Part shown: positions 1-64,000 of the stretch, piece by piece
How the letters are laid out: each line of letters begins with the position of its first letter
How positions within the stretch are numbered: position 1 is the first letter of the stretch
Assembly (NCBI GenBank): GCA_029232285.1
Contig: JAOXFI010000022.1
Span: forward strand, 1 to 64,000
Length of the DNA: 64,000 nt
DNA from: Agmasoma carcini (nom. nud.)
Lineage: Eukaryota; Microsporidia; Thelohaniidae
Direction of reading: 5' to 3'
Program-made: the position numbers and the translations under genes
The notes under the pieces: generated by a model
Told to the model about the DNA's origin: nothing
Seen by the model: the letters and a program-made list of their open reading frames with translations, nothing else
The model's database searches: none

Positions 1-200
1 GTCAGTTAGTCAGTTAGTCAGTTAGTCAGTTAGTCAGTTAGTCAGTTAGTCAGTTAGTCAGTTAGTCAGTTAGTCAGATAGTCAGATAGTCAGATAGTCA
101 GATAGTCAGATAGTCAGATGGTCAGATGGTCAGATGGTCAGATGGTCAGACATAGTCAGATAGTCAGATATAGTCAGATATAGTCAGACATAGTCAAAGC
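1..200. repeat. Tandem array of 8-bp TCAGTTAG-type units
   Basis: The window opens inside an array of period 8 (GTCAGTTA, about nine copies). It grades into GTCAGATA and then GTCAGATG variants, and decays after about position 125 into 8- to 10-bp variants with GTCAGACATA and GTCAGATATA. The unit is two tetranucleotides, TCAG and TTAG. Neighbouring copies carry the same variant, which suggests local expansion. It could be subtelomeric satellite DNA, but no canonical telomere repeat is visible, so that remains inference. Confidence 0.9.
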
Positions 201-494
201 TAATCATGTTAGTCATGCTAATGTTTTATATTAAATTTTCTTGAAATAAAAAAAGTGAAACATTTCTTCAAGTAAAAAATTTGTTTTGAAAAAAAATATT
301 TTTTTTATTTCATTTACCGCCATTTGTTATGCAAAATTTCTCTAAAATTTTTCGTTTTAAAAATGTAACTAACTATAAAAATTCATAGCAAAGGAGATTT
401 TCAATTTTAAAATATTTTTATGTTTCTAATTAATAATTAAAAAAGTATGGGTTTGTATAAAATATTATTAAAAAAGTTTTAATACTAATATTAT
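201..494. other. A+T-rich spacer, no gene seen
   Basis: This spacer lies between two oppositely oriented TCAG/TTAG arrays. It is made of A and T runs with no open frame of note and no recognisable RNA. Confidence 0.6.
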
Positions 495-610
495 AACTAA
501 CTGACTGACTGACTAACTAACTAACTAACTAACTGACTAACTAACTGACTGACTAACTAACTAACTGACTAACTAACTGACTAACTAACTAACTAACTAA
601 CTAACTAAAA
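495..610. repeat. CTAA/CTGA tetranucleotide array, inverted relative to the left array
   Basis: About 115 bp of CTAA and CTGA tetramers in mixed order. On the complementary strand it reads TTAG/TCAG, so it is the same unit as the 1-200 array in opposite orientation. Small CTAA islands continue at about 672-690, 747-763 and 841-852, marking a decaying fringe. Confidence 0.85.
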
Positions 611-1244
611 TTAGCATTACTAAACTAAAATTATTAGCATTAATAACATTATTAACATTATTAAAAATAACTAACTAACTAACTAATTAATAACAAAATT
701 AATTAATTAAAAAATATAATATAACTATAACATAAATAAACTAAACTAACTAACTAACTAACATTGATATATTTTTTATATAAAACTTACTAACTAATCT
801 AAATAATCATGATATACTGATTTATATATTTGCTTAACATACTAACTAACTAATCATTCTATATATCCTTCTATATATCCTTTTATATATCCTTTTATAT
901 ACCCTTTTTTTATATAAAAATAAAATCAACAAAAAAACAAGCCAAAATAGTTGTTTTGATTAAATTATTATTAAAAACCATTTTTCTTAACTTTAAAATA
1001 CTGTCAATTCTCTCCAACGACAACCATCACATAATTTTATTTGTTTAACAAAATTATAATAAAAAGAAAAAAATTGAATAAATTTTTAATAAATTATTTT
1101 TCAAATATTTTCTTAGCATAAATTTAATAATATTCATTATTTATGCATATCATTTATGCATATTCAAATATTAAAACCTTTCAAATATTTAATATATTAA
1201 TTTGTTTGTATAATTTAAAAAAATTATACCAATTTCTTGTTTTT
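611..1244. other. A+T-rich upstream region of the homeodomain gene
   Basis: Contains scattered CTAA islands and a short run of ATATCCTT units near 860-900. No gene was recognised. The last 100 bp precede the homeodomain ATG and may hold its promoter, but no distinct element stands out. Confidence 0.5.
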
Positions 1245-1598
1245 ATGACTAAACAAAGTTATACAAGAATTGAATATCAATGCATACTTGCTATGATTAA
1301 GTTAAAAAGAAAGAACACTCCTTCTATTCCTTTAAATATACAAAAATCAAGATATCAAAAGACAATTCTCAACCAAATCTTTGAAATTACTAAGTTTCCT
1401 TGTAAAAGTACCATAGAAGATGCTAGTTTGATCATTAACCTTCCTTTCCGTAAGATTCAGGTGTGGTTTCAGAATCAAAGAAATACTTTAAGATCAACAG
1501 GGCTGTTATGTAAGAAGACAGATGTTACATCAGTACCTCATGATCAGCTATTTGATATGGTAAGTAAATATTTTAAGAAATTAAATAAAAATGAATAA
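1245..1598 (+). CDS. Homeodomain protein
   Basis: A 117-residue protein with one homeodomain near residues 33-92. The third (recognition) helix carries the signature KIQVWFQNQRN, with W, F, N and R at the positions expected of DNA-contacting homeodomains. Helices 1 and 2 are visible as KTILNQIFEITKFP and IEDASLIINLP. An in-frame ATG exists upstream at 1143, but its extra 34 residues are hydrophobic and A+T-driven. The ATG at 1245, opening MTKQSYTRIEYQ, fits better. Single-homeobox short transcription factors are a known small family in microsporidia. The gene sits isolated between satellite arrays. The target genes and orthology group cannot be told from sequence. Confidence 0.85.
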   Translation: MTKQSYTRIEYQCILAMIKLKRKNTPSIPLNIQKSRYQKTILNQIFEITKFPCKSTIEDASLIINLPFRKIQVWFQNQRNTLRSTGLLCKKTDVTSVPHDQLFDMVSKYFKKLNKNE

Positions 1599-1639
1599 AA
1601 TGTTTTCTATGAATTAATAATCAGGATTGATTAAAAATA

Positions 1640-2130
1640 TTTTTTAGTCTTAGTCGTAGTCAGTAGTGATGGTCAGTCGTGGTGAATCATGATCAGACAT
1701 GGTCATAGTCAGTGTCATAGTCAGTAATGGTGAGTCGTGGTCAGTGATGGTGAGTCGTGGTCAGTGATGGTGAGTCATGATCAGACATGGTGAGCTATGA
1801 CCAATATCACGTCATGATCAATGTCAAGTTATGGTCAATGTCACGTCATTGTTATAACCATGTCACCCATAGTCATGGCAAATGTCACGTCATTGTTATA
1901 ACCATGTCACCCATAGTCATGGTCAGTCGTGGTCAGACATGATCATAGTGATGGTCAATCATGGTCAAACATGATCATAGTTATGGTCATAGTCATGTAC
2001 AGTGATGGTCAGTCGTGGTCAGTCGTGATCAATCGTGGTCAATCGTGGTCATGGTCATGGTCAGTCATGATCAATGTCACGTCATAACCATGTCAATGTC
2101 ATAACCATGTCAATGTCATGGCCAGTATGT
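1640..2130. repeat. GGTCA/TGGTCAGTC degenerate satellite array
   Basis: About 490 bp of irregular repeats built from GGTCA, GGTCAGTCGT and GTCATGGTCA. It includes a perfect duplication of a roughly 42-bp unit (AATGTCACGTCATTGTTATA onward) around 1837-1920. It is much richer in G and C than its surroundings. It begins about 40 bp after the homeodomain stop codon. Confidence 0.85.
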
Positions 2131-4120
2131 TATATACACTGTTTTGCATATAACAATTGGTTAATCACATATAGAAGTATATAATCTCACAAAAAACTTG
2201 ATCTCGCATTATTAAAAATAACACAATATTGATCCATTTATAGTAATAATTATAATAAACTTAAATTTTTGTGTAATTAATGTTGAATGTTAGAATTAAT
2301 TTCTATATATACTTTTAATAAAAAATGATTTGGGTAGTCCTCCGAGAGTAGATGTTTGTGTAGTAAATCATAGTTAATTAAGCATAATTTATTGATCAAC
2401 TCATATTTGTAGTTATTTAATACAAAATTGGTTTTCCCATCACTCTCTGTTGTTTGATAACTAAAAATACCAATAGTATTAAAAACTATTATGTGATAGA
2501 ATTTTTAATTATTAAGACTTCACCTGTTAGATTAAGAGGGTTATGTAAGAAAGATTGTTCTTTATTTTGTAAAATTATGAAATAGTCCATAAAAATCTAT
2601 CAAATAAAAACCTTAAATAATATTATAATGCTTATTTTTAATAAATTAAATATGTTCTTAAATTAAGTGGGTTAAGATTCTATAAAAAGTATTAATAGTT
2701 AAAATACAAGAATTTTAAAATGGAATTATAATTTTAAGGTTCAATTTATAAAAAACTTATTATAATATATATAAAATTAAAATATTATAATAAAATATTA
2801 TAATAAAATATATTTACCATTTGATGTAAATGTTTGTAATTAGATACGAAATTAAAAATATGTTAAATTAAAATATATTTATCTTTTGATGTAAAAGTTT
2901 GCAAATAGATAGATAAAATCTATAACATGTTTTGAAAAATAGTGTATGTGTTATGTCTTTTATAAATTATTTTTATATGAAATATTATTAACTAAAAAAT
3001 AAAATTATGCTTATAACATATATTATAATAAAAAATATTATACTTATATTTAAATAAAAAGTTTGTACGTCCAATTTCTATGGCACTCTCACAAGAGGTG
3101 CCAACTCTCTAGGACGGTAAAATTTTTAATAAAATTTTTATAAAAATATTTTTAATTTTTACATATCATTGTCTTATAAAAGAGATCAATTAAAAATAAA
3201 TATTTATGAAATTTATATAATCAACTCTAATAATAATTATATAATTATCTAATTGTAATTATTTTACATCTAAATTCTAATGTTCCATATCAAATTTTAA
3301 ATATGTTTTTTAGTAAATTTTATTTACTGTTATTTTGAAATTTGATATAATAAACCTTACATTTATCGTACTTTTAAAAATAGAATAAATTTTATTTACT
3401 GTTTGATATATAAAGTTTGAAGTTTGATGTAATAAATCTTACATTTATCGTACTTTTATAAAATAGAATAATTTAAAGATTTAATACTATATTATAGCTG
3501 CTTTGGTGTTATTACGCATACCAACCTATTTATTTCTTAAAAAGTAACACTTAATACTACTTTAGCCCTGTATTTACCTATTATGGTTCAATTAATCATT
3601 GTTACTACTTAAAATAATAATTTGATCATAAAATAGTAATTATCTTAAAAGGTAATGTTCTATTTTCGATCTTGACTCGATTCAAAATTAATAATTTTTA
3701 AAAAGATGAAGAGGGTTAATGAACGAACCTTTTTATAAGAATTATATAATAAATTGATTTTCAATAACAAGGTGTATAAAACTTATACATATTAATAATA
3801 TAAAGAACACCATAAGATAAAAATTTTAAAACATATAAACGGTTGAACAGGTACTATTGGCACATTTATTAAATTCTAACACTTTTATTACTCTTTTGAG
3901 AAAAATTAATTATTTAATTTCATCAGGCCTTTTTATTTTAAAATTTATATTTTACTCAAATACAAACCAGATATATATACTACAAATATTATTAAAGATT
4001 CACACTTTACCATTAATTTAATGCAGGTATAACATTCATTACACAGATCTGGTTTCTTTGTAGTTTTAAAAATTTTAGATCACAATACCATTTTTATATT
4101 ATTTTATAAAATTTTTTATT
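2131..4120. other. 2-kb intergenic region with short duplications
   Basis: No protein gene was recognised. Imperfect direct repeats are visible: AAAATATATTTA followed by TTTGATGTAAA near 2808 and 2870, and a block of about 80 bp ending CTTACATTTATCGTACTTTT at roughly 3315-3385 and 3387-3470. A G+C-rich hairpin lies at 3066-3119 (listed separately). The rest is A+T-rich. Confidence 0.5.
3066..3119. ncRNA. Candidate structured RNA or hairpin element
   Basis: TACGTCC (3066-3072) can pair with GGAC-G-GTA (3112-3119, one bulged G). GGCAC-TCT (3082-3089) can pair with AGA-G-GTGCC (3094-3102) around a CACA loop. The stems are separated by a symmetric internal loop of nine and nine nucleotides. It is a local G+C island in very A+T-rich DNA. 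No H/ACA boxes or known ribozyme core were seen. It could equally be a transposon end or a DNA palindrome. Confidence 0.35.
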
Positions 4121-4768
4121 ATGTCCGAAGATTTGCTATTTTCAAATAATCTAAGAGTAGATGGTAGATTACCAGATGAGATCAGAAACATACAAATAAC
4201 ACACGGTCTAATCAATAACTTGCCTTCTGTCTCACTTTATCAAGGCTCTACTCATGTTGTAGGTTCACTTAGAAAAAACAACGAGAAAAATAAATTTGCT
4301 ATTTTTGTAAAATATTTAGACACAGCACGTGAAGATCCAATAAATTCCCGTAAACTATACGAAATAACTACAAAATTAAATACAATATTTGAAGAACTAC
4401 TCATCAATGAAGTTCCTATTGAAATAGAACTCACAGTCAAACATGATGATGGTGCTGTATTTAGTGCTTTGATCAACTGCTCCACTCTTATATTGTGCTA
4501 TGTTGGTATTCCAATTAAAGATAGCTGTGTTTCAGTTACCTTAAATGAAAATTTAGATTTGTGTTCAACAGAAGAAAACAAAGAAAGTTCAATTGTTTTG
4601 GTTTATTCAATTAATTTAGAAAAAATTCTTTATTTTTCAGGTTTTGGAAGGCTTCAGAAGGAAATGCTTGTTTCAGCTCTTAGCAATGGAATTGGATGTT
4701 GTAAATCTATTTATGATATATTTAAGGAGTATTTGCATATACTTTTATCAGAAAAGACCAATATTTAA
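4121..4768 (+). CDS. RRP41: Exosome core subunit RRP41 (RNase PH-like)
   Basis: A 215-residue RNase PH-fold protein, slightly shorter than typical RRP41 (about 245). The N-terminal signature LRVDGRLPDEIRNIQ and the following SVSLYQGSTHVVGSL block match the RRP41/SKI6 type of subunit rather than RRP42, 43, 45 or 46. In the nine-subunit eukaryotic exosome, RRP41 forms the catalytically inert hexameric ring that threads RNA to the nucleases. A second core subunit, RRP4, is encoded at 11828-12499 in this window. The ATG at 4121 follows a run of T and A and is the first in frame. The stop is followed directly by a satellite array. Confidence 0.85.
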   Translation: MSEDLLFSNNLRVDGRLPDEIRNIQITHGLINNLPSVSLYQGSTHVVGSLRKNNEKNKFAIFVKYLDTAREDPINSRKLYEITTKLNTIFEELLINEVPIEIELTVKHDDGAVFSALINCSTLILCYVGIPIKDSCVSVTLNENLDLCSTEENKESSIVLVYSINLEKILYFSGFGRLQKEMLVSALSNGIGCCKSIYDIFKEYLHILLSEKTNI

Positions 4769-4803
4769 TTGATTAAACATTTTTTAGTAATTTTATTCTC
4801 TTC

Positions 4804-4986
4804 AGGTCATGGTCATGGTGTCGGGTCATGGTCAGACATGGTCAAGTCGTGGTGATGGTCATAGTCGGGTCATGGTGATGGTCATACCAGTTATAGTCAT
4901 ACCATACCAGCCATAGTCATATCAGTCATACCATATCAGTCATGGTCAGTCGTGGTCATATCAGCCATAGTCATACCATATCAGCC
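4804..4986. repeat. GGTCATGGTCA/CATACCAG satellite array
   Basis: Short irregular repeats of GGTCATGGTCA, GTCGGGTCATGG and AGTCATACCATATCAG fill the gap between RRP41 and the cyclin-like gene. It is compositionally like the 1640-2130 array. The array reads open in the cyclin frame, so it falsely extends that gene upstream. Confidence 0.85.
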
Positions 4987-5052
4987 ATGCTTGATCACTA
5001 TGAAATAAAATTTTTATTTCCAAACATTTATATTTTTATAAGAATTCAACCC

Positions 5053-5745
5053 ATGAACATAGAATCAAGTATTGAACTTTATAATAGTTTAAGTATCACT
5101 TTAAGCCATAAAACTATTCATAAGCTGCGTAAAATAATGAATTTCTTAAATCTGCATCCTTTAACTAGAGCGCATGCTTATTACAACTACTTTGCTTCGA
5201 AGCATGCTATGTTAGTTGAACCTGATGATGCTTATATTATTTGTGCAAGTATTATATTGGCAGGTAAGACAAATGAAAGATTGGTTGATGCTGATAAGCT
5301 AATAAAAGTAACATTAGCTGAATTTAAAATAACAATAAGTGGTGATACTCATCAAAGCTTCCTTGAGTGTGTACAATCAACAGAATTAGAAATAGCAGCA
5401 ATCACAGATTTTAATTTTGAATTTTTAAGTATTTTAGAAAATTTACAAAATTTATGTTATAAAAATAAGTTAAATAAAAATCAGATGAAAGAAGCTTATA
5501 AGCATTACAATACGTTAACAGAGACACCTTTAGTGATATTTTTTGATCAAAATGAGCTAATTACGAGTGCAATATGCTATTCATATATTACATTTTTATG
5601 TTTAGTTGAAAAATCATTTGATTCTGATGAAAATTTAATGAAAGAAGTTTTTGATAAAGTTACAACAGCAAGTGATGAATGTAGAGAAGCTGTTTTATTT
5701 TTAGTAGGAGAGCTTACAAATATTTATGAAAATAATATTAGATAA
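5053..5745 (+). CDS. Cyclin-fold protein, transcription-type
   Basis: About 230 residues from the ATG at 5053; upstream in-frame ATGs at 4942 and 4987 lie in satellite DNA or directly after it. The first cyclin box is suggested by the helical pattern around residues 12-110, including LTRAHAYYNYFASKHA, DDAYIICASIILAGKTNE and STELEIAAITDFNFEF. That resembles the ATA..YF..FF, DV..AC..LA.K.EE and LE...L...FD..... pattern of cyclins of the C/H/K/L/T group, which partner CDK7-9-like kinases at RNA polymerase II. A second, weaker helical repeat follows (residues 145-225). The exact subgroup cannot be fixed by eye. It converges on the E1-like gene with about 97 bp between the stops. Confidence 0.6.
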   Translation: MNIESSIELYNSLSITLSHKTIHKLRKIMNFLNLHPLTRAHAYYNYFASKHAMLVEPDDAYIICASIILAGKTNERLVDADKLIKVTLAEFKITISGDTHQSFLECVQSTELEIAAITDFNFEFLSILENLQNLCYKNKLNKNQMKEAYKHYNTLTETPLVIFFDQNELITSAICYSYITFLCLVEKSFDSDENLMKEVFDKVTTASDECREAVLFLVGELTNIYENNIR

Positions 5746-5841
5746 TAAACTATATTAGAAAATAAATAATATCAGAAAATAAATAATATTAGAAAATATT
5801 AGATAATAAATAATATCAGAAAATAAATAATATTTTTATTA
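5746..5841. repeat. AATAATATCAGAAAATA tandem repeat between convergent genes
   Basis: About five imperfect copies of a 16- to 20-bp unit (AATAATATYAGAAAATA with ATTAGATAATA variants) fill the intergenic gap between the convergent cyclin-like and E1-like genes. Confidence 0.7.
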
Positions 5842-6630
5842 TTATATTTTATTGTTACATAAATAACAATTTACATCTTTTTTGATCACTAATTTGTTAA
5901 AAATTGGTATTTTTGTATAATCAGCAAAATAAAAGTCATTTTCTTGATCAAATAACAATAAAACAGCCATAGAAGCACATATCGAGTTTACATAACTTGC
6001 ATTTGCTATAATACTATCAATAATACCATCCACTTCAAATAAACTAGTTTTTAAATCACTATTTACCAATAAATTAAACTTTTTAACAATTTCATCCCTC
6101 TTAAACTCATTTTTATACTTAAAAATATAACTATTAAGTATTTTATCTCTATTTTCATAATTCACTGTTGTTTCTCCTGATAAAGAACACAAATTTATTT
6201 TATTTTCTATTTTATACAAATATTTAATACAGAGCAAGCAAGAATTTGTATGACTAACTTTCTTTACATGAATTGAATGATTTTCAACACCACAATCTAT
6301 CAGAAATGGTACTTTTGACTTTTTATATAAATAATTTACAGACATTCGACTTGAAATTGAATCAACAGCACAAAATATCACATCAAAGTCTTTAAATATT
6401 TCACATGAGGTTGTATCAACCTTCATATTGATAAAATTAACATTTGCTTTTGATCCGATCACCTGTGCCTTGTACTTTCTTACATCTGATGATGTAAAGT
6501 AGAACTGTCTAGAAAGGTTAGAAACTTCTACTTTATCATAATCTATAACAGTTAAATCATAAGAATAACATTTTAATAGCTTTACTAACTCAGAGCCAAC
6601 ACCACCACATCCTATTATAAGAGCTTTCAT
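5842..6630 (-). CDS. Minimal ThiF-type E1 subunit (UBA3/UBA2 class)
   Basis: A 262-residue ThiF/E1 adenylation-fold protein that would activate a ubiquitin-like modifier. It has a Rossmann nucleotide-binding loop GCGGVGSEL (residues 7-15), the ATP-site block VIDYDKVEVSNLSRQF (about 28-43), and a CxxC pair (C131, C134) that with the C-terminal CYLC (C255, C258) would form the structural zinc site. C148 in LCSLSG sits where UBA2 and UBA3 have the catalytic cysteine. The 14-residue spacing from C134 to C148 matches UBA3 (NEDD8 E1) better than UBA2 (SUMO E1). Typical UBA3 and UBA2 are about 440 and 640 residues. Here the catalytic-cysteine domain is shortened and the C-terminal ubiquitin-fold domain is missing. 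UBA3 is favoured but not certain. Confidence 0.65.
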   Translation of the reverse strand: MKALIIGCGGVGSELVKLLKCYSYDLTVIDYDKVEVSNLSRQFYFTSSDVRKYKAQVIGSKANVNFINMKVDTTSCEIFKDFDVIFCAVDSISSRMSVNYLYKKSKVPFLIDCGVENHSIHVKKVSHTNSCLLCIKYLYKIENKINLCSLSGETTVNYENRDKILNSYIFKYKNEFKRDEIVKKFNLLVNSDLKTSLFEVDGIIDSIIANASYVNSICASMAVLLLFDQENDFYFADYTKIPIFNKLVIKKDVNCYLCNNKI

Positions 6631-6939
6631 GTAAATTTGTTAAATTTTTTGTTGCTTTATTTTAAAACATAAAAAAATATAAAAAATATATAAAAATAAA
6701 ATTATAGAATATTATATAAGTAATATAAAAATAATATAAAATAACTCAAAATTAATATTTTCAAATATTTTTTATATTATATCATTCATAAATAATATTT
6801 TAATGAAAGCTGAAACATATACTAACAACTGTAAAATAACAACAATCTTTATTTAAATATATTCTATCTTAATATTATTTTTGTTTCATAATGTTTTTGA
6901 TCAAAATTTATATATTTAAACAAATTTTATTACCATACC
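6631..6939. promoter_or_regulatory. Shared divergent upstream region
   Basis: 309 bp separate the divergent E1-like and AHA1 start codons. It is very A+T-rich and has several TATA-like tracts. No distinct operator-like element stands out. Confidence 0.4.
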
Positions 6940-7698
6940 ATGCAACAACAAGGTTCAGTAGAGAAAATAGATGTAAGTCACTACGTTAAGGAATTAATGA
7001 CCAAGGAACTCTTTAGAAGAGAGTACAGCATCGTTAAAATTGATGTTACATGCAATCTAAATGCTGCAAATAACTCTATAAAAGTATTTAGCGTATATTC
7101 TATTCAAATGCTAGATCAGGATGGAAGAGAATTCTTCTTAAACACTCTCGATGCCAATGAAACAATGGATGAATACACAGGCATCGAATGGTTAGCAAGA
7201 TTCATTAAGCAGGTTGAAGGAAAGGCTGTACTTAAATTTGGTGCAAAATCTTTAAGACTAAGTGAAAATCATACATTTGACTTCGAAGAAACACCAGAAA
7301 CTGCCCCATACAGCATAAAAAGAACATCATCATTCAAACTGTCATTTGTCATATCATGCAATGTATCAGATTTTAAATCATTCTTTTCAAATCCTGATCA
7401 TTTCTATAAATGGACAATGTCAAAAATTGAAAATGGTAAAGCAACAATTGATAATATTGAATTACGTAAAATTCATATTGGAACTAAAAAAATAACTTTA
7501 GGATACAAATGGAAGGGCTGGGACGAATATTCAGATGTAGAAATACAACTTCTTGATCTATCAGGACGTACAAAGGTAACAATACTTCATGATAACGTTC
7601 CTAACAGTGTAATTGATAATGTAAAGGAATATTGGAAAATAGACGTAATTGATAAAATTGGCCTTTGCTTTAATTGTTCAATTTCTCTGATGGATTAA
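6940..7698 (+). CDS. AHA1: Activator of Hsp90 ATPase (AHA1)
   Basis: A 252-residue protein with two domains. Residues 1-125 are compatible with the AHA1 N-terminal domain, which contacts the Hsp90 middle domain. Residues 130-250 look like the AHSA1 (START-like) domain: ISCNVSDFKSFFSNPDHFYKW, a central TLGYKWKGWDEYSDVEIQ strand-rich block and VKEYWKIDVIDKIGLCF. This follows the usual pattern of the family's MKWRFKSWPEGHFA and W..YY...I...FG blocks. Aha1 stimulates Hsp90 ATP hydrolysis in the cytosol. The length is shorter than the human or yeast protein (about 340-350), mainly in the linker. Confidence rests on the C-terminal domain. Confidence 0.75.
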   Translation: MQQQGSVEKIDVSHYVKELMTKELFRREYSIVKIDVTCNLNAANNSIKVFSVYSIQMLDQDGREFFLNTLDANETMDEYTGIEWLARFIKQVEGKAVLKFGAKSLRLSENHTFDFEETPETAPYSIKRTSSFKLSFVISCNVSDFKSFFSNPDHFYKWTMSKIENGKATIDNIELRKIHIGTKKITLGYKWKGWDEYSDVEIQLLDLSGRTKVTILHDNVPNSVIDNVKEYWKIDVIDKIGLCFNCSISLMD

Positions 7699-7860
7699 AT
7701 AAATGATTGATGGTATTTTTATATATAAAATTATTTGATAATATCAAAATATTATGTTAGTTAGTGTTTTCATATCTATCAATATAATCAACCAACAACC
7801 TTTACTTAATTCAAATAACCTATTAATATATTTTTAATAAATTTATTTTTACGATAATAA

Positions 7861-7962
7861 TAACCTGACTAACTAATCTGACTGACTGACTAACCTGACT
7901 AACTAATCTGACTGACTGACTAACCTGACTAACTAATCTGACTGACTGACTAACCTGACTAA
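7861..7962. repeat. 30-bp tandem repeat, 3.4 copies
   Basis: Three exact copies of a 30-bp unit (beginning TAACCTGACTAACTAATCTG) at 7861, 7891 and 7921, plus a 12-bp partial fourth copy. The unit is made of the same CTGA/CTAA tetramers as the left-end arrays. It lies between AHA1 and the ISWI gene. Exact identity of copies suggests recent expansion. Confidence 0.95.
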
Positions 7963-8313
7963 ACATATATATGATAATAATATATAATATTATTATAATT
8001 AAAATAAACTTTTTTCAGTTTACAGATTATACATCAAATATAATAAAAAACAACCATTCATCATTAAGAATACACAATAATAATAAATAACACCATAAAA
8101 CTATAAAATAAGTTTCCCTTGCTAATCCAAACACAAATATTAATTTTCATAAAAAATCACTATTTATTTATTAAATATAAATGAAAATATACAAAATATA
8201 TTTTATATAAAATTTCTATATTTTACTTAACATTTCTTCTACTATAAATTTAGAATCTTGAAATAATTTGATAGAATTTTGTTTCAATTTTGTAAAAAAA
8301 ATTTTCCCCTTCA
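7963..8313 (+). promoter_or_regulatory. Upstream region of the ISWI gene
   Basis: An A+T-rich region ending in TTTTCCCCTTCA directly before the ISWI ATG at 8314. Short C-runs just upstream of start codons are a reported feature of microsporidian promoters. The assignment here rests on position only. Confidence 0.35.
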
Positions 8314-10746
8314 ATGGTAAAGCAAAATATAGCTAAATATATCAATTTCATCCAGGACGACGAGTTTTTAGAGCATTTCATTCCTAATATCAAGTCTTAT
8401 AAAACTAAATCAGAACCAATTGAGTCATTTGTATTTTCACAATCTCCAGGCTACATTAACGCCGAACTTAGAGATTATCAAATTCAAGGCCTTAATTGGC
8501 TCATTAAAATGCACGAAAGCCATATCAATTGCATTTTAGCTGATGAAATGGGACTGGGTAAAACCTTACAGTGTATTTCACTATTAGGATATATTAGATA
8601 TATGAAAGGCGAACGATCTAAGCATTTGGTTATCGTTCCTAAGTCAGTATTAGGTAATTGGTATAACGAGTTCAAAAAATTTATACCCGCTCTAAAGGTC
8701 AAGATATATCACACAGCAAGAAACGAGGTACGAGGTGTAGGTAAGGAAATTATTCATAAAAGATATGATGTAGTCTTAACAACATATGAAATGTGTTTAA
8801 CAGCAAAGAGTATCTTAAAAAAGGTAAAATGGGAATACGTCATTGTTGATGAAGCACATCGTCTTAAGAATGAAAATTCATTACTAAGTAAAGTTCTTAG
8901 GATATTTCCAAATAATCACAGACTTTTACTAACAGGTACACCTCTCCAGAACAATGTACACGAACTCTGGGCCTTGCTTAATTTTATAATTCCTGATATT
9001 TTTTTTGATGTTGAAAAATTTGAAGAATATGTTTTACAAGCACAATCTGATGAAAAGGTGGATAAAATTCGTTCATTACTTCAATTATTCTTCTTAAGAA
9101 GAGAAAAGGATGATGTAGAAAAATCATTATTACCAAAAAAGATAGTCAATTTGTACCATCCCTTGACAACACTACAAAAGGATTGGTATAAATCAGTTTT
9201 AAAAAAAGATTTATCAGGCATCGTTCAAAGTCAAACAAAGATGCAACTTCTTAATATTGTAGTTCAGTTAAGAAAGGTGGCCAACCATCCATATTTGTTT
9301 CCTGGTGCAGAGCCTCAACCACTTGAATCTGGCGAGCATTTGATCACTAACTCAGGTAAGATGATTTTACTTGATAAATTATTGAAGAGGGCAAAAGAAA
9401 ATGGATCAAGGGTCTTAATATTCTCACAGATGTCTATGATGTTAGATATCATGGAAGATTATGTTATAATGAGGGAATATGAATATTGTAGAATAGATGG
9501 TAACACTCCTGGTGATGAAAGGGTTGAACAAATTGATGATTTTAATAGTGAAAATTCAGATAAATTCGTTTTTCTTCTTACAACGAGGGCAGGTGGTCTC
9601 GGAATCAATCTTTATACTGCAGATACAGTTATAATATATGATTCTGATTGGAACCCTCAGATGGACTTACAAGCCCAGGATAGAGCCCATAGAATAGGTC
9701 AAAGGAAGCAAGTTAATGTCTTTAGGCTTATTACTTCAGGATCTATCGAAGAATCAATCGTCTTTAGAGCCCAGCAGAAATTAAAACTTGACGAAACCTT
9801 AATTCAAAAAGGAGAGAAAGTTAGAAACAATATTTCTGCCAAAGAATTGATGGGAATGTTAGCAGATGGTTTAGGTATACCTGATAAGGAAGAGAATGAA
9901 TTCTCGATCGAAGAAATCTTACAAATGGGGTATGAAAAGACACAGAAAATGAATGAAAAGATCGATAGTATGGCCATTGGTGAAAGCGAACAGTTTAATC
10001 ATTATAAATTTGAAGGTGAGGATTACAAGGCAAAGATATCAAATTATATTAAGGAAAACAAAATTGCCCCTGTTGAAACGCCTATTCCTGCAAAAAGAAA
10101 GTCATTATTTACACGAAGAGTGTTCAATGAGCTAAATTTCCCAGAACATCAATTCTATCCCAGTGAATTTTATGTTCTTCAAAAGAAAGAAAAAAAATTA
10201 TTTGATAAGGAAGAGGATCTTTCGGAAAAAGACCAGGAAAGGAAGAAAGAACTCTTATCTCAGGGATTTGATTGGTTAAAAAAGGATTATAGAATGTTTT
10301 TATCGTCTTTAGAGATGTATGGGGAGAATGTTGATGCTATTAAAAAGGTTATGAACCATAAAGATGATGTTGAACGTTATTACAAGGTATTTTTCGAAAG
10401 ACTTGATGAGTTGAATGAGGCTGACCGAATAAGGAGCATGTTAGAGAAGGGACGAGTTAGATTGGAAAAGGTGCGAGAATTTAAAAAATTGTATGATGCC
10501 AACCGAGAAACGATTGAGCAATCACTAAAAGTAAATAATAAGATGTGGGTTGATAGTATGTACCTTCTTGGTCTTTATTATAAAAATGCGGAATATCCTA
10601 ATTGCTATGAAAGGATTCATGAGGATATAGTAAGTGAAGGGTATAGTGATTTTGACTATTTCCTGTTATCAAGAGGTGTAATAGAGCTTACGAGACAAAT
10701 AAGTTCACTAATCAATCAAGTTCATAAGATTTGTCAAAACAATTAA
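8314..10746 (+). CDS. ISW1: ISWI-family chromatin-remodelling ATPase
   Basis: An 810-residue SNF2-family ATPase of the ISWI class, which slides nucleosomes. It opens with QSPGYINAELRDYQIQGLNW, typical of ISWI. It has all helicase motifs: Walker A in DEMGLGKT (about residue 85), DEAH in VDEAHRLKNE, LLTGTPLQNN, TRAGGLGINL and QAQDRAHRIGQ. After the ATPase lobes there is a HAND-SANT-SLIDE-like C-terminus: GFDWLKKDYRMFLSSLEMYG (SANT), then a charged spacer helix and a SLIDE-like end (MWVDSMYLLGLYYKN onward). The N-terminal autoinhibitory extension of animal and yeast ISWI is largely missing, so the protein is about 200-300 residues shorter than usual. ISW1 versus ISW2 cannot be decided by eye; the symbol stands for the family. 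Confidence 0.95.
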   Translation: MVKQNIAKYINFIQDDEFLEHFIPNIKSYKTKSEPIESFVFSQSPGYINAELRDYQIQGLNWLIKMHESHINCILADEMGLGKTLQCISLLGYIRYMKGERSKHLVIVPKSVLGNWYNEFKKFIPALKVKIYHTARNEVRGVGKEIIHKRYDVVLTTYEMCLTAKSILKKVKWEYVIVDEAHRLKNENSLLSKVLRIFPNNHRLLLTGTPLQNNVHELWALLNFIIPDIFFDVEKFEEYVLQAQSDEKVDKIRSLLQLFFLRREKDDVEKSLLPKKIVNLYHPLTTLQKDWYKSVLKKDLSGIVQSQTKMQLLNIVVQLRKVANHPYLFPGAEPQPLESGEHLITNSGKMILLDKLLKRAKENGSRVLIFSQMSMMLDIMEDYVIMREYEYCRIDGNTPGDERVEQIDDFNSENSDKFVFLLTTRAGGLGINLYTADTVIIYDSDWNPQMDLQAQDRAHRIGQRKQVNVFRLITSGSIEESIVFRAQQKLKLDETLIQKGEKVRNNISAKELMGMLADGLGIPDKEENEFSIEEILQMGYEKTQKMNEKIDSMAIGESEQFNHYKFEGEDYKAKISNYIKENKIAPVETPIPAKRKSLFTRRVFNELNFPEHQFYPSEFYVLQKKEKKLFDKEEDLSEKDQERKKELLSQGFDWLKKDYRMFLSSLEMYGENVDAIKKVMNHKDDVERYYKVFFERLDELNEADRIRSMLEKGRVRLEKVREFKKLYDANRETIEQSLKVNNKMWVDSMYLLGLYYKNAEYPNCYERIHEDIVSEGYSDFDYFLLSRGVIELTRQISSLINQVHKICQNN

Positions 10747-11234
10747 AAGTTTCAAGTATTTTCAGTTTTATTCAAATTAATGTGGTGGTATCCCTGCTTT
10801 ATATTAAAAGATTTCTATATATATATTAATTATTTTAAGAAAATATTTTATTTGATCCTCTTAATTAAAAGTATGAAAAATTATACATTTAAGGAATGGC
10901 ATTGTAAAAATAATTAATTAAATTTAATATAAAGCATGTTATAGTGATTAAGTTTAAATATTTGTTCTATATCAAATATTAACAATTATTTATATTTAAA
11001 ATATAAAAATGACAAAAACATACAAAAAACATTTTTATAATATAAAAAATGACAAAAACATATAAATATGATTTGTAATATAATTCTTATTGTTTTATGT
11101 GAGAGATATTTTTAGAAATTAGATTTTTTAAATTCAACAAAAATATATAAAAATATATTTATATTGACCTACCATGTCAATAACAATAAATCAACTCTAA
11201 AATTTCATTTTTTAACATTTTTAATCAATAAACT
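10747..11234. other. Intergenic, convergent gene ends, nothing recognised
   Basis: About 490 bp of A+T-rich DNA between the convergent ISWI and RAD10 genes. A short near-duplicate (AATGACAAAAACATA...) occurs at about 11008 and 11048. No gene or RNA was seen. Confidence 0.5.
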
Positions 11235-11807
11235 TCATTCACTCTTCTTAAAAGGCATTTTTAAGTATTTTAAAACATTCTTTGCTTTTTGCTGACCTAA
11301 CCCAAACACATTTCCAAGTTTCTTTTCGTCTGATCTGAACAAATCCTGCAAATCATCATATGTCTTCTTCAAATTAACAACATTGCTTGAATTTATAGTG
11401 GGTATTGATTCTAAAAATGCATCTAAGCCTTGTTCCTTTCTTCTAATGGTGTCATTACTAACCCTTCCACCAATATCAAACCCTCTGAGATACCTCGAAC
11501 ACTCATCTAAAGTCTTACAAAGAATAACTGTGATAGAAACTCTATCTAACAATTCTTGAATCGTCAAATTATAATTAGGCACGTCCACCAGCACCAACAA
11601 CACTTTTAATTTTGTAAACTTAAGACGATTAATTCTCTTATAAATATATTCTGGTTTAGAGGCATGGAACTTAAGACTTAGAAATAAAGCAAAAACATTA
11701 TTATTAACCTCATAATCAGCTGCACAAGAGTTATCATAGTGCCACATAGACCTTCCAAGACAGTCTAAGAGTTTATTCCCTCTTTGAACAGGAGAAACTT
11801 TTATCAT
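11235..11807 (-). CDS. RAD10: RAD10/ERCC1 DNA-repair protein
   Basis: A 190-residue ERCC1/Rad10 homologue, the non-catalytic partner of the XPF/Rad1 structure-specific endonuclease in nucleotide-excision and interstrand-crosslink repair. The diagnostic start VSPVQRGNKLL, the nuclease-like domain with ALFLSLKFHASKPEYIYKR and KVLLVLVDVPNYN, and a C-terminal tandem helix-hairpin-helix ending LGNVFGLGQQKAKNVLKYL all align with ERCC1. The poorly conserved N-terminal tail of other Rad10 proteins is absent, and the protein starts almost at the conserved domain. Its ATG lies only 20 bp downstream of the RRP4 stop codon on the same strand, so the two may share a transcript or overlapping transcripts. 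Confidence 0.93.
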   Translation of the reverse strand: MIKVSPVQRGNKLLDCLGRSMWHYDNSCAADYEVNNNVFALFLSLKFHASKPEYIYKRINRLKFTKLKVLLVLVDVPNYNLTIQELLDRVSITVILCKTLDECSRYLRGFDIGGRVSNDTIRRKEQGLDAFLESIPTINSSNVVNLKKTYDDLQDLFRSDEKKLGNVFGLGQQKAKNVLKYLKMPFKKSE

Positions 11808-11827
11808 AATAAAAATTTTTATAATAT

Positions 11828-12499
11828 TTAAAAATCTTTTAAAATAGAATCTAAATTAATAGAAGCATTACCATTGACTAAATGTAAAATCTTTTCCTTT
11901 AGATTGATGACCGCTCTGTAGCAATCAAGCTTTTCTTCAGCTGGTGAAACCCAAATCAATCCATTGGCACCAGCGATTAGCTCAATATTGGTCGATTTAA
12001 TAAACCTAGAAGTCATCTGATCGATATGAGATGGACAAACTTCTATTAACACCCCATTTTTTAGTTTTCCATACTTTTCATTACGCGTGTGTAGGTTGGC
12101 TGAGCCAGATTTGTTAACTTTTTGAACCTCACAAACAATTAACTCATTTATATCAAAAAAGTTCCTCATATTCATCTCATCCTCTTCAGACTTTCTACGT
12201 TGTGCTACCCCAGGCAGGTTCATAGAACTTAAGCTCAATGTACAATCAAACTTTGAATTAGCCCAAAGTTTCCACTTCTTATTATATACTTCTTCAACCC
12301 TACCTATTATTACGTCACCAACCTCAGGTGTATATTTTGAAGGAAATAAAGGGTTAACTATAATTAGATTATCTATCTTCTGAGGGTATCCGAAAACTGT
12401 GGAAGTTATTAAACTTCCGGTTTGTTCAGTACCATGTCCTTTTATTATGCCTTCCATGCCACAAACGGTCTCTCCAGGCATCAGCAATGGTGTCTTCAT
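11828..12499 (-). CDS. RRP4: Exosome cap subunit RRP4
   Basis: A 223-residue exosome cap protein. The order is an N-terminal NTD (MPGETVCGMEGIIKGHGT), an S1 RNA-binding domain (YTPEVGDVIIGRVEEVYNKK through LSLSSMNLPGVAQRRKSEED), and a KH-like domain with IELIAGANGLIWV. The RRP4 hallmarks LHTRNEKYGKL and RRKSEEDEMNMRNFF separate it from RRP40 and CSL4. RRP4 sits on the RNase PH ring that includes RRP41 (encoded at 4121-4768) and helps feed RNA into the channel. Its length is shorter than human EXOSC2 (293). It is divergent from the INTS11-type gene, with 229 bp between their start codons, and is immediately upstream of RAD10. Confidence 0.93.
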   Translation of the reverse strand: MKTPLLMPGETVCGMEGIIKGHGTEQTGSLITSTVFGYPQKIDNLIIVNPLFPSKYTPEVGDVIIGRVEEVYNKKWKLWANSKFDCTLSLSSMNLPGVAQRRKSEEDEMNMRNFFDINELIVCEVQKVNKSGSANLHTRNEKYGKLKNGVLIEVCPSHIDQMTSRFIKSTNIELIAGANGLIWVSPAEEKLDCYRAVINLKEKILHLVNGNASINLDSILKDF

Positions 12500-12728
12500 G
12501 GGTAAAAATTCTTTACTCTGAAAAAAATTATTTGAACCAAAATATATAAGAAAAGATTTTACTATTTTTCTTAATACATATTCATCATAAAAGGATCAAA
12601 TATTTGGCATTATAAATACCAAGCTTTAGCATAATCATCTCTTACTAATCAATTATTTCTGTATTAAGACCTAATTAAAATAATTAGTATTTAAATTTTT
12701 CAATATATCACTGTAAACTTTTTCATCC

Positions 12729-14213
12729 ATGCATGTGATTCCTCTAGGAGCAGGACAAGATGTTGGTAGATCATGTATAGTGGTTGGAATTGGAGATAAA
12801 ACCGTCATGTTCGACTGCGGTATGCATATGGGCTACAATGACGCAAGAAAATTCCCAGATTTTAGCTACTTTGGCGATGTTGGTAATCTCAGCTCTATTG
12901 TTGATTGTGTGATAATTTCACACTTTCATTTAGACCATTGCGGTGCTTTGCCTTATCTAACGGAAGTATTAGGCTATGATGGACCTATCTTTATGACACA
13001 CCCCACAAAAGATATACTTCCATTGGTTTTAGATAGTTATAGCAAAATATTGGCATTCAAGCAGCGTGATAAAGTTACATTCAAGGATACGGACATTGCT
13101 GAATGTATTGAAAAAATTATACCCCTAAATATACATCAATCATATGACTTAGATGGTTTGAAAATAACACCATATTACGCTGGACATGTTCTTGGTGCGG
13201 CCATGTTCCATGTAGAATATAAAGGAGAAAGTGTAGTATATACTGGTGATTATAGTACAACACCTGATCGTCACCTTAATACTGCGTGGATAAATACCTT
13301 AAGACCGAATTTATTGATTACAGAATCGACATATGGTAGTGTAATAAGGGATTGTAGGAAAAGTAAAGAAAGGGAATTTGTACAATCAGTTCATGAGTGT
13401 ATAAATCAAGGAGGTAAGGTTTTAATACCTATTTTTGCGATAGGTAGAGCACAAGAGCTATGTTTGCTGATTGATTCATACTGGGATAGAATGGGGCTGC
13501 AAGTTCCTATATATTTTGCAGGTGGTCTAACTGAGAAAGCCAATGAAATATTTTTTAAGTATGTCAATTATACGAATGATTCAATCAAAAAGAAGGTGTA
13601 TGAAAAGAATGTATTTAAGTTTGAACGGATACATCCGTTAAGTAAGAATCAGAAAATAGATGGTCCAGCTGTTATCTTTGCAAGTCCTGCAATGTTGCAT
13701 TCTGGTCTATCCTTAAAAATATTTGCTGATATTTGTGAAGATGAAAAAAATACTGTAATATTGCCAGGATACTGTGTTAGAGGTACTATTGGTGAAAAAG
13801 TATTAAATGGAGCAGATACAGTTGATTTATTTGGAGAGAAGAAGAAAATCAGGATTAAAGTTAAGAATATAGCATTTAGTGCACACGCAGACACGCTAGG
13901 TATATTAAAAATAGTTGATCAGTGCAAGCCTGAGAATATCATGTTGGTGCATGGAGATAAGAATAGAATGAGGTCATTATCTAAAATATTAATTGATGAA
14001 TTCGACATACCAGTGACTATGCCTGTGAATGGAGAGATTGTACGCGTTCAAACAGATCAAAATATATCTATAAAGATAAAAAAGGAAGAGCTTAGAAAGT
14101 TTGTTAAACTTAATGAATCCGAATCAGATATTAATTTGATAATGAAGCTATCAAAGGATGAGAATGGAGATATGCAGGCCACTGATTGTGTCAATTTGTA
14201 TAAAGACGAATGA
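12729..14213 (+). CDS. INTS11: INTS11-type metallo-beta-lactamase/beta-CASP RNA endonuclease
   Basis: A 494-residue zinc-dependent endonuclease. The beta-lactamase motifs are HFHLDHCGAL (motif 2), GHVLGAA (motif 3) and YTGDY (motif 4). The beta-CASP motifs are ITESTYG (A), FSAHADTLG (B) and LVHGDKNRM (C). The N-terminus PLGAGQDVGRSC, the MHMGYNDARKFPDFSYF block and SAHAD at motif B are characteristic of Integrator subunit 11. The pre-mRNA 3'-end nuclease CPSF73/YSH1 has SAHTD or SAHVD there. All catalytic ligands appear present. The C-terminal region that binds INTS9 in animals is largely missing (human INTS11 is about 600 residues). Yeasts lack Integrator, so the role here is open: snRNA 3'-end processing or transcription termination are possibilities. 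Confidence 0.88.
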   Translation: MHVIPLGAGQDVGRSCIVVGIGDKTVMFDCGMHMGYNDARKFPDFSYFGDVGNLSSIVDCVIISHFHLDHCGALPYLTEVLGYDGPIFMTHPTKDILPLVLDSYSKILAFKQRDKVTFKDTDIAECIEKIIPLNIHQSYDLDGLKITPYYAGHVLGAAMFHVEYKGESVVYTGDYSTTPDRHLNTAWINTLRPNLLITESTYGSVIRDCRKSKEREFVQSVHECINQGGKVLIPIFAIGRAQELCLLIDSYWDRMGLQVPIYFAGGLTEKANEIFFKYVNYTNDSIKKKVYEKNVFKFERIHPLSKNQKIDGPAVIFASPAMLHSGLSLKIFADICEDEKNTVILPGYCVRGTIGEKVLNGADTVDLFGEKKKIRIKVKNIAFSAHADTLGILKIVDQCKPENIMLVHGDKNRMRSLSKILIDEFDIPVTMPVNGEIVRVQTDQNISIKIKKEELRKFVKLNESESDINLIMKLSKDENGDMQATDCVNLYKDE

Positions 14214-14413
14214 TTATTTTTTTTTGATATTAAATATTAATTTATAAATTGTGTGATTGTAAGGGTTTTATATTAAGGATATAAGCCTTTGAAGCTGAAG
14301 ATTTATCACAGTTTTTCTCTATTCAATTTTGTTTGAATTATAAAAAAAGTACCTTCAATTATATGTTAAAAATATTTTTTAAAAAAACCAAATTGTAAAG
14401 ATTTTTATTAAGC

Positions 14414-16069
14414 TTATTCGCAGGATTCGTATTTAATTCCCAATTGTACCAACGTATCTCTTAAAAATGATGTAAATTCTACTCTAAGAAGAAACTTCTT
14501 GGTCTTATTTTTATATCCTTTGTTCTTTAAAACAACACTACACTTGTATTTATCAATACCTGTTGAACTTAAGCTGGCATTTTGTAGTGAAAAATTATCA
14601 AGATAGTCAAAATATTTTATCTGTAAGAATTTGTGTATTTCAATCTTAAGCTTTCTTAAATCGTCAATTGTTATTTTAGCTGGTAGCAAAAAGGTAAATA
14701 CTATGACCTTTTCAGGTGCTTTTGTCATGTTTATAATCTGTTTGTCCCATAAATCACTGTTCAACATCTTTATCATACCACCATTCTTCTCTAAGAATGA
14801 TGTGACGGTAAGAGACATTTTATAAACCTTAAGATCCTTTCCTTCCACAACAACATCATCTCCAATGTCATATTGATGACTTAACACCATCATAATGCTT
14901 CTATAGAATTCATTTGCAAATCCTTGAGTCATGAAGTGTAAGGCAACGGCTGAAGACAATAGTAAAGCAAATAGATCAGATATAGGAATACCAAATATTA
15001 TCAAATATACAACTATAAGGAATAAAAATACCACCATAATTATTATATTATCAATAACATCAATAAACTTGATTGTAGATGATACCATCTTTTCTAGATC
15101 GACTCTATCCCTATAGAAGTATATGATTGTGTCTCTAAAATCTTTTTTAGGGACAGTTCTATCATGATCTACATCAAAGTAAGCAAATGCTTCGACTGCT
15201 TTCTCTTCTGTCTTAAAAATATTCTTAAATTCATCATAAGTAAGCTTATCACTTGAAGATACACTCGTAAATACATCTCTAGCCAATGTCATTGAGTCTG
15301 TTAATGTTTGAATTGCTGGAGGTTTGATAGTTACCACACCTAAATCAAGTTCATTGTTGAATTCATTATCTTCTTCGTTTTCATCTCTGGTGAAAAGGTT
15401 GGCAATGTCTATTCTAAATATACCCCTCTGTTCGTCATCTGATAAATTTGATGAATCGTCATCGATTTCATATCTAAAGCGTTTCATTCTGTTGAGAATC
15501 TTTTCCGTTTTCTTTGTGCTATTTATTTTAGATTTTAGATTTTTCCTAAGGAACATGTCTTTAAACCATATTAGAAGTATAACTATGGTTGAATATACTG
15601 CAGTAGTAACAATACCAGCCAAGAATATGCGTTTTGTTGTCTGATATAAGAACTTTACTTCATCCTTTACAAGCTTAATCTTTGTATAGTTAAAAAAACA
15701 CCACAATAATATTGTAAATAGTCTCCAGCAAGGGTCAAATATTCTTAGAAGATTTCTAAACTTTAGATCCTTAAAAAATAGATTAAGGTTGTTCATCAAG
15801 TACGTAATACTAATCAACGATCCTAGGGTGACTATAAGTGAATTAAGTAGAATATCTAGCTTCATTCCAAACATGATGTATGTGCCATCACTAAATAGCA
15901 GTCTTAGAAATCTTATTCCACAGACAGCCACTAAGAAGTAGAGTACAAGGTTGATCACCACATCAAATATTCTTATTAGGATAGATTCGTTTATTTCAGT
16001 CTTCACAAGGCACTCTTGATCAACATCAATATCGTTGTTGAACCAGTCGAATTCTTCTTGTATTTCCAT
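14414..16069 (-). CDS. MscS-family mechanosensitive channel with EF-hand
   Basis: A 551-residue membrane protein of the fungal/plant MscS-like class. Hydrophobic segments lie at about residues 31-50, 68-92, 110-128, 147-168, 338-360 and 365-390; the last is the pore-lining segment followed by the MscS beta domain (QYDIGDDVVVEGKDLKVYKMSL). An EF-hand-like loop, DVDHDRTVPKKD, lies just before the pore helices (near residue 300), as in fission-yeast Msy1 and Msy2, which are endoplasmic-reticulum channels that respond to hypo-osmotic swelling. Position 9 of the loop is Pro-Lys-rich rather than a classical ligand, so calcium binding may be weakened. In microsporidia such channels are plausible in the osmotic swelling that precedes germination, but that is inference. 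Confidence 0.9.
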   Translation of the reverse strand: MEIQEEFDWFNNDIDVDQECLVKTEINESILIRIFDVVINLVLYFLVAVCGIRFLRLLFSDGTYIMFGMKLDILLNSLIVTLGSLISITYLMNNLNLFFKDLKFRNLLRIFDPCWRLFTILLWCFFNYTKIKLVKDEVKFLYQTTKRIFLAGIVTTAVYSTIVILLIWFKDMFLRKNLKSKINSTKKTEKILNRMKRFRYEIDDDSSNLSDDEQRGIFRIDIANLFTRDENEEDNEFNNELDLGVVTIKPPAIQTLTDSMTLARDVFTSVSSSDKLTYDEFKNIFKTEEKAVEAFAYFDVDHDRTVPKKDFRDTIIYFYRDRVDLEKMVSSTIKFIDVIDNIIIMVVFLFLIVVYLIIFGIPISDLFALLLSSAVALHFMTQGFANEFYRSIMMVLSHQYDIGDDVVVEGKDLKVYKMSLTVTSFLEKNGGMIKMLNSDLWDKQIINMTKAPEKVIVFTFLLPAKITIDDLRKLKIEIHKFLQIKYFDYLDNFSLQNASLSSTGIDKYKCSVVLKNKGYKNKTKKFLLRVEFTSFLRDTLVQLGIKYESCE

Positions 16070-16097
16070 GTTTATTTAGTTTTCAATTATTTTATCC

Positions 16098-16173
16098 TAT
16101 GAAACAACTCTGAGACATAATTTCAAAATAAATAAAAAATGGGTGTCTCCCTCATAAAATGAGATGTTTCATA
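16098..16173. ncRNA. Candidate three-way-junction structure
   Basis: TATGAAAC (16098-16105) pairs with GTTTCATA (16166-16173). Inside are GAGACA (16112-16117) pairing with TGTCTC (16144-16149), and the hairpin CTCAT-AAA-ATGAG (16151-16163). Together they could form a compact three-way junction about 28 bp upstream of the MscS start codon. It may be an RNA, a 5'-leader structure or a palindromic transposon scar. No known family was recognised. Confidence 0.3.
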
Positions 16174-16725
16174 TTTATAGTCTAGACACAGATCTTAATG
16201 TAGAATGTAAAATTAATTTGATCAATAATTAATTAACAAATGAAAATGTTTAAATTGATTAATTAAATATTCATTGTTATGTGAGTAACACCTCTTGTAA
16301 CCATTAATTTATTTTATTAAATATTTACAAAAAAAAATCGAAGTGTTTTAAGTCGATCATATTCATCTATATGTTGTAATATAATCAATTGTTTAGTTTC
16401 TAAACTTATAAATTATGTTTTTACTTCTATTACAATGAATTATATGCTTAATGTATTTTTAGGGTTTGCTCAAATCCGTTTTTTAATATAAAAAAATTTG
16501 ATGATTTCAATATTAAATTTCTGTTTATCTATTTGTATAAAATGATAATATTCAATATTTTTATTATATCAGAATTTAACAAATGGTTACGTATTATAAG
16601 TATATTTATATCACAAGGTCTAATATTTGGTTTTTATATTTATTTAATAAACAAAATAATAACAATGGCAGTGATATTGAACATTACTATAATAAATCAA
16701 TCATACTACAAATATTATTTTAGTT
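16174..16725. other. A+T-rich intergenic region
   Basis: Nothing is recognised between the candidate structure upstream of the MscS gene and the PRP17 stop codon. A short open frame at 16533-16742 is A+T-driven, overlaps the PRP17 end and is not credible. Confidence 0.5.
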
Positions 16726-17811
16726 TTAATGAAACGTTATGATTTCATGATTCTTAGTCGCCAGTGATATTGTGCCATGGTCTTGTAAATTAGCATCAGC
16801 ACATATAACATCATCTTCTAGTCTTGTGAACGGCTTAAGCCTCTTACTAAAGTATATTGTTGACTTACCACTACAATAGAATATCTCATTACAGTTTTTA
16901 AGTATTCCAAAATTGCAACTTGAATTTTCTGGCTTATCATAATAATTAATCACCCTTCCCTTGTCCCAAGAAAGTATTCTTTTATTATTATCAGTATAAA
17001 AAGAATCATTATCGTCACAATACTTTACTGATATGAAATTATCCTTTTCTGAATGGTATTGCTTACCATTCTCTTCAGATATAAATTGTATCATACCTTC
17101 CTGATCAACAATTGATACCGTGTTTTTCCCTTTTGAAATTGATTTTATATTGTTAGAATACACCCATTGAACACTTGTCTTGGTACGTAGATCAGCAAGA
17201 ACAATTCCTTTAGCACCAGCTCCATACAAGACTTGTTCATCCAAGCATATATCATAAAGGGGCTGATCGCAATTGACGAAACCAAAACATTTCCCCATTT
17301 TATTGTCCCACATTTTTATATAACCATCCAATGATGCAGAGTAGATCTTACTTTCATCATAGTTTAATGTGAATGATGTTACACTCATAGAGTGTCCAAA
17401 GTACATTTGAACAATGTTGTTATTGCTGAATATGATTCTACCATCCTTGCCAGAGCTTAAAATCAAATCATAATAATTTAATATTTGAACTTTAGTTATT
17501 TCGTCCTTATGAAATTTTGTTTTCCATTTTATAGATTTTGGTAATTTAAAGTTATTATTTGTTGAATCACAAAGATATCCTTTTATTCTTCTTCCATATT
17601 TCTTAACTGTTTCATTTCCCGGTTCTTTATTTTGTTTTGATATAATTTTAAATGAATTGTCTTCTGTTTCATCAGATGAATCCATCCATGGACCTTTGTA
17701 ACTATTTTGTACCAAAATGTTGCCAAAATCATTCTTTTTATATTGTTTTGATGTTTTTCTTTTGTTTCTTATCTCTTTATATTCTTTAAGTGTTATTTCT
17801 TTGTTTTCCAT
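16726..17811 (-). CDS. PRP17: Splicing factor PRP17/CDC40 (WD40)
   Basis: A 361-residue WD40-repeat protein. A charged N-terminus (residues 1-90) carries NSYKGPWMDSSDE, resembling the GPWA motif that marks PRP17/CDC40 before its propeller. The propeller starts about residue 95 (KWKTKFHKDEITKVQI, matching the W..H.KGV pattern). It has recognisable blades with SSGKDGRI, ASLDGYIKMWD and VLADLRT, while later blades are degenerate. PRP17 acts at the second catalytic step of pre-mRNA splicing. The usual length is about 455-580, so the N-terminal region is shortened. Together with YJU2, U6 and an intron in the same window it argues for a working spliceosome. Another WD40 protein cannot be wholly excluded. 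Confidence 0.7.
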   Translation of the reverse strand: MENKEITLKEYKEIRNKRKTSKQYKKNDFGNILVQNSYKGPWMDSSDETEDNSFKIISKQNKEPGNETVKKYGRRIKGYLCDSTNNNFKLPKSIKWKTKFHKDEITKVQILNYYDLILSSGKDGRIIFSNNNIVQMYFGHSMSVTSFTLNYDESKIYSASLDGYIKMWDNKMGKCFGFVNCDQPLYDICLDEQVLYGAGAKGIVLADLRTKTSVQWVYSNNIKSISKGKNTVSIVDQEGMIQFISEENGKQYHSEKDNFISVKYCDDNDSFYTDNNKRILSWDKGRVINYYDKPENSSCNFGILKNCNEIFYCSGKSTIYFSKRLKPFTRLEDDVICADANLQDHGTISLATKNHEIITFH

Positions 17812-18428
17812 TTTATCTGTAATAAATTTTCTACAGAAACAAAAGTATTCAAAGATTGATTTGTTAAATATAATTATATTCTTGATATGTAATATCTTAA
17901 ATTAAATATCATTATTAGATGTCTTCTTATATATAAATAATTTATTAATGGTTGATATACGTATAAATGTTGAATATATTTATAGTAGGGACTTTAAATC
18001 TATAAATTATAGTAAAATAACAACAATAATTTGATTTAAGTACTTAGAAGTAATAAAATATACATAAAATATTATTTTGTACTGATTGAATAAAAAAAGA
18101 GGATTTTTGGTTGCAAATATTTACTAGAGTTTGAAAATAATATCAAAGTCAAAAAACATATATACAATTTTTGGAAGATAGTATAGCATTACAATTGAGC
18201 TGAATAAGAAAGACCAGTTGGAATGATTAACCTAAAATTATAATTCATGATAAGCAGTTCAGTGGTTGAAAGTTTAGTTAGTATTTACTCTCTTCTGCTT
18301 GAGATAATAGATTTTATTCATTGATAAAGTCTAACAGTGTGCAACGAACCTTAATAGTTTATGAAGGTTAGTCTAAATATTTAATATTTTTATAAAATAA
18401 AGCTTTATCTTAGTATATAGCACGTTAA
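17812..18428. other. Intergenic, nothing recognised
   Basis: About 600 bp of A+T-rich sequence upstream of PRP17 and downstream of the MULE pseudogene. No coding or RNA signal seen. Confidence 0.5.
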
Positions 18429-19540
18429 TTAACATATGATCAAGATGGGTGCTGTTTCGATTTCATTTCCAGCAATAGATTCTGCCCAATACCTTCCTAA
18501 ATGCTTCCAAAGAAATAAATTCTTGTATTTTAATAAAAATTTCAGCTTATTCTCTTTTTCCACCTTTAATACTTCAAGAAACTTTATTAAGTTCGGATGA
18601 GCCACAGTAAATTGGTTTTGATTTTCTTGCCAAGATCTACTGAATTGTTTGTTATTGGTATTTCTTGCAAAACACTCCCAGCAGCATACCAAAAAGAAGG
18701 TTTAAATAAAACCCATCAAATAATATTGGTTGTTTGATGAAAATAATTTAAAAACTCTAAAATCTCATCAATATTATAAAATAACAAGTTCAAAGATCTC
18801 CTAACTATATTCCAGTATTAGTTTTATATTATGAAGTTAAACATAGACTTTGAATCTTTCGGCAAATATTTTGTCCAAAATGAAAAAGACAATCATAAAT
18901 CTTCCAATTTAAAAAATTCTTTTGCATGCACTTTTAAACCTTTTCAAAATCAATGAATATATATTTTGGATTTTCTTTAACAAATATTTTAAAATGATCA
19001 AATGTGGTCCGATAGGCAGTTTTTAGTAGAATAAAACATAAATGGTATGATTTACCTCTTATATGTATTGATGTAATTTGTGTGAATATATTTGGAATTA
19101 TCCAGCTTATACAGATTACAAAGCGTTCTCTATCACCCATTCCACTATCACGAATAATGAAACCCTCTCCTCTCATATTTGACTAAATATAGTAAATAAT
19201 ATCTGAAATGAATGGTTAATATCAAATTTTATATTATTTCGTAACATTCCAATCATTTTTCATTGAGTTTAATTTGGGCATCTCGTTTGCTACATAGTCT
19301 TTAATAACGGAAGTTATAATTAATTTTGCAAGCGCTAGCTTTTATTCTATCTCTTACGAGTTCAGTGTGTGTTTTATTATCTTTTTTTTCATGATTATGT
19401 ATCACTGATTTTACTATTTCATTCTATAGATTCTACCATAACACTTTCTATACGACACCTAAAACAAATTTTATCAATATATTTCTTCTTTTTGTATATA
19501 TACCATTTGTAGTAAAGAGGATTTCCACCTGTTGACTCTT
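18429..19540 (-). pseudogene. Decayed MULE (Mutator-like) transposase
   Basis: Read on the minus strand from about 19540 downward. First comes a FLYWCH-like stretch (YKWYIYKKKKYIDKICFRC), then HNHEKKDNKTHTELVRDRIK, then GFIIRDSGMGDRERF, then the transposase core KSYHLCFILLKTAYRTTFDH with the IDFEKV motif (about 18934-19176). An in-frame stop follows IDFEKV, then the MULE hallmark CLFHFGQNICRKIQ (about 18850-18890). The C-terminal stretch is FTVAHPNLIKFLEVLKVEKE (18429-18692). Stops and frame changes break it in several places, so it is inactive. This family is abundant in Nosema/Vairimorpha-type genomes. Confidence 0.8.
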
Positions 19541-20722
19541 GGTAAATATAAGTTCAGAAATATGCACAAAAAACATTATATTTTTAGTCCAATATATCTA
19601 AAAATAAAAATATTACCGAAAATGACATAAACTTAACAATTTGTAAGTTTATATACAGATAATAAATCACCATTTAAACTTCTAAAATATTGTAATTTTT
19701 TACCAAAAAATCTGATGATAGTTCTAGTAATCTATAATTTTGAGTTTCTTCGTTAATAAATGCTGTCGTATAATAGGATAGTTGTCTTATTGAAAAAATA
19801 TATTTATCATTATTAATTCCCTTAAAAATATCAATATATTAAAATATTTTTGATTTTATACTAGAACCAACTTTCTAAAATCATTTAAACTGAAACAACC
19901 TAAACCATAACTTTACCACCTTTATGCTTAGCTGTCGGTACAATATGGGTATGATAAAGAGATGTTATGCTTTTCTACAACATAATTCTTATCTCTGGTG
20001 TTATTATTGTAATATATCTACCAATTCATAACTATTAATCAGTTTATACGTTTTTCCTGTTCAGTAAGGGTTTGTGAATAGCAATATATTGTCATAGCGG
20101 CATGGAATATCAAACCTTAGTAAGTACCTTGCAAATAGACTTAATCTTAAAGGATTTATTTAAATTCCTCTGCTGGCCCTTCTTGGACTACAATTTTTGG
20201 AAGGTGAAGATTTTGCTATTTATAAGCGGCCCCTGTGAGTTGTTGTATTCACAATCTATATCTACTGTATCTGCCAAAAACTTCCATATTGAGATAATCA
20301 TGAATTATATAGCGTTTACATTTAAAATCATTTTCGATAAATTAATTAAAAAATATTTTAAAGAATTGTTGCTATCTGAGAATAACTTAATCGTGCTTTT
20401 GTTAACCGTTCCCGTGTATTAATATTTCTGTATATATCTGACACAGTAATGATATACAAATCCTCCTTATCAGCTATTTCTTTGATCTTTAATAAAGTCT
20501 GATTGTTTACCCATTAACGTATGTTTTTGTAAAAATATATAAAAATTCTGAATTTTAATCATAAAAATATAATTATCTATACAAACATGGGTTTTTAATG
20601 CATTTATATCCACTTTTTTAACACTGTAACAAAAACATTTCAAACAGCCATATCATTTAAATTATACTGATCGCTCGCGCTAATACATTATTATATTTTC
20701 AAAAAACAAACATTTATTAACT
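19541..20722. other. Degenerate region, possible transposon debris
   Basis: About 1.2 kb without a credible gene. A 106-codon plus-strand frame at 20102-20422 is hydrophobic and matches nothing recognised. On the minus strand a short stretch TKARLSYSQIATIL near 20370-20410 hints at a transposase helix-turn-helix but stops at once. The GATCGCTCGCGC patch near 20670 is unusually G+C-rich. Confidence 0.4.
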
Positions 20723-22216
20723 TCAATTTATATTTGCCTGATACATTTCGTTTATCTTATCATTAACATCACCTGCAACCTGTAGCTTCTTTTTAGCTAT
20801 TAAATCTTCAATTACTTCCTTTATCCCATCAATTACAAAGATTCTTGGCTCTTCTGGTAAATAATATTTCGTCGCCTTTTGTATTTCACTCTCCAAAAAC
20901 TTATAGAGTCCTTGAATGTTTCTCGTCTCTAGATTTATCTTCCAAACACCAATTATAAGTTTACAATTCTTGTTTATGATCATATTTACATCCTCGTTTT
21001 TATATTCTTTTATAAGATTTCGTGTAAAGTAGAAGTTATTGATTATATAAATAAACTTAGGTCTACCATCAAATTCCTCAGATAAATCTTCAACTTTTTT
21101 CAATAATTTATCACAAATATTTTGATTAAAATTCTTTTCTTTGTAAATACCAAATGATGGTCCATAAGAGTCTGCAAACGCCTTTCTAACCCTTTTAAAA
21201 TTATTAAACTGCTCTAATATCACAGAATTAACTTTAGTAATATCTTCAGCTACACACAACTTGTTGGGCTTCTTCAATGTTATTTTCTTTGCTGAAAGTT
21301 CAATAAAACAGTTCAGCATCACTTTCAAAATTTGATCTTTGAAAACAAACAAACTTTCCACTTCTTTCACAACATCACCCTTCGAATGTTTGAGATTGTC
21401 ATACAACTCAATAAGTTCAACAATATCCTCCGCTTCTGATTCTTTTTCACACTCCATCAATATTTGTGTCATCTTCTTTTTTAAATTTAATATAACGATC
21501 TGAAGCAAACCTACATTTATATTTTGAGCATCTTCCTTTCCCAATATTTCTATGTTCATCTGCGTCAGTAAATTAAAATATTTGGTAAGATTTTTAGTTT
21601 GTTGAACCAAAGTTGCTAAGTTAACGATTGTATCAACAAAACCCATCCTTTTATAAACACAATTTGTATATTCTCCCAAAAAGCTCTTCTTATTACTGTG
21701 CTTTAGCAAGAATTCAGCAAAGCAATCGATGTGATCAACAACCTTAGGCAAACGATTGAGTGATTTAAAAAAAGAATCTTTAATTACAGAAATGATTTCT
21801 TTGAAATATTTTTTGTTTCCTTCTTTGTATTCCTTTATCATTTTAACATTTTTATACTCAAACAGCTTTTCTATTTGTGATAATAAGTTATTAATATGAT
21901 CTAGAATACCTTTTTGGTATAAAATGGATATATCCAATGTTTTATACTCACCTTTATCATCTAATATTACCTTTTCAATCTCAACCTTACACTTATTCGT
22001 TTCTTCTATGGTATTTGTATATATATCGTAAAATTTCAGTATTTTTTCAATATTTTGTTTGGGATTTATAAGTGGCTTAAATGTGTCCATGACACGTGTA
22101 TCTGTACCTTTTAAGCATCTAAGAAGTTTTTCGGTTATATTTTCGATTTCAGAAGCATTTTTTAACTCTTTACTATAATTTTCTAGCTTTTTCCCTATAT
22201 CTTCTTCATTGTCCAT
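20723..22216 (-). CDS. EXO70: Probable exocyst subunit EXO70
   Basis: A 497-residue, almost entirely helical protein with no membrane segment or catalytic motif. The N-terminal third has the pattern TFKPLINPKQNIEKILKFYD, like the EXO70 segment (L.P....L..A..NI......). The C-terminal half has FIYIINNFYFTRNLIKEY, similar to the conserved EXO70 block of the kind IFLLNN..YI. Exocyst tethers secretory vesicles to the plasma membrane, with EXO70 binding phosphoinositides. Usual length is 620-700, so this is reduced. Other helical tethering subunits are alternatives. The gene is divergent from PAP2, with about 350 bp between starts. Confidence 0.55.
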   Translation of the reverse strand: MDNEEDIGKKLENYSKELKNASEIENITEKLLRCLKGTDTRVMDTFKPLINPKQNIEKILKFYDIYTNTIEETNKCKVEIEKVILDDKGEYKTLDISILYQKGILDHINNLLSQIEKLFEYKNVKMIKEYKEGNKKYFKEIISVIKDSFFKSLNRLPKVVDHIDCFAEFLLKHSNKKSFLGEYTNCVYKRMGFVDTIVNLATLVQQTKNLTKYFNLLTQMNIEILGKEDAQNINVGLLQIVILNLKKKMTQILMECEKESEAEDIVELIELYDNLKHSKGDVVKEVESLFVFKDQILKVMLNCFIELSAKKITLKKPNKLCVAEDITKVNSVILEQFNNFKRVRKAFADSYGPSFGIYKEKNFNQNICDKLLKKVEDLSEEFDGRPKFIYIINNFYFTRNLIKEYKNEDVNMIINKNCKLIIGVWKINLETRNIQGLYKFLESEIQKATKYYLPEEPRIFVIDGIKEVIEDLIAKKKLQVAGDVNDKINEMYQANIN

Positions 22217-22569
22217 AGGGTTACTTTAGTATAAACAAAATCACAATAAAATATGAGGATGAGATGTAAAATTATAACAGAAGGATGTGGTGTACAACAT
22301 GTAACATTATTTGTACTGAAATAAAAAGGCAGGAAAACTTTTTGATTTGTAACATTGACGTATAATGATATTTTTTTAAAAATAAGCTGCCAATAATTCT
22401 CTGAAGATAATACCACTGGATCAATAAAATATTTATCTGATCTATGTAGTATTATATAATTATAAAAATAAAAGAAGAATCAATAAATTTAATTTGTATT
22501 ATTGGTCAATTTCAATTCTTTTACTAACACCCTTTTTCTAAAAAATGCCCCTTATTATTTATAAATACA
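22217..22569. promoter_or_regulatory. Divergent upstream region of EXO70 and PAP2 genes
   Basis: 353 bp between two divergent starts. ACACCCTTTTT lies about 35 bp before the PAP2 ATG, compatible with a C-run element. Nothing else stands out. Confidence 0.35.
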
Positions 22570-23193
22570 ATGCTAACATCTATATTTGTTATATTTATAA
22601 TTTCTGTGCTCATAAATATACTCGTAAGCATTGATGTAATTAAATACAACAATACTTCTAAGGATATTTATAATACATATGAGAATTTTAATGTAGAAAC
22701 TTTCCCTTTCTTTCAACTAGTAACCATATCATTGCTAATCAGCACAATTCTAGTGATTCTCTTATGTAGACATCATCGTCTTGGGCCAGATAAACTTAAA
22801 ATTTACCTATTAGGGTTATTATCGGTCCTTTCATTTACAGCCGCCATTTCTGGCATGTTGAAAAAAGTTATCTCAAAGCCAAGACCTTATGCTGCAAAAT
22901 ATCAAACATCTTCCCCAGAGCTCTATAAAAGCTTCCCTTCAGGACATACAGCCTTTGTAACATCCATGCTCGCCTATTTCATATATTTTTTATATAGTAT
23001 CAAAGCAAAAAAAATATTTAAATTAATAATAATACCAATATACACATTCCTCGCAATATGTGTGATGATATCTAGAGTTTATGACCTACAACACTATAAA
23101 ATAGATGTTTTAGTGGGCTTTATAATTGGCTCATTGGGGACTTTCCTGCTTACAAGGTTTTTAATAAGTAAAAAAATAAATTCTTGTGATTAG
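22570..23193 (+). CDS. PAP2-family lipid phosphate phosphatase
   Basis: A 207-residue membrane phosphatase of the PAP2/LPP type. The three catalytic motifs are intact: KKVISKPRPY (C1, K..x6..RP), SFPSGHTA (C2, PSGH) and SRVYDLQHYKIDVLVG (C3, SR..x5..H..x3..D). About five to six transmembrane helices surround them, beginning with an N-terminal segment at residues 3-25. LPP enzymes remove phosphate from phosphatidic acid or diacylglycerol pyrophosphate; the active site usually faces the lumen or outside. Length is shorter than yeast DPP1 or LPP1. The next gene starts 56 bp downstream on the same strand. Confidence 0.92.
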   Translation: MLTSIFVIFIISVLINILVSIDVIKYNNTSKDIYNTYENFNVETFPFFQLVTISLLISTILVILLCRHHRLGPDKLKIYLLGLLSVLSFTAAISGMLKKVISKPRPYAAKYQTSSPELYKSFPSGHTAFVTSMLAYFIYFLYSIKAKKIFKLIIIPIYTFLAICVMISRVYDLQHYKIDVLVGFIIGSLGTFLLTRFLISKKINSCD

Positions 23194-23249
23194 AAGCCTT
23201 TTCAATATATATTAAAATTGACTTTTCTTTTTTTTATAAAAAATTTACA

Positions 23250-24242
23250 ATGAAGTTGAATGATGACTACATAGATGAATTGGATGGCAAAAAGCAGGAT
23301 AATCTCGATGAAACATCTAAAACAAAGAGAAGGGGAAGACCAAAGAAGTCTGAAAGCGGCAAAACAACGATTCCTAAATCACCAAATAACAGTTCAGATT
23401 CTAAATACTTAAGGACACCATCCAGAGGCAAGAAAAATGGATCATCCAAAGAAGGCTCTGTAAGAAGTGATAACTACGAATCTGATAGTACTTACTCTGG
23501 TGATGGAAGTTCTAGAACAACACCAAGATCAAGAACAACTGAGAACGATTTCAAGGATACTATAGATCAACCCATAGATTGCACCTTCTCGCCTTCACAT
23601 ATTCCTGATATACAAAGTCCAACTGAAGAATATTATGACGAAGAGTTTGAGCGGCTAGAGGAGGGTCCCTATGAACTGAGTCAAGAGACTATAACTGATT
23701 ATCAAGGAAATAAGTACACTCACAAAGACATGGTTAAAAATATTTTACAATTTAAAGCTGAAAATGGGATATTCTTTCTTGGTGCTTCTGAAAATTGTTG
23801 TCATAAGGATAAAAGGAATAAATTGGACTGTTGGTATCGATGGAACAATGAACTGGCAGATAGCGTCGAGTCAGGATTGTCTTTCCAGGCCAGAATATTG
23901 GAAAATCATTCAAAGGAAAAAATCAATCAACTATGTGAAAGTATCAAAAGTGAATCATGGAATGATAGCATTAAACTCAAATGTGAAAAATTGGCACATT
24001 ATTTGGATGAATTCGGTCGAATTTTAAGTGCACCAGGTGGTATTTCTACCATGTGGGGAGAATTAGAATACGAAGGACCATTCACCCGCATGGCCAATGA
24101 CGCTTTGGATAAAATAATTAAACAGCACGAGGATAAAAACGTATTTGACCTTGTCGACTTTGTTGAATATTTCACTGAAAAATGGACTAAAAGATTTGAG
24201 GACGAGGAATTGAAAGAACAAATAAAAAAGGCGTATGACTGA
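23250..24242 (+). CDS. AT-hook protein of unknown function
   Basis: A 330-residue protein I do not recognise. Residues 25-33 (KRRGRPKKS) are a textbook AT-hook, which binds the minor groove of A+T-rich DNA. Residues 35-150 are low complexity, rich in Ser, Thr, Arg and Asp, and probably disordered. Residues 150-330 look folded, with several Trp and Cys (ENCCHKDKRNKLDCWYRWNN, ISTMWGELEYEGPF) and an acidic helical end. It is probably a nuclear or chromatin protein, perhaps lineage-specific. Its stop is about 33 bp from that of the convergent RPT5 gene. Orthologues in other microsporidia would show whether the C-terminal domain is conserved. Confidence 0.8.
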   Translation: MKLNDDYIDELDGKKQDNLDETSKTKRRGRPKKSESGKTTIPKSPNNSSDSKYLRTPSRGKKNGSSKEGSVRSDNYESDSTYSGDGSSRTTPRSRTTENDFKDTIDQPIDCTFSPSHIPDIQSPTEEYYDEEFERLEEGPYELSQETITDYQGNKYTHKDMVKNILQFKAENGIFFLGASENCCHKDKRNKLDCWYRWNNELADSVESGLSFQARILENHSKEKINQLCESIKSESWNDSIKLKCEKLAHYLDEFGRILSAPGGISTMWGELEYEGPFTRMANDALDKIIKQHEDKNVFDLVDFVEYFTEKWTKRFEDEELKEQIKKAYD

Positions 24243-24274
24243 AAAATAAATTATAAATTTGGATTGGCAATTTT

Positions 24275-25474
24275 TTATGTAAAATAGTTGATTTTAGACT
24301 TCTTCTTAGACATCACCTCAGATATTCCTTCAATAAATTCAATTTGAGAAATTTCATTCCTACCCTTCTTAATTGCTGACATACCAGCCTCAACACAAAC
24401 AGCTTTACATTGGGCTCCATTGAAACCTTCTGTTGATCTAGCCAATTCTTGGAAGTTCACATCATCAGCAACAACCATATTTCTAGCATGTATCTTCATA
24501 ATCTTACTTCTACCCTCACAATTTGGAAGAGGGAATTCAATCTTACGGTCTAACCTACCAGAACGAAGTAACGCAGGATCTAAAATATCAACACGATTGG
24601 TTGCCGCAATAACTTTGACGTCAGAATTAACTGAAAATCCATCCAATCCATTTAGTAACTCTAGCAATGTTCTTTGAACTTCTCTATCACCAGTTGTATC
24701 TGATTGTGCCCTTTTCATACCAATAGCATCAACCTCATCAATAAAAATAATACACGGTTTTTTTTGTTCAGCCAAGGCAAACGCATCTCTAACCAACTTT
24801 GCACCATCACCGATATACATCTGAACAAGCAGGGGACCCGCTAGTTTCAAAAAAGTGGCATTTGTTCTAGCTGCACATGCACGAGCTAAAAGCGTCTTTC
24901 CATTACCGGGTGGTCCATACATTAAGACACCTTTAGGTGGTACAATATTAAGAGCTTCGAAGCGTTCTTGTGATTGGAAAGGTAGAATAACAGATTCGTA
25001 AAGCTCCTCCACTTGTTTTTCTAGCCCGCCAATATCAGAATAATCTTCTGTAGGTTTAGTCTCCAATTCCATAGCCTTTACTTTACTATCGTACGTGACA
25101 GGCAATCTTTCCAATATAATATTTGTATCCTTATGTAGGGCGAGAGAATCTCCAGGTTTGAGATCTTCACTCCCGCCAGGACCTAACATATTTAGGTAAA
25201 TGGACTGACGGGTTGATGTAACAACAACACCACTTCCAGGTTCAACATGCTCAACAAATGAACCAACTAAGAATGGCATTTGTTTGTTTAACTTGACCTT
25301 GTCCATATTATCTGATATAATGGCCGACTGCGTAGATATTTCATTTCTAATTCGATTGACCTCAGCGCTAAGGTACCTTGTTTCACTCTTAATTAACCTA
25401 CTCCTTTCAATGATGCTCTCGGCGGTTTCGTTCTCAATATCTGGTTCGGTTTCCCTCAATTTTTCCAAAGACAT
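24275..25474 (-). CDS. RPT5: 26S proteasome regulatory ATPase RPT5
   Basis: A 399-residue AAA ATPase of the 19S regulatory particle, which unfolds ubiquitinated substrates and opens the 20S gate. The order is an N-terminal coiled coil (about 5-50), an OB domain ([19 protein letters not shown]), then the AAA domain with Walker A GPPGNGKT, Walker [10 protein letters not shown], pore loop QMYIGDG and sensor/arginine-finger region [33 protein letters not shown] and [15 protein letters not shown] mark it as RPT5 rather than RPT1-4 or RPT6. The C-terminus ends NYFT. RPT5 normally ends in a hydrophobic-Tyr-X motif that opens the gate; here Phe replaces the Tyr. Confidence 0.95.
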
Positions 25475-25574
25475 TGGGACAAATTTTGAGAATCTTAAAA
25501 TCTAAACAAACCGTAAAAAATTGCAGAGTGACTAAAAATATCAAAAAAAGGAAACAATTGTGTAAATCAGTTAT

Positions 25575-26822
25575 TTAATCAAAGAATCCCCATCTGATGA
25601 TAGTAGCTTCATGTTTCTTAAGAATATCTAAGTAATGTTTTTTTATTATTTCAGCACATTTATAGTATTGTGTTTCACGGTTATTATAGGTGAAACAGTT
25701 CCTACACATCAGGAAAACATCATCTGTGAAATTATTAAGTGTTTTGTATTTTAAATTTTTATGTTTTTCTACCATTGTAGACAGATCCATCGGACTTTTG
25801 ATAATATCATAATAATCAGGAACTTCCGATGCAGGAACAGGTTGCAGGAAGGGCCATGCTGCAGCGTCCGATTGAAGATCGCACAGTAAATAGAAAATAA
25901 AGTCAAATAGAAATTCTTTAGGCTTCTTCCTATATGGTTTAAAATCTTCATCAATAGAATCAAAAACATACGAACCTCTAGTAATTGTGTTTTTCTTTTG
26001 ATGCAATTCCTTTTTATATGCTTCTATATATGGCTCTAGTGATGCTTTGTCTTTATATGTCCTCTTAATGTGATAGTCATTGATTTCTTTCATTTTTTCA
26101 AAAATTTTCTTTCTCGTTTCCTCAAAGAGTGTTTTTTTCCTTAAATAACTGATTTGTTGAAAGATTTTACACTCCATGAGCGTACCTCCATCATAATCCT
26201 TAATATAATGGATCCATTTGGTATATACAGGTTTGTTACTAAATCCTTGCTTCTTAAAGAATCCGATGGCAGAGTTATCAGCATAGGTTACTAAGTATAG
26301 AGGGACAGGAGGGGGATAATTAGGGGTGTAAGATGGATTAAGAAGTATGTCTAAGCTTTCAAGCGTCATATTCTTATATATTGTTCTATTATTTGATAGA
26401 TATTGGTCAAATTGTAGTTTAAGTATTTGCTTAAGAGAGTTAAAGAGGAAAGTTCCATAACCTTTGATATGAAAGTCGCTATCTATTGCAAAAAACACGA
26501 TTTCAACGAAATTACGCTCAAAAAAAGGTCTGTAGCAGACAGAACCCGTTATTTGTTCTGTTTCTCCCTGTTTTTTCTGGTTCTTATGTAAGAGAGTAAC
26601 ACAAAAGTGATTAACATCAAATACTTGTCTTATGATGTACTCTCTTGGCATTTTTGGTAACATTTTCTGAAAGAGACTTTTTATTCTATAAAGTGTCCTT
26701 GAAGATGTAGAATCATCACCCGTTGTTAATACAACTAGCTTTTGACCAAATTCATGAAAGTTTAGGATCTTCTCCTCCTCTTTTTCCAGTCTTTTAAATG
26801 TGGATTCACTTAATAAATTCAT
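25575..26822 (-). CDS. GCN5: Histone acetyltransferase GCN5
   Basis: A 415-residue protein with the GCN5 layout. A GNAT acetyltransferase domain covers residues about 70-210: RNFVEIVFFAIDSDFHIKGYG includes the catalytic Glu and the acetyl-CoA pyrophosphate loop, and LVTYADNSAIGFFKKQGFS is the C-terminal acetyl-CoA motif. A C-terminal bromodomain (about 305-405) contains WPFLQPVPASEVPDYYDIIK and CRNCFTYNNRETQYY with the acetyl-lysine-binding Asn. GCN5 acetylates histone H3 in SAGA/ADA complexes and promotes transcription. Length is close to yeast Gcn5 (439). It lies 100 bp upstream of RPT5 on the same strand. Confidence 0.95.
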   Translation of the reverse strand: MNLLSESTFKRLEKEEEKILNFHEFGQKLVVLTTGDDSTSSRTLYRIKSLFQKMLPKMPREYIIRQVFDVNHFCVTLLHKNQKKQGETEQITGSVCYRPFFERNFVEIVFFAIDSDFHIKGYGTFLFNSLKQILKLQFDQYLSNNRTIYKNMTLESLDILLNPSYTPNYPPPVPLYLVTYADNSAIGFFKKQGFSNKPVYTKWIHYIKDYDGGTLMECKIFQQISYLRKKTLFEETRKKIFEKMKEINDYHIKRTYKDKASLEPYIEAYKKELHQKKNTITRGSYVFDSIDEDFKPYRKKPKEFLFDFIFYLLCDLQSDAAAWPFLQPVPASEVPDYYDIIKSPMDLSTMVEKHKNLKYKTLNNFTDDVFLMCRNCFTYNNRETQYYKCAEIIKKHYLDILKKHEATIIRWGFFD

Positions 26823-27145
26823 CTGGAAATTTTTATGAAAAAATTATTTGAAATGATAATTAAAGCTCTTAAAGAAAATATTTAAATCAAAAATATAAAA
26901 GCTTAAGAGATGTATTGAAATATTTCAATGACTGCCAATTAACTTATGCATGACTAAGTTAGATAATAAATTGACTGAGATATTTTGATTCTTAAGGTTG
27001 GTGATAATATGTAAATTGGCTTAATTAATGTATTTTTTGTATGTTTCATATTATATAATGTAATTATTTTATTAAAATAGGCTCTTAAAGTCGATATTTG
27101 TTTGTGACATAATTTTTATTGCAAAATTTTTGCTATTATATTTTT
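26823..27145. promoter_or_regulatory. Divergent upstream region of GCN5 and RPC31-like genes
   Basis: About 320 bp of A+T-rich DNA between divergent starts. No specific element recognised. Confidence 0.35.
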
Positions 27146-27559
27146 ATGACTCAAGAAGATTCAGATGATTTATTGAATTATAACTATCCGTTAAGAGATG
27201 AAGATTTTATAAGCCTAGCCATTGAACTTAAACAAGATATGAGAAATAGTTCTTATAACTTTGCACAACATAAGGAGATAGCTCGATATTCTGACAAGTA
27301 TTTGATAACATTAAGTGAAGAAGAAATAGCTAAAAGCTTAGATATTGAAATACTTGGGCCTGAGCTGATGAAGATGTTTGGAAAGAAGGTGGCTAAGAAT
27401 GTAGAAGTGGTTGACAATGATATTGAGCATGATGAAGATGAAATCATTGATTTGGTAGATGAAGGCTCTGTAGAAGCAAATGATGATTATGAGCAGCAAT
27501 ATTTTGATGATGAAGAATTGGTTTTTGAAAAGAACGAAGAATATGATCCTTTCTTTTAG
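27146..27559 (+). CDS. RPC31: RNA polymerase III subunit RPC31/RPC7-like
   Basis: A 137-residue protein from the ATG at 27146; the frame stays open 27 bp upstream but without another ATG. It resembles POLR3G/Rpc31 in order: a short N-terminal PL..ED motif, then FISLAIELKQDMRNSSYNF and EIARYSDKYLITL, comparable to the ALKQELRE...PYF and IERYSKRY blocks of the vertebrate protein. It ends with a strongly acidic C-terminus containing DDYEQQYFDDEE, like the DYN.NYFDNGE tail of Rpc31. Rpc31 belongs to the RPC82-34-31 subcomplex needed for initiation at tRNA, 5S and U6 genes. It is shorter than the usual 220-250 residues. The call rests on these short motifs. Confidence 0.7.
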   Translation: MTQEDSDDLLNYNYPLRDEDFISLAIELKQDMRNSSYNFAQHKEIARYSDKYLITLSEEEIAKSLDIEILGPELMKMFGKKVAKNVEVVDNDIEHDEDEIIDLVDEGSVEANDDYEQQYFDDEELVFEKNEEYDPFF

Positions 27560-27679
27560 GAAATATGTAGTTTTGGTTCAATAAATAAATTTTATATTTT
27601 TCTATGGTGCAAGATTTAAACGATTAAATTAAGAATGATGTGATTTTTTCAGTTTTTATAACAAAGTATTATAAAACAC

Positions 27680-28075
27680 TGCAAAGAGTCTAGACTTACA
27701 CGTGGAAACGGTGATTTTTAGACTATAACAGGTTAGGGCTGTGGGTATACGGAAAACCTTGTTTACTCTGTGAAATTAGCTTGTGATTGATAGACTGACG
27801 CCTCTTCTTCATTGGCAAAGAATATCAGTATCTTGAAAATATAAGCTGATTGGAGTGTGTTACAATATAGTATGTTGCTTTTAAAGTTTTATAGTGCTCT
27901 TTATCAAAGCATGATAAGTGTATGGTTATTATCCTTTGATGTCTGACCCTTCTACGTTTCGTTTTATTTATTTTTAAAAATTTTTACTTTTGGTCCGATT
28001 TCTCTAGGTTGACTGATACTTAGGATTCTTTGTAGAAAATAAGCATATTGGATAAATAAAACCATCATTTTTATA
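27680..28075 (+). repeat. Solo-LTR-like dispersed repeat, copy A
   Basis: One of five diverged copies of the same element in this window. Shared landmarks in order are CTGCAAAGAG, ATAACAGGTTAGGGCTG, ATACGGA.AACC.TGTT, ACGCCTCTTCTTCATTGGCA, CTTTATCAAAGCATGATAAG, GGTTGACTGATACTTAGGAT and an AATAAA-containing end. The size and the polyadenylation-like end suggest a solo LTR, but termini and target-site duplications could not be fixed. Confidence 0.7.
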
Positions 28076-28249
28076 AAATCAGTGAACAAAAGAGTTTATT
28101 CAAGAAAAATCCTTCTACAATTGGAACCTGAGGTTTTAGACTCAAAACATCCGAACTTAAATAGTTCCTTAAGCAGTACGAATAATATCAGAAGATTAGT
28201 TAGTAGTTTTATGGTATTGTTTGAAAAATAACTTAAATTAATATAACAC

Positions 28250-29002
28250 TTACAGTTTATCAATAGCATAATATGAATCTTGTACTCCTAACTGTTCACT
28301 CAAAGAATGAACAAAAATGATCAGAGACCAAAGGACCAACATAGATAAAACAATTTTTCTAGTTGTAGCACTACGAGCAGATAATTTGGAGGATACCAGC
28401 TGAAGAGATGCTATATAAGCAGCATCCATGAAGAAATAAGGTATAGACATTTTCTTGAGGTCTTTTGTTAAGAAAAATACCATTTTTATTATGTATCCCA
28501 ATAATGAGTATGAAATCAGTAGTTTTAAGCATTGCCTGTTTTGAATTTTCTCTTAAATTAATAAAAAACACTTACCGATTGTTCGTAAATCGCTATCATA
28601 TATTAACATGAATCGAGATGCGTTATATGGTGATATTCTCTTAAAAGAGTAGATTTTTTGAATGAAATCAAACAAAGATAACATTATGACTAACATTAGT
28701 ACAAAATTTACAGTACTTGAAAGTTCGTCTTCTTTAAACATGGTTAGGAATATGATCAAAGCATCATAGAGAGATTGAATTATTGAATAAAAATATCTAA
28801 ATGATTGTCCTTTTATGATAGAAAAGTAGATGTTGTATATGTTGAAGAAGTTGATCAAACAACTAGCGAATAACATGCCTTTATATTCATTCCTTGATTC
28901 AATTATTGAGCAATACAACATGCCTAGCAGTATATATTTGGATATGCATATAATCATGTGGTAGTTAATAATGTAATGTTCGTAATTATATTTAGAGACC
29001 AT
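28250..29002 (-). CDS. Multi-pass membrane protein, gene split by a 24-nt intron
   Basis: Two exons, 29002-28576 and 28551-28250, join across a 24-nt intron to give exactly 243 codons including the stop (242 residues). Unspliced, the frame stops right after the 5' splice site, and a second long frame with no suitable ATG follows; removing the intron joins them in frame at a Glu codon. The protein has about five or six hydrophobic segments: residues about 18-30, 40-60, 66-90, 96-113, 155-175 and 205-225. It has no recognised catalytic motif and I do not recognise the family. An endomembrane protein is plausible. It is flanked on both sides by solo-LTR-like repeats. Confidence 0.75.
28552..28575 (-). 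other. 24-nt spliceosomal intron
   Basis: The minus-strand sequence is GTAAGT, then TGTTTTTTATTAAT as part of a T-rich middle, and an end in TTAATTTAAG. It has the consensus 5' splice site, a branch-point-like TTAAT and the AG within a few bases of each other, as described for microsporidian introns in which the branch site and 3' splice site are nearly fused. Its removal restores the reading frame of the membrane-protein gene (codon G|AG). Confidence 0.75.
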
Positions 29003-29564
29003 AAATTTATCATTTTTTTTGTTTTTAAATAAAATTAAAACACAAATTTAATTAAAATGAAGTAATAATAAATGTAGTAAATAATGAAAATACTCTAGTT
29101 TATGAGATTTAGAAGTTTGATATAGTTTTTATCAAAAAATAAGAATAATAATTTGTGTTTTAATTTTCTTATTAAAATTGTTATGTCAATATAAATGTGG
29201 TTATATTATCTATTTTTAGAGTGGTCGATTTGTTTACAAATTTTGGTGATATTTCATAATGTTGGGTTTTTTATTAAAATAGAAAAGTTTGTCTTAATTG
29301 TAATGCTTTGGCTTTGATATTTATTTGTTCATAAAAGATTGTGCATAACAAGATCAACATGTTTTAACTGTATAGCTATAATGTTGATTTTTAATAAACG
29401 ATTGTAAATAAACAGGCACAGTCAGTCTTAACTACTTAGCTTTGGTGTATCTAATTTTAATTTAGGATTCTTAAATGATGTTGATATAGTAAATTATAAG
29501 AACATTCAGTTTATGAAAAATATACAAACGGTAGTTAAAAATACTTAATTTTGTTACTTCATCA
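29003..29564. other. A+T-rich intergenic region
   Basis: Upstream region of the split membrane-protein gene. No gene or RNA recognised. Confidence 0.5.
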
Positions 29565-29925
29565 TGTTCTGCGATGAAGCTAGCCCACTAACGTTGTAAA
29601 CAACAGTTAAACGGAATATAACAGATTAGAGCTAAAGCAGGCCCGAAGGAATACGGATAGCCTTTGTTAACTTTAGAAACTAGTTTGTAATCAGCAAGCA
29701 AACGCCCCTTCTTATTGGCAAACGAACACTCTTTATATTTCGAATATATAAAGCTTTATGATGTGCGTAAAGCACTAAGCCAAATGTAATTGCATTCTAT
29801 GGTAGTTGTTTTAAAGTTTTACTGTTGCCATTAAAGATGGTATGACATTCTTATTATGCTACCCTTTATCAAAGCACGATAGATGTATGATTGCCATTCA
29901 CTGCCATCTGTTTTTTTCTCTTTAA
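29565..29925 (+). repeat. Solo-LTR-like dispersed repeat, copy B
   Basis: Same family as 27680-28075, in the same orientation, on the other side of the split membrane-protein gene. Landmarks CTGCGATGAAG, ATATAACAGATTAGAGC, GGAATACGGATAGCC, ACGCCCCTTCTTATTGGCAA and ATCAAAGCACGATAGATG are visible. The 3' third is lost or very diverged. Confidence 0.65.
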
Positions 29926-30399
29926 ATTTTACTGCTGATGTAATAAAATTATATTGCATACTGGTCGGGTTTACTATTATTTTTAGGAAAATAGAATTTT
30001 ATTAAATTACTAATACCCTGTATTTTATAGCTTTTCTTAAAATAACATGATTTATTTACCAAAATCAACCCTATTAACATTGAAGGTTTTCTATGTATTA
30101 AATGTTTTTAGTTACAATCGAACGAAGAGTCAGCCCTTGGTCTAAATATAAATCATATAACTTTTACAATATAAAAAATATTAAATCAATATTGTTTTTT
30201 TGCTTTTTATAAGGATATTTTTAAGAATTACATTGTTTTCCAAAAAGTGGCACCTTATAAAAGTGCTACAATAAAAGAATTTGTTTATAACATATATTCT
30301 CAAAAATGAACACCCACAAATATAAAATAAAATCAATTCGCGTATAACCACATTAGTATATCAATGATGATTCTATTTCTAAATAACTCATTTCATGTA

Positions 30400-31010
30400 A
30401 ACCTTTCAAAAAGTGTTAATCAAAAACCAATAAATCATGATACCTTTATTAAATGATGTATGGCCTCTTTTCTAGCATAATTTCTTTAATTACAATCCAT
30501 GTAATCTACCAGTGTTCTACAATATCAATTTCTCACCAATTTTTGCTTTAAACAAGCCTATAAATATTCTATGGACTTAAGATCTGGGCTCTGTAAAGGC
30601 CATTCATTCCAATACATCAAACCCAATAATCACAAAAATTCTAATGTCAGGTTGTTTTATGCTTTGGATCATAGTATTGATGGGATTTAAAAATTATAAT
30701 TTTCAACACTTTTTTACATCCCTAAAAATATGCTCTTTCTATCCTTTTAACACTTTCGTTTATAAGTGTATTTTTTCATTCTTTACTTGCACATTTTGCC
30801 CCTTAGAGTCATTATAGATGTTAAAGTAGATTTCATCGATGTTTTTAACGTCAATAAAATAGGTTTTGCATTTAAAAATATCTATTCTGTAATTCTCAAT
30901 CTAAACTTGTTTGTAAATTTAAAGATTTTGGTTTAGAAGAAGATTAAAAGAATGTAAAGTGATCTTTTAAGAAAATAACGTATATTTTAAATTTAATTTA
31001 TAATGTCAAC
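30400..31010 (-). pseudogene. Tc1/mariner-like transposase relic
   Basis: The minus strand shows a block like YNDSKGQNVQVKNEKI (near 30780-30830), then DPKHKTT, then NEWPLQSPDLKSIEYL (near 30550-30610). These match the Tc1/mariner core pattern W..QSPDLNPIE.LW that follows the DN..H.A motif. Frameshifts and stops separate the pieces. Confidence 0.65.
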
Positions 31011-31075
31011 TAATTTTTAACTTCCACCATTGATTTTTCGAATCTAGTATTATCCCACATCTAAAAAATATTACC

Positions 31076-31837
31076 TTGTTTAACTTTGAAAATAAATTCG
31101 TAACAAATCAAAAAAATACCATTGATGTTATTAATATGCTAATGTGGGAAAGGTTTCATTCTATATTTTGTTGTTATGGTTGTAGCACCTCTCTTAGGGA
31201 AATAAAGCTTGTGTATTCAATTGATAATATAGAATTCACTTGTTATAAAAATAGTTGTATCAATTTTAAGAAGAATATCCTAACAAACAGTTATTTATTG
31301 ATATCAAGATAACCGTAAGAAGATAATGATTATAAACATACTCACAATCATGCAAGAACATTTATCTACGAAAAATAATGAGAAGCTAGAATGACTAGAA
31401 AATCGACTGATTGAGCACCTTTGGGTATAATATAGCCAAAAAAAAATTGGAGTGAAATACCTTAAAGTTATTGTCAAAAATCAAAAAAGAATGAAATCGA
31501 GGTGCATTGATGTATCGAGGCAAGAGGTAGATATACTAAATATTATATTATTTTATAGATTTCTTTTTCACAAAATATTATTTCATAAAAATGTATATAG
31601 TTTTATATCGAACAAACCAAATATAATCATAATTACACACATCTTTCAAACATATATAATAAGAAATTATTTTTTCATGTGTTTATATGCACGTTTTTGT
31701 CATCCCGAAAGGGTTCCAATACTGTAAATTGTTACTCAAGCTGATCAATAATTTTATTTTTGCCTTTTTGTTAAATATTAAAACACTATAATCATCAAAA
31801 TACTTTTATATTAAAAATAGGATTACTTCCCAAATTT
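31076..31837. other. Transposon debris, no intact gene
   Basis: A 78-codon plus-strand frame at 31076-31312 has CCYGCS...FTCYKNSC, which resembles the N-terminal zinc ribbon of ISXO2-like transposases, so it may be the detached 5' part of the relic that follows. The 91-codon frame at 31452-31727 is A+T-driven and not recognised. Confidence 0.4.
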
Positions 31838-32760
31838 CTCTCGGGGGAAATTTAGTCTGAGCTTTTAGAAAAAAATCTTGATAAATATGATATTTTATTA
31901 ATTTTTAATTAAAAATTCAGTTATAAGAATAATATGAAGCGTTTTTAGATGATATAGATCATCTACTGAAGTATTACGTGAGCTTGGTGTTTTAAAAAGT
32001 CATTACAAATGTTCTAAGCATTTTAAATTTGTTTAAATGTTAAATATACAAGAAACACGACAAGAGAGAATTTAGATGCATAATAGCAATATCTTTCTTT
32101 CAAATAATATTTTTTCAGTTTGAAAAGATAATTTCTTCTGTGGTCTCAACCTCACTTTGAAAACCATGAATTTATTGCTAAATGATATTATTATATCCAA
32201 GGCCATAAAAATAACTAATTCTTCAAAAGGTACAATTTCAAAAATATTAAATAATTTCGGTTTTAATATTTTTGAATTAAATCCTTTAGAATTATGTGGT
32301 CAAAATATTACATGTCAGGTTGATGAAACAAAATTCAACCACAAAAGGAAGGCGAACAAAGGAAGATACCAAAATACCGATATTTGGATTTTTTATTTCT
32401 GATATTTTATCAAGACCTTTAAAAGAATATATGGGGTATGTGCGTGACAGAAGTGCATCTACTCTTTTACCAATTATATACAGAGTATGTCGATATGGCT
32501 CAGTAATTTATTCTGATGAATAGAAATCTTATTCAAAAATACACCCTAACCTTGGTTTAGTCTACGGAACAGTCAAACATAGTTCAATTTTTGTTTATAT
32601 CGATACTTTAGTTCATACTCAATGTGTTGAGTCTTATTGGGCCAAAGTCAAGGCACGAATAAAAAAAGAAAAAGTTGCAATCTATTAAAATAGATGTCTT
32701 CTTAGCAGAAATGATGTTGAAAGACGGTGTTTTGAGGTGATTGTGAACAAATGTTCGATA
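31838..32760 (+). pseudogene. ISXO2/IS1595-like transposase relic 1
   Basis: The best-preserved copy. Across two frames it reads QNITCQVDETKFNHKRKANK, GRYQNTDIWIF, a break, then FISDILSRPLKEYMGYVRDR, SASTLLPIIYRVCRYGSVIY, SDE, a stop, then KSYSKIHPNLGLVYGTVKH and a VHTQCVESYWAKVKARIKKE tail. The DE..F..RKYN.GR, W.FGI and VHTQ.IE..W patterns are diagnostic. At least one frameshift (about 32395) and one stop (32521) inactivate it. Similar hairpin-like motifs, TCTCGGGGGAAATTT and TTTTCGGAGGAAATTT, lie near both ends in direct orientation. Confidence 0.85.
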
Positions 32761-32916
32761 TATTAAAAATTAATTTATTTTTAATTAAAATATTTATAAA
32801 ATTTTTTTTTCGGAGGAAATTTTGGTCGTGATCCAAAAAATTATATCATTTTGTAACACTCCAGTATGTCATTTTTTATCTTAATACATAAATAAATTAT
32901 TTTTATATAAAATTTA

Positions 32917-34590
32917 TTATTTAAAATTTATACTTTTAAGAATTTTCATTTTTAACCAAGTCATAAATTTACAGCCATTAGATTCTGATGTGATAAAAAA
33001 CTTTAAACATTGATTTAATTGTTTAACTTTTAAATCACTAAATATATAATCAATAAAATCAGTTGTTAGATTATCTAACGTAGAATAATTAATTAACGTA
33101 TCAATCATTTTCTGTTCTTTCATAAATCTTAAGACTTTCAAATTCAAATGTGAAACATTTGATGTACAATTTTTATGGATTTCTGAATTATTTAGAATAT
33201 TATTGTGTATGTTTAAACTATAATTTGAACCATTAATTGAGATGATTGAACTGTCTCTATGCGTGTCCTTAATAATTGTATTTTCTTTATTATAATCACT
33301 TCTAGACATGGCTGCTCTATCTCTAAGTGTATCCTTCACTACTTTTGGACCATTATAATCATTTCTTGAGGTATTGATTGAACTTTCGTCTCTAAACATG
33401 TCCTTAATATCTGTATTTTCTTTATTATAATCACTCTTCGATATGATTGCTCTGTCACTAAGCGTATCTTTTACCATTTTTGAAGCATTAGAATTTCTTA
33501 AAACATTCACTGGTACCCCAAAGTTCTTTTCTGAAATATTTAAGTTTTCTTTCATCAATTCAAAAATCTTATTCAATAAGAAAGATACAAAATCAATTGT
33601 CACATTTATCTTTGGTCCGTATTCAATATAAAACCAAAACAACTTTTCAAAGTCTTTCTTCTCTAACAACCTAGACCCATGAACTTCAATCAATAAACAT
33701 TTATCAATTTCATGTTCATTACAATATTCAATCAACATTTCAAATTCTTTATATTTATAATCAATTCTTAAAATTGACATATTAAAATATTTACAAATCT
33801 TTCTTGTATAACCTAAAAATTGTAGCGCTTTAACCAAGTCAACAGATAAAACAACATTAAACACTTCAAACATACATTCTTCAATACCATCTCCACTTAA
33901 TATCGTTTCAATTAATCTTAAAAATGAACATTCGTTTTTTAATGCACTAAAATCTCCAAAAAATAAATTAACAAACAAAATGTTTGATTTTAACACTTTT
34001 GAAGTATAAAAAGACTCATAACACACCCTTTCAAGGCCATTCTTAAATTTTGTAACTTTTCCTGTAAATATTTTTTTCATAATTTTATCACTTTTAAGCT
34101 TCTCATCTACTCTTCCGAATGACCAAAATAAATTAAATGAAGCACATAACTCTGGTTTTTGTTCCAACATTTGCATTTGATTATTTCTTATAACATTCGA
34201 ATTCAAATCAAACACTTTTAAATTATCATTTAAGAATGTTCTAATTCTGTCATGTGTGCTAAAATCACTTCTGAACTGCAACTCAACTGCATGTAAGTGA
34301 TATTGTATGAAATTACAACTTTTACAGTTATATTTTGATATTAAAGATCTTAAACTATGAAGAAAGTCATGTGTGTGCTCTATAAGATCAATTTCTTTGT
34401 TTGTAAATATTAAATTGTTTGTTTCTTTGAATTTTTTATAATTTTCAATCTTTTCATATTCACTTTTACCTTTAAAAACATCAAAAAAATGATGAAAATA
34501 CTTTAAAGATTGCTTGTAAAAGTCATCAATGCTTTTACTACGAGTTTTGATGGGTGGTTCTGTGTAACCCTTCATTAATAATTCAAACAT
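32917..34590 (-). CDS. Unrecognised paralogue-family protein, long member
   Basis: A 557-residue protein I do not recognise. It is the paralogue of its neighbour at 34864-36147, clearest around residues 255-345: GYTRKICKYFNMSILRIDYK and EMLIEYCNEHEIDKCLLIEV versus EYTNCISKYFNIAILTYDIS and YDYCKKHNISTELLINIFAF in the neighbour. Residues about 1-365 are helical. At about 370-455 there are two tandem copies of a roughly 43- to 45-residue Asp/Asn/Ser-rich repeat, each starting K(M/V)VKDTL.DRA and containing S.SDYNKENT. No signal peptide, membrane segment or catalytic motif is evident. A helical-repeat scaffold or host-interaction role would be guesswork. Start ATG at 34590. Confidence 0.85.
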   Translation of the reverse strand: MFELLMKGYTEPPIKTRSKSIDDFYKQSLKYFHHFFDVFKGKSEYEKIENYKKFKETNNLIFTNKEIDLIEHTHDFLHSLRSLISKYNCKSCNFIQYHLHAVELQFRSDFSTHDRIRTFLNDNLKVFDLNSNVIRNNQMQMLEQKPELCASFNLFWSFGRVDEKLKSDKIMKKIFTGKVTKFKNGLERVCYESFYTSKVLKSNILFVNLFFGDFSALKNECSFLRLIETILSGDGIEECMFEVFNVVLSVDLVKALQFLGYTRKICKYFNMSILRIDYKYKEFEMLIEYCNEHEIDKCLLIEVHGSRLLEKKDFEKLFWFYIEYGPKINVTIDFVSFLLNKIFELMKENLNISEKNFGVPVNVLRNSNASKMVKDTLSDRAIISKSDYNKENTDIKDMFRDESSINTSRNDYNGPKVVKDTLRDRAAMSRSDYNKENTIIKDTHRDSSIISINGSNYSLNIHNNILNNSEIHKNCTSNVSHLNLKVLRFMKEQKMIDTLINYSTLDNLTTDFIDYIFSDLKVKQLNQCLKFFITSESNGCKFMTWLKMKILKSINFK

Positions 34591-34863
34591 AATTTAATTG
34601 TTAAATTTTTTTTTAAATTTGAAAAAAATGAATGAAATATTAAAAATAAAATTTATATTTTTACATTAGTTGTAATATTAAATGCTGTCATTTATATTTA
34701 TTTATGTTAACAGTTGAAATATTTTAATTTATTATTGATTGTAATAAAGTTCAAACATCTACGATCCATATTAAGTCATTTATATCGATTTAAGTTATAT
34801 TTAAGCCTATTATATCATATTTAATCAATATTTAAGCAACAAATATATAATCATCAAATATTT
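34591..34863. other. Gap between tandem paralogues
   Basis: About 270 bp of A+T-rich DNA with repeated ATATTTAAGC/ATATTTAATC motifs near 34795-34840. No gene seen. Confidence 0.4.
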
Positions 34864-36147
34864 TTAACATTTATTAAATTCTTCAAGAAGTTTTTTCTTA
34901 ATTAACCTCATATTCATATTAGAGCCATTCCTTTCATATTCTAACACTCGTCCCAAGCACTTAAATAAATATTTATCCTTCATCTCAGAATTACAAACCC
35001 TATCAATAATCTCATCAGAAAACACTTCAAACATGGGACTATCAATTAAATAATCCAACTTTTCTTCATCCTCCTTTAGTAAAGACTTCATGCATCTATA
35101 TCTTTCAGAATCTACCTCATTATCAGCCCTATCCTCAAAATCACTAAATAATTCAACAAAGAAGTGAGTAGTAAAAGATGTGTTGAACTTAATACATTCA
35201 GGTGTGTAATTAAAATAGAAGTCATACAACCTTCTATACTCTTTCCTCTCTTGAAGCCTAAATGCAAATATATTGATTAATAGTTCTGTTGAAATATTGT
35301 GCTTTTTGCAATAATCATAAAAAAAATCAAAATCAGATATGTCATAAGTCAAAATAGCTATGTTAAAGTACTTAGAAATACAATTTGTATATTCCAAATA
35401 ACCAAGTCCAACTTCTCCTTTTAACGCAAAATACATATTCAAAAAACATCTATCAACATTAGATTTTTTTATCAACCCATAAATTAATTCAATGAACGGG
35501 CATCGAACCTCAAGAAGCATTTCAAAATTACCTTCAAATATTTTTACAAAATTAGATCTAATTTTTATATTATCTTTTGTATAGTTTTTTTTATAACAAA
35601 TTTCTTCGATTTCATTCAAAAATTCATGTTTTTGTCCAATTAAAATCGAAAATAATTCATCACATATGTTGAAATTCCTTCTTAACTTATTACAATCGAA
35701 ATTTCGATCTAATAAATCTTTAAAATGTACCAAATCCGGCCTAATTTCAGATATTCTGCTAATGTTGGCTCTTACTATATGATCATATATGTCTTGAGGC
35801 AATATATTTTCATTTAAAAAACAACTGAGCTTGTTTTTAAGATCAAATTTTTTATCAAAGTATAATTCAAGTGCGTTAAAATAGTATGAATGAATAGATG
35901 CGGTTTTACAACCATTAAACTGACGAGCACACACCTTTAACTTCTTAAATAAACATCTTAAGCTTTCATTTAGATCTTCAGAATGGGTTATAAAGGAATT
36001 TAACCTTTCTCGTGGTAGAAACCCAAAGAATTGACTAAAAAATGACGAGATTTCATCAAAGTAGAGAGAACTAAGACCGTGAGGTATACCACTAAGTAAT
36101 ATCACATCATTTTCAGTTATCAATTCTTTTAAAATAGATTTGAGCAT
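34864..36147 (-). CDS. Unrecognised paralogue-family protein, short member
   Basis: A 427-residue protein from the ATG at 36147; the frame is open 51 bp further upstream but only with a TTG. It is a tandem paralogue of 32917-34590, on the same strand, sharing the order of helical blocks along the whole first two-thirds. The N-terminal block ALELYFDKKFDLKNKLSCFL corresponds to AVELQFRSDFSTHDRIRTFL in the longer member, and the block near residues 245-335 also matches. It lacks the two-copy insert found in the longer protein. It is predicted helical, soluble and Cys-containing, with no recognised motif. The pair probably arose by local duplication, and divergence is substantial. Confidence 0.82.
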   Translation of the reverse strand: MLKSILKELITENDVILLSGIPHGLSSLYFDEISSFFSQFFGFLPRERLNSFITHSEDLNESLRCLFKKLKVCARQFNGCKTASIHSYYFNALELYFDKKFDLKNKLSCFLNENILPQDIYDHIVRANISRISEIRPDLVHFKDLLDRNFDCNKLRRNFNICDELFSILIGQKHEFLNEIEEICYKKNYTKDNIKIRSNFVKIFEGNFEMLLEVRCPFIELIYGLIKKSNVDRCFLNMYFALKGEVGLGYLEYTNCISKYFNIAILTYDISDFDFFYDYCKKHNISTELLINIFAFRLQERKEYRRLYDFYFNYTPECIKFNTSFTTHFFVELFSDFEDRADNEVDSERYRCMKSLLKEDEEKLDYLIDSPMFEVFSDEIIDRVCNSEMKDKYLFKCLGRVLEYERNGSNMNMRLIKKKLLEEFNKC

Positions 36148-36199
36148 GTATATATAAAATATTTTTTTATTTAAAGTCCTCTTATAACTTTGACACAAA

Positions 36200-37027
36200 A
36201 GGCTCTATATTCTTAAATAAAATAACATAAAAATTAATAGAACATCAAAATATGTCAAATAAAAGTTTTATTCTTTAGATATTTCTCAATATTAAACATG
36301 CTGTCAACAGTTTGGAAAAAGAGGCTGAATTCATCATTTTCAACATTTATAAATTTTGTTGGTATAGATTTGACACATATTTAAAAGCGTGAATGATTGA
36401 ATAAAACATGTGGTTTTGGTATAATATGCGTTAAAATATTTTAATATTGTTTGAAGTCTTAAAAAATTAATTAAAAACATTTATAATTAAATATATATTG
36501 AAATGCAAGTCATGACCCATTAATAGTTTGTAAGAGTGTCATTATGAATCATTGCTACAAGCAAAGTATATGCTTTTTTGTATTAAATAAACATGCATTT
36601 AGAATTAACATTAGTTTTGAAAATAAAATAACATACTCTTGATCCAAGTTGGAATACCTTAACCAATGGTTTGCCAAGTTATAACAGCCGCTATAATCTG
36701 TAAATTTTTTAAACATAATTGGTTTAAGAGAGAATTCGAGTTTAAAATTATATTTGAGATGGATAACTTAATGGAAATGATATTTGATTATTTCAGATGT
36801 GAATAGAGTATTATGTAACAAGATCTTATGAAGTAGTGAATTGTATAAACATTTAGGACGTATTATAATTCTGAAGGTAAGTTTTATACAGAGAAATGCA
36901 TAATTTATGATAATTACATATAACATTATCTTTATAAATTATTAATTCAACTATCTTTTAGTGTTTAAAATGAGAAAATCTAAAAAAAGCTCTTAGTGCT
37001 TAAATTTTTATATTTATAAATACACGA
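36200..37027. other. A+T-rich region, nothing recognised
   Basis: Upstream region of the paralogue pair and start of the gene-poor zone. No coding or RNA signal seen. Confidence 0.5.
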
Positions 37028-37640
37028 TTGTTTATATTGTTGACAAAACACTTTTGTACTAGTGTTGTCATGGGTTTTCAAATCGATTTAACATCTTATC
37101 TGTTAAAAAAGTTAATCAAAAACGCAAAATTTCAGAACAAAAAACGAAAATCAATTCGGCGTTTCTCGTTGGTATTAAAAATACAAAACCCTACCATATT
37201 GTCACTCAAATTTAAAACAAAAATCAAAAAAAAAATTTTCAAAAATTTTGAACTAAAAAAACTCAATGGCGCAGAATTTACAAAATGTCAAAAATATTCG
37301 AGAAGAAATTCGTTCACAGATTGTTGATTCATACGAGAGTTGGCAAGACAACGCAACATTCCTGCTTCAACCGTTTAGCGCTGGGTTACTCTTGGAAATA
37401 AGACTAATGTGCGGAGTGGATTTAAGAAAAAGAAGGTTATAAAAGAACATATTGATAAAATGATATGAAAAACAAAAATAGTCTAAAAATAAAACTTGAA
37501 GAATTTAAGTTTAATTTGCAATAAAAGTTACATGGGCTATCCATAAGCAAAACAACAATTACAAAGTATCTCAATATGTTGCAAAAACCTTTAGAAGAAT
37601 TATTATGTGCTTGAGAGAGCAAATAGCGACGGAAATAAAG
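37028..37640 (+). pseudogene. Tc1/IS630-like transposase relic, N-terminal part
   Basis: The plus strand from about 37266 shows MAQNLQNVKNIREEIRSQIV followed by DSYESW and, in another frame, ARQRNIPASTV. This is the helix-turn-helix pattern that opens IS630/Tc1-type transposases of microsporidia. The downstream part (to about 37640) is broken by many stops. Confidence 0.45.
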
Positions 37641-37707
37641 AGTAATAACAGAGGAATGGTATATTTTTTAAATTTAAAATAGCATTTATAATATTTTATA
37701 AAAAAAT

Positions 37708-38540
37708 ATGATTGTCTTATTTACCTATAAATCAATATGCAATAGTGATTATTTAAATAAACACACCATGAAAGAACTGTTGATAAAAATAGGAATTCTT
37801 GAAGTTGACAAACCATGCACAACTTGTAAATCTGTGCTTTCTATTAATTCTGATAATTTAAAACCTTTGGATTTTGCTATTATTGCAAGAATTATAAAAA
37901 AGTGTGATATTAGAATAGGAATAGCTTTCAGTATGACAAGGATCAAAGTCACTGAAATATCAAGAATAATGGCACTAATTTACTGATAATCTTAAGGCGG
38001 CCAGAATATCAGAGGAAATTAAGATCTCTTATAAAACGGTTGTTAAAATAACAACCATTGCGAGAGTAAGACTTAAAGAATATCAGGTTAACTTTTTAGT
38101 TGGTTAAGGTGATTCAAGTGTAGTCGAAATTGACGAATCTCTTATAGCTAAAAAGCAAAAAATAATGTTGAAAAGTTTGTTGACACAACAATGGGTTTTT
38201 GGGACAGTAGAAAAAGCGAGTGAAAGGTTATTGTTGAAAACAATTGAGCATAATAAAAATATTCTAAGTTTTATTATAAGCGAATTTATTGATCAAAATG
38301 CAACTGTTATGAGTAATTCTTGGTTCGCTTACATTACATTATTTTTGTGAAGATGACGCATATGTTCATAGTGCGGTAAATAATTCAACTAACTTCGTTT
38401 CTCTAACGAACAGGAAAGCGTGCACACAATCGATCAAATTTACTTAGGTTTGACGGAAAATGGGTTTTGAGCAAAAACTATAGGAAGAGGGATTGTATAG
38501 AACTAAACTTAAGCGAATTTGTTTTTAAGAAAAGAACAGG
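37708..38540 (+). pseudogene. ISXO2/IS1595-like transposase relic 2
   Basis: Pieces in order on the plus strand: an N-terminal zinc-ribbon-like PCTTCKSVLS with IARIIKKCDIRIGIAFSMTR (37708-37986), AARISEEIKISYKTVVKITT (about 37998), VEIDESLIAKKQK (about 38124), QQWVFGTVEKASERLLLKT (about 38189), IISEFIDQNATVMSNSWFAY (about 38270) and VHTIDQIYLG (about 38420). VEIDES and WVFG are diagnostic. Stops at about 37984, 38105 and 38348 inactivate it. Confidence 0.8.
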
Positions 38541-38629
38541 GCTTTGTCAAAGATTGACTTATTTAGTTCGCTGTTATCAATCATTTTTAAAAATTTAAAA
38601 ATCAAAAAAATTAACTATTTAATTTGATT

Positions 38630-38980
38630 ATTAATTTTATTGAAAAATAGTATGATTAAAAATTGATCATATATTAGAAATTTAAAATCTCTTAAGGCTT
38701 TGAATTTTCTTATCGAACTAACAAAAAAAATCATTATTTATAGATTTCTTGTTCAAAACTTTTAAACATTAAGTTATTATATCATTAAAAAAACATAAAA
38801 AATAAATTAGACCCATGAAATTATGATTATTATTTTTATAAAATCGCCAAAGCAAATAAAACAATTCAGGATAAAATTTTTATTAGTTTGATAAAAATAT
38901 TTAAAGCATTTTTAGAGTTTTAAATTTCTTAGTATCATAATCAATTTTTAATCATATTATTTTTCAATAAAATAACGCAT
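38630..38980. mobile_element. MITE-like element with about 90-bp inverted arms
   Basis: The left arm (about 38630-38721, containing TTATTGAAAAATAGTATGAT) matches the reverse complement of the right arm (about 38884-38977) over about 90 bp with few differences and one 3-bp gap. About 160 bp of non-coding A+T-rich DNA lies between them. This is the shape of a non-autonomous DNA transposon, or of a long hairpin. The parent element was not identified. Confidence 0.65.
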
Positions 38981-41900
38981 ATTTTAAATAATTTAAACTT
39001 ATATTTTGATTAATTACAGCAGAAAAATTAATTAGATAAATATTTAACTTTAAATATTTGAAGCAAAAATCAAACCTATTTATCGATTAAACTAATTTAA
39101 ATTATCATATTAATAGATCATAAAAGGGTTCAAGCGCTATCGTTGTATCAGGTGCTTAAAAGACTACATATATACATGTTTATAATACGCTAAAAATAAG
39201 TTTAGTATTTAGCAATGTGAGAAAAAGAGATTTTAAAAAGCTTGATGCGCATGATTTAATTCGAAACGCTTGAGTAAATATAGGCGAGTATATGGAAGGT
39301 CGGTTGTCTTAAAGATTGATAATTAGCACACGGTCATTCTGAGCTTGAAGAAGTTTTACTTTAGAAAATATTTAGAAAAATACAATATTTGCTGTTCAGT
39401 ACAATAATCAACCTCATTGAAAATATTTAGAAAGCCTTAAAACTGGGTTAAAAAACATATAGTTTTTAAGAATGCTAAAATAATTAGGATAGAAAACTTT
39501 AATTTTATCAGTCAGAGAATATAAGACTTAAATCTGTGTCTAAAATTACACAATCTCTTACAGAAGTAACTCTCATTGAAATCTATAATTTGATTGCTGT
39601 GTTTTAAGATAAGTTCTCTAATTTTTAAACAATTTATATTTATAATTTAGATTTTTTTACTTTATTGGTTTAAAATTATATTAATATCAAAAATGACAAA
39701 AAAGTTTTTTTGCTTAAAATATTTACGAGAAAAATAAAATTTAGTTTGTTTTTTAAATAGAAAATTTGGGTTTGATTATTTTTTACAAAAAAGGTTTTAA
39801 ATAGGTTGTAAACCCAAATATAATCCAATTTAAAAATTGTTATTTTGAGTTTGTGATGTATATACACAAAGTTTTACAAATTTAAATCTTTTAAAATATT
39901 AATTCTAGGGTGTAAATAATTAATGTTCTTATTTATTTAAATTTTATAAATTTTAGATATAATAATGATATTTTTTACATTTTAGACGGGAAAGGGTATA
40001 TAATACAGCAATAAAAAGTAAACAGATACTTATAAGATTATTGATTTTTAATGAGCCTATGAAAATTTTAGTGAATATGAGGTTTTTAAAAGATTATAGT
40101 AAGTTTTTTTAAATTTGCCTTATAAAAAATGTGTCTTATTAGAAATTAATCAATAAATAAAATATCAAAGTAAAATGATTTTTAAGGATCAAGAAAATAA
40201 ATATAATAAAAGTTAAATACTTAATTGATAAATGTTTCTACTTATTAAATCATTTTTAATTTTTCTAAAATTTACTGTTTCTGTTCTTGACTTTGATCTT
40301 TTTACATAGTTCTTCTACTTAAAAAATCAATTCTCAATTAGGTTTTAAAATTAAAAATATGTTGGCAAAAATTTACATTCTGTTCGGCTGGCCTTGATTT
40401 TTAAAAATTTCTTATAAATTCAAGTGTTATCTAAAAATGAAAGATATAATTTTAAACTGATTAAGTTAAACTTTGCAAACAAAAACTTAAAATTGATGTA
40501 TGCACATATATCGTGCTAAAAATCAGGCTATTTTGACAGTAACAGACCATATACTGATATTTTGTAAAGTTGTTGTTACAACTTTGGTAATAAGTGTTGT
40601 ACCTTATGAAAGTATAACTCTATTAGCCAAAAATTAAATAAAATCATTTTTTAATAAGGTTTTTAAATGTTTTATACATATTTCCCTCAGTATTATTGAT
40701 TCTTTTTTTGATGTTTTCTTTTGAATTTATAATAATAACAACTTTTACAATATTTTCAATCTATAGTATAATCCTTCTAAAGTCTTGTAAATAGCAGTAT
40801 TCGATACTGAAATACCAAGTTGGTTTTATTTAACCTAAACTTTTCAGTTTTGTTATCAATATAATCCTGAAAATTTAATTTGGTAATCCGACAAAATCTT
40901 TTCTTGATCTTTTTTCAAAAACGATTCCACTTCTTCTGTATCTTTTTATTATATTATGCACTGTATTGAATAGATTTTTAAAAAAGTGTGGTGTCAACTA
41001 TCAAAGTATCAGTCTTATATTTTTGAATAATCAAGCGTTTGATCTCAGGTGAAATTACTTTCTTGCCCAAATGTTTAAATTTTAAGCGATAAATAAAATG
41101 ATTTAGATAAATTTATAAAATTTTGAAATTCATGATTACTTTAAAATATTTTATAAAAATATAAGATTTTTGGGGTTAGTATACCTAAGTAAATTTTAAA
41201 TAGAACTATACGACAAAAAATTTTAAAAATTATAAAAGTTTTTTTTAATTTAATCTAAGCTATTTTCAACCTACAATTATTATTTAAACAACGGTATTTT
41301 GTTGATATTGCTCTTTTCTTTATAAACAAATATATTTGGCTATAAAAAACATGTTTTTTTCAAACAAACGCTTTTCACTTTAATATTTTTATTTATTTAA
41401 AAAATTTGATACAATTTAGAAATACTCTAAAAATTACATTAATATTTTAATACAGTCACTCTAACATGTGAGGTGACTGAATTGGGGCTTAAAAATAAAT
41501 CAACTAATATTCTTTCACAAAATTAGTAAGATTATTTTATAAAAACCACTTTTTTATAAAAGTTCAATTTTAAACTCCTACCAAACAATTTCTAAATTAT
41601 TTGTAAATTTTCGTATTATCCCCAAATGATTTATTAAATTTGATTATATTATTCCTATATCTTGAATTTTTAACAGCTGTAAGATAAGATAGAAATCCAT
41701 CTGTTTTATTTAAAGTACCCTTATTTATATTATTTATTACAATTTTAAGGATTCAGTTGTTCTATCTAGTAAAACTTCAAACATTTATTCTTTTGTTACC
41801 TCACATATTATTCTTATAAGCTATTCAGTATCTCTAACTTCGATTTTTATGCTTGTATAGTTATAATAACTTTTCACGGCATCAATTTGCAATGACTTTT

Positions 41901-43616
41901 CTGTTTTACTAACAATATCATTAAATGCATCAATGAATATGTTTTTTAATTAAATATATATTCCATTTATATTTAATTAAGTGATCTTTGACAAATATAA
42001 TGGTTTATATGTTGTTTATATGCGCTTTAGAACATCTTAAAAACATCTTATTGAGAGTTTATTTTAATGTTTTTACTTGCCTAAATAATAATTCTCTCGA
42101 TAGAGATACTTTGCTTTGCCAGTAATGATAGAAATAAAAAATTATGATCTCTTTTTCTTAATACAAGAATAAAATCATTTACTTTCCTATATAGGCTTAG
42201 GTGCGGAAAGATGATTGTAATGTTTTATTTTTGAATAATTCTAAAATGAAAATATAAATATTAAAATTACACCAATAACATAAAATTGTGTATTATCAAT
42301 AATTTAGGTTTTTTTTGCTATTCGAATTTTTGTGAGGGTTTAATTGAAATAAAAAAGTTTTTAAAAAGCTAAAAATAAACACGAGTAATAAAAACTGCGA
42401 AATTATTGATAGTTAAACTCCTTTATTAATTTATATATTTTTATTTTAGAAATATTCAAAAATGTTATATTTTTACATTAGCTAATACAAGTTATAAAAT
42501 AGAATTAAGTTATGAATTTTTATTTATTTGATTATAATTGCATTTGATTTTTTAAAATAACCTGGTATCATAGAAAGTATTTTTTCAAAAATAAATATAA
42601 TAATACTAATGTTTTACAATACATTTTATTTGATTAAATATAATAAATCATTCTTAAATTTGTCTTTATTGTTCAAACCCATGTGAATATTCGAGGAACA
42701 CAAGCTTTTATCTATTTTTAAAAGAATCAACACTTTGTGTATTGACATCACTATCTAAATAAATATTTATAACATACGTCATCATATATAAAATTGTTCT
42801 TATTTAAACTAGAATAATTCTTATGTTCAACAGTCAAATTGTACTACCTGCACATACTTGATTACATATAATAGATAATATAGCATTAGCTTTATTATTA
42901 GGTATAACTTTTGCAAAATTTTAGCAATTTTATTCCACATTTAACAATGCAGATATCATCAGTCTTATTTGACGGTGCTCTGCTCTTATGAATTTTAATT
43001 TAAATTTAAGTATAGTTTTAACAACTTGAAAAATAAAACCAGGGCCACCTAATTTGCAAAGAATAAAATAAAGTTAAAGTATCTTCTCAATAAATTTAGT
43101 AGTTATTTTTTATTTTAAGTCTCGTGGCCACTGAAGTTTGTTTTAATGATTCTTCTCACCCGTTTTATAAGGAATTTTATTAATACAGTAAGTATAATTC
43201 TCATGTCTAAAATAATAAGGTCTAATTAAAATTATATCTTATTATTCATATAATTTATCGACATTTCTGGTATATGGCCTGTGCAATATAGAATTAAGAC
43301 AACTTGGGCTTTTAGAACATTAAATTCTTATGTTGTAAACCTATTGTTCTGTGCCGTCTGCGTTCATAAAGTAATTTTTTGTTATCTGTGTCGTTTTTAT
43401 TCCACTTTAATTATATAAAATGTTATGATTTTATTGATATATAACGTGATAATACATAATTCACATTCATTCGTATAAATGTAACCTTTAAATATATAAA
43501 AAAACAAATAACTGTCACAGTCTTATAAAATTTCTACAGAACAATCCTTTCTATTTTTTATACATGGGGTTTAAAAATACATAAGAATTAAATAAAGCTA
43601 TTTAAGATAATTTTAG
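38981..43616. other. 4.6-kb A+T-rich desert
   Basis: No credible gene. Stop codons are dense in all frames. A short inverted repeat CAGTCAC...GTGACTG lies at about 41454-41478, and palindromic A/T tracts are frequent. It is probably heavily decayed transposon sequence. No family was recognised in this stretch. Confidence 0.45.
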
Positions 43617-44169
43617 TTGTTGAATGCTTATACTATTAATTATATCATTAGAATTGTTATCATTGCATATTTAAACTCTATTATATTGAAATACTTTAAT
43701 TATCACGTATATATTTTTGTTACGCTGTTCTTTGAGTGGTCTGGGCCGAGTATTCATATTGTTATCAGTATTCGTTCTAACTACTACTCGTTTTCAACAG
43801 TAAAATCTAATACATTAAATCTCTACGAAATTTTTCAAATCATCTTTTCAGCGGCTCTATTTGATCTTCCTCGATCATTTCGAAATTATTTATTTCATTT
43901 GAATCTATTAAAAGGCATGGATTAGCATTTAATTTATTTAAAAATATTGATATTTGTGATATAAATCCTTGGTGATTTCTTCAAGAAAAATATGTCGTTC
44001 TAATAAATCAACAACAAATCTATCATGAATTTTTCGTTATTGATACTATTTATATATAAGTTAAAAGCGTTCTTATATATTCATCAGTCATTAATTCTTT
44101 TAAAGAAAGATCATATAATAATGCAATGGTGTTGTATTTGTGGTTTGTTATTTGATATTATTATAACTA

Positions 44170-44500
44170 TTTGTTATTTCTTTGCTATAAAGTGTTCCAC
44201 TTAACATCTATTTTACGTTTGTGTTTAAAGATATTGAAATCTGCCAAGAACATGTTAAATTCAAATTTTTAACACATTTCAGTTATATGAGAATTAATAA
44301 ACTCTTTGCCGTTGTCATTATGCAAAATATAACAAAACCCTACTCAACGCATTATAAAAGTGATTGCAGAAGCAATTTTTCTATCTTTTTGGTATAAACT
44401 GGTATAGTACATGCAAATTTTGTGAAAAACTACTATAACAAGTGTCTATTTATAGCTATAGTATATGTTGGTATAATAACTAAAGTCAATAAATTGTTCT
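44170..44500 (-). pseudogene. Retroelement-type integrase (rve core) relic
   Basis: The minus strand from about 44500 downward reads QFIDFSYYTNIYYSYK, then after a stop FHKICMYYTSLYQKDRKIAS, then LHNDNGKEFINSHITEMC (about 44272-44325), then a VKWNTL-like piece. This matches the D..x..D core of retroviral-type integrases: first Asp in the IDF block, second in the DNG.EF.N motif, and a W.N.TLQ-like third region. Several stops and shifts break it. It is consistent with an LTR retrotransposon, and solo-LTR-like repeats occur elsewhere in the window. Confidence 0.6.
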
Positions 44501-45179
44501 CTCGGATGAAATGCGATAAAAGAGTAAAAACACCGTGTTAAAATGGTATTTCTGACTTAGAAAACTTCACAAAGACACTCATTATCATATTTTTGTTATC
44601 CCGTAAACTTCATTTTTAATAAAATCATATAACCGATTTCTTCCAACTTTCTTCATTTTCGATATGTCTAAGTTTAATATAATCAGACATAAATTATATT
44701 ATATTTCAAAGTATCTTTTAAATGTATCCGCTCTCACTTAATATTTAAAAAATTGCTTTGATTACGAAATGATATATTTTGATACCCTTTTCGCATTGTT
44801 TCTAATAAGGTATCATTCTCTTAATATTACAAAATTAATAACCCTTCTTCTAAATTGATTTTTTGTATTTCTCATAAAAGTCATAGTTATTTATATAAAT
44901 TAAATATTGGGTTTTATGGGACTGTGACAACAACTATAACGATACTCATTCAAATACTCTATAGGTGTCTATATATTACTCAGGGGTTATAGTTGACGAA
45001 AGATCCGGAAGGAAATACTGGTTCATGTCCATTTTAAAAGACTCTCGAAAATTCTTTGAGTCCCCAGGAAAAAAAATATAAATAAATAAAATTCATTATA
45101 TATTAAAAGATGTAATGATACGAAATTCCTGATCATTAATACCAATAATACATTGTTTTTTGCTTTTTAAATGAAAATT

Positions 45180-45620
45180 CAATTAGGTGGCTAAATAAAT
45201 CATCACTTTAATACCTTTTTTAGTTTATATTTTGCCTGAGACCAAATACACTCAATAGTTTGCGTTTATACACTTGTATCATGAGGTTGACGAAATTATA
45301 TAAAATTTTGATGTTCTTATATTTATATCTACCATTTATAATATTTAATAGTGATTATAATTTCTCTATTCATCTGTTCTATTGTCCACCACTTTAACAA
45401 AGCAATTTTTGTTCCTCTTTCAACACCTTCTAATACCCAAGATTCTCTTTTAACTCTGCCACTGTTATATTTTCTTTTTAAAAACAAACTCATCTATTTT
45501 TATTTTTGTTAAAAAGAAATGTATCATACCATCTCTGCACACTTCTTGCCATAATTGTATAGTCTTTCTGTTGACATTTAATCACGATTGTATGTCTGTA
45601 TGAGGCATATCAAAGCTTTT
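45180..45620 (-). pseudogene. ISXO2/IS1595-like transposase relic 3
   Basis: The minus strand shows YNYGKKCAEMV (about 45540), IDEFVFKKKI, then in another frame KYNSGRVKRESWVLEGVERG and TKIALLKWWT (about 45400-45480). The C-terminal hallmark DTSVYTQTIECIWSQAKYKL follows (about 45215-45275). It closely resembles relic 4 at 49400-50050, so the two come from one subfamily. Confidence 0.75.
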
Positions 45621-47123
45621 CTTATAAATAATTTTTAATAATATTTAAAACTTATTTTTTATGATGCTTCCTGCGCCTCTTAACATATTTTCAGCATTGT
45701 TGCTGTTATTGATTAGAACACGAATGTTTCGTACACTAAACAGTTCATGGTATTTTTAATTAATCTAAGCTAGAGCTAAAAATTTAAACCTTTCTTCTGC
45801 ATTGCCTAATCTTGAATATAAAAGATCTTCATGTATTTTAAAATTCAATTTTTCATCAAAATATAACACTGATGATAATTTTATAATATTATGATCGTGT
45901 CTTATTCTTACTATGGTTCTAAATAAATAATATACATAGATAAAATATTTTTGTATTAATAGTATTAAAATATATTAGAAATTAACTATATTTAAACATA
46001 AAATAAAACTTTAAAATAAAAATTTTAGTTATAAAATATTTACTAAATTTTTAAAAATGTTCTTAAAATTCAAAAATCTCTTATAACAGACATGAGCCAA
46101 AATTTCAATATTTTATCCAAGTATTGAGCAATAATTTATAAAAGAGTGCATTAAATTTAAAATTTAAATCTCAACAAGACAATGATTCAAAGCATAAAAG
46201 TAAGTTGACATCAATTTTTATATTTTGTATTAGAATGGTTTCACATAACACAACCTTATATTACATCTGTGAGCTTATTTAAGCAACAATTAAGATATGT
46301 TGTTTTTCGAAACGGGCACATTTAATATCAAAACTAATGAAATGTGATCTGATATTGGTATTGTATATTATAGAACATTAGTAAATCTATAAGTGACAGA
46401 ATTTAAGAAATTATGCTGGTAAAGCTAGACCATGCATCATATTTAATAATTATGTTCGGTTTTCAATTTAAAAATTTATCAAAATTATCAAAAGGTTTAT
46501 ATAAAATGTGCAATTTAAGAAATTAACATATTATGGATATAATCATACGATTAGACTCTAATTTTTTATGTTTTTCTATCTGAAAAAAACTTTTTGGGGT
46601 GTCTGTTTTTTTTTCATAAAATTACAAATTTTGTAATTGTTACAAATAGAACGTAAAAAGTTATGGAAGTTCATCAAAAATAATATCCAGGAAGGTCTTT
46701 GATGAAATCACATGGCTAGACCTCATAACATTATTATTATAAATTCGATCTTTGTAATTTTATAATCAAACATAAATAAGAGTTTTAAGAATAAAAAAGA
46801 GAACACATTAATATAAATGAAAGGATCTGAAGTGTCTAAAAATTGATACTAAGAAGACGTAATGTTTAGTAATCATATATATATGAATATGACAGATTAA
46901 AATATTAAGGTTTCAGAGCAAAAGTTATTGTTGTAAAAATATTCTCTTAAAATTTTATTTATTTTTATCAAATATTGTATAACATCACAATGTGATTTTT
47001 GATAGAATCTCTCAATTTTTATACTATGAAAATTTATTTGACTATATATATACGAACTGGATCATTATAATAATTTTTGATACTAACCTAGAAGATTTTC
47101 TAAATTCAAAAAAAATTCAAGTC
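45621..47123. other. A+T-rich region, nothing firmly recognised
   Basis: About 1.5 kb without a supported gene. The open frame that begins with GTG at 46992 is credible only from the ATG at 47124. Confidence 0.4.
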
Positions 47124-47294
47124 ATGATCACAATAGCATACAAACTTTCACCTGTCTCCTTTGATTATAAAGTCAATGATGACAATGTACAACTACACCA
47201 TCCACTAACACTTATTATATTCATTAGTCTATTATCTATCATCCAATTCTTATGTGTATTAACTTATGACTATAAATTTTTAAGATTTTTTTAA
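47124..47294 (+). CDS. Possible small tail-anchored membrane protein
   Basis: A 56-residue frame from the ATG at 47124. It has a polar N-terminus (AYKLSPVSFDYKVNDDNVQL) and one C-terminal hydrophobic helix (LTLIIFISLLSIIQFLCVL) followed by about ten residues. This patch is richer in G+C and less repetitive than the surrounding desert, and it lies 245 bp upstream of PRE3 on the same strand. Candidates of this size and shape would be small endoplasmic-reticulum or mitosome subunits, but I do not recognise one. It may be chance. Confidence 0.35.
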   Translation: MITIAYKLSPVSFDYKVNDDNVQLHHPLTLIIFISLLSIIQFLCVLTYDYKFLRFF

Positions 47295-47539
47295 TACATT
47301 GATCCTCTCAAATTTCATTTTTATATTTCTTAAAAGACATATAAATCTAGGCCTTTCCTTTGGGTTAACAATTAATTGTTACACTGATCAAATCATATTT
47401 TTTTATTGTAAAAAGGATGACCAATGATTTATATAAAATAGTCACGACACATACATAAATATACACAATAGAAACATCATAAATCATATACAATTAATTT
47501 ATCATAACTCTTACATCAACAACAAAAAAATTTTAACCT

Positions 47540-48160
47540 ATGGAAGAAACCAAAACATTGACAGGAACAACCATAATGGCATTTAAATATGATAAGGGCG
47601 TCATACTTGCCTCAGACACTCAGGCTTCTGTTGGAAGAGGAATAGGCTCTGAGTATGTAGAAAAGATTATTATGATTAGTGATAACGTCTATGTTTGTAT
47701 ATCTGGTGTGGCTTCTGATTGCCAAAGATTAGCTAGGATTGTTAAGTTGCAGCTCTCAAGGTTGGTATTTATGGAACAGACCAAACCATCTGTTCATACC
47801 GCTGCCGTATATTTGAGAGATCTAATTTATGAGTACCCTACACTTCTGGCCTCATTAATTGTTGCAGGATTTGATGATGAGCCAAAAGTATATTCTGTCA
47901 AGAATTGTGGCTACATGCAGGAGCACAATATTGTAGCTGGTGGTAGCGGGTCTATCTATATTTCCGCACTGATTGATAATATGTATAACGAAGGTATGAA
48001 TGAAGAACAGGCCATTAATTTTGCCAAAAATAGTGTTGTATCTGCAATAAGGAGGGATTATGCTTCTGGTGGTCTTATAAGAATTATATCTGTGAATGAA
48101 AACGAATCAAGAAAAATGTACGTTCAAGGTGATGATGTTTTGAGAATGATTAAAGCATAA
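47540..48160 (+). CDS. PRE3: 20S proteasome beta-1 subunit (PRE3)
   Basis: A 206-residue N-terminal-nucleophile hydrolase. A short propeptide of about nine residues ends LTG before the catalytic Thr1 (TTIMAF). Counting from Thr1 gives Asp17 and Lys33 exactly in place (LASD and EKI), and the SGG loop of the active site (YASGGLIRI). The beta-1 features HTAAVYLRDLIYE and SGGLIRI fit PSMB6/PRE3 better than beta-2 or beta-5. This is the caspase-like catalytic subunit. Residue 45, normally Arg in beta-1 and responsible for acidic P1 preference, is Ile here, so specificity may differ. It partners functionally with RPT5, also in the window. Confidence 0.93.
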   Translation: MEETKTLTGTTIMAFKYDKGVILASDTQASVGRGIGSEYVEKIIMISDNVYVCISGVASDCQRLARIVKLQLSRLVFMEQTKPSVHTAAVYLRDLIYEYPTLLASLIVAGFDDEPKVYSVKNCGYMQEHNIVAGGSGSIYISALIDNMYNEGMNEEQAINFAKNSVVSAIRRDYASGGLIRIISVNENESRKMYVQGDDVLRMIKA

Positions 48161-49044
48161 TTGAATTTTGTTTAAAATGGCTTTAAGTCGATGTTTTATT
48201 TTTTTGATTTGGAATTTATTCAATTTTTTACCATTTCTGTGTTCTTAATAATGATTATTCTGATGTGTATAACTTTTATATTAGCACAAGGGGTGTAAGA
48301 TTAACCTAAAGATTATAAAACCTCTTATAAATGCAAATATATTATACAATTAACAAATGTAGAAAAAGAATTAAATATTCCTTACAAGTGAAATATTTTC
48401 TGATATAATAAAAAAAATTCTCCGTGTGTGATGCTTAATATTATGTAAATAATCTTGTTCATATCTTCAGGATGAACCTTTAGATTAATCCCGATCTTTC
48501 TTTAAATTTAAGAGTATTTTAAGTATGGTTGTTTTGTTTTATTTTATTTTTTTTGATATTTTTATTTCAAATAATTTTTTACATATGTGATTTAAATAAA
48601 TCATGTTTTTACAAAAGAATGAATTACGTAACCACAATAAAAATATATTTAAATATTGATTTTTATTAAAAACCTCATATAAATGCATATATCATATTTT
48701 AACCTTAAAATATTTTTCAAATTATTATAAACTTGATGAATATGGTTAAACAAAAAAAATTCAACAGCTAAAAAATTATATAAAAACTAGTTTATATCAA
48801 ATATTTAATTTAGGATTGTTTTGATAATGAATTATATACTAAAATCTACATATAATATACTTTTTATATTGTCTTTATAACTATAAAGATGATAAGAGAT
48901 ATATAAGATTTATCTGTTATAATATAATAATTTAGCATATATTGTTTAATATATATGAATTCAATATATGTGATTTTGTAACATTTTAAAATCCAATATT
49001 GTTAACATTTTTAATATAATGTATGTGTTTAATAATTCTATTAA
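48161..49044. other. Intergenic, nothing recognised
   Basis: About 880 bp of A+T-rich DNA between PRE3 and tRNA-Glu. No coding or structural signal seen. Confidence 0.5.
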
Positions 49045-49115
49045 TTCCCAATAGTACAGTGGTTAGTATGGCAGCCTTTCACGTTGTAGGCCTGGGTTCA
49101 ATTCCCAGTTGGGAA
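49045..49115 (+). tRNA. tRNA-Glu (anticodon UUC)
   Basis: A complete cloverleaf of 71 nt. Acceptor TTCCCAA pairs with TTGGGAA; D-arm GTAC/GTAT encloses AGTGGTTA; anticodon stem GCAGC/GTTGT has loop CTTTCAC (anticodon TTC, Glu); variable AGGC; T-arm CTGGG/CCCAG has loop TTCAATT. No intron. CCA is not encoded. A run of T (from 49118) provides an RNA polymerase III terminator. The GGTTCAATTCC-type B box and the A box are internal as usual. Confidence 0.95.
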
Positions 49116-49117
49116 AT

Positions 49118-49127
49118 CTTTTTTTCT
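49118..49127 (+). terminator. RNA polymerase III terminator of tRNA-Glu
   Basis: A TCTTTTTTTC run directly after the tRNA 3' end gives the T-tract at which RNA polymerase III stops. Confidence 0.8.
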
Positions 49128-49399
49128 AAATTTTTTTGTTGTTTTTTTTTGTTTATTGATTCATGTTTTGAATGTTGTATGCTCTATCAACAACTTTTAA
49201 ATGTTTAAATTAAGGAAATCAACTGGTTTTTATTAATAAATGGTTTCTAATATGCTTAAATACCACAATTTTATATAAAAATTTTTTAAAAATATTTATT
49301 TAAAACCATGATAAGAACAAGACACGATCATAATATTATAAATCCATATTGCGTATTATCATTTGATGAAATATTAAATTTTAAAATACACGAAGATAT

Positions 49400-50050
49400 T
49401 TTATATTCAAGATTAGGTAAGTCTGAAGAATGAATTAATATACGCCCATTTTTGATTTATTAAAAATACATTGAACTGTTCAGTATGTGGAGAATTCTCG
49501 ACCCCATTTATGACAGCAGCAATGTTAAAAAGTTTGTTTGGAGGTGTAAGAAATATCATAAAAAGATAAGCTATTTTTCAAGTAAGATTGATCTTTAAAT
49601 ATTATTGAATAATATTTATATAATCAGCCTTGATATATCTCAGACAGAAAAAGCATATAATTATGACAAGAAGTGTGTAGAGATGGTATGATATACTTTA
49701 TTTTATCAATTAAAAATAAACGTATTAATGAGATAGGAAGAACAAAAATAGACAAAAATTTTCAAAAGAAAATATGACGGTGGTAGATTTGAACGAAAGA
49801 TTTTTGTAGTAGGCGGCATTGATATAGAAAAATTGCTTTGTTGAAGTAGTAGACAATATAAATGAATCAACAATAGAAAAGATTATAATAACAGATGAAT
49901 AGAGAGCCTATTAGACAACATTAAATAATATAAATAGCAGATGACATAAGACCATAAATTATCAATATAATTTTGTCACCTTTCATGATACAAGTGTACA
50001 TACGCAAACTATTGAGTGTCTTTGTCTAAAGTAAATATTGAACTTAGGAA
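49400..50050 (+). pseudogene. ISXO2/IS1595-like transposase relic 4
   Basis: Plus-strand pieces: AYNYDKKCVEMV (about 49655), KIDKNFQKKIYDGGRFERKI followed by FVVGGIDIEK (about 49750-49835), and HDTSVHTQTIECLC (about 49984-50028). This is the same order as relic 3 on the opposite strand. Stops are frequent. Confidence 0.75.
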
Positions 50051-50362
50051 GAAAAGGGATTAAAATTATAATTTATTTTGCCACTTTATTAAAGAATAAG
50101 AGTCCAACGTTTTATTGGAATTAATGAGCTTAGATTTTTATAATCAAAAATTAAGTACCATCACATCTTTTAATATATATTGTTTCATGAACTATTTTTA
50201 CAGTATTTGCAATTAACATCACAATCGTTTCAAATAAATTTCCAATATATTTTTATTTTACTGGATTAATAATAAACAGTGGGTTTTTAAAATCATTTAT
50301 TTAAAACATTTTCTCATTTTTTTGATTTGATAATATATATCAATACTTTTTTTAAAACCCCA

Positions 50363-51190
50363 TCACGATTGTAAAATCTTATCTTCCAATACCAAATTAA
50401 GTTTTTTATTCTGATTCGCTTTTATCATTCTTTTATTAACAAAATTCTTAATTAGATTTAAGAGAAAAGGATGTCCAATCCTTAAACCTAGACAGCTAAT
50501 ATTCTTAGGCAAGCCCTTGTAATTGTGTATACAAGGGTTATCTATTTTGAAAACAGGATCAAAATGCATTTTAATGTATGCGACTTTAAGAACAATAAGA
50601 TAAGTCTTGAAGTTTTTCATGTTAAAACCTTATCATGAACTCTATGGTAAAACAACCATTATTGTTCGTAGAATAGAAACAGAAATATTTCGTGTTCTAT
50701 CACAAGGACATCTACGAAAGCTGATGTTCCCATTAAAGACCACCTTTCTTTGGTCTAGATGAGACGGCAATACTAACCTCGTCTAAAACACGAATTTATT
50801 AGAACTATGAGTTATTTCATAATTACGAAATGTTTGTGCATAAGACGAACGTTTTCTGATCGTGTTTTTGTGCTCCAAGGAGCAAGGTCTATTGTCATTT
50901 GTTTCAAAAGTTAATATTAATTTCAACTTTTCTACAAAGTTTCTATGGTGAAAGAAGACAATTTTGATCAGTTCAATTTCTCAATTGTTCCTATTGATCA
51001 AAATTGGTTTTAGACTTACGGTCTCCACCTTGTTGTTTTATAGTTATTGGCCACTTTCACAGTAGATCAATAATTTAATCCCAAGGCTTCTGAAATATAT
51101 TTGGTTGACCATCCCTGTCTGATTTTAGCCAATATATTTTCCTTTTATTTGAAAAACGAACATAGTTTTTTTAGATCATATAAATTTAAA
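50363..51190 (-). pseudogene. IS630/Tc1-like transposase relic with long intact 3' part
   Basis: The minus strand starts near 51140 with ILAKIRQGWSTKYISEALGL (helix-turn-helix). It continues through FL/VLDEVSIAVSSRPKKGWSLM with GTSAFV (about 50770-50700), the first catalytic Asp region of the DDE domain. It ends with an uninterrupted frame at 50363-50620 carrying VFKIDNPCIHNYKGLPKN (second Asp) and GHPFLLNLIKNFVNKRMIKA, matching the SPFLNPIEN.F..K region. Stops and frame changes upstream make it a pseudogene. Confidence 0.75.
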
Positions 51191-51199
51191 ATAATGAAA

Positions 51200-52250
51200 A
51201 AAAAGTTTTTTAATTTGAAATGTGATTGAAACAATTAAAATGTTTATTGAAAAATTGACTAAAACAATTAGAAAGTGGTTATAACAACTTAAAATTAGAT
51301 CATGGAACCCTATATAATATTTTTAAAAATTCTTTTTTCACCAGGAGGAATTCGAAGAATTTTCAAAAACCTTTTATAATTCTGAGAATCTCTTAAAGCA
51401 GAAATAAGTTAAAATTTTCTCTTTAATTCGAAAGTAAAGTGGTTTTCCAGAGTGAACAAATAACTGTATCACCTTGGCAAGCATTAACATTTTATAATCT
51501 AATTGATTTATTTTTTAATTTGAACAATGCTGAGGTTATAAATTTTCGTAGAGTTTTCAGTTTTTTGGAAATTTTTACCAGATCGTGTAACAGCGCCATC
51601 AATTGCTTATAATTGAAAGTGAATTAAATTTTGTAAGAATTGAAGTTTTATTTATATTTACACTCAATGGAGAAAAATTTGTTAAAAGTGAATATAGCAG
51701 AACTTAATAATGATTTTTAAAATTATGTCATTAGCCCAATGGTAGTCATGAATGTAATTCTCACCATTACAGACAAAATATTGCCAAAGCTCGAAACAGG
51801 TTGAATAGTATTAAATATTTCAAAAGCTTTAGAAATTAATCACAAACAATTTAATGAATTACAAGGCAATATTTTATTATCGGTTCTGTGTTATCGAGAT
51901 AAATATAAGTACTTTATCTTAGTTTAGAAATGTAATATGCTGCTAATAAATGAATGTTGTATATTAACACTAAAGAAAATTTTAAATACGGTAAATATAA
52001 ATATATATTATTATGTTTCAATTACCACTACTAATATATTAAAACGAATATAATAGTTCTAGATTGATTTTAAAATATCAGATAATAATGAATTTTCGTT
52101 CATCAAATAGGAATTAACGAATAATTTGATTAAATCTAGTATTTCTACATATATCAATTTTGATATTTTTCTCTATATATAAAAGTTAAAAATATAATAT
52201 AAAATTTATTTCTTATTGCATAACATATAAATACAGTTTTTTAAAGAAAT
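51200..52250. other. A+T-rich region, nothing recognised
   Basis: About 1 kb with no supported gene. A tRNA-like fragment near 51725-51780 does not fold and was rejected. Confidence 0.4.
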
Positions 52251-52269
52251 GCCAATTAAGTTGATTAAA

Positions 52270-52740
52270 GCTATTCAATTAAATCAAAGAAATAATCAAA
52301 ATTTTGAAATATTGTTTTTTCACATCCACCTGAGTAAATACGATTCCAAAAACCCAGGAAAAGAATATATATCATGTTTTAATCTTCTTTCAGTTTATTC
52401 CAATAAGATTCAATATTTTGAGTATAAAATTCATTAATTATATCAACAAATTTAAAAAATATAAATAAAGTATGTTCATATAACTATGTTATTAAACATT
52501 CAGATTTTAGTTGTTTTTAGCACACTTTTTGTAAAATAAGTAATAGAATTGCTACACTCATATCCTCAACAGTTTAACAAAATACTTTAAAGGTGAAGTA
52601 GATGTATCTGCAATACCAAACAACCACCCGGCTTCATCACCAACACGTTTTTATAATGTTTCTGCTTATACTTGAACATAGATTCATTGATTTGACAAAT
52701 TACACCCAAACTACCTAACATCATTAGAAAGTTATCAAAA
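52270..52740 (-). pseudogene. ISXO2/IS1595-like transposase relic 5
   Basis: Minus-strand pieces: INESMFKYKQKHYKN (about 52660-52705), GDEAGWLFGIADTSTSPLKY (about 52590-52650), and the C-terminal FYTQNIESYWNKLKE followed by HDIYSFPGFLESYLLRWM (about 52320-52430). All are ISXO2 hallmarks, separated by frameshifts and stops. Confidence 0.75.
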
Positions 52741-53514
52741 TATACTTTTGTTTTTTTGCGTATCTTTTAGTATGGCTTATTTACTAAACTTTTAGACAAA
52801 TTAAGCTTCAAAGTGTGGCAACTTGTGGTTTATTATCGAAGAACCCAAAATAATAATAATTTTTCAGGGGTAACTTGATATCGCTAAAAAATGTTCGTTT
52901 GTACATATATTCTTTTTAAAATCGATACAACCACATTTTTAACAAATAAATCCTATATTATTAATTGAATGCACATATTTCACTAAGAGAAGTGTTACAA
53001 CAAAATAATAAATTAAAGAATGAAACCATCTTCCTTATTAGTATATTAATAACACCAGTGGTATTATTCCGCTAATTACGAATTCACATTCAAAATTAAA
53101 GATCGTTTAAAACAGGCTTTACAGTTGCTCATCAATCTTGGGTATTTTATTTGAGGCTTTTAAAGTTGATGAGGAAATTGTATAATGTTTATGATTTTTT
53201 TCAGTACAGAAAAATCAAATTCTAAAATTTAAACAATTTTTAGAAATATTATAGGGTAGCATTTTAAAATTGATTTGCAGAATAAAGAATCAAAGACATT
53301 CTTTTAGATGATATCTAATTTTTTAGATTATTATATATAGACCCAGATTATAGTGTGAAAACAAAAGTAAACACGCATATTAACCTATAATTATATATCA
53401 AATATTGTCTAAAATAGATATCGGAAATTATACAAATTAGAAAATATCAGTAATACCTATTTTGTTTGTTATTGATGAAAATACAAAATTATATCGAAAT
53501 AATGTAACGTTTAT
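52741..53514. other. A+T-rich region, nothing firmly recognised
   Basis: Probably more transposon debris next to relic 5. No supported gene. Confidence 0.4.
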
Positions 53515-53830
53515 GTATCCCATAACCGCTTCCTATAGTATGATGTCTTTAAAGTCTTACTGTTACCATATAGGTGGTTCAGATGGTATAACAAACAAGT
53601 TTTCTACTACCTTTACCAAAACATGCTAATGTACGGTTACTATTTCCCATTTTCTATCTTTTTTACTTGCTTGGTATGGCTTTTCTCTTTTTCTAAGCTG
53701 ACTGATACTTAAGATTCATTGTAGAAAACAAGAATATTGGGAGGGATTTTCAATCGATACAACTTCGTGCTGTCTGTGTTTTTTATATTTTGCACAAGCA
53801 AGCATATTGGATCAATAAACCTTTTATTAT
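53515..53830 (+). repeat. Solo-LTR-like dispersed repeat, copy C (5' truncated)
   Basis: Carries the 3' part of the family: GCTTCCTATAGTATG, ACAAGTTTTCTACTACC, TTTACTTGCTTGGT, AGCTGACTGATACTTAAGAT, GATTTTCAATCGATACAACT and GCATATTGGATCAATAAA. The 5' half is missing or unrecognisable. Confidence 0.65.
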
Positions 53831-54068
53831 TAGATTATCACAAAAAGTGTTCCTATGAATGAGATGAATAGCGGTTATATCAACCTTATTACAAGATTAA
53901 GTATCTATTGATTTTTATCAATAGACATTAGATGGTTGAATAAAATGATACAATGTGTTTTTAAGATTAGATATAAACATTTTATCACCTAAAACATACG
54001 ATATCGATGCCTTTAAGTATATTTAAGCATGTTTAAACACATATTAAACCATTTTTAACCACATTAAC

Positions 54069-54398
54069 ATGTCTTGTTGTCTTAAATTAGATTTTAATTG
54101 GAGCTTAGAAAATCATTATTTCACAGGTAGAATAAATGAAAATAACTTTGTTCTATTATTGACTTTTATTTTTATTTTGCCTTTCATACAAAAATCTCTT
54201 AAGCAAATCAATGAAAAATCGATATTTTATTCCATAACGGTTTGTTTTTATATCTTAAGCAATTGGTACCTAATGATGCTTACTATGACAGGCAATATTT
54301 ATATAATTATTGTGTTTGTGTTCTCTAAAACTATATGTACCACCATGGCAAGTACAGATAAGATTCATAACGATGATCTTAAAGAATTGTGCCATTAA
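54069..54398 (+). CDS. Small membrane protein, unrecognised
   Basis: A 109-residue frame with an ATG and three hydrophobic helices (about residues 26-42, 51-70 and 71-92) and a polar C-terminus (STDKIHNDDLKELCH). Its base composition and residue mix (Trp, Cys, Asn, Asp spread through the frame) look more gene-like than the surrounding desert. No family recognised. It lies about 570 bp from the convergent tRNA-Gln. It could be a genuine lineage-specific gene or chance. Confidence 0.45.
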   Translation: MSCCLKLDFNWSLENHYFTGRINENNFVLLLTFIFILPFIQKSLKQINEKSIFYSITVCFYILSNWYLMMLTMTGNIYIIIVFVFSKTICTTMASTDKIHNDDLKELCH

Positions 54399-54969
54399 TT
54401 AAATTATCACTAATAGTATTTTATATAAACTGTTAATTATCTAAAGAACCATACCCACTTCTTATTAAATCAATTATAGAAAAATATTATATTACTGATA
54501 AGATGCTTTTATAGATTAAATGACTTAAAATATTGTTATTTAAAGATTTATTTTTGATATTTTTTAATAGAAACATAATTTTTTAAAATAATTGCACAAT
54601 CTTCATCAAAAACTAGTCAATGCCTTAATTCAAGATAAAAGACCAGATTTCAAGTACTAAAAACATTTTAATCATTTTTATAAACAATAAGCATATAAAA
54701 GAAAATTTAACTGTTAATATAAATTGTATGATAAATATAAAAATTACTTAAATGTAAGAGTATTTTTAACCTTAGGTAACATAGATAGATATTATTTTAT
54801 TCGTTAATACTGTGTTCAACTAGCTGATATTCTATTGATCTTCATTTAACATTTAAGGGCCACAAAGATAGTCATTTTTTATAGTTTTAAAATAAATGAA
54901 GTTCTTTAAATGAACATAAGTTATATCAATCATCAAATCATTAAGTGTAAAAATATCCGAAAAAAAATT
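54399..54969. other. Intergenic, includes tRNA-Gln 3' flank
   Basis: A+T-rich. The only signal is the T-tract downstream of tRNA-Gln on the minus strand (54962-54969 reads as T on that strand), an RNA polymerase III terminator. Confidence 0.5.
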
Positions 54970-55040
54970 GGTTCTACTGAGATTCGAACTCAGGTCGCGG
55001 GATTCAAAGTCCCGAATGCTAACCATTACACTATAGAACC
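54970..55040 (-). tRNA. tRNA-Gln (anticodon UUG)
   Basis: A 71-nt cloverleaf on the minus strand. Acceptor GGTTCTA/TAGAACC, D-arm GTGT/GCAT, anticodon stem CGGGA/TCCCG with loop CTTTGAA (anticodon TTG, Gln), variable CGAC, T-arm CTGAG/CTCAG with loop TTCGAAT. No intron. A downstream T8 tract terminates RNA polymerase III. Confidence 0.95.
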
Positions 55041-55142
55041 TTATGTATAGCATTAACTAGTAATATATATTTATATTTTACAATGATGCTTTATATAATC
55101 TTTTATTATAAAAGTTACTTAAAAAAGTTATAAATTAAACAT

Positions 55143-55340
55143 TTATTCATTTTCTTCGGGAATACTCTTAATCAATTCTTTATATAGTTCGAATACGTGT
55201 TTCATTCTATCTGTTATATCACACATCCCCAAAACACTTTCATTGCACGTATCTAACAATTTACTTATGTCTTTTAACTTGTTATCAACGATTGTTGAAT
55301 TTCTATTTAATTGTTTCAGCTTATCCAAAGAAAAATTCAT
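55143..55340 (-). CDS. 65-residue helical protein, DASH DAD2-like at best
   Basis: A 65-residue frame starting at the ATG 55340-55338. The residues form one or two amphipathic helices (SLDKLKQLNRNSTIVDNKLK, then MCDITDRMKHVFELYKELIK). The pattern of ELK.LN...S, L..L...L and then a VL..Y..L...I end is reminiscent of the small DASH/Dam1 kinetochore subunit DAD2. The similarity is weak and by eye only. Its start codon overlaps that of the divergent YJU2-like gene within one CATG. The frame remains open upstream but without another ATG. Confidence 0.4.
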   Translation of the reverse strand: MNFSLDKLKQLNRNSTIVDNKLKDISKLLDTCNESVLGMCDITDRMKHVFELYKELIKSIPEENE

Positions 55341-55848
55341 GGCATACTCTGGAAAACAAGTTTTGAAGAGATTTTTAAATAAAAAATCAAGACAAAATTC
55401 TTTTGATAGACACTCAACTAGGTTTTGCACACCATTTGAATTAAAATGTATGCATTGCAAGTGCTATATACCAAAATTTAAACGATTTAATGCGGTTAGG
55501 GAGACAATCAGAGATAAAGGATATTTGGGTGTGAATATCTTTAGATTTATACTTAAATGTTGCAATTGTAAGAAATATTTCACTTTAATAACAAATCCAA
55601 TGAGTGAGTGCTATGAGGTAGAGTTTAATTGTACAGAGTTCTCAAATTATGTTTCCTCAGATAAAACTGATAAAATTGAAAAAAAGTATGAAGAAACAAT
55701 TGAGTATGAAAAATTATTAGAAAAGGCAAAGATAATCGCATCAACAGATCCAGATATTGTGCTTGAAGCATATGAAAGAAACAAAACCATACCTGAGATT
55801 GAAAGAGAAAGACTTTTAAATAAATTTCTGAAATATTTTAGTTTATAA
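55339..55848 (+). CDS. YJU2: Splicing factor YJU2/CWC16-like
   Basis: A 169-residue protein from the ATG at 55339; the upstream in-frame ATG at 55243 would lie inside the opposite gene. It matches the YJU2/CWC16 (CCDC94/CCDC130) family: an N-terminal basic stretch (KQVLKRFLNKK), FELKCMHCKCYIPKFKRFNA with the first CxxC, KGYLGVNIFRFILKCCNCKK with the second CxxC (zinc), then TNPMSECYEVEFNCTEF, comparable to the TDP.N.DY..E.GA block. A helical acidic tail follows. Yju2 joins the spliceosome through the NTC and promotes branching. The protein is shorter than usual (about 280), lacking the long C-terminal tail. Confidence 0.8.
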   Translation: MAYSGKQVLKRFLNKKSRQNSFDRHSTRFCTPFELKCMHCKCYIPKFKRFNAVRETIRDKGYLGVNIFRFILKCCNCKKYFTLITNPMSECYEVEFNCTEFSNYVSSDKTDKIEKKYEETIEYEKLLEKAKIIASTDPDIVLEAYERNKTIPEIERERLLNKFLKYFSL

Positions 55849-56554
55849 AGGTCATAATTATTGACTGTAAACAATCTTTCAAGTACGAAAATAATAATTT
55901 TATGGTCTTTTAAGGTTTTTTATATAATATGATGCTATAAATGATCAAATAGTTAAATACCAGAACTGATCAGCATTTATATAGACGTAAATTATCATCA
56001 ATAATCATATTTTCTTAATATGTCATTGATATAGTTTAAATATATCAAGATATAGAGTATGAGAATAGTATTGAGTTTATAAAAATAATTTTTTGATTTT
56101 AATAGTTGAAAATTCAAGAAAAGGTATTGAATTTTTGATGTCTCATGAAAATAAAATATAGTTAAAGTCTTGCAAAAAGATAATATAAATTAATCTTTTA
56201 AGTTTATGAAGTATGTTCAAATACGGGCGCTGATGGAATGAAGTTTCGTGTTATGATTGCTATCTGCTTATGGGTAAGATCTGGTATTTTTATTATTCAA
56301 TAGGTTTATTGTGTCAAAATAGTTCCCCAAGAAATAATACAATTTGTAAAACAATAGTTCTTGAAATGCCCCCTGCCTTTTCATATTTCCTATAAGTAGA
56401 TCAAAACTAATTAATACTTATGGAGAATAGCCAATCAGCATGTAAAAATTTTAAAAATTGGTACACATCAACAATAAAAATCAAAGAGAACAAAAGAATG
56501 ATTAAGGTTGGCAATCATACACATTTGATAAAACTGCAGCGAAATTTTAATATA
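55849..56554. other. Intergenic, nothing recognised
   Basis: A+T-rich, between YJU2 and the inverted solo-LTR-like repeat. No supported feature. Confidence 0.45.
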
Positions 56555-56812
56555 TCTGTCATATGATGCGGTTGAAACTAGGTTTAATGCTTTACGAAAC
56601 CGACCAGCTTATTTTTCTAATCGTAAAGTAGCCCTCTCTACCAATAAAGAAGAGGTGTATTTTTTGCGACCGTAAATCAGTTTTACAGTGTGAACGTAGT
56701 TATTCGTATATCTTCGGAACTGCCTTTCCCCTGACAGGCCCTAACATGTTATACTTCAATTAGCCATTGTTTCCACTTTATACCACGTAGAGGTATAAAC
56801 TCTTTTCAGAGC
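56555..56812 (-). repeat. Solo-LTR-like dispersed repeat, copy D (inverted)
   Basis: Reverse-strand copy of the same family. On the minus strand it reads CTCTGAAAAGAGTTTATACC, TATAACATGTTAGGGCCTGT, then ACACCTCTTCTTTATTGGTA and AGCTGGTCGGTTTCG. It is diverged from copies A, B and E. Confidence 0.65.
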
Positions 56813-57275
56813 GGTCTTTTACACAAATAAATAGCCGCACACATAATCTGTTATTTTTAAACACAATTATATATTATTTGCCTCAATTTCAATCTTTTAA
56901 AAATATCTATCAAGCCAACAAATTCACAAATATAATATATTGTATTGGTCTTATTTATAATTCAATATTTTAGGTAAGGGGTGTATATAATTAAATCATA
57001 AAAGAAACTGAAAATACATACAAAATCACCTTTTTAATCTTTGATATTTCATTATCAGTTTAGATGATATTTTCTATTTTAGAAAAATGATAAATTTGAA
57101 CCAATCTTATTCAATCAAATATGTAATTAACATATTAAGCCATCGTTATTGGTTCATACCCTATCAATCACCATTCATATTATTTCATTAGATAAATATT
57201 ATTATTTTCAAGTTACGTAAAAATTTGATTTCTTAAAAAAATTAGTTAGTCAAAAAATGGTTCTTTATTTACAGT
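56813..57275. other. Intergenic, nothing recognised
   Basis: A+T-rich, downstream of the STE12-like gene. No supported feature. Confidence 0.45.
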
Positions 57276-58112
57276 TTAATATTTCTCATCTGGTATTCTA
57301 AAAGAAGTATACATCTTCCTTGTTGATATGTTGTGGGTTTTGTAGTGGGCTGCAAGATTATCTGATCTTGAAAATGCTCTCTTACAACCCGGGTATCTAC
57401 ATTTATACGGTCTCTCTCCAGTATGCATTTTTGAATGCCTTTTTAAATGTTCAAAACGTTTGAACGCTCGTCTACATGATGGTATTTCACATATAAATGG
57501 TCTTTCTCCAGTAGGTGCTACATGAGGTGCCATCTGTTTTCCACGTGGCTTCTGAAGGGTATTGGTGTCAAAAGGAACATCGTCATTTATTGGATTATCA
57601 AACTTAAACAGGCTAAATTCCTGCTTAGGTTCCATGGTATTGATTTCCACCTGCTTAAATAGCAATTTATCGTCTATTTTACTAAATCTTTGCTTTAAGT
57701 TATGACTTTGTTGTTGTAGGGTATCTATTCTAGCAAAAAATGGATCGTCTAGTTTGAAAATCTCTGAGTTAGGGTTATTATTTTGATTTGAAAGTGTATT
57801 TTCTTTTATATAGCATGCTTCAGCCTTCCTAAAGACTTCGTTTGTAAGGAAATCAATACAAACTATTCTTTTATCAATGTTGTAGTTTGCTTCAATGTAG
57901 ACAAAATCAGATATAAAGTTAATAATGCTGTGGGTATCTTTTAAATTCAAAAATTTTTGAAAGACAAGGGTAACTGAATCTAGGTCCATATAGAAGAGCC
58001 CGTTGATTTTAAAAAGGTCAATCTTTCTGTTTTTTATTATTATTTCTTCACCTAAACAGTATCTATTTACAATATTATGTAGTTCAGCTTCGTAGTTCAT
58101 ATCTTCATTCAT
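57276..58112 (-). CDS. STE12: STE12-like transcription factor with two C2H2 zinc fingers
   Basis: A 278-residue factor. The C-terminal residues about 205-262 hold two C2H2 fingers of the Cx4C type: [20 protein letters not shown] through H..TH-type histidines, a TGERPY linker, then [30 protein letters not shown]...[10 protein letters not shown] is typical of fungal SteA and related factors. The N-terminal 110 residues resemble a reduced STE12 DNA-binding domain ([20 protein letters not shown] corresponding to the VLWNN.FYITGTDIVR pattern). STE12 proteins act downstream of MAP kinases in mating and pathogenic development. The zinc-finger call is certain; the STE12 domain is less so, and an Msn2-like or other C2H2 factor is the alternative. 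Confidence 0.7.
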
Positions 58113-59274
58113 GATTTCCCAATTAGAAGACCCTTTAATATTTCAACGATTTTTTTGGACCAATAATTTTTCTAAGGAGGAAGCCTTCCTATTGGTTATT
58201 TAAAGATCAGTAAATGAATATCATATAACATAGATCAGTATTTAAGATGTATTTGATAGTGAATATGTACCATATTAACATTAATAATTAGGTTTTATTG
58301 ATTTTTATATGTATTAATTAAATGAGCTTATTAAAATCAATTATTTGTTTCACATTATTGATTAAATTATCAAAAATTTATATCATAAATTGATATCAAT
58401 TATAGGTTATCCAAAAATATACAAAAAAAACTGCTTTATATCTTATTTATATCGAATATATAATATTTACTATGATCTTAAAAATAGGTGTTAAAAATGG
58501 TGTTAAGCTTCATTTTATACAAGTATGGTGCATATATATTCACCAATACCGATTATTGTGATTATATTGTTGTTTCTTGTTCAAATAAATGTTTTAATGA
58601 TGAATAAAGATACATTTAGTAAATTAATATCATTTTGATTATATAGAATAAAATATTGTAAAGTTTAGAATAGTAATGTATATTATTGATTTATGTGCTG
58701 TAGATAAACATTTAATATGTTCATTGTGAGTATAATTGTGATGTTTTTAGTATTTTTACGTTACTTTAACGACATATTAAACATTTGATCTCGGACCAAG
58801 TCATTTATTAGAAAAAAACATTAAATAATCATCGTAGTGACTATGAAAGGTGATTAAAAAGCGTCACATAAAGTTATATATTATTTTTATGAAATTGACT
58901 ATAATAATTAATCAAAAGAGAAAGGTGGTGATTCAAAATAAAAAAATATACCGTTTTGATAGATTATCAGTATAGCTATATATGTATAAATGTCAATAAA
59001 AAAAATTTATTTCTATTTAAACTTTGTTCTATTGCAAGAAATGGTTTAACATATAATCAGCGTCATAAATACATCATTTTGCTTATAGTTAGATAATAAA
59101 TGAAGTAAACCATACAATTCATACGTATCAAGCATATATACACAATCAAAAATGATTAAAGGTGAAAAACATATAAAACGGTATCATATACTATACTATA
59201 TTATGGCTAATATTCAATCTGTATCAAATATAAACTTGACGTTTCAGGTAACTAGAAATGATTAAAATGTTCAA
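58113..59274. other. 1.16-kb A+T-rich upstream region
   Basis: No gene recognised. The first 60 bp upstream of the STE12-like gene contain CTAAGGAGGAAGCCTTCC, a G+C-rich palindromic patch (GGAAG...CTTCC) at about 58173-58190, which might be regulatory. The remainder is featureless. Confidence 0.4.
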
Positions 59275-59815
59275 TATGCTCTGCAAAGAGTTCACACATC
59301 AACGTAGTAACGTTGAAAAACAGATAATTGAGTTATAACAGGTCAGGACTGTTGGGATACGGATAACCTTGTTCACTCTTGGAATCTGTTTCGCTATCTA
59401 TAGACAGACACCTCTTCTTCATTGGCAAGGAAGGGTCATTTCGAGATCTCAAAAATACAATGTGGTTGGTGTGTGTAATAGCACTAAGCCCAGCTACAGC
59501 CGCATCCTATAGTATACTGTCACCATCTAAGATAGCATGATAAACAAGTTTTTCTACCGCCTTTTACTAAATCAATATAAGTGTATGGTCGATATCTGTC
59601 TTTTCTATATTATATTTTAATTATTGTTGTTTGATTTAGGTGTTTTTACTTGCTAGTTCGATTTTTATCCTTTTCTAGGTTGACTGATACTTAAAATTAT
59701 TTGTAAAAAACGCGAAAATGAATGGAAAGATTCCCAATCGATACTAATTTGTGTTGTTTGTGTTTTTATCATACTTTTGTTCGGGCAAACCTATTGGAAA
59801 AATAAACAATTTATT
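59275..59815 (+). repeat. Solo-LTR-like dispersed repeat, copy E (longest)
   Basis: The most complete copy (about 540 bp). It runs CTCTGCAAAGAGTTCACAC, TATAACAGGTCAGGACTG, GATACGGATAACCTTGTTCA, ACACCTCTTCTTCATTGGCA, CATCCTATAGTATACTGTC, TTTTTACTTGCTAGTTCG, GTTGACTGATACTTAAAAT, TTCCCAATCGATACTAATTT and AATAAAC near the end. It lies about 220 bp upstream of the U6 gene. Confidence 0.7.
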
Positions 59816-60022
59816 ATTATTAAATGTTTGATAAATACTTTATAATTGATCAAATATAGTTATTTCTCCACTCTTAACTATTTGATATTCTGATATATAA
59901 TCATTAACCTCATATATATCAACACTTGTTCTTTTCTATAAATAATGTGATTTATGATAATGATTTTTTCAAAAGAAACAAAAAAAATTAATTATTACAA
60001 AATTTTGTTTGTTTTTTATTTT

Positions 60023-60029
60023 TATAAAA
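60023..60029 (+). promoter_or_regulatory. TATA-like element upstream of U6
   Basis: TATAAAA lies 17 bp before the inferred U6 5' end. RNA polymerase III-transcribed U6 genes commonly use an upstream TATA element, although usually slightly further upstream. Confidence 0.45.
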
Positions 60030-60039
60030 AAATTCAACC

Positions 60040-60169
60040 GTGCTCAGCACCGCTATAATTTTGAACAACACTGAGAAGATTAGCATAGCCCCTGCGCAAG
60101 GACGGCATAAATCCCTCAGGAGAGTGGCCCGGTGTAGACCAGGTCCTTATAAAAAAACTTATATTTTTT
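60040..60169 (+). ncRNA. U6: U6 spliceosomal snRNA
   Basis: The central region GAAGATTAGCATAGCCCCTG followed by CGCAAGGA is the near-invariant U6 core and includes the AGC triad. It begins with a tight 5' hairpin (GTGC-TCA-GCAC). Two normally conserved sites differ. The ACAGAGA box reads ACTGAGA (60070-60076), and the GGATGA of the internal stem-loop reads GGACGG, putting C where the metal-binding bulged U is expected. The 3' part after about 60110 is not like other U6 RNAs and contains a GGT-GTAG-ACC hairpin. The T6 run at 60164-60169 would terminate RNA polymerase III, giving about 130 nt. The 3' boundary is uncertain. Confidence 0.85.
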
Positions 60170-60676
60170 ATATATTTAATATATATCAGATATCACGCAT
60201 TCGTTAGATTTTGACCACCTTCCGATCACAAAAAGTTTGTTTTATATAAAATAAATTATAAATGTTTATATTGATTCTCCCTAAATATATCATTATGATT
60301 ATTGTAATGTCAGTTAGTAGTTATTTACAAATAAATGTAATATTTATGATGATTATAAACATTGAAGGTGTTATCGTACAAAAATGAATAGATTGGTATT
60401 CAAAATCTAAACAAACTATACGATATATTTAATCATAATATTTTAAGATACATTTACAGATTGCTTGTTTATTATTTTCAACCTTCAATTCTCATAATCT
60501 GTCATTAAAATCAAAAAGTTTCATATGAATCATTTTCTAAATTTTTAACAATATCGATTGATAACTATAAGTTTATATGCTAAAGCCTCATATATACGTA
60601 AAATAATGAGTATTCACATCAAATATTAACAACCATAAAACATTAAATAGATATGATATGCTTAATCGAGTATTTA
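60170..60676. other. Intergenic, nothing recognised
   Basis: A+T-rich region between U6 and the convergent TIP20-like gene end. No supported feature. Confidence 0.45.
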
Positions 60677-62368
60677 TTATAAGTTATACACTCTTGATAT
60701 AATTTTAAAAACACGACCACTCTTTTTTCTTCCTTCAAAAATAGCATCAAGTGATTTACATCCTTCTTCAGTCTTCCACTCATAATCCTTGAAATATTTC
60801 TTAATTTCCCTATAAAATGATTTAAAATCAAAATATGAATCAGAATCAAGCTTAACCTTCATAAGAATTTCCTCTAGCAAAAACTTATCAATTAATTCAT
60901 ACAAAATATTTTCAATTTTCTTATTTTCTACACAACCCTTGTATTCATCCTGCAATCTTAAAATTTCCATCAAAGTGTCCCTTTTCCTCTCGGAAGTAAC
61001 ATAGACAAACCCTGATATATTTTTTAAACACCTAGATACATCATTTTCAATCAAATTAACTATCAAATCAAACATATTTTTCTTTAATTCCCCCAAAATA
61101 TCATTGCTATTCTCCAAAATATTTTCATTTTCTAACACTATCGTACTTACATCAAAACGCATCTCGTTATCTTGACTTTCAATATAATTCTGAAGGTCAT
61201 CAAGTTCAGAATAAATGGCACAGATAATTTTGATTTCTTCCCGATTTATGAATCTTAGATTATCAATAAAAGCCTCAGTGTGCTTCTTTATATTATTAGC
61301 AAGGGTCGGTAACTTAAACCTGTCATCAATTGTTCCATACTTAATTACATAGACCATACTTTCCCTAAATAGCCCTTTGTACTCACCAAACCACTGAATG
61401 TGCTTTAAACTTCGTATACGTTCAAATTCCGACTTTATAAAAATATCTTGACTCTTTTTTAGCAAATGTACAACATCTGATGAGTTTAGTTCAAATTCAA
61501 AAATATTTGATATTTCATTTCGAAATTTAAAATATTGATCAGTAAAATGAACCACTAAATTTCTCTTTTGCTTACTTTTAGCATCATTCAATTCAGCAAC
61601 TTTATAGCTTATTAATTTTTGTGATTTATCGACCAGTTCTAGATAGTTAGCCTTATTTTCTCTACATACACAATCCTTGTAAATATTATAAAAATTTTCA
61701 TATTCGATCAATTTTTCCTTAAGAAAGTCGAAAAACCATTCTGGCTTGTCCAATCTGTTTGAATCTTTGTTAGATAAGAAATGATAAGAAAATTTTTGCT
61801 CTATTATTGAATATATAAATTGGATGAAGACGCTTTCCTCAAAGTATGTTTCATACTTGGCTAAAAAGTTTATATTGTAGACTAAAACATTTGTAAAGTC
61901 CGCGTTCTGCATTGTTCTTCTTATGTTAGACATTATTTCCAGTTTAAGGTGTTCTTTTTGATCATTATAAAAGCGATCCACTGATTTCTTCAAATTTGGG
62001 TACATTGAGAGATCATGCCCTCTTATGTAATCAAATCTTTTGAAAACAGAAAGTTTGTACTCGAAATTTAGATCATCAATCTCATTAATGATATTCCCTA
62101 TTTGTTTGAGATGGGCATGACAGGTTTCCTTATATTTTAGACTCTTATATTCTTTTACCATTGCTTTAAGATCTTTAAATAGAACAACTTTTTTTTTATA
62201 TTTTTCCTTGATAATTGTATTTTCTTTAATAAGATCGTTATGAAGTGTAATTTTGGATTTGACATTACTGTTTATGGTGTTAACTCTGTCCTGCAATGAG
62301 TCATAACTGTTTTTGAGTATTTTGAGCTCGCTTTCAATGTCCATCTTTCTCTTCAGTAGTTCTCCCAT
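60677..62368 (-). CDS. TIP20: TIP20/RINT1-like ER vesicle-tethering subunit
   Basis: About 563 residues from the ATG at 62368; the frame continues upstream only to a TTG. It is predominantly helical, with an N-terminal coiled coil (residues about 1-80). The diagnostic stretch is KFSYHFLSNKDSNRLDKPEW, close to the RF.YHF.....TN..DKPEW block of RINT1/TIP20 proteins. It is followed by long helical segments including QWFGEYKGLFRESMVYVI and a helical C-terminus. TIP20 belongs to the Dsl1 complex, which tethers COPI vesicles returning to the endoplasmic reticulum. Usual length is 700-790, so it is reduced. It complements EXO70 (20723-22216) as a second CATCHR-family tether in the window. Confidence 0.72.
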   Translation of the reverse strand: MGELLKRKMDIESELKILKNSYDSLQDRVNTINSNVKSKITLHNDLIKENTIIKEKYKKKVVLFKDLKAMVKEYKSLKYKETCHAHLKQIGNIINEIDDLNFEYKLSVFKRFDYIRGHDLSMYPNLKKSVDRFYNDQKEHLKLEIMSNIRRTMQNADFTNVLVYNINFLAKYETYFEESVFIQFIYSIIEQKFSYHFLSNKDSNRLDKPEWFFDFLKEKLIEYENFYNIYKDCVCRENKANYLELVDKSQKLISYKVAELNDAKSKQKRNLVVHFTDQYFKFRNEISNIFEFELNSSDVVHLLKKSQDIFIKSEFERIRSLKHIQWFGEYKGLFRESMVYVIKYGTIDDRFKLPTLANNIKKHTEAFIDNLRFINREEIKIICAIYSELDDLQNYIESQDNEMRFDVSTIVLENENILENSNDILGELKKNMFDLIVNLIENDVSRCLKNISGFVYVTSERKRDTLMEILRLQDEYKGCVENKKIENILYELIDKFLLEEILMKVKLDSDSYFDFKSFYREIKKYFKDYEWKTEEGCKSLDAIFEGRKKSGRVFKIISRVYNL

Positions 62369-62960
62369 TTGTATTGGAAATAAATTTGTTTGATACTTAA
62401 GAAATATAAGAAAAAACAAAAGACCAAACCTTATTGAAGGCAAAGTTTAGTACAACCTTAAATAAGCCAAAATATGCGAGGCTTATTACCTTTTTCATGG
62501 GTGGTTAGAAATGTATCACCAAGCGTCCAAAATCAGTGTTATATTAAATCAAATATATTTTTGTAATATAAGAAAAAAACCTATATCTACAGTGTAAAAC
62601 GACTATAGTTAAATATTTACGAATACATTTTTAGAGTATGAAGATAGGAGTAGATATTATAGTTTTTAGGTATAAAAATATATTTTTGTATGTTATATTA
62701 ATAAGATACGTTGTTTTTTAGCTCGTCTTAAATATAATTCATCATTTTTTATTCAAGACGATCAACTAAATCTAAGTTGCAAATTTAGTAATTTAATGAA
62801 GTTTTGTATATTTCTGATTACTTCATATTACATATATCGATATACAGGATTGTAAAAAAGAAAAACTACAATGACTCTACCACTGTAGATCATAGCTAAA
62901 TATATTTTTTGTATTCTATAATGACGTATATAAGTTAAAAACACTAAAATATCAAATAAT
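62369..62960. other. Upstream region of the TIP20-like gene, nothing recognised
   Basis: About 590 bp, A+T-rich, with short ATATTTTTGTATTYTATA-like repeats near 62680 and 62905. No gene seen. Confidence 0.4.
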
Positions 62961-63760
62961 GTGGCAAAACACACATATATAGGTAAACATAGATATGATT
63001 TTATTAATGATCAAGTTTTAGCATTAAAAGGTTTAGATTTCAAACTTAAAGAAATTTTTGAAAAGTATCAAAACTATCAGTACATGATATATGCAAGAAA
63101 TATAATATTAATGGTACAATTAATAAAAATGGACCAGAATAACCTACTTTAATTAATTATCAAAAGAAAAAACCGGTAATTACATCAAATGAGACCTAAA
63201 AATTGTGAGTAATGAATTAAACGTATAAACAGTCCCTATTATTCCAAATTGGATATTTTTGAAGGTTTGAGAGGTTGTGTTATAATACAAAACCCCCTTC
63301 TTTGGAAATAATTTAAATTGACACAAAAATGCATTTATTACAATAATAACATGAAGGACAGAATTTTATGATTGATGAATTATTTTTGAATAAAGGAAGA
63401 CATTATTGTTGGCGAAGAAAAGGTATGATTTATGATCACAAACATATTGTACCATTAATTAAACACGGAGGTGGTGAAATTATGGTGTGGGTGTTTTTCG
63501 TCTGCAGAGTTGGTAATTTAGTTTTAATAGAGAGTAACATAGATAAAATAGATATTTGATTGAAATACTTTGGGGATAAATTAAACCCGGAAATCATATT
63601 TTTCAACAAGATAATGATATTAAACACATATCAAAGCATGATCAATAATTCTTTAGGTTGAATAACTGGTATAATTTTCGATTTAAATCAAATTGAGCAT
63701 CCTTGGCATAACATAACAGGTAATTTTTGTAAAAAAACATTTAAGAACCAAACTTTAAAT
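62961..63760 (+). pseudogene. Tc1/mariner-like transposase relic near right edge
   Basis: Plus-strand pieces: an N-terminal fragment MAKHTYIGKHRYDFINDQVL (62961-63152); DELFLNKGRHYCWRRKGMIY and PLIKHGGGEIMVWVFF (63368-63559), matching the DE..F.L....YVWR..G and VKHGGG.VMVWG blocks; then a broken DN.IKH region; and DLNQIEHPWHN (about 63690), matching DLNPIEH.W. Stops at about 63153 and 63557 and shifts inactivate it. Confidence 0.8.
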
Positions 63761-64000
63761 AAGTCAAAGGTTGTGATATTGATATTAAAATTTATATACG
63801 TCGTTATGATTATATATAAAAAAGGAACAAATCATATTTATAATATTGTGTTATTTAAAAAATATTTAATTCTGATGTGCACTGGTAGAGTAATAATGGT
63901 TTTTCTGTATTTTTAACACTTTGTATTCATGCATCTCAATCTATTATGTTCGTACACACTTTTTATAAGGTATTATCTTAACGAAACCTCACTATTATAC
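63761..64000. other. Right edge, nothing recognised
   Basis: A+T-rich sequence beyond the mariner relic. No supported feature before the window ends. Confidence 0.4.

Follow-up and report, generated by a model that had tools for sequence, protein, structure and literature searches.

Few sequences of eukaryotic RNA are as conserved as the ACAGAGA box of U6 snRNA, which is the same in nearly all eukaryotes. The DNA analysed here, called the window below, is a stretch of 64,000 nucleotides from the microsporidian Agmasoma carcini, and it contains a U6 gene in which the box reads ACTGAGA. The question raised by this locus is what a change at the third base of the box means for the way U6 meets the 5' splice site, and whether the introns of the same genome carry a feature that matches it. 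The answer proposed here is that this U6 probably recognises the 5' splice site by an unusually long helix of six Watson-Crick pairs, formed by AACACU and positions +4 to +9 of the predicted introns. The features on which this reading is built are collected in Table 1.

Table 1. Features of the window that bear on the U6 variant and on the predicted introns.
Feature	Position	Strand	Basis and remarks
U6 snRNA gene	60040-60136	+	Rfam RF00026 match
ACAGAGA-box equivalent, ACTGAGA	60070-60076	+	Sequence and Rfam alignment; third base (60072) is T, A in Rfam
AACACT, exact reverse complement of intron +4 to +9 (AGTGTT)	60067-60072	+	Predicted 5' splice-site-reading segment
AGC triad	60082-60084	+
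U6 internal stem-loop (ISL)	60085-60108	+	Extent taken from predicted fold; directly after the AGC triad
CTCAG	60115-60119	+	Possible partner of 60071-60075 (box) in free U6
T6 stretch	60164-60169	+	Read from the sequence; possible transcript end
Intron-bearing gene, predicted orphan protein of 286 aa with many hydrophobic stretches	28096-29002	-	Start 29002, stop ends 28096; spliced frame
Predicted intron 1, 24 nt, GTAAGTGTTTTTTATTAATTTAAG, phase 1	28552-28575	-	Motif search and frame restoration
Predicted intron 2, 22 nt, GTAAGTGTTATATTAATTTAAG, phase 2	28232-28253	-	Motif search and frame restoration

The U6 gene and its variant box

The variant box, which had been pointed out in an initial annotation of the window, lies inside a full-length match to the Rfam U6 family (RF00026, model positions 1-105 of 105) that scores 56.2 bits, above the gathering score of 44. 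The AGC triad within GAUUAGC and the ISL sequence CCCCUGCGCAAGGA are both there, and the box is one base off the ACAGAGA of the family. The gene is nevertheless classed as U6, since it is the covariance-model match that defines the family. The initial annotation had also described the flanks of the box as canonical, and this is correct for the downstream side (AGATTAGC) but not for the upstream side, where positions -1 and -3 depart from the Rfam consensus as well. The box region as a whole reads GAACAACACUGAGAAG, while the consensus is GAACGAUACAGAGAAG, and within the segment that would pair with the intron there are three differences: G to A at -3, U to C at -1, and A to U at the third base of the box. 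Yeast U6 has A at -3 as well, and only the latter two of these differences need therefore be derived. The remainder of the box, its downstream flank and the loop of the ISL are intact.

The 3' side of the ISL (60100-60108) reads GGACGGCAT, compared to GGAUGACAC in the Rfam consensus, and thus has a C where a U stands. That U is bulged in known ISLs. As read from the sequence, the C at this site is a second change near the catalytic core. A TATAAAA motif is found at 60023-60029, about 17 bases ahead of the Rfam start of the gene, and the usual TATA distance is about -30. Since the motif sits nearer than usual, the true 5' end of U6 may lie further downstream, or another element may be used. At the other end, the transcript of this presumably expressed gene may extend beyond the Rfam match to the T6 stretch, which is a predicted 3' end.

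The assembly to which the window belongs comprises 4,263,419 bases (4.26 Mb) in 69 contigs, and labels such as C7 and C12 used below refer to these contigs. When the whole assembly was searched with the U6 model only 60040-60136 was matched, and the pattern ACWGAGAAGATTAGC likewise gave a single match genome-wide, at the same gene. A second U6 gene with a canonical box, which the initial annotation had named among the findings that would refute its reading, was accordingly detected neither by model nor by pattern anywhere in the assembly.

The U6 pattern scan was also run on viral contigs, where it gave no match, and on prokaryote contigs, where it gave one. The latter is a canonical eukaryotic U6 with the box region GAACGAUACAGAGAAG, found on JAIYDP010000129.1 (L031), a contig binned as a Verrucomicrobiaceae MAG. 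The presence of such a gene there makes contamination of the bin probable.

Introns in the window and in the genome

A single intron beginning with GTAAGT had been noted in the window. The start is right, while the number is not: two introns are predicted in one minus-strand gene, both starting with GTAAGTGTT and ending with TTAATTTAAG, and taking both out gives one frame of 286 codons. The hexamer GTAAGT alone was rejected as a mark of introns in the window, as it gave 20 matches compared to a mean of 30.3 in shuffled sequence. An initial intron scan of the window returned 53 noisy joins. The window also contains two diverged copies of similar sequence in opposite orientation, at about 45450-45910 (-) and 49390-49740 (+), which are likely a repeated element.

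A loose motif, GTAAGT-N(2-32)-TAAYTTNAG, was used for the whole genome. It gave 16 matches, which is two to five times the 3 to 8 in each of six simulated genomes but no more than the 19 of the backward control. Both GTAAGTGTT and TTAATTTAAG are found in nine of the 16, and the strict motif consisting of these two occurs once in total across the six simulated genomes of equal size. A long reading frame is restored on removal of eight of the nine strict-motif elements, where the shorter side counts 37-106 codons. The lowest value, 37, belongs to C35, whose frame is still open at the end of the contig. None of the seven remaining GTAAGT matches has more than 33 codons on that side. A counterpart motif starting with GTATGT gave 12 matches in the genome (backward control 17), none of which restores a long frame, with at most 26 codons on the shorter side. 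Eight of the nine GTAAGTGTT elements thus have the features of spliceosomal (U2-type) introns: GT-AG ends, a branch-like TAAY and a frame restored by removal. The ninth (C33:55006-55044; L012:1501-1539) is 39 bases long and lies outside any clear frame, 186 bases before a frame of 220 codons. It could possibly be an intron in a 5' UTR.

One further element is supported by its reading frame. The site of intron 2 in the gene on C56 (19461-19483, minus strand) is occupied by GAAAGTGTTATTTTTAATTTAAG, which differs at +2 and hence starts with GA, not GT, and ends with AG. The downstream exon stays in frame and is 65% identical to the copy on C7. The element could represent a GA-AG intron, a recent mutation or a mistake in the assembly. 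Together this gives nine frame-supported introns (eight GT, one GA) of 22-24 bases, in six genes located on C7, C12, C21, C31, C35 and C56, where they sit at two recurring positions, one in phase 1 and one in phase 2. Position +4 is A in all nine, and all nine have GTT at +7 to +9, though the motif search left these last positions free. For positions +1 to +6 and the branch the constancy is partly a result of how the introns were selected, because GTAAGT and TAAYTTNAG were required by the motif through which eight of the nine were found.

The other bases at +4 were covered in several ways. Searching for a 23-base pattern that left +4 free and tolerated as many as two mismatches brought up five matches, against three for its backward control. 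Three of the five are exact, one is the GA copy, and one, on C45, has G at +4 and could be assigned to no gene. Introns starting with GTACGT and GTAGGT were looked for at this length of 23 nt only, while GTATGT had its own motif search, described above. A predominance of introns with T at +4, another result that had been held to count against the reading of the initial annotation, was not seen in this partial test, where A stands at +4 in 9/9 frame-supported introns and 0/12 GTATGT motif matches restore a long frame.

Two wider scans were made on C30:1-200000 and the window. The first used a coding score to find frame breaks that could be joined across GTNNNN...AG; neither GTAAGT nor GTATGT occurs among its 25 joins, and as the scan missed both of the window introns it must be considered insensitive or too strict. 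The second looked for introns close to start codons in the same 264 kb and gave 156 candidates, including five with GTAAGT and eight with GTATGT. In 11 of these 13 an intron is unnecessary, the downstream frame being open without any removal. The remaining two are intron 1 of the window and a GTATGT candidate of 66 nt at C30:150208 (-), where the downstream frame is closed unless the element is removed. This element is without a strong branch motif, and the candidate may be a chance occurrence.

All of the frame-supported introns are found in genes encoding orphan membrane proteins; ribosomal-protein introns were left out of the survey. The proteins (those of the window gene and of loci L003, L005, L007, L013 and L016) have about 290 amino acids and are rich in hydrophobic stretches. 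It is unusual for a reduced genome to retain its introns in such genes. One of the proteins was used for a database search, in which no relative at E 1 or better was found among 426 candidates from about 5.8 billion proteins. A Pfam search with all six gave three weak matches, each to one protein, the best with an E of 0.011.

The C7 and C56 proteins are 52% identical, and so are those of C12 and C35. Between the four lineages defined in this way, proteins are 18-30% and coding DNA 39-47% identical. Comparison with shuffled proteins shows a clear relationship of C31 to C7 and C56 (z 7.2 and 9.0) and a weak one of C21 to C7, C56 and C31 (z 3.8 to 4.1); C12 and C35 are hardly or not related to the others (z 0.1 to 3.3). 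The relationships of C31 and C21 to the C7/C56 pair mean that not all of the introns are independent. Recent copying as the sole source of the shared intron motif was rejected, given the low coding-DNA identity between lineages and the lack of a clear relationship between C12/C35 and the rest.

Fit between U6 and the intron start

Positions +4 to +9 read AGUGUU in 9/9 frame-supported introns, and AACACU in U6 (60067-60072) is the exact reverse complement. It occurs once within 60040-60165, and the register is the known one, in which the first base of the box meets +6, the second +5 and the third +4. The initial annotation had proposed that U at the third base restores a Watson-Crick pair with A at +4 and brings the number of pairs to three. 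The restored pair is supported, and the predicted run is longer, with six Watson-Crick pairs from +4 to +9 in each of the eight introns tested. The Rfam-consensus U6 gives no such run from +4 at all, as A at +4 then faces A.

The predicted energy of the duplex, with the register not forced, is -6.3 kcal/mol for the window U6 and -3.6 for the Rfam-consensus segment. A hypothetical form of the same intron start with U at +4 gives -4.8 with either U6, so the canonical U6 would not be much worse for such an intron. Given GUAAGU and the composition of the genome, the chance of a six-pair run is about 0.018.

The A-to-U change could also be explained by the structure of free U6. CUGAG (60071-60075) may pair with CUCAG (60115-60119) to form an internal hairpin that extends the ISL and masks the box until the 5' splice site displaces it, so that the change would serve to keep this hairpin and the fit to the introns would be secondary. 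The five-pair helix is indeed present in the minimum-free-energy fold, stacked on GAUU/AAUC and the ISL and with U60072 opposite A60118. It has a pairing probability of about 0.44, and CUCAG turns up in just 4.9% of shuffled 3' tails. However, the centroid structure is without the helix, the whole U6 does not fold better than dinucleotide shuffles (z -0.52), and putting A at 60072 in silico hardly changes the best energy (-27.9 to -27.6). A hairpin would also leave unexplained both the C at -1 facing the +7 G and the +7 to +9 sequence common to the introns, and we regard this explanation as unlikely.

Splicing machinery and known systems

In most eukaryotes the central A of ACAGA is methylated by METTL16 and contacts A at intron position +4 (PMC10581693). 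A at +4 is presented as the ancestral eukaryotic preference, meeting the m6A that METTL16 makes in U6 (PMC10581693; PMC13326754), while yeasts without METTL16 are described as tending to U at +4, which pairs with the unmodified A (PMC10581693). In the same account changes at +4 in yeast introns are never met by a change in U6 ACAGA, and a single red alga is named as the exception (PMC10581693).

The search for METTL16 (PF05971) gave no match at E 1 in the present assembly, which is possibly incomplete; the same search matched five of 14 control genomes, four of them over the cut-off. No match to U1 RNA (RF00003) was obtained in the genome at E 10, a threshold at which a diverged U1 could escape. 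A Prp8 U6-binding domain is encoded in an open frame of 1426 codons on C64. A U2 candidate at C30:251597-251738 (L032 1501-1642) scores 35.5 bits, which is below the gathering score of 46 in a search that gave weak matches in two of 14 prokaryote controls too, and it keeps GUGUAGUAUC unchanged. The Prp8 domain and this unchanged U2 sequence indicate that the spliceosome is likely kept. SNRNP27K (PF08648) was matched neither in the genome nor in the controls.

The U2 candidate retains GUAGUA, and its AGUGU is complementary to ACACU of U6. An additional U2-U6 contact through these two sequences is a possibility suggested by the complementarity.

Once METTL16 was gone and few introns remained, the third base of the box might have become unconstrained, and U could then have been fixed by chance through neutral drift. 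Few introns were indeed found, METTL16 was not found, and by simple reasoning one substitution would match A at +4 with a chance of about one in three. Against drift, the box is otherwise unchanged, a run of six complementary pairs is improbable by chance (0.018 given GUAAGU, as above), and introns in diverged genes have +7 to +9 in common. ACAGA is moreover reported as invariant in 240 fungal species (Saccharomycotina and outgroups), some of them without METTL16 (PMC10581693). Drift is for these reasons held to be quite improbable. It is very hard to believe that the U6 copy is decayed or misassembled in a lineage that is losing splicing, as might be read from the moderate Rfam score of 56.2 bits, the U2 candidate under its gathering score and the GA in place of GT in one intron copy, when this is the sole U6 copy detected, its triad, its ISL loop and the flank downstream of its box are intact, the Prp8 domain is there, and the introns restore frames.

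According to the six-pair reading, the loss of METTL16 would have removed the m6A, and the A would have been replaced by a U able to pair directly with A at +4. The latter could then be retained in the introns without METTL16, since U takes the place of the methylated A. The C found instead of U just before the box would pair with the +7 G of all nine introns, and the pairs of U+8 and U+9 with A would follow, giving U6 a longer grip within the spliceosome, perhaps because recognition by U1 is weak or lost. U6 and the introns, which are predicted to be spliced, have thus likely evolved to fit each other after the apparent loss of METTL16. The change in U6 had earlier been proposed to be compensatory with respect to the splice site. 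A better reading is that the change replaces an m6A:A contact in a genome that gave no METTL16 match; that A at +4 is the ancestral preference had not been taken into account. We infer that the U6 change compensated the loss of METTL16 rather than preceding it, an order of events and a selective cause that are deduced from the sequences.

The A-to-U substitution itself has a precedent, as the same change is reported for U6 of the red alga Cyanidioschyzon merolae, which has U at the central ACAGA position like the U6 of the window (PMC10581693, citing Stark 2015 and Wong 2023). C. merolae is described as lacking U1 snRNA (PMC11732430), and in the present genome U1 was not detected at E 10. The U6 of C. 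merolae is further reported to have no m6A (PMC8163875); here METTL16 was not found. Of the features that go with a substitution of the C. merolae type, A at +4 was observed in 9/9 frame-supported introns and METTL16 gave no match in the PF05971 search, in an organism that is a microsporidian and not a red alga. Saccharomycotina that lost METTL16 are likewise intron-poor, and in them too the +4 contact becomes Watson-Crick (PMC10581693). However, it is their introns that are reported to have switched to U at +4 while the box was constant (PMC10581693), whereas in the present genome A at +4 stays and U6 has changed.

A human-type U6, in which m6A43 faces A at +4, has the GTAAGT introns with A at +4 and the register of the box in common with the system described here. 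While the A:A contact of the human type is aided by m6A, the window U6 has a predicted U:A pair and more pairs downstream, and no methyltransferase was found.

The introns of the microsporidian Encephalitozoon cuniculi are also tiny (22-76 nt) and have a strict 5' site (PMC3629993). A TAAYTT branch motif is reported in all 13 introns counted, with two questionable ones left out (PMC2483917), and the TAATTT found here fits this motif. U1 is likewise reported as undetected in E. cuniculi (PMC3629993). The first 16 introns predicted in that species were nearly all in ribosomal-protein genes (PMC3629993), whereas those described here are in genes for orphan membrane proteins.

What appears to be new is the occurrence of the substitution in a microsporidian together with matching changes on the U6 and the intron sides. 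The titles and abstract openings of the literature searched contain neither a microsporidian U6 box variant nor ACUGAGA in connection with the spliceosome, which is weak evidence of novelty. A more far-reaching scenario can be put forward tentatively. With both U1 and METTL16 gone, the reading of the 5' splice site might have passed to a U6 altered in two places (to U at the m6A site and to C just before the box) so as to form the six-pair helix with a rewritten intron start, GUAAGUGUU. This would be an independent second origin of the solution found in Cyanidioschyzon, with an extension, and the spliceosome would then be kept maybe mainly for the orphan membrane proteins.

If the six-pair reading is right, the locus represents an independent case in which the snRNA, and not the introns, changed after loss of the enzyme that makes m6A in U6. 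For splicing biologists it would be a natural swap experiment on the contact between m6A43 and A at +4, and it would suggest that U6 can assume part of the role of U1 in reduced spliceosomes. As the genome has few introns, the fit between them and U6 can be read off almost completely.

The window also encodes a proteasome ATPase (24275-25474, minus strand), for which the best named microsporidian matches, among the best 120 of 7995, are from Pancytospora, Glugoides and Enteropsectra with 68-70% identity, which places this microsporidian near these three genera. A Brassica record in the first row of the same search looks like contamination.
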